Below, piece by piece: positions 1 through 15,232 of a DNA stretch of 15,232 bases. Origin of the DNA: Clostridia bacterium (GTDB taxonomy: Bacteria > UBA6262 > WVXT01 > JAUXBS01); the NCBI GenBank assembly GCA_030618495.1, contig JAUXDE010000033.1, positions 1 through 15,232 on the forward strand. Direction: 5' to 3'. The position numbers were made by a program, and so were the translations under genes. The notes beneath the pieces are model-generated. The model had not been told where the DNA came from. It was given only the letters and a program-made list of their open reading frames with translations, and did not search any database. Numbering within the stretch: position 1 is the first letter of the stretch; the number at the start of each line of letters is the position of its first letter.

Positions 1-70
1 TATGATGTTATTAACGTTGAATGCTTGGTTTATTGGATATCTCATTTTAAACAATAGAGAAATATTGTGA

Positions 71-99
71 TTGAATATTACTAACAATAATGTTAAAAT
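71..99 (+). promoter_or_regulatory. Possible promoter of the TauE/SafE-like gene, with a palindrome in its spacer
   Basis: A sigma-70-like pair is visible: TTGAAT at 71-76 and TAAAAT at 94-99, separated by 17 bp. The start codon at 128 lies about 28 bp downstream of the -10 box. A perfect inverted repeat, TAACA-ATAA-TGTTA (82-95), fills the spacer and touches the -10 box, where a repressor would block polymerase. The surroundings are AT-rich, so chance matches are easy. No known regulator is assigned to the palindrome. Confidence 0.35.
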
Positions 100-127
100 A
101 AGAAAAACAATGAAAGGAACGGTTTAA

Positions 128-490
128 ATGACTACTATTATACTTTATATCGCAGTTGGCCTTACCGCGGGGGTATTAAGCGGATTACTTGGAATCGGAG
201 GGGGTATTGTAATGGTCCCCCTGTTTATTTTTCTTTTTGGCATGTCCGCGCACATGGCGCAGGGGACAACCCTTGCCGTCATGATACCGCCAATAGGGCT
301 CCTGGCTGCCTTGACTTATTATAATCACGGTTACGTGAACTTTAAAATCGCCGCTTTTGTCTGTGTTGGGTTCTTTGTCGGGGGGCTTTTTGGCGCCAAG
401 GTAGCAAATGTCATCCCTGAGGACATGCTTAGGAAAATATTCGGTATTGTTATGCTGGTGTTTTCTATTAAGATGATTATCGGGAAATAG
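128..490 (+). CDS. Half-length TauE/SafE (DUF81) family membrane permease
   Basis: This is a 120-residue, very hydrophobic protein with about four membrane segments. Its N-terminus has the glycine-rich GLLGIGGGIVMVPLFIF stretch typical of TauE/SafE (DUF81) transporters, which move sulfite, sulfoacetate or other small organic anions across the cytoplasmic membrane. Full-size family members have about 250 residues made of two such repeats. This protein has only one and ends cleanly at a TAG, so it is a single-repeat form that would probably need to dimerise. The ATG at 128 follows an AAAGGA Shine-Dalgarno (113-118) at 9 bp. It is the only plus-strand gene here and converges on rex with 10 bp between stop codons, so it is not part of the hydrogenase operon. 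The substrate cannot be told from sequence. Confidence 0.8.
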   Translation: MTTIILYIAVGLTAGVLSGLLGIGGGIVMVPLFIFLFGMSAHMAQGTTLAVMIPPIGLLAALTYYNHGYVNFKIAAFVCVGFFVGGLFGAKVANVIPEDMLRKIFGIVMLVFSIKMIIGK

Positions 491-500
491 AGATACTACA

Positions 501-1136
501 CTACATCTTGTCTCTCGCAAGCAGGTAACTGAGGTTTTCAAGTTTAACCGCAAGGTCAACACTTCTTAATTTTATTTTATCCGGTACGGTCAGCCTGGAC
601 GGGGCAAGGTTCAATATTGCCTTTATTCCTGATTTTATCAGCATGTCAGCGGTTTTCTGGGCAGCAACAAAGGGAACCGCAATTATGGCAATTTTGATTT
701 TTTTCCTTTTTATTACTTCGGGCATGTACCTGGTATCCCTTATTTTTATCCCCTTCCAGCTTTTGCCGATTTTGGATTTATCGTTATCAAATATTACCAC
801 AACCTTAAAACCCAGTTTCTTGAAGCCCTGGTACACCGCAAGCGCCTTGCCGAGGTTGCCTGCGCCTACCAGCGCGACTTCCCATGCCTTATCAAGTCCC
901 AGTATCTTATTAATTGTATCGTATAATTCATCTATCCTGTACCCTACTTTTCTTTGACCAAGCTGGCCCAGGCAGGACAGGTCCCTGCGTACCGTCGCGG
1001 GGCTGAACCGGGTCTCCTTTCCCAGTTCGCTGGATGTAATGCACTGCCTGCGGTTGTCTTCATTCAACAGGTTTTCAAGACAGCGTTTATAGAGTGTCAT
1101 CCTGTCTATTGTCCCCTGCGGGATACTGCCTTTCAT
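501..1136 (-). CDS. rex: Redox-sensing transcriptional repressor Rex
   Basis: Rex represses anaerobic and fermentative genes when NADH is low and leaves DNA when NADH rises. This 211-residue protein has the usual length and order: an N-terminal winged helix (about 1-80, with SSELGK and FSPATVRRDLSCLGQLG as the recognition region), then a Rossmann domain with the dinucleotide motif GAGNLG at 91-96 followed by KALAVYQGF. A C-terminal helix ending LENLSYLLARDK is of the type that swaps between protomers. The ATG at 1136 follows GGGGAG at 8 bp. It is the last gene of the minus-strand operon, 3 bp after the radical SAM gene, so it is probably co-transcribed with the hydrogenase, NfnAB and MetVF genes and may control them. 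I found no convincing Rex operator in the window; the main promoter may lie beyond the right edge. Confidence 0.93.
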   Translation of the reverse strand: MKGSIPQGTIDRMTLYKRCLENLLNEDNRRQCITSSELGKETRFSPATVRRDLSCLGQLGQRKVGYRIDELYDTINKILGLDKAWEVALVGAGNLGKALAVYQGFKKLGFKVVVIFDNDKSKIGKSWKGIKIRDTRYMPEVIKRKKIKIAIIAVPFVAAQKTADMLIKSGIKAILNLAPSRLTVPDKIKLRSVDLAVKLENLSYLLARDKM

Positions 1137-1139
1137 TTC

Positions 1140-1853
1140 CTACACTCCCCTTGTCACGCATTTTTTCGGGTATTTTGATACATAAGCGCAGATTGCCTTC
1201 AATTCTTCCGGGTTGTAGGGCTTTATTTTCATGAACTCGGGGTCAAGGGTTTCCTGGGGCTTGAAGTTCTGCAGGGCGTATTTTTTTGCGCCCTTTATGT
1301 ACCGGGCAATCTTTTCTATGTCTTCCCTGCTGTGAAGAGTGGGCACCACCGTTGTCCTGAACTCATAATCAATTTTTGATTTCATTACGATTTTTATGGA
1401 TTCCTTAACCCTGTCTATTAGTAACTTGTTCTCTATACCCGCAGACTTCTTATAAGGCTCCTCTTCAAGCGGGGCTTTTATGTCTATTGCTATGTAATCA
1501 ATGATATTTTTATCCATCAAACCCTTTAACACACCAGGGAATGCGCCGTTAGTATCAAACTTTATTTTTACCCCTGTCTTTCTTATTTCCCCGATAAAAT
1601 CGGCTAAATCCTCGTACATGCAGGGTTCGCCGCCCGTAAGGCAGACACCGTCTATCCACCCCTTGTTCTTGATTAAATAATCCGTTACCTGTTTAAGCGG
1701 TATGGTTTCATATTTGTCAGGAGTAAGGATGAGGCCGGAGTTCTGGCAGAACGGGCATCTGAAATTGCAGCCCGGGACGTAAAGGGTGGAAACAATCATC
1801 CCGTCCCAGTCAAGCATGGATGTCTGGATAAAACCTTTTATAACTACCTTCAT
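1140..1853 (-). CDS. nrdG: Radical SAM anaerobic ribonucleotide reductase-activating protein (NrdG2-like)
   Basis: This is a radical SAM activase that would generate a glycyl radical on a partner enzyme, classically the class III ribonucleotide reductase NrdD. It has the CX3CX2C [4Fe-4S] motif CNFRCPFC (C29, C33, C36) and a SAM-binding LTGGEP motif. The N-terminus, MKVVIKGFIQTSMLDWDG, is characteristic of the NrdG2 (TIGR02495-type) branch. I place the start at the ATG at 1853, giving 237 residues, one base after the metF TGA (TGA-T-ATG) with CAGGG 7 bp upstream. A longer frame begins with a TTG at 1874 but adds seven residues not expected in the family. No nrdD is in the window, so the target is unproven. 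Its place inside this operon suggests co-expression under anaerobiosis; whether it serves NrdD or another glycyl radical enzyme is open. Confidence 0.85.
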   Translation of the reverse strand: MKVVIKGFIQTSMLDWDGMIVSTLYVPGCNFRCPFCQNSGLILTPDKYETIPLKQVTDYLIKNKGWIDGVCLTGGEPCMYEDLADFIGEIRKTGVKIKFDTNGAFPGVLKGLMDKNIIDYIAIDIKAPLEEEPYKKSAGIENKLLIDRVKESIKIVMKSKIDYEFRTTVVPTLHSREDIEKIARYIKGAKKYALQNFKPQETLDPEFMKIKPYNPEELKAICAYVSKYPKKCVTRGV

Positions 1854-1854
1854 A

Positions 1855-2730
1855 TCAGAGCCCTGCCTGCTCAAGTATAGCGGGAACGTGCTTGTCCCAG
1901 CCGAGTGGCATTATGTGGGCTCCCTGGCACATTGACTTTACCTGGCGTATGATTTGCGCTGATATTTCAATGGATTTTTTTGCCCTGTCTTCCTTGGGCG
2001 TATCGGCCATTTGCTTTATAATTGAATCAGGAACGCTTACTCCCGCGACGTTTGCGTTCATGAACTTCGCCATGCCGGCGGATTTCAGCACCACAATACC
2101 CACCATGACGGGAACGCCTAACTTCTGCGCTTCATTCATGAACTTCTCAAAAACATCCGGGCTGTAAACCGCCTGGGTCTGGAAGAACTGCGCGCCAGCA
2201 TCAATTTTTTTCTTCATCTTTATTAATTGCGGCTCCACGGGGTCGGATTCAGGGGTCACGACGGCGCCGTGGAACAAGTCGGGGGAACCGTCAAGTTCAT
2301 TCCCCTCCATGTCACGGCCGGCGTTTAAATCTGTTATTGCTTTTATCAACTGCACGGAATCAAGGTCAAAAACCGGCATGGAACCCTGGTGGTCGCCAAG
2401 AGAATTATGGTCTCCAGTGAGGCACAGGACATTCTGTATACCGAGTGACCATACTCCCAGCAGGTCCGACTGAAGCGCTATCCTGTTCCTGTCCCTGCAC
2501 ACCAGCTGAAACACCGGTTCCATTCCCTTCTCCACAAGGTGACGGCAGATTGCCTTGGAACTTATCCTCATGACCGCGCTCTGGTTGTCGGTAACATTTA
2601 TCGCGGTTACCCTGTCCTTTATGAGTTCGGCGTCCTCGATGCAGGCCTTGATATTCACTCCTTTCGGGGGGCCGACTTCGCTTGTTACGGCAAACTCCTT
2701 CTTCTTTAATGCTTCTGATAACTTACTCAT
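1855..2730 (-). CDS. metF: 5,10-methylenetetrahydrofolate reductase MetF
   Basis: MetF reduces 5,10-methylene-THF to 5-methyl-THF on FAD. The product feeds methionine synthesis or the methyl branch of the Wood-Ljungdahl pathway. The 291-residue TIM-barrel protein has normal length. The catalytic acidic residue is expected at E18 in TSEVGPP, followed by INVTDNQ (about 44-50), QLVCRDRN (about 75-82) and LTGDH (104-108), which shape the flavin and folate site. The ATG at 2730 overlaps the end of metV by 8 nt and follows a GGAGGAGG tract about 9 bp upstream, so the two are translationally coupled. The pairing with metV marks the acetogen-type enzyme rather than the stand-alone E. coli type. In Moorella the metV-metF pair sits beside hdrCBA-mvhD; here no hdr genes are present and a hydrogenase plus NfnAB take that place. 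Confidence 0.95.
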   Translation of the reverse strand: MSKLSEALKKKEFAVTSEVGPPKGVNIKACIEDAELIKDRVTAINVTDNQSAVMRISSKAICRHLVEKGMEPVFQLVCRDRNRIALQSDLLGVWSLGIQNVLCLTGDHNSLGDHQGSMPVFDLDSVQLIKAITDLNAGRDMEGNELDGSPDLFHGAVVTPESDPVEPQLIKMKKKIDAGAQFFQTQAVYSPDVFEKFMNEAQKLGVPVMVGIVVLKSAGMAKFMNANVAGVSVPDSIIKQMADTPKEDRAKKSIEISAQIIRQVKSMCQGAHIMPLGWDKHVPAILEQAGL

Positions 2731-3412
2731 TTACGATTACCTCCTCCTCAGATTCTATATCATAATATTTACTTCCTCTTGTTTTTTTATCAGGCATCAT
2801 TTTCCTGTAATCCCTTGCCTCCACGAACATGTTAAGTTTTTTAAGTTTCCCGAGTTTCTTAAGCCTTTCATATATGTTGTGCCAGCCGCATTCTCTTTCC
2901 TTGTCAACCTCGCACATGCCTTTCAGCGCGCCCCCGCACGGCCCGTTGAGAAGCCCCTTGGTGCACGCCGTGATAGGACATATGCCCGATGTTAAACCGA
3001 GGAAGCACTTGCCGCATTCCTCGCATCTCTCCGTTGAAGGCCACAGGCCCTGGAAACCGCCCACAAAGACCGAATTATTGGCGGGGCACACCGGTTTTTC
3101 AATCACCGCGCCAACCGCCTGAACGCCTATCCCGCACGAAAGGACGAGTATTGAGTCCGCGTTCTTTATTATATCCATATTCCTGTCTATCCTTATCCGG
3201 TCAAGCATCTTATTGCAGAGGAAATCTATATCGATACATCCCAGAACCTTCTTGCCGGCTTTTTCAAGTTCGCCTTTCATCTTCAGGCAGGCTTCTTTTC
3301 CACCGGTATCGCAGACTTCCGCGCAGCCGTTACAGCCGATTAAAAATATGTTCTTTTCATCATTCAGCAGTTTTAGTATCTCCTTCATCGGTTTTTGTTC
3401 GGTAAGAATCAT
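2723..3412 (-). CDS. metV: MetV, cysteine-rich partner subunit of methylene-THF reductase
   Basis: MetV is the small subunit that accompanies MetF in acetogens and many anaerobes. It contributes metal/Fe-S binding and stabilises the complex. The 229-residue protein starts with CNGCAEVCDTGG (about 27-38) and has further conserved cysteines in VLGCIDIDFLCNKML. Its C-terminal half is the MTHFR_C-type cysteine-rich domain, with CEECGKC, GICPITAC and NGPCGG clusters (roughly 130-170). The last part is charged and probably flexible. The ATG at 3412 has a perfect AAGGAGG (3421-3427) with 8-bp spacing, 15 bp after the protease stop. It overlaps metF by 8 nt. The fit to MetV is clear, but which cysteines bind iron-sulfur or zinc cannot be read from sequence. 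Confidence 0.9.
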   Translation of the reverse strand: MILTEQKPMKEILKLLNDEKNIFLIGCNGCAEVCDTGGKEACLKMKGELEKAGKKVLGCIDIDFLCNKMLDRIRIDRNMDIIKNADSILVLSCGIGVQAVGAVIEKPVCPANNSVFVGGFQGLWPSTERCEECGKCFLGLTSGICPITACTKGLLNGPCGGALKGMCEVDKERECGWHNIYERLKKLGKLKKLNMFVEARDYRKMMPDKKTRGSKYYDIESEEEVIVNE

Positions 3413-3427
3413 ACTATTTTCCTCCTT

Positions 3428-3883
3428 TTACTTTGCTATCTCTTTTATTACCGCATTTACCACGTCCGGTATCTTCCGGGTTAGTTTTTCAGATAAACCC
3501 AGTTCGGGTTTAATAATCTCAGGTTCAATCCCGATAACAATAACGTCTTCGGGACACATCCCCAGTTCCCTTGCCATTGATAGAGTCTCAAGAAGCCCCA
3601 TCTGGTGCAGTGATATTTTTTTATTCTCAAACATATCTTCCGGCTTAAACCTGTAAATCGTTCCGGGAACCCTGCCTGCCCTTACTGCATCAACCACTAT
3701 CAGTTTTCTTACGTTTTTAAAGTACGACATCGTGTCAATAACAGCAGTACCCGCATCCATTACATCAACATTGCCGGGAAGAGTCCTTTTTTCAAGTTCC
3801 TCTGCGACATGAACGCCTATTCCCTCATCCTTCATGAGTATATTGCCTACTCCGAGTATAAGGATGCGCTCAGCACCCTGCAT
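3428..3883 (-). CDS. [NiFe] hydrogenase maturation endopeptidase (HyaD/HybD/HycI family)
   Basis: This protease clips the C-terminal tail of the hydrogenase large subunit once nickel is in place. The 151-residue protein has the family GVGN motif near the N-terminus (11-14). The expected nickel-sensing ligands are E20 (in MKDEGIG), D65 (in VVDAV) and H93 (in SLHQMGL), matching E16/D62/H93 of E. coli HybD. The frame is open back to a TTG at 3889, but the Shine-Dalgarno AGGAG (3890-3894) would touch that codon and lies 6 bp from the ATG at 3883, so the ATG is the start. It overlaps the end of the large-subunit gene by 14 nt, as expected for a dedicated protease, and its likely substrate is the 16-residue tail there. 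Confidence 0.93.
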   Translation of the reverse strand: MQGAERILILGVGNILMKDEGIGVHVAEELEKRTLPGNVDVMDAGTAVIDTMSYFKNVRKLIVVDAVRAGRVPGTIYRFKPEDMFENKKISLHQMGLLETLSMARELGMCPEDVIVIGIEPEIIKPELGLSEKLTRKIPDVVNAVIKEIAK

Positions 3884-5411
3884 CAACAACTCCTATTTCA
3901 TTTCCCTTGTAATCAACGAGGTGCACAGAACATGCAAGGCAGGGGTCAAAGGAACGGACTATCCTTACGATTTCAAAGGGATTATCCTCATCTTTTATTT
4001 TAGTGCCTATTAGCGCCTGTTCTATCGGTCCGGGCTGGTCATTATCATCCTTTGGAGATGCGTTCCATGCCGTCGGCGTAATAACCTGGTACCTGTCTAT
4101 TTTTCCACCCTTTATAGTTATCCAGTGCCCCAGCGCCCCGCGCGGCGCCTCAGTCAGGCCTATTCCCGACGCTTCATCAGGAACATCGCATTGCGTATAC
4201 GAGGGTTCCCCCGGCTTCAGTTGCTGTACCCATTCTATCATTGCATCCACTACGATTTTGGCGTCAATGGCGCGCGCCGCATGCCTGCCGAGTACAGAAA
4301 ACAGCTTGTCGGGGCCTGCCTTGAATTTCTTTAAAACAGAATCAACCAGCGTCTTCACCTTCTCATCACCGCTTACATAATTTACAGCTATCCTTGCCAG
4401 CGGCCCCAGTTCATAAACCTTACCGTCATACCTTGGAGATTTCAGGAAGGAATAAGCCCCCTTCTTGCCGGGTTCGGGAATTGTTTCGCCCTCGGCGGGA
4501 TTCTTATGAGTGGATGCATCCGCATACCATGAGGATTTTACGTCTTCCGTAATCTTTAACGCATCAACGTTCCCTTTCTTCAAATCCGTTGAAACCATGC
4601 CCGGCTTAAACAGCATCTCATTACCCTCTTGCTCAAAACCCCCGTACGCCAGCAGGTTGCCGCAGCCACTGCCAATCGTAAAGTAATCACTGTATACTTC
4701 AGCCGCTTTAAGCACATCGGGAATGTATATATTATCAACAAATTCCTTTATTTCCTTAGCCCTCCACAGGAAGTTAACGATTTTATCAGTCGTTACTTTG
4801 CTCGTAACTCCCCCGGCAATCGTTCCTACATTGTGCGGCATCTTGCCACCGAATATCGCAAGCAGCTCATGCGCCTTCATCCTCATGCCCAGGGCTCTTA
4901 CGTAATGGTCAACCAGTTCTATGTTCTCTTCCTCCTTGAACCGGTAGTCTCCTTCATACCTTGGCACGAACGGGAACAGCTGACCCCGGGCAATGAAGTC
5001 ATTTATTGATTTCAGCGACGGGTCATCCCCTTTATACTTTGCAACGCTCGTAACATCAACGTAATCAAGCGCCGCAAGGTGATAGAAATGCAGTATATGC
5101 GATTGGAGAAAATTGCTTCCCAGAATCAGGTTCCTTATAATCCTTCCGTTGTCAGTGATTTTCCCTCCGATGCCAAAGGCATCGTCAAGGCATAGCGCGG
5201 AAGCTGTTGAGTGGGAAGCCGGGCAGACACCGCATATCCTCTGGGTAAGACGGTTTGCATCTAAAGGATGCCTTCCTTTTAAGATGATTTCAAACCCCCT
5301 GAACAGCGTTCCCGTAGATGAAGCTTCTTTGATTTCGCCATTATCCACCATCACCTCAACCTTCATGTGGCCTTCTATACGCGTAAGGGGATCAACGGTT
5401 ATTTTCTTCAT
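3870..5411 (-). CDS. [NiFe] hydrogenase large (catalytic) subunit, group 1-like
   Basis: This catalytic subunit carries the NiFe(CN)2CO centre that splits or forms H2. The 513-residue precursor has L1, RICGVCPASH, with C60 and C63, and L2, DPCLACSVH, with C491, C494 and H497; these four cysteines bind nickel. Residues 498-513 form the tail removed after H497 by the protease encoded next. The N-terminus (PLTRIEGHMKVEV, TGTLFRGFEIILKGR) resembles group 1 enzymes of about 500-570 residues more than the roughly 430-residue group 3b or 3d subunits. Both L2 cysteines are TGC/TGT codons, so this is not a selenocysteine enzyme. The ATG at 5411 follows the small-subunit stop by 13 bp, with GGAAGGGAGA just upstream. 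The exact subgroup needs a phylogeny; the assignment as a [NiFe] hydrogenase is secure. Confidence 0.95.
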   Translation of the reverse strand: MKKITVDPLTRIEGHMKVEVMVDNGEIKEASSTGTLFRGFEIILKGRHPLDANRLTQRICGVCPASHSTASALCLDDAFGIGGKITDNGRIIRNLILGSNFLQSHILHFYHLAALDYVDVTSVAKYKGDDPSLKSINDFIARGQLFPFVPRYEGDYRFKEEENIELVDHYVRALGMRMKAHELLAIFGGKMPHNVGTIAGGVTSKVTTDKIVNFLWRAKEIKEFVDNIYIPDVLKAAEVYSDYFTIGSGCGNLLAYGGFEQEGNEMLFKPGMVSTDLKKGNVDALKITEDVKSSWYADASTHKNPAEGETIPEPGKKGAYSFLKSPRYDGKVYELGPLARIAVNYVSGDEKVKTLVDSVLKKFKAGPDKLFSVLGRHAARAIDAKIVVDAMIEWVQQLKPGEPSYTQCDVPDEASGIGLTEAPRGALGHWITIKGGKIDRYQVITPTAWNASPKDDNDQPGPIEQALIGTKIKDEDNPFEIVRIVRSFDPCLACSVHLVDYKGNEIGVVDAGC

Positions 5412-5424
5412 ATATTCTCCCTTC

Positions 5425-6267
5425 CTATTCCTTCACCTTTATTTTTTTGTACAGCGGTGAAAACTTATCCGGAAATTCAGGTTCCACGCAGCCATGACAG
5501 GGCGAACCGTTCTTTATGCACCAGTTAATACCACTGTTAAACTGCCTTTCAGGACAGTCCGCGCTGGTATACGGCCCCTTGCATCCAAGTTCATACAAAC
5601 ACCCTTCATCGCCTATTTTCTCCGCAAATTTACCCTTGTCGAAATCCGGCCTCCTCGGACAGTTCTCGTGAATCAGGCCGCCGTAGAACAACTTCGGCCT
5701 TGCAAGGTCATCCACCTCGATGTCCAGGCCGCCAAGCATAATGCTTGCAACGGTACCTACGAACCAGTCAGGGTGGACAGGACATCCCGGGACATTAATA
5801 ACCGGGACTTTAATATTATTATGTTTCAATACATGCATAACACCCTTGCATCCCGTGGGATTCGGCTCGGCAGCCGGTATTCCCCCGAATGCCGCGCATT
5901 GTCCAATGGCAATTACCGCCAGGGCGTCCTTTGCCATGTCCTTGAAAACCTCCAGCAGGGTCTTGTCGCCCAGTTCACAATAAACACCGTTGTCCGCAGT
6001 GGGTATAGCGCCCTCAACTATAAGTATATACTTGCCCGTTAATTCCTTTTTAGTATCAGGCAGGACTTTTAATGCCACCTCGCCGCTTCCCGCCATGATT
6101 GTCGCATGGAACCTCATGCTTACATGTTTTCCCGGAACCACTTCGTCAATCAATACATTTGAGATACTGGGACTGACTGAATTCAGGATAGACACCGAAC
6201 AACCCGTACAGCCTGCGCCCTGAAGCCAAATAACAGGATATTCCGCCGTTTTCGTATCTTTTGCCAT
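5425..6267 (-). CDS. [NiFe] hydrogenase small (electron-transfer) subunit, soluble, no Tat signal
   Basis: The small subunit relays electrons from the NiFe site through three iron-sulfur clusters. In the 280-residue protein the proximal cluster ligands are C20, C23 (GCTGC), C124 (GQCAAFGG) and C162 (PGCP). The distal cluster ligands are H200, C203, C223 and C229. The medial cluster ligands are C238, C257 and C260, plus C250 in the NWC motif. Standard group 1 enzymes have proline at that last place and a [3Fe-4S] cluster; cysteine there suggests [4Fe-4S], as in [NiFeSe] and other hydrogenases. The N-terminus (MAKDTKTAEYPVIWLQG) has no twin-arginine signal and the C-terminus no membrane helix, so the enzyme is cytoplasmic and soluble. 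A perfect AAGGAGG (6274-6280) lies 6 bp before the ATG at 6267. Its electron partner is not fused or anchored; NfnAB is the best local candidate. Confidence 0.95.
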   Translation of the reverse strand: MAKDTKTAEYPVIWLQGAGCTGCSVSILNSVSPSISNVLIDEVVPGKHVSMRFHATIMAGSGEVALKVLPDTKKELTGKYILIVEGAIPTADNGVYCELGDKTLLEVFKDMAKDALAVIAIGQCAAFGGIPAAEPNPTGCKGVMHVLKHNNIKVPVINVPGCPVHPDWFVGTVASIMLGGLDIEVDDLARPKLFYGGLIHENCPRRPDFDKGKFAEKIGDEGCLYELGCKGPYTSADCPERQFNSGINWCIKNGSPCHGCVEPEFPDKFSPLYKKIKVKE

Positions 6268-6280
6268 TTCCTGCCTCCTT

Positions 6281-7315
6281 TTAACATATTCGCGGGAGTT
6301 GTTCTCCCGTTAAAGTATCAACCATCCTCATGCCGCCTATTCTTGTTTTTAACAACACTTTTTTCCTGTGTTCCTTTACAACCTCTCCTATAATCCCCGC
6401 ATTTCTTCCGTCAACCGTCTTTTTCATCGCGTTCAATATTTTTTCCGCATCCTTTTTGGCTACAAACGCAACCAGTTTGCCTTCATTTGCGACGTAAAGC
6501 GGGTCAAAACCAAGCATCTCACACAATCCCCGGGTTTGATTTCTTACAGGTATGTCTTTTTCGCTTATTTCTATGCCCACCCCGGATTTTTCTGCAATCT
6601 CGTTAAGGGAAGTTGCGAGCCCTCCCCTGGTGGGGTCGCGCATTACATGAATATTCTTACTTGCTTTAAGCATTGCCCGGGTCAGTCCATTGAGGGCTGA
6701 ACAGTCGCTTTTAATGACCGTTTTTAAATTGAATTCCTTCCTGGCGGACATTATAGCCATTCCGTGATCGGCAACGGTGCCGCTTATAATTATCCTGTCT
6801 CCTATTTTAGCATTTGCCGAACCGATATCCAAACTCTTTTCTATCACCCCTATCCCCGAAGTGTTTATAAATATCCCGTCCGCGTTTCCTTTCTCAACCA
6901 CCTTGGTATCACCGGTAACGATTTCCACCCCGGCAGCCTTTGCGGTTTTATTCATGGAAACAATTATTTTCCGGAAATCATCCATGGGGAACCCCTCTTC
7001 AATTATGGCTGAAGCTGACAGCCATAAGGGCTTTGCCCCTGTCATTGAAAGGTCGTTAACCGTTCCGCACACCGCCAGCTTCCCTATATCTCCCCCGGGG
7101 AAGAACACCGGGTTTATAACATAAGAATCCGTGGTAAAAGCAAGTTTTTTGCCTTTGTAGTTTATATCAAGGACAGCGCTGTCATCCAGTTTCCTGAGCA
7201 CAGGGCTTGTAAAGGACTTAAGAATATCTTTTATCAACCTGCTGCTTAATTTACCCCCGCTGCCGTGCGCGAGTACTATTTTTTCCTTATTATTTTTCAT
7301 ATTTGAAGGATTCAT
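6281..7315 (-). CDS. hypE: Hydrogenase maturation factor HypE
   Basis: HypE dehydrates the carbamoyl group received from HypF on its C-terminal cysteine to a thiocyanate, the source of the CN ligands of the NiFe site. The 344-residue protein has the PurM/SelD-type ATP-binding fold, with AHGSGGKLSS near the start, LDDSAV, TTDSYVINPVFFPGGDIGKLAV and RDPTRGGLATSLNE. It ends with the diagnostic PRIC, the last residue being the acceptor cysteine. The start at 7315 overlaps nfnB by 26 nt and has a weak AAGAG upstream. A second ATG at 7300 would shorten the protein by five residues and has no better Shine-Dalgarno, so the exact start is uncertain. It is separated from hypD by nfnAB, which ties those genes to the hydrogenase unit. 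Confidence 0.96.
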   Translation of the reverse strand: MNPSNMKNNKEKIVLAHGSGGKLSSRLIKDILKSFTSPVLRKLDDSAVLDINYKGKKLAFTTDSYVINPVFFPGGDIGKLAVCGTVNDLSMTGAKPLWLSASAIIEEGFPMDDFRKIIVSMNKTAKAAGVEIVTGDTKVVEKGNADGIFINTSGIGVIEKSLDIGSANAKIGDRIIISGTVADHGMAIMSARKEFNLKTVIKSDCSALNGLTRAMLKASKNIHVMRDPTRGGLATSLNEIAEKSGVGIEISEKDIPVRNQTRGLCEMLGFDPLYVANEGKLVAFVAKKDAEKILNAMKKTVDGRNAGIIGEVVKEHRKKVLLKTRIGGMRMVDTLTGEQLPRIC

Positions 7316-8681
7316 GAATAACTCTTGCGATTTTTCTTGCCACCCCCATTGCCGATATAACCGTGGCTGAACCTGTTACTATATCGCCGCCCGCATATAC
7401 GTTCTTCTTTGAAGTCATGCCGGTTTTTTCGTCAACGGTTATGTATCCCCACTTGTTGAGCTTTATGTCGGGAGTTGCCGAGGTAAGCAGGGGATTTGCA
7501 CCGGCTCCTATTGCCATGACAACAACATCGACATCAATGGTAAACTCCGAACTCTTGACAGGCACCGGCCTTCTGCGTCCGGATTCATCCGGCTCCCCGA
7601 GTTCCATCCTGATGCATTCCAGGGCTTTGACCCAGCCATTACCGTTATCAATTATACGAACAGGATTGGTCAACAGCCTGAAATCAATACCTTCCTCCTC
7701 TGCCCGCTCGATTTCCTCGTCCCTTGCGGGCATTTCCTTCCTTGAACGGCGGTACACATTATAAACCTTTTCCGCTCCCAGCCTGAGCGCCGTGCGCGCA
7801 GAATCCATTGCAACGTTGCCGCCTCCCACAACAGCATACTTTTTGGCTTTTATTACAGGTGTATCGTAACTATCATCATACGCTTTCATCAGGTTTGAGC
7901 GGGTTAACAATTCATTCGCGGAATACACGCCGTTAAGGTTCTCCCCGTCAATTTTCATAAACATCGGGAGTCCAGCCCCTATTCCGACATAAACCGCGTC
8001 ATACCCCATCTCAAACAGCTCATCCACAGCGTGAACCTTCCCTATAACGTAATCCGGTTTTATCTCCACCCCGAGTTTCTCAATGTAGTCAACTTCTCTC
8101 TGAACAATGGACTTCGGTAACCTGAACTCAGGAATGCCGTAAACAAGGACTCCCCCCGCCTTATGCAGGGCTTCAAATATGGTTACCTTATAACCCAGTT
8201 TTGCCAGGTCGCCGGCTATGGTCAATCCCGAAGGGCCCGAACCCACGACAGCGATTTTCTTACCGTTAGCCTTTGTTTTCTCCGGAATTTTAATCTTGCC
8301 CCTGCCCTGCTCATAATCAGCGGCAAAACGCTCCAAACTGCCTATTGCCACGGGGTCGAATTTCCTGGCCAGGGTACAGACCTTTTCACACTGGTCTTCC
8401 TGCGGGCATACCCTGCCGCAAACACCGGGCAGGCAGTTCTTTTCCTTAAGTTTTATTGCCGCGCCTATGAAATCCCCTTCAGCTATCATCTTTATGAAAG
8501 CAGGTATGTCAATCTCTACGGGACAGCCGTCCACGCATGGCGCGTTCTTACATTGAATACAGCGTTTGGCTTCCGCTACAGCCTGTTCCTGTGTGTAACC
8601 AAGCGGAACTTCATTGAAATTCTTAACTCTTTCCCCTGGAGACTGGGACGGCATTGGTGTCTTGTTTTTATTTATTGCCAC
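7290..8681 (-). CDS. nfnB: NfnB-like FAD and [4Fe-4S] subunit of NADH-dependent ferredoxin:NADP oxidoreductase (glutamate synthase small-chain family)
   Basis: NfnB carries the bifurcating FAD that splits NADPH electrons between ferredoxin and NAD, or runs in reverse. The 463-residue protein has an N-terminal cysteine domain with CIQCKNAPCVDGC (C41, C44, C49, C53) and a second set at C83, C88, C92, C98 and C102 for [4Fe-4S] clusters. Then come the FAD motif GSGPSG (147-152), the pyridine-nucleotide motif GGGNVAMD (286-293) and YRRSRKEMPA (310-319), whose arginines favour NADPH. A GGD motif near the end closes the FAD site. The start is a GTG at 8681 with GGAGG 9 bp upstream, overlapping nfnA by 14 nt. 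Relatives include the beta subunit of glutamate synthase and SudA, but the adjacent nfnA makes Nfn/Sud the right family. No gltB lies nearby. Confidence 0.88.
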   Translation of the reverse strand: MAINKNKTPMPSQSPGERVKNFNEVPLGYTQEQAVAEAKRCIQCKNAPCVDGCPVEIDIPAFIKMIAEGDFIGAAIKLKEKNCLPGVCGRVCPQEDQCEKVCTLARKFDPVAIGSLERFAADYEQGRGKIKIPEKTKANGKKIAVVGSGPSGLTIAGDLAKLGYKVTIFEALHKAGGVLVYGIPEFRLPKSIVQREVDYIEKLGVEIKPDYVIGKVHAVDELFEMGYDAVYVGIGAGLPMFMKIDGENLNGVYSANELLTRSNLMKAYDDSYDTPVIKAKKYAVVGGGNVAMDSARTALRLGAEKVYNVYRRSRKEMPARDEEIERAEEEGIDFRLLTNPVRIIDNGNGWVKALECIRMELGEPDESGRRRPVPVKSSEFTIDVDVVVMAIGAGANPLLTSATPDIKLNKWGYITVDEKTGMTSKKNVYAGGDIVTGSATVISAMGVARKIARVIHESFKYEK

Positions 8682-9513
8682 TTATTCTTTCCTCCAACCG
8701 GCATTTTTTATGCGCTTCTTTTTCTTCTTTGAGATATACTTTTTGCCTGTCATTCAGTAAATTAAAATTAACTTTATGGGCGTCAAAATCAGGGCCGTCA
8801 ACACAGGCAAATTTCGTTTTGCCGTCAACTTCCACCCTGCAGCTTCCGCACATCCCGGTCCCGTCAACCATGATTGAATTCAGGCTGACAACCGTTTTTA
8901 TGTTAAACGGCCTGGTTGTTTCGCTTACAACTTTCATCATAATCGCCGGGCCTATGGTCATAACCAGGTCGATTTTTTCCTTGTTATCAATAATATCTTT
9001 TAATTGGTCGGAAACAAAACCCTTCTTTCCGCTTGAACCGTCATCGGTTGTAATGTAAAATTCATCGCTTACCGTTTTGATCTTATCTTCCCAGAAAATA
9101 AAGTCTTTAGTCCTTGCGCCGAGTATGGAAATTACCCTGTTCCCGGCTTCTTTCATGCCCCTGGCTATGGGATAAATACAGGCGATACCTACCCCGCCGC
9201 CCACACAAACCACGGTTCCGTATTTTTCAATATGCGTGGGGATTCCCAGTGGGCCCACAACATTAAGTATCCCCTCTCCTTTTTTTATGTTTCCCAGCTG
9301 CATGGTTGATTTGCCCACTTCCTGGACAATTATGGTTATAGTTCCTTTTTCCCTGTTGAAATCCGCGATGGTCAAGGGAATCCTTTCGCCTTTTTCATCT
9401 ATGATTATAATAACGAACTGGCCCGGTTTCGCCTTCCTTGCTATGTCCGGAGCGTCTAATACGTAAAGTTTTTCACCCGGAGCTATATCTTCTTTCTCTA
9501 ATATCTTGTACAT
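8668..9513 (-). CDS. nfnA: NfnA-like FAD/[2Fe-2S] subunit (ferredoxin-NADP reductase family)
   Basis: NfnA/SudB is the ferredoxin-NADP reductase-like subunit that exchanges electrons with NAD(H) through FAD and passes them to NfnB. The 281-residue protein has an FAD-binding beta barrel (about 1-95, with RIPLTIAD), a nucleotide-binding domain starting VVCVGGGVGIACIYPIARG (about 101-119), and a C-terminal [2Fe-2S] site in VDGTGMCGSC...FAC. C222, C225 and C237 are three ligands; D217 may be the fourth, since NfnA is known to use one Asp and three Cys. The ATG at 9513 follows AAGGA (9523-9527) by 9 bp. The Shine-Dalgarno abuts the edge of the inverted-repeat element, which also holds a candidate promoter for this gene. 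The alternative name is the gamma-type diaphorase subunit of sulfhydrogenases, a homologous protein. Confidence 0.88.
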   Translation of the reverse strand: MYKILEKEDIAPGEKLYVLDAPDIARKAKPGQFVIIIIDEKGERIPLTIADFNREKGTITIIVQEVGKSTMQLGNIKKGEGILNVVGPLGIPTHIEKYGTVVCVGGGVGIACIYPIARGMKEAGNRVISILGARTKDFIFWEDKIKTVSDEFYITTDDGSSGKKGFVSDQLKDIIDNKEKIDLVMTIGPAIMMKVVSETTRPFNIKTVVSLNSIMVDGTGMCGSCRVEVDGKTKFACVDGPDFDAHKVNFNLLNDRQKVYLKEEKEAHKKCRLEERISGNK

Positions 9514-9527
9514 TTTAGTTTTTCCTT

Positions 9528-9623
9528 TTAAATAGGGACAGACACCTATTTATCTGTATTAATTATATTATTATATATACTTATTTACTGTTTTCAATTA
9601 AATAGGTGTCTGTCCCTATTTAA
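9528..9623. repeat. REP/MITE-like inverted-repeat element between hypD and nfnA
   Basis: Two perfect 25-bp inverted arms (9528-9552 and 9599-9623) flank a 46-bp AT-rich centre (9553-9598). Each arm is itself palindromic: AAATAGG and CCTATTT enclose 8 nt (GACAGACA in one arm, TGTCTGTC in the other), so each can fold alone, or both can pair into a long stem. This structure is typical of REP-type palindromes mobilised by IS200-like (RAYT) transposases, and I recall the GGGACAGACACC core as a dispersed repeat in several anaerobe genomes. The right arm enters hypD and supplies its last two codons and TAG stop (9616-9618); the left arm ends beside the nfnA Shine-Dalgarno. No transposase and no further copy is seen in the window. 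No U-tract follows the stem, so it is not a standard intrinsic terminator. Confidence 0.75.
9570..9597 (-). promoter_or_regulatory. Candidate sigma-70-type promoter inside the inverted repeat, driving nfnA onward
   Basis: Read on the minus strand, the centre of the element has TTGAAA (9597-9592) and a perfect TATAAT (9575-9570) with a 16-bp spacer. A transcript would begin near 9563 and run through the left palindromic arm before the nfnA Shine-Dalgarno at 9527-9523, giving a leader of about 50 nt with one hairpin. This would allow nfnAB-hypE-hydrogenase-metVF-nrdG-rex to be transcribed apart from hypAFCD. The centre is very AT-rich, so a chance match is possible. Confidence 0.5.
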
Positions 9624-10698
9624 CATATTTGTAGTACGCGGCGCAGGCCCCTTCCGTTGACACCATGCACGGCCCGTAGGGATTCTCCGGTGTACATGTC
9701 TTTCCGAATATTTTGCAATCAGAAGGCTTTTTCAAGCCCCTCAGCACCTCACCGCATGAACACGCCGGATTCTCCATGCTTTTGACAGTTTTTATATTAA
9801 ACTGCCTCTCAGTATCAAGAGACCTGTATTTTTTCCTTGGTTTTAGACCCGAACCGGGAATAACCCCCATCCCGCGCCACTCTGCCTCGGATTCCTCAAA
9901 TACCTGTGATAACAGTTCCTGCGAAGCTTTGTTCCCTTCATCGCTTACAGCCCTTGTATACTGTGTTTCCACTCTGCTTTCTGAATTGTTTACCTGGTTT
10001 AAAATCATGTAAATGGACTGCAAAATGTCCAGCGGTTCAAAACCCGCTATTACGCAAGGAACCTTATAATGTTCGGATATTTCGCGATACGCATTGGCGC
10101 CGATTGTGGTGCTTACATGCCCCGGGCATATGAAACCGTCAATTTTGACCTCTTCCGCCTCCATCAATGCCCGCATTGCGGGAACAACAAGTTTATGGCT
10201 GACTAAAACAGAATAGTTTCCCAACTTCTTCTTGAAAGCATCCATCATGCATGCGGCTATTAACGGCGAAGTTGTCTCAAATCCTATCCCGAGAAAAACA
10301 ACTTTCTTGTCCGGGTTTTCCCGGGCGATAGCCAGGCTTTCGGCAGGACTGTAAACCACTCTTATATCAGAACCTTTTGCCCTTTCCTTCTCCAGGCTTG
10401 ATGTTGTACCCGGCACCTTAATCATATCTCCGAATGTTGTGATAATAACGTCATCTTTGCATGCCAGGGCAATCATTTTATCAATATCCCCCTGGCTCGT
10501 TACGCAAACAGGGCAGCCGGGACCTGTTAAAAGGTTGATGTTTTCAGGAAGCAATCCCCTTAGGCCATGGCGGAATATAGCCACGGTGTGAGTTCCGCAT
10601 ACTTCCATGAGGTTCACCCTGCGGGAATTAATATTCTTTATTTTCTTTAATATTATTTTCGTAAGAACAGGATCATGGAACTCGTCAATATATTTCAT
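9616..10698 (-). CDS. hypD: Hydrogenase maturation factor HypD
   Basis: HypD is the iron-sulfur scaffold on which, with HypC, the Fe(CN)2CO unit is assembled. The 360-residue protein is full length. MEVCGTHT (C34) and GPGCPVCV (C62, C65) are the conserved catalytic motifs, GFETTSP lies mid-protein, and the C-terminal [4Fe-4S] region has cysteines at 313, 315, 328, 335, 344 and 352 (CSCGEVLRG, TCTPENPYGPC, GAC). The ATG at 10698 gives the expected MKYIDEF start, 8 bp after hypC, yet no Shine-Dalgarno is visible in the AT-rich gap. Translation may depend on coupling to hypC. The final Val-Lys-stop lies in the right arm of the inverted repeat, so insertion changed only the extreme C-terminus and the protein should be functional. 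Confidence 0.96.
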   Translation of the reverse strand: MKYIDEFHDPVLTKIILKKIKNINSRRVNLMEVCGTHTVAIFRHGLRGLLPENINLLTGPGCPVCVTSQGDIDKMIALACKDDVIITTFGDMIKVPGTTSSLEKERAKGSDIRVVYSPAESLAIARENPDKKVVFLGIGFETTSPLIAACMMDAFKKKLGNYSVLVSHKLVVPAMRALMEAEEVKIDGFICPGHVSTTIGANAYREISEHYKVPCVIAGFEPLDILQSIYMILNQVNNSESRVETQYTRAVSDEGNKASQELLSQVFEESEAEWRGMGVIPGSGLKPRKKYRSLDTERQFNIKTVKSMENPACSCGEVLRGLKKPSDCKIFGKTCTPENPYGPCMVSTEGACAAYYKYVK

Positions 10699-10706
10699 AA
10701 ATATAG

Positions 10707-10919
10707 TTAATCAGACATTTCCTTAATAAGCGCCAGGGTTTCTTTCGCATCCCCGGGCTCAATCTTCTCTATGGCAAACCCCGCATGCATTAATATATAA
10801 TCCCCCACCTTTATATTCTTCACCATACGGATGTCAGCGTCCCTCCTGACACCATTCATGTCAACCTCTGCCAGGTTATTTTTTATCTTGATAACTTTTA
10901 CGGGTATTGCCAGGCACAT
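10707..10919 (-). CDS. hypC: Hydrogenase assembly chaperone HypC
   Basis: HypC (HypC/HybG/HupF family) carries the Fe(CN)2CO moiety from HypD to the large-subunit precursor and holds it until nickel insertion. The 70-residue protein has the invariant MCLAIPVKV start with C2, the residue that binds the iron unit after the initiator Met is removed, and the conserved histidine H45 in MHAGFAI. Its length is slightly under the usual 75-90. The ATG at 10919 comes one base after the hypF TGA (TGA-T-ATG), and an AAGGA lies 7 bp upstream inside hypF, so translation is coupled. hypD follows after 8 bp. Confidence 0.96.
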   Translation of the reverse strand: MCLAIPVKVIKIKNNLAEVDMNGVRRDADIRMVKNIKVGDYILMHAGFAIEKIEPGDAKETLALIKEMSD

Positions 10920-10920
10920 A

Positions 10921-13233
10921 TCATTTTCCTTTTAGCTTAGCCATTGCCACGGCAGCCTGTCCCAGTGAAATCCCACCGTCATTGCAGGGATACTGCTTAT
11001 TGAAATAAACCTTAAATCCCGAGGAAGCCAGAACCTTAACGCTCTCTTCCATTATTATCCTGTTCTGGAAAACCCCTCCGGACAATACAATTTCGTTAAT
11101 TCCTTTTTCCTTCCTGATAATCCTACTCATCTTATCAATTATATCGACCACTGTAAAGTGAAATTTTAATGCGATGTCACGCCCGGGGAGCCCTCTCCTC
11201 ATATCCCCTACAATTGCTTTTATAATTGTTGCCGTATTGACAATATTAACGCCTTTTATGTTATTTATCTCAAATTCATAACAACCGCGCTTCCTGCCGG
11301 ACGATGCGGCAAACTCCAGTTCCATGGCAGGCTGCGCGTCATAAGTAGTCTTACCGCAGATATCCAGTAGGGCGGAGACTCCGTCAAACAACCTCCCCAT
11401 GCTTGAGGTCAGCGGAGAGTTTAATTTGCTGTCAATCATTGAAATTATCCCATTCACTTTTTTCCTGTTCCCTCTCATAAATTCCAGGTCGGGAATATCC
11501 CTGCAAAACGCATCGCGCAGGTAACTAACAGCCATCCGCCAGGGCTCTTCAACCGCTTTATCGCCTCCCGGCATGGCAGTGTACCTAAGATGCCCTTCCC
11601 TTTTGAAACCCCTGCGATCAGCCACAAACCATTCGCCCCCCCAAATATTTGCGTCAACACCGTAACCTGTTCCATCAAGAACCACGCCAATTACCTTATT
11701 CTTTATTCCGTTTTCAATCATGCAGGAGGCCACATGAGCATGATGATGCTGAACAGGTATTAATCTGCATTTATTGTTTTTCGCGTACTCAAATGCGAAT
11801 TTCGTGGAAAAATAATCCGGGTGCATATCATGCGCGACAATTTCAGGACTTATGTCAAGCAGGGCTTTGAACTTCCCTATCGTTTGACGGAAGTACATAT
11901 AGTTTTCATAGTTCTTTAAATCTCCTATGTACTGGCTGACAAAAGCGCGGTTTTCCTTCGTAAGGCAGAAAGCGCTGTTAAGTTCCGCGCCGCAGGCAAG
12001 TATGTTTTTCGTCCTTACACCCATCTCCAGGGGTAAGGGGACAAACCCCCTCGCCCTGCGTATTACATTACTGCCGGATGCTTTCAGGGGCAATACGATT
12101 GAATCATCGCAGCGGTTGTATATATCACGGTTGTGTATGAGAAAATACTCTGCAATACGGTTCAATCTTTTCATTGCAGTAATATTGTCAATCTCAAGCG
12201 GCCTGCCTGGAATGTTACCGCTCGTCATGACTAAAGTTGACGCCTTTTTACCGTTCTTTTTAAGTTCATTAAATAAAAGATAATGCAATGGAGTATAAGG
12301 AAGCATAACTCCTAGGCAGTCATTGCCAGGAGATATTGCCCTGGAAATATATTTACTATAGTTTGCTTTTTTCCTTAAAAGGACTATCGGCCGCCTCCAG
12401 CCGGTAAGAATTTTCTCTTCCTTGTTTGTTAAATAACAATACCGTTTTACCGACTCTATATCCGCCGACATCACGGCAAACGGCTTGAAAGGGCGGCTCT
12501 TCCTTTTCCTGAGTTTTTCCACAACATCGCCTCCGGATGCGATACAGGCAAGGTGAAATCCCCCCAGCCCCTTAACCGCCAGTATTTTACCCTTTTTTAA
12601 TAACTTTACGGACTCCCTGATTGCATCCATATCCTTAAGAACAGTTTTTTTGTTCCCCGGCTTCACCAGCATTGCCTCAGGACCGCAATTATTACAGGCA
12701 ATCGGCTGGGTGTGGTAGCGCCTGGACCGTATGTCATTGTATTCCATGCGGCATTCCGGGCACATCCTGAACTTTTTCATCGTTATTCTCTGCCTGTCAT
12801 AAGGAAGGTCTTTGATTATTGTAAACCTTGGCCCGCAGTCCGTACAACTGATGAATGGATGTTCATAACGCCTGTTGCGCGGGTTTTTTAATTCAGCGGC
12901 GCACCGCGGGCATACGCTTATATCGGGAGTAACGAGGACTTTCTTTTCCTTCAGGAAGGAACTCTTTCTTATTTTAAAATCTTTGTAGCCCTTAATTTTA
13001 AGATATGATATCTTAATATCATCTATCTGTGAAGGCGCCGGCTTGTTCTCAAGCGCCTCTTTATAAAACCTGCCAACGGCGTTTTTCTGCCCCTCAACTT
13101 CAACGGTTACGCCTTCGGTGGTATTCTGCGCCCAGCCGTTTAGTTTATATTTGGCGGCAAGCCTGTGAATAAAAGGGCGGAAACCAACCCCCTGGACAAT
13201 ACCATGAAATATAATTTTTGCTCTTTTCCTCAT
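10921..13233 (-). CDS. hypF: Carbamoyltransferase HypF
   Basis: HypF makes carbamoyl-adenylate from carbamoyl phosphate and ATP and transfers the carbamoyl group to the C-terminal cysteine of HypE, the first step of cyanide ligand synthesis. The 770-residue protein has the whole domain order. An acylphosphatase domain (about 1-90) carries GIVQGVGFRPF. Two zinc-finger pairs follow (about 108-185: CPRC...CTDCGPRF and CPEC...CNNCGPE). A YrdC-like domain (about 200-385) carries KGLGGFHLAC. A Kae1-like C-terminal domain has the metal-binding HHHAHVASCM and GVVLDGTGYG, then LSGGVFQN near the end. The ATG at 13233 overlaps the hypA stop as ATGA. Length is normal for the family and no lesion is visible. 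Confidence 0.97.
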   Translation of the reverse strand: MRKRAKIIFHGIVQGVGFRPFIHRLAAKYKLNGWAQNTTEGVTVEVEGQKNAVGRFYKEALENKPAPSQIDDIKISYLKIKGYKDFKIRKSSFLKEKKVLVTPDISVCPRCAAELKNPRNRRYEHPFISCTDCGPRFTIIKDLPYDRQRITMKKFRMCPECRMEYNDIRSRRYHTQPIACNNCGPEAMLVKPGNKKTVLKDMDAIRESVKLLKKGKILAVKGLGGFHLACIASGGDVVEKLRKRKSRPFKPFAVMSADIESVKRYCYLTNKEEKILTGWRRPIVLLRKKANYSKYISRAISPGNDCLGVMLPYTPLHYLLFNELKKNGKKASTLVMTSGNIPGRPLEIDNITAMKRLNRIAEYFLIHNRDIYNRCDDSIVLPLKASGSNVIRRARGFVPLPLEMGVRTKNILACGAELNSAFCLTKENRAFVSQYIGDLKNYENYMYFRQTIGKFKALLDISPEIVAHDMHPDYFSTKFAFEYAKNNKCRLIPVQHHHAHVASCMIENGIKNKVIGVVLDGTGYGVDANIWGGEWFVADRRGFKREGHLRYTAMPGGDKAVEEPWRMAVSYLRDAFCRDIPDLEFMRGNRKKVNGIISMIDSKLNSPLTSSMGRLFDGVSALLDICGKTTYDAQPAMELEFAASSGRKRGCYEFEINNIKGVNIVNTATIIKAIVGDMRRGLPGRDIALKFHFTVVDIIDKMSRIIRKEKGINEIVLSGGVFQNRIIMEESVKVLASSGFKVYFNKQYPCNDGGISLGQAAVAMAKLKGK

Positions 13234-13577
13234 TCACCCTCGATACTTTCAACGAATACTTTCATACCGGCAACTACTTCAAGCCGCGAACTACCGCACC
13301 CGGAACACTTCATTACAGCCTCTCCCTTGTTCTCTATGGCTTTACCACAGTCTTTGCACTTTGCCCCGAGGGTTTCGCTGATAATTTCAAGCTCCGCTCC
13401 CTCGGCTATTGAACCCGGCAATATGTGGTCAACAAAACTATGCCTCAGAAACCCCTCTTCAATACCTGAAGCTTCGCCAAGTTTTAAAACTATTTTACTA
13501 ACTTTTTTTATATTGTTTTTCTCAGCTTCCTTCTTTACAATCCGGAATAAATCCTGGGCCATTCCTAGTTCGTGCAT
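13230..13577 (-). CDS. hypA: Hydrogenase nickel-insertion protein HypA
   Basis: HypA delivers nickel to the large-subunit precursor, normally together with the GTPase HypB. The 115-residue protein begins MHE, the nickel-binding N-terminus (H2), and has the structural zinc site in two CXXC motifs, C74/C77 and C91/C94. The ATG at 13577 follows GGAGG (13586-13590) at 8 bp. It is the first maturation gene of the cluster, 28 bp after the membrane/TPR gene and overlapping hypF by 4 nt. No hypB is present beside it, although hypA and hypB are often adjacent. Confidence 0.96.
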   Translation of the reverse strand: MHELGMAQDLFRIVKKEAEKNNIKKVSKIVLKLGEASGIEEGFLRHSFVDHILPGSIAEGAELEIISETLGAKCKDCGKAIENKGEAVMKCSGCGSSRLEVVAGMKVFVESIEGE

Positions 13578-13605
13578 AAAATAATCCTCCCGTGTTCCGC
13601 CCTCC

Positions 13606-15232
13606 TTACTGAGGCAGACTTCTAAGTTTATTTATTATATCGGAGGAGCGGGGATCTATTTTTAAAGCATTTTCAAATGTTTCCCTTGCCTCTTTATACA
13701 TGCCTTTCTTTGAATAAGTCAATCCAAGATATGAATAAGAATCAATATGTGAGGAATTCAATGATATGGCCTTCTTGTACAACTCCACAGCCCTGTCATA
13801 AGATTTATTTAAGAGGTAAACACTGCCAAGATTGCTATAAGCATCATATTTTGCGGGGTTTAGTCTTATAGCCTCCTCATACTCAACAATTGCATTATCA
13901 AGAAGCCCCTTGGTGGCATAAGCCGACCCCAGATTACCGCGAGTGAAGGAACTGTCGGGATTATATTCCAGGGATTTCTTGAATGACTCAATCGCCCTGT
14001 CAATAAGGCCTTTATCAAACAATCCCATCCCCAGGTAATTATGCGCATGAGCATCGTCGGGATACTGCTTGATTGTTTTTGACCACAGGGAATATTCATC
14101 CTTCCAGTCCTTGTTTCTATTTATTGTAAGCAACGATAATACAATTATGATTATTGATAATAACACAGGCAGGATTTTCTTATGGAACTTACCAGGTGTA
14201 AACTTAAATAGTAGGATTACGAATGCAGCAAAGAATCCAATCCCCGGCAGATAAAGTCTATGTTCATTCATAACGATAGGCTGGGGAAGTATGGTTGATG
14301 TTGGTATCAAGGCAATAAGGAACCAGAGCATGAACAGAGAAGCAGTTTTTGAAATCTTAATTAATCTGATGCTGGCATATATCAATAGCATTATTCCAAT
14401 AAGTGAAGACAACACCCTGATGTCCATGATTTTTTCTGATACAGGGAAAGCATGGTAAACCGAGAATCCCCCGGGATAGAAAAATAATGTTATGTATTTA
14501 ATAATAACTCTGAACTGCGTTATGAAGTAATTAAACATACTTGCCGAGTCACCGGTTGGAGAGCTAAACTCTTTTAAAACACCGTGACCGAAGAATCTAA
14601 TAAGCAAATATATAAATGTCACTGATATAAACAATAAATGATATTTTTTGAATTGTTTGATAAATCTATCATTCTTAAAATTGGAAATAAAATACAAGTC
14701 TATAAATATTATTATTAAAGGAAACGTAATTGCTATTTCCTTGCTCATGAGCGCCAGGACATAAGATATTACTGATAGTAAGAATAATATGTAATTACTC
14801 CTGTTTATGTTTCTTAAAAACAATATTACCGCTAACAGGTAGAAAAATGTTGCCATAACGACAGACCGCTGCCAGATATAGTTAACAGCTTCTGAATTTA
14901 TCGGATGGACTGCAAATACAAGCGAAATGAACAGAGCTATTGTATATTTGTTGTTTTCTTTTATCAGAATACTCTCATCACCTGTTACCATGCCCGATAA
15001 TATAATAATTAACAAATACACTAATACAGCATTAGCAACATGAAAAAGTATATTGACTATATGATACCCGGCAACATTAAGTCCACCGATTTCATAATTT
15101 ATGGCAAAAGAAGACATCACAAACGGCCTGTACAATAATTTCCCGAATTTCGGAGGATTACTGGTAATTCCTTTGGTGAAAAACAGAGGAATATTTTCAA
15201 GGTTTCTTATAAGAATATTATTAACGATAGTG
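13606..15232 (-). CDS. TMTC-like multi-spanning membrane protein with C-terminal TPR repeats (5' end outside window)
   Basis: A long membrane domain with about nine to ten hydrophobic segments is followed by about four or five tetratricopeptide repeats in the last 165 residues (for example AHNYLGMGLFDKGLIDRAIE and YSNLGSVYLLNKSYDRAVEL). The N-terminal YRPFVM...GGLNVAGYHIVN...H and HPINSEAVNYIWQR motifs match the TMTC/DUF1736 family of GT-C-fold protein O-mannosyltransferase-like proteins and their bacterial relatives. The frame does not start at the TTG at 15135. It stays open for 32 more codons to the window edge (LIRNLENIPLFFTKGI and onward, typical of the family), so the true start lies beyond 15232. 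The TAA at 13608-13606 is 28 bp from hypA, same strand. It is more AT-rich by eye than the hyp genes and has no evident tie to hydrogenase function. Substrate unknown. Confidence 0.8.
   Translation of the reverse strand, partial: TIVNNILIRNLENIPLFFTKGITSNPPKFGKLLYRPFVMSSFAINYEIGGLNVAGYHIVNILFHVANAVLVYLLIIILSGMVTGDESILIKENNKYTIALFISLVFAVHPINSEAVNYIWQRSVVMATFFYLLAVILFLRNINRSNYILFLLSVISYVLALMSKEIAITFPLIIIFIDLYFISNFKNDRFIKQFKKYHLLFISVTFIYLLIRFFGHGVLKEFSSPTGDSASMFNYFITQFRVIIKYITLFFYPGGFSVYHAFPVSEKIMDIRVLSSLIGIMLLIYASIRLIKISKTASLFMLWFLIALIPTSTILPQPIVMNEHRLYLPGIGFFAAFVILLFKFTPGKFHKKILPVLLSIIIIVLSLLTINRNKDWKDEYSLWSKTIKQYPDDAHAHNYLGMGLFDKGLIDRAIESFKKSLEYNPDSSFTRGNLGSAYATKGLLDNAIVEYEEAIRLNPAKYDAYSNLGSVYLLNKSYDRAVELYKKAISLNSSHIDSYSYLGLTYSKKGMYKEARETFENALKIDPRSSDIINKLRSLPQ

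Follow-up and report, generated by a model that had tools for sequence, protein, structure and literature searches.

A [NiFe] hydrogenase without a Tat signal encoded next to MetVF in diverged bacterial lineages: a putative cytosolic H2-dependent methylene-THF reductase

The DNA analysed here (the window; 15,232 nucleotides) corresponds to an entire contig (G000:C60) from a MAG of 1.69 Mb and 98% completeness. The genes between positions 501 and 13577 all lie on the minus strand in the order hypA-hypF-hypC-hypD, a 102-bp gap, and nfnA-nfnB-hypE-hydS-hydL-protease-metV-metF-nrdG2-rex. Gene identities, which rest on curated models and solved structures, are as follows.

13230..13577, minus strand: hypA, nickel insertion; 115-aa ORF resembling hypA-sized ORFs near hyp genes in relatives
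10921..13233, minus strand: hypF, maturation; PF22521, PF01300, PF17788, PF07503, PF00708
10708..10919, minus strand: hypC, maturation chaperone, 70 aa; resembles hypC-sized ORFs near the hyp genes of relatives
9616..10698, minus strand: hypD, maturation; TIGR00075, 484 bits
8668..9513, minus strand: nfnA, small subunit of NfnAB (NADH-dependent Fd:NADP oxidoreductase); NF004862, 425.7 bits (cut-off 220); 5jca_S
7290..8681, minus strand: nfnB, large subunit of NfnAB; TIGR01316, 581 bits (cut-off 472); 4ylf_B
6281..7315, minus strand: hypE, [NiFe] maturation; TIGR02124, 467 bits (cut-off 252)
5425..6267, minus strand: hydS, hydrogenase small subunit, Tat-less, NiFeSe-like; 1cc1_S, 274 bits, best in PDB
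3870..5411, minus strand: hydL, hydrogenase large subunit; NF033181, 709 bits (cut-off 600)
3428..3889, minus strand: hydrogenase maturation protease, HyaD/HybD-like; TIGR00072, 156 bits (cut-off 47)
2723..3412, minus strand: metV, FeS subunit of MetVF-type methylene-THF reductase (MTHFR); PF12225, 106 bits
1855..2730, minus strand: metF, flavin subunit of methylene-THF reductase; PF02219, 140 bits
1140..1874, minus strand: nrdG2-type radical SAM activase, overlapping metF; TIGR02495, 198 bits (cut-off 131)
501..1136, minus strand: rex, NADH/NAD+-sensing repressor; PF06971 and PF02629

From nfnA to rex, every junction is an overlap or a gap of 15 bp or less. Overlaps join nfnA to nfnB (14 bp), nfnB to hypE (26 bp), hydL to the protease gene (20 bp) and metV to metF (8 bp); gaps separate hypE from hydS (13 bp), hydS from hydL (13 bp) and the protease gene from metV (15 bp). 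The genes hypD, hypC, hypF and hypA are placed upstream of nfnA, beyond the 102-bp gap. The initial annotation had described this order and spacing from nfnA to metF, and both were borne out; its statement that Hdr, MvhD, cytochrome and HoxFU genes are absent likewise holds within the window. Neither hdrCBA-mvhD, as in the Hdr-type MTHFR of Moorella, nor rnfC2, as in the RnfC2-type MTHFR of A. woodii, was found in the window beside metVF; rnfC2 is present instead in G003, a relative of the same order. A search for Rex-like operator patterns returned scattered matches only, none at a plausible operon start.

Another species of the genus (G001, JAUXBS01) shows this arrangement as well: contig L023 carries hypD-nfnA-nfnB-hypE-hydS and contig L022 carries hydS-hydL-protease-metV-metF-rex. 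The scan of genome contigs returned this sister species only. Proteins of the window and G001 are 73-87% identical, with dN/dS values of 0.05-0.12 where computable (the synonymous estimate for hydS was saturated), and the cluster genes are under purifying selection. Since the order has been maintained in a second species at this degree of divergence and constraint, it is not a matter of chance. In both species rex closes the gene run; nrdG2 is missing at the matching place in G001.

The large subunit HydL carries the RxCGxC...H and DPCxxCxxH motifs, all four Ni ligands and a cleavable tail. Its L1 (RICGVCPASH) and L2 (DPCLACSVH) sequences agree with the group 1 patterns RxC[GR][IV]CxxxH and DPCxxCxxH. 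The nearest solved structures for HydS are small subunits of [NiFeSe] and other group 1 enzymes, and alignments showed the proximal, medial and distal FeS ligands to be conserved. Twelve cluster ligands were counted, the medial site having a fourth Cys (NWC); because of this extra residue, three [4Fe-4S] clusters are possible in the window's HydS. In most linked HydS other than those of the window's genus, G190, G322 and G315, the medial fourth position is V or P. The protein begins with MAKDTKTAEYPVIW and has neither an RR motif nor a Tat signal. Its open frame is 294 codons long and leaves upstream room for about 14 codons, too little for a Tat signal, and the C-terminal end has no hydrophobic helix. 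The Tat signal of periplasmic group 1 hydrogenases is in fact missing from all 13 metV-linked HydS, that of the window included. HydSL is thus better described as a branch of the group 1a lineage that is predicted to be cytosolic than as a group 1a enzyme of the periplasm; the motifs, the models and the missing signal agree with the earlier proposal of a soluble group-1-like [NiFe] hydrogenase. Assignment of HydSL to group 3, in which NfnA would take the part of HydG, was rejected, since HydSL resembles group 1 enzymes and the match of NfnA to Nfn is much stronger than that to HydG.

The methylene-THF reductase genes have the layout of MetVF-type MTHFRs, with a MetF barrel, a MetV with PF12225 and metV upstream of metF, so that reductase activity is predicted. 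No sequence relative of MetV was found among PDB entries. The two Nfn proteins matched solved enzymes over their full length (NfnA with 5jca_S, 361 bits; NfnB with 4ylf_B, 561 bits). The [2Fe-2S] motif of NfnA (VDGTGMCGSC...FACVDG) and the cluster motifs of NfnB (CIQC..CPVEI and CGRVCPQE.QCE..C) are conserved. The flavin and FeS sites known from the solved structures are present in both subunits, and electron bifurcation can be predicted; alignment to the solved enzymes showed no added domain for a hydrogenase in either protein. The window's nfnA is the only one in its genome.

A search with HydS against 386 genomes, extended by a profile search around G315, delimited the distribution of this arrangement. 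The closest homologues, 55-63% identical, proved to lie outside the window's phylum, in G382, G179, G322, G190 and G315. Gene order is hydS-hydL-protease-metV followed by hypF-C-D in G382, hydS-hydL-metV-metF in G179, and hydS-hydL-protease-metV-metF in G315 and G190. Six further members (G390, G392, G394, G395, G396 and G398) have hydS-hydL-metV, plus metF where the contig is long enough, and G322 is split over two contigs, with hydS-hydL-protease at the end of one and protease-metV-metF on the other. Altogether, metV adjoins the hydrogenase genes in 13 of 13 Tat-less relatives (G000 and G001 counted), versus none of 21 Tat-bearing relatives within the stretch fetched. Among the latter, 19 fit a strict RRxF near the called start; in G115 and G096 the RR lies further in or is a variant. 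An insertion in HydS, VPGKH, was considered as a mark of metV-linked forms and dropped, for the Tat-bearing G199 carries it too. The genes flanking the HydSL-MetV core vary by lineage while the core is constant. By kinship codes, the 11 linked genomes outside the genus share only the domain with G000, and Tat-less HydSL-MetV looks to span at least three phylum-level lineages, as defined by these codes and not by a named classification. The codes also seem to set the G315 set apart from G190 and G322.

In contrast to metV, nfnAB is found within the hydrogenase cluster only in the two species of the window's genus. None was seen around the 11 linked clusters outside the genus, the stretches being short for G396, G398 and G322. 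In relatives of the same order (G002-G005), where genes with no window counterpart were named from reading of the sequences, nfnAB lies between ndk-like and rpmF-plsX-fabH-like genes, and metV and metF belong to folate gene clusters that also contain fhs-, lpd- and folD-like genes. An fhs-like ORF beside metV was seen in these same-order relatives only. The hydSL genes found in this group, those of G002 and G005, encode Tat-exported enzymes and are accompanied by tatA-like genes. Likewise, nfnAB, metVF and hydSL occupy three separate places in G090, outside the window's phylum; a search of the phylum of G090 returned no more than G090 and G230. Because the three sets are separate in G002-G005 and G090, their union in one cluster is special to the window's genus. 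The link between hydrogenase and MetVF proposed in the initial annotation is supported, the tie being far wider than the window; docking of the hydrogenase on NfnAB is not supported. Given the invariable metV adjacency and the restriction of nfnAB to one genus, the conserved unit is HydSL-MetV(F). The initial annotation had also named a finding that would speak against it, the same hydrogenase in relatives without nfnAB or metVF: hydrogenases without nfnAB were indeed found, and those without metVF were all Tat-exported. The topology of these exported relatives is different from that of the Tat-less hydrogenase.

In a tree of HydS plus HydL, the 13 Tat-less members formed one clade (96/95) nested among Tat-bearing forms, so the simplest reading is a single loss of Tat export. 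It follows that the 13-versus-21 contrast reflects one origin kept in diverged lineages and not 13 events. In the MetV tree, the 12 linked MetVs, together with the MetV / MetV-RnfC pair of G003, split from 11 unlinked MetVs at 100/99; support for the linked MetVs alone as one clade was weak (54/32). Both trees pair G382 with the window's genus and agree in their family groups, and the linked MetVs largely co-segregate with HydSL. Co-inheritance of MetF was rejected (linked MetF as one clade, AU p 0.007), the two MetF copies of the window's genus being sisters in the MetF tree. Since MetF is not co-inherited and the hydrogenase genes of G382 are accompanied by metV without a metF, these data point to MetV as the constant partner of the hydrogenase, and we propose it as the docking partner of HydS. 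Five residues (G29, N67, K68, W124 and R129) are found in linked MetV only, as is a tail at the C-terminus; these features fit a docking surface and could also result from shared ancestry. The linked metV is the sole copy in G382, G315, G190 and G322. The window's genome has a second metVF, whose metF is 63% identical to that of the window, and a lone metV (L044); in G001 a second metVF lies immediately downstream of an acsB.

The initial annotation suggested a check of the genome for acsABCD, fhs, folD and cooS. A search for acsB and cooS found both: acsB, a Prismane/CODH protein of the cooS type and an ORF resembling cooC lie on G000:C163, giving this genome the CODH/acetyl-CoA synthase of a Wood-Ljungdahl acetogen. 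Elsewhere in the genome, L045 encodes a membrane hydrogenase of group 4, together with subunits that resemble Mrp and proteins that resemble HydB/HydG. Across the linked genomes, acetyl-CoA synthase was present in 6 of 13 and not found in the other 7, which are 80-93% complete. As these absences exceed the expectation from genome incompleteness alone, the HydSL-MetV unit may have a role in non-acetogenic organisms too.

Together, these observations led us to favour, with a probability of roughly 0.6, a model in which HydSL and MetVF form a cytosolic H2:methylene-THF oxidoreductase, with MetV as the docking subunit. In this model, a group 1 hydrogenase of the NiFeSe-like kind lost its Tat signal once and became the partner of a MetVF-type methylene-THF reductase. 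H2 would be split at the Ni-Fe site of HydL and electrons would pass through the three FeS clusters of HydS, from the distal one to the FeS clusters of MetV, and on to the MetF flavin, where methylene-THF would be reduced to methyl-THF. Physical contact, electron path and forward direction are all inferred from sequence and gene context. In the window's genus, nfnAB would have joined the operon and most likely only balances NADH, NADPH and ferredoxin. The core does not appear to need it, considering that 11 other clusters do without and that same-order relatives have it elsewhere; NfnAB is probably an accessory, co-regulated neighbour of HydSL-MetVF.

MetVF alone is unable to use NAD(P)H; ferredoxin serves it in vitro, and the ATP balance on H2 + CO2 then becomes negative (PMC8760232). 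With potentials of -414 mV for H2 and -200 mV for methylene-THF (PMC9430772), a Nernst calculation gave about -41 kJ/mol at standard state and about -13 kJ/mol at 1 Pa H2 for the transfer. As the reaction remains favourable at 1 Pa, a direct HydSL-MetVF enzyme could work at H2 levels too low for ferredoxin reduction. Against direct coupling, about 41 kJ/mol would be wasted under standard conditions and no energy would be conserved by the enzyme itself. Against a complex as such, adjacency could reflect co-regulation only, and the window's genus owns a second metVF while the monophyly of linked MetV is weak.

One alternative, which we consider rather unlikely, is that the system runs in reverse, with MetVF oxidising methyl-THF and HydSL evolving H2, as in syntrophic oxidation of acetate or methyl groups. 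A Tat-less [NiFe] hydrogenase near metF in two soda-lake syntrophic acetate oxidisers was read as H2-producing (PMC6295475, PMC10608574). However, this direction is uphill by the same amounts, about 41 kJ/mol under standard conditions and about 13 kJ/mol at 1 Pa H2. It would have to be pulled strongly or coupled at an additional site, and no such site was seen in the 11 clusters that lack nfnAB. There is also a small chance that no complex forms and that HydSL and MetVF are linked by ferredoxin or another soluble carrier, the operon ensuring co-regulation only. Isolated MetVF enzymes do take reduced ferredoxin in vitro (PMC8760232, PMC8515935), the extra medial Cys of the window's HydS allows all three clusters to be [4Fe-4S], and rex lies at the end of the gene run. 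Yet a V or P in place of this Cys typically goes with a [3Fe-4S] cluster of higher potential, which suits ferredoxin less well, and strict metV adjacency in very divergent genomes, along with MetV-specific changes, exceeds what co-regulation would explain. It is quite doubtful that HydSL-MetVF is a separate MTHFR class fed directly by H2 in the cytosol, to which NfnAB was added in the window's genus so that the downhill step drives ferredoxin reduction as well. The assembly put forward in the initial annotation, with HydSL docked on NfnAB and the reduced carrier feeding MetVF, is most improbable: nfnAB does lie inside the hyd operon of two species, as the sole nfnA and with its FeS-binding residues conserved, but it is missing from the 11 other linked clusters as fetched and lies at an unrelated locus in relatives of the same order, and NfnA and NfnB are plain full-length Nfn matches to which no hydrogenase domain has been added.

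The cytosolic HydSL-MetVF enzyme that we favour can be compared with several known systems. The closest solved small subunit, that of the Desulfomicrobium baculatum [NiFeSe] hydrogenase (1CC1), has the extra medial Cys in common with the window's HydS. The [NiFeSe] hydrogenases are periplasmic via Tat and have a Sec ligand where the window has Cys. The hydrogen-dependent CO2 reductase (HDCR), made of an [FeFe] hydrogenase and a formate dehydrogenase, is an analogue, not a homologue, in which a hydrogenase is wired directly to a Wood-Ljungdahl reductase. Adjacency of a hydrogenase to MetVF has already been remarked in three papers (2018, 2023 and 2024), with three different readings. In MAGs of Ca. 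Bipolaricaulia from Great Salt Lake, a group 1a (Hys) hydrogenase, HysAB, adjoins MetVF and the same function was guessed, namely the supply of electrons for methylene-THF reduction; the report consists of one sentence on two OTUs, with no signal-peptide, phylogenetic or cross-phylum analysis seen in its text and no mention of NfnAB (PMC11287216). In 'Ca. Syntrophonatronum acetioxidans' and 'Ca. Contubernalis alkaliaceticus' a signal-less [NiFe] hydrogenase adjoins metF (PMC6295475, PMC10608574). It was read as H2-producing, NADH-linked or regulatory, and is likened to that of the window by description only; 'Ca. Syntrophonatronum acetioxidans' has a second metF in its acs operon, as the window's genus seems to have. 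No paper handling the hydrogenase-MetVF neighbourhood as a family was found in the open-access literature, and three scattered remarks on what looks like one neighbourhood are now brought together.

What donates electrons to MetVF-type reductases in acetogens under physiological conditions has yet to be settled (PMC8760232). If HydSL is wired to MetV, it would provide a direct answer for several uncultured lineages; an H2-driven methylene-THF step at very low H2 would suit energy-poor habitats, and the four subunits HydS, HydL, MetV and MetF make a testable set. In Sporomusa ovata, H2 also drives MetVF, through a Tat-exported, cytochrome-linked hydrogenase acting across the membrane with Hdr-like proteins (PMC9430772), whereas the window's hydrogenase is predicted to be cytosolic and its cluster encodes no membrane partner. 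The MTHFR types listed to date are MetF, MetVF, MetVF-RnfC2, HdrCBA-MvhD-MetVF and MetVF with a NuoEFG homologue (PMC8760232, PMC8515935); a hydrogenase-type MTHFR is absent from the published class schemes (PMC8760232, PMC9430772, PMC8515935). The MetVF-type classes share the same MetVF core with added redox partners, and the candidate partner in the window would be, unlike RnfC2, Hdr/MvhD or NuoEFG, a whole hydrogenase.

The iron-sulphur ligands of HydS vary within the clade of 13 Tat-less HydSL hydrogenases adjoining metV. The fourth ligand of the medial cluster is not constant, being Cys in HydS of the window, of the sister species (G001) and of three genomes from beyond the window's phylum (G190, G322 and G315), and Val or Pro in the other linked HydS (varying stretches L108, L109 and L149-L154). 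In G315 (L112 482-1426), the first Cys of the proximal cluster is replaced by Asp (GASDSGC); the remaining proximal ligands and the distal ligands are retained.

A near-perfect inverted repeat (window 9531-9620; AATAGGGACAGACACC...GGTGTCTGTCCCTATT) occupies the gap between hypD and nfnA; in the sister species, the two genes almost adjoin. The repeat resembles a mobile palindromic element, and it might split the operon. The contigs carrying the sister-species cluster (L022 and L023) bear the NCBI label 'Clostridia bacterium', yet are placed in the window's genus, in a lineage with few relatives among the genomes compared; the label may be just provisional.

Two further genes of the window stand out:
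1140-1874, minus strand, nrdG2-type radical SAM activase sharing 20 bp with metF
13606-15231, membrane protein whose C-terminus carries TPR repeats, located upstream of hypA and truncated by the contig end
The nrdG2/metF overlap is confined to the window's species, and no ribonucleotide reductase gene was found within the window. The G+C content of the membrane/TPR protein gene is 0.34, below that of the operon.

The window's own genome carries another hydrogenase (contig C152):
L045 8169-19973, group 4 [NiFe] complex that includes Mrp-like antiporter subunits; HydB- and HydG-like proteins are encoded ahead of it
All four Ni-binding Cys residues are present in its large subunit (RICGIC, DPCYCC), and the arrangement as a whole suggests an NAD(P)H-linked membrane hydrogenase.

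Additional metV loci were found on another contig of this genome (C116, L044), where two copies, each 42% identical to the window metV, are surrounded by NBP35/Mrp-like ATPases and by dinitrogenase-cofactor-like and SAM methyltransferase-like ORFs, and in two other genomes:
L156 5098-6741 (G179, contig C99), MetV-MetF fusion in one ORF
L083 3-1982 (G003, contig C150), MetV fused to an RnfC-like protein in one ORF, followed by another metV and metF
The G179 fusion is a second methylene-THF reductase (MTHFR), besides the hydrogenase-linked one. The G003 locus is an RnfC2-type MTHFR inside the window's order, and its MetV clusters with the hydrogenase-linked MetV.
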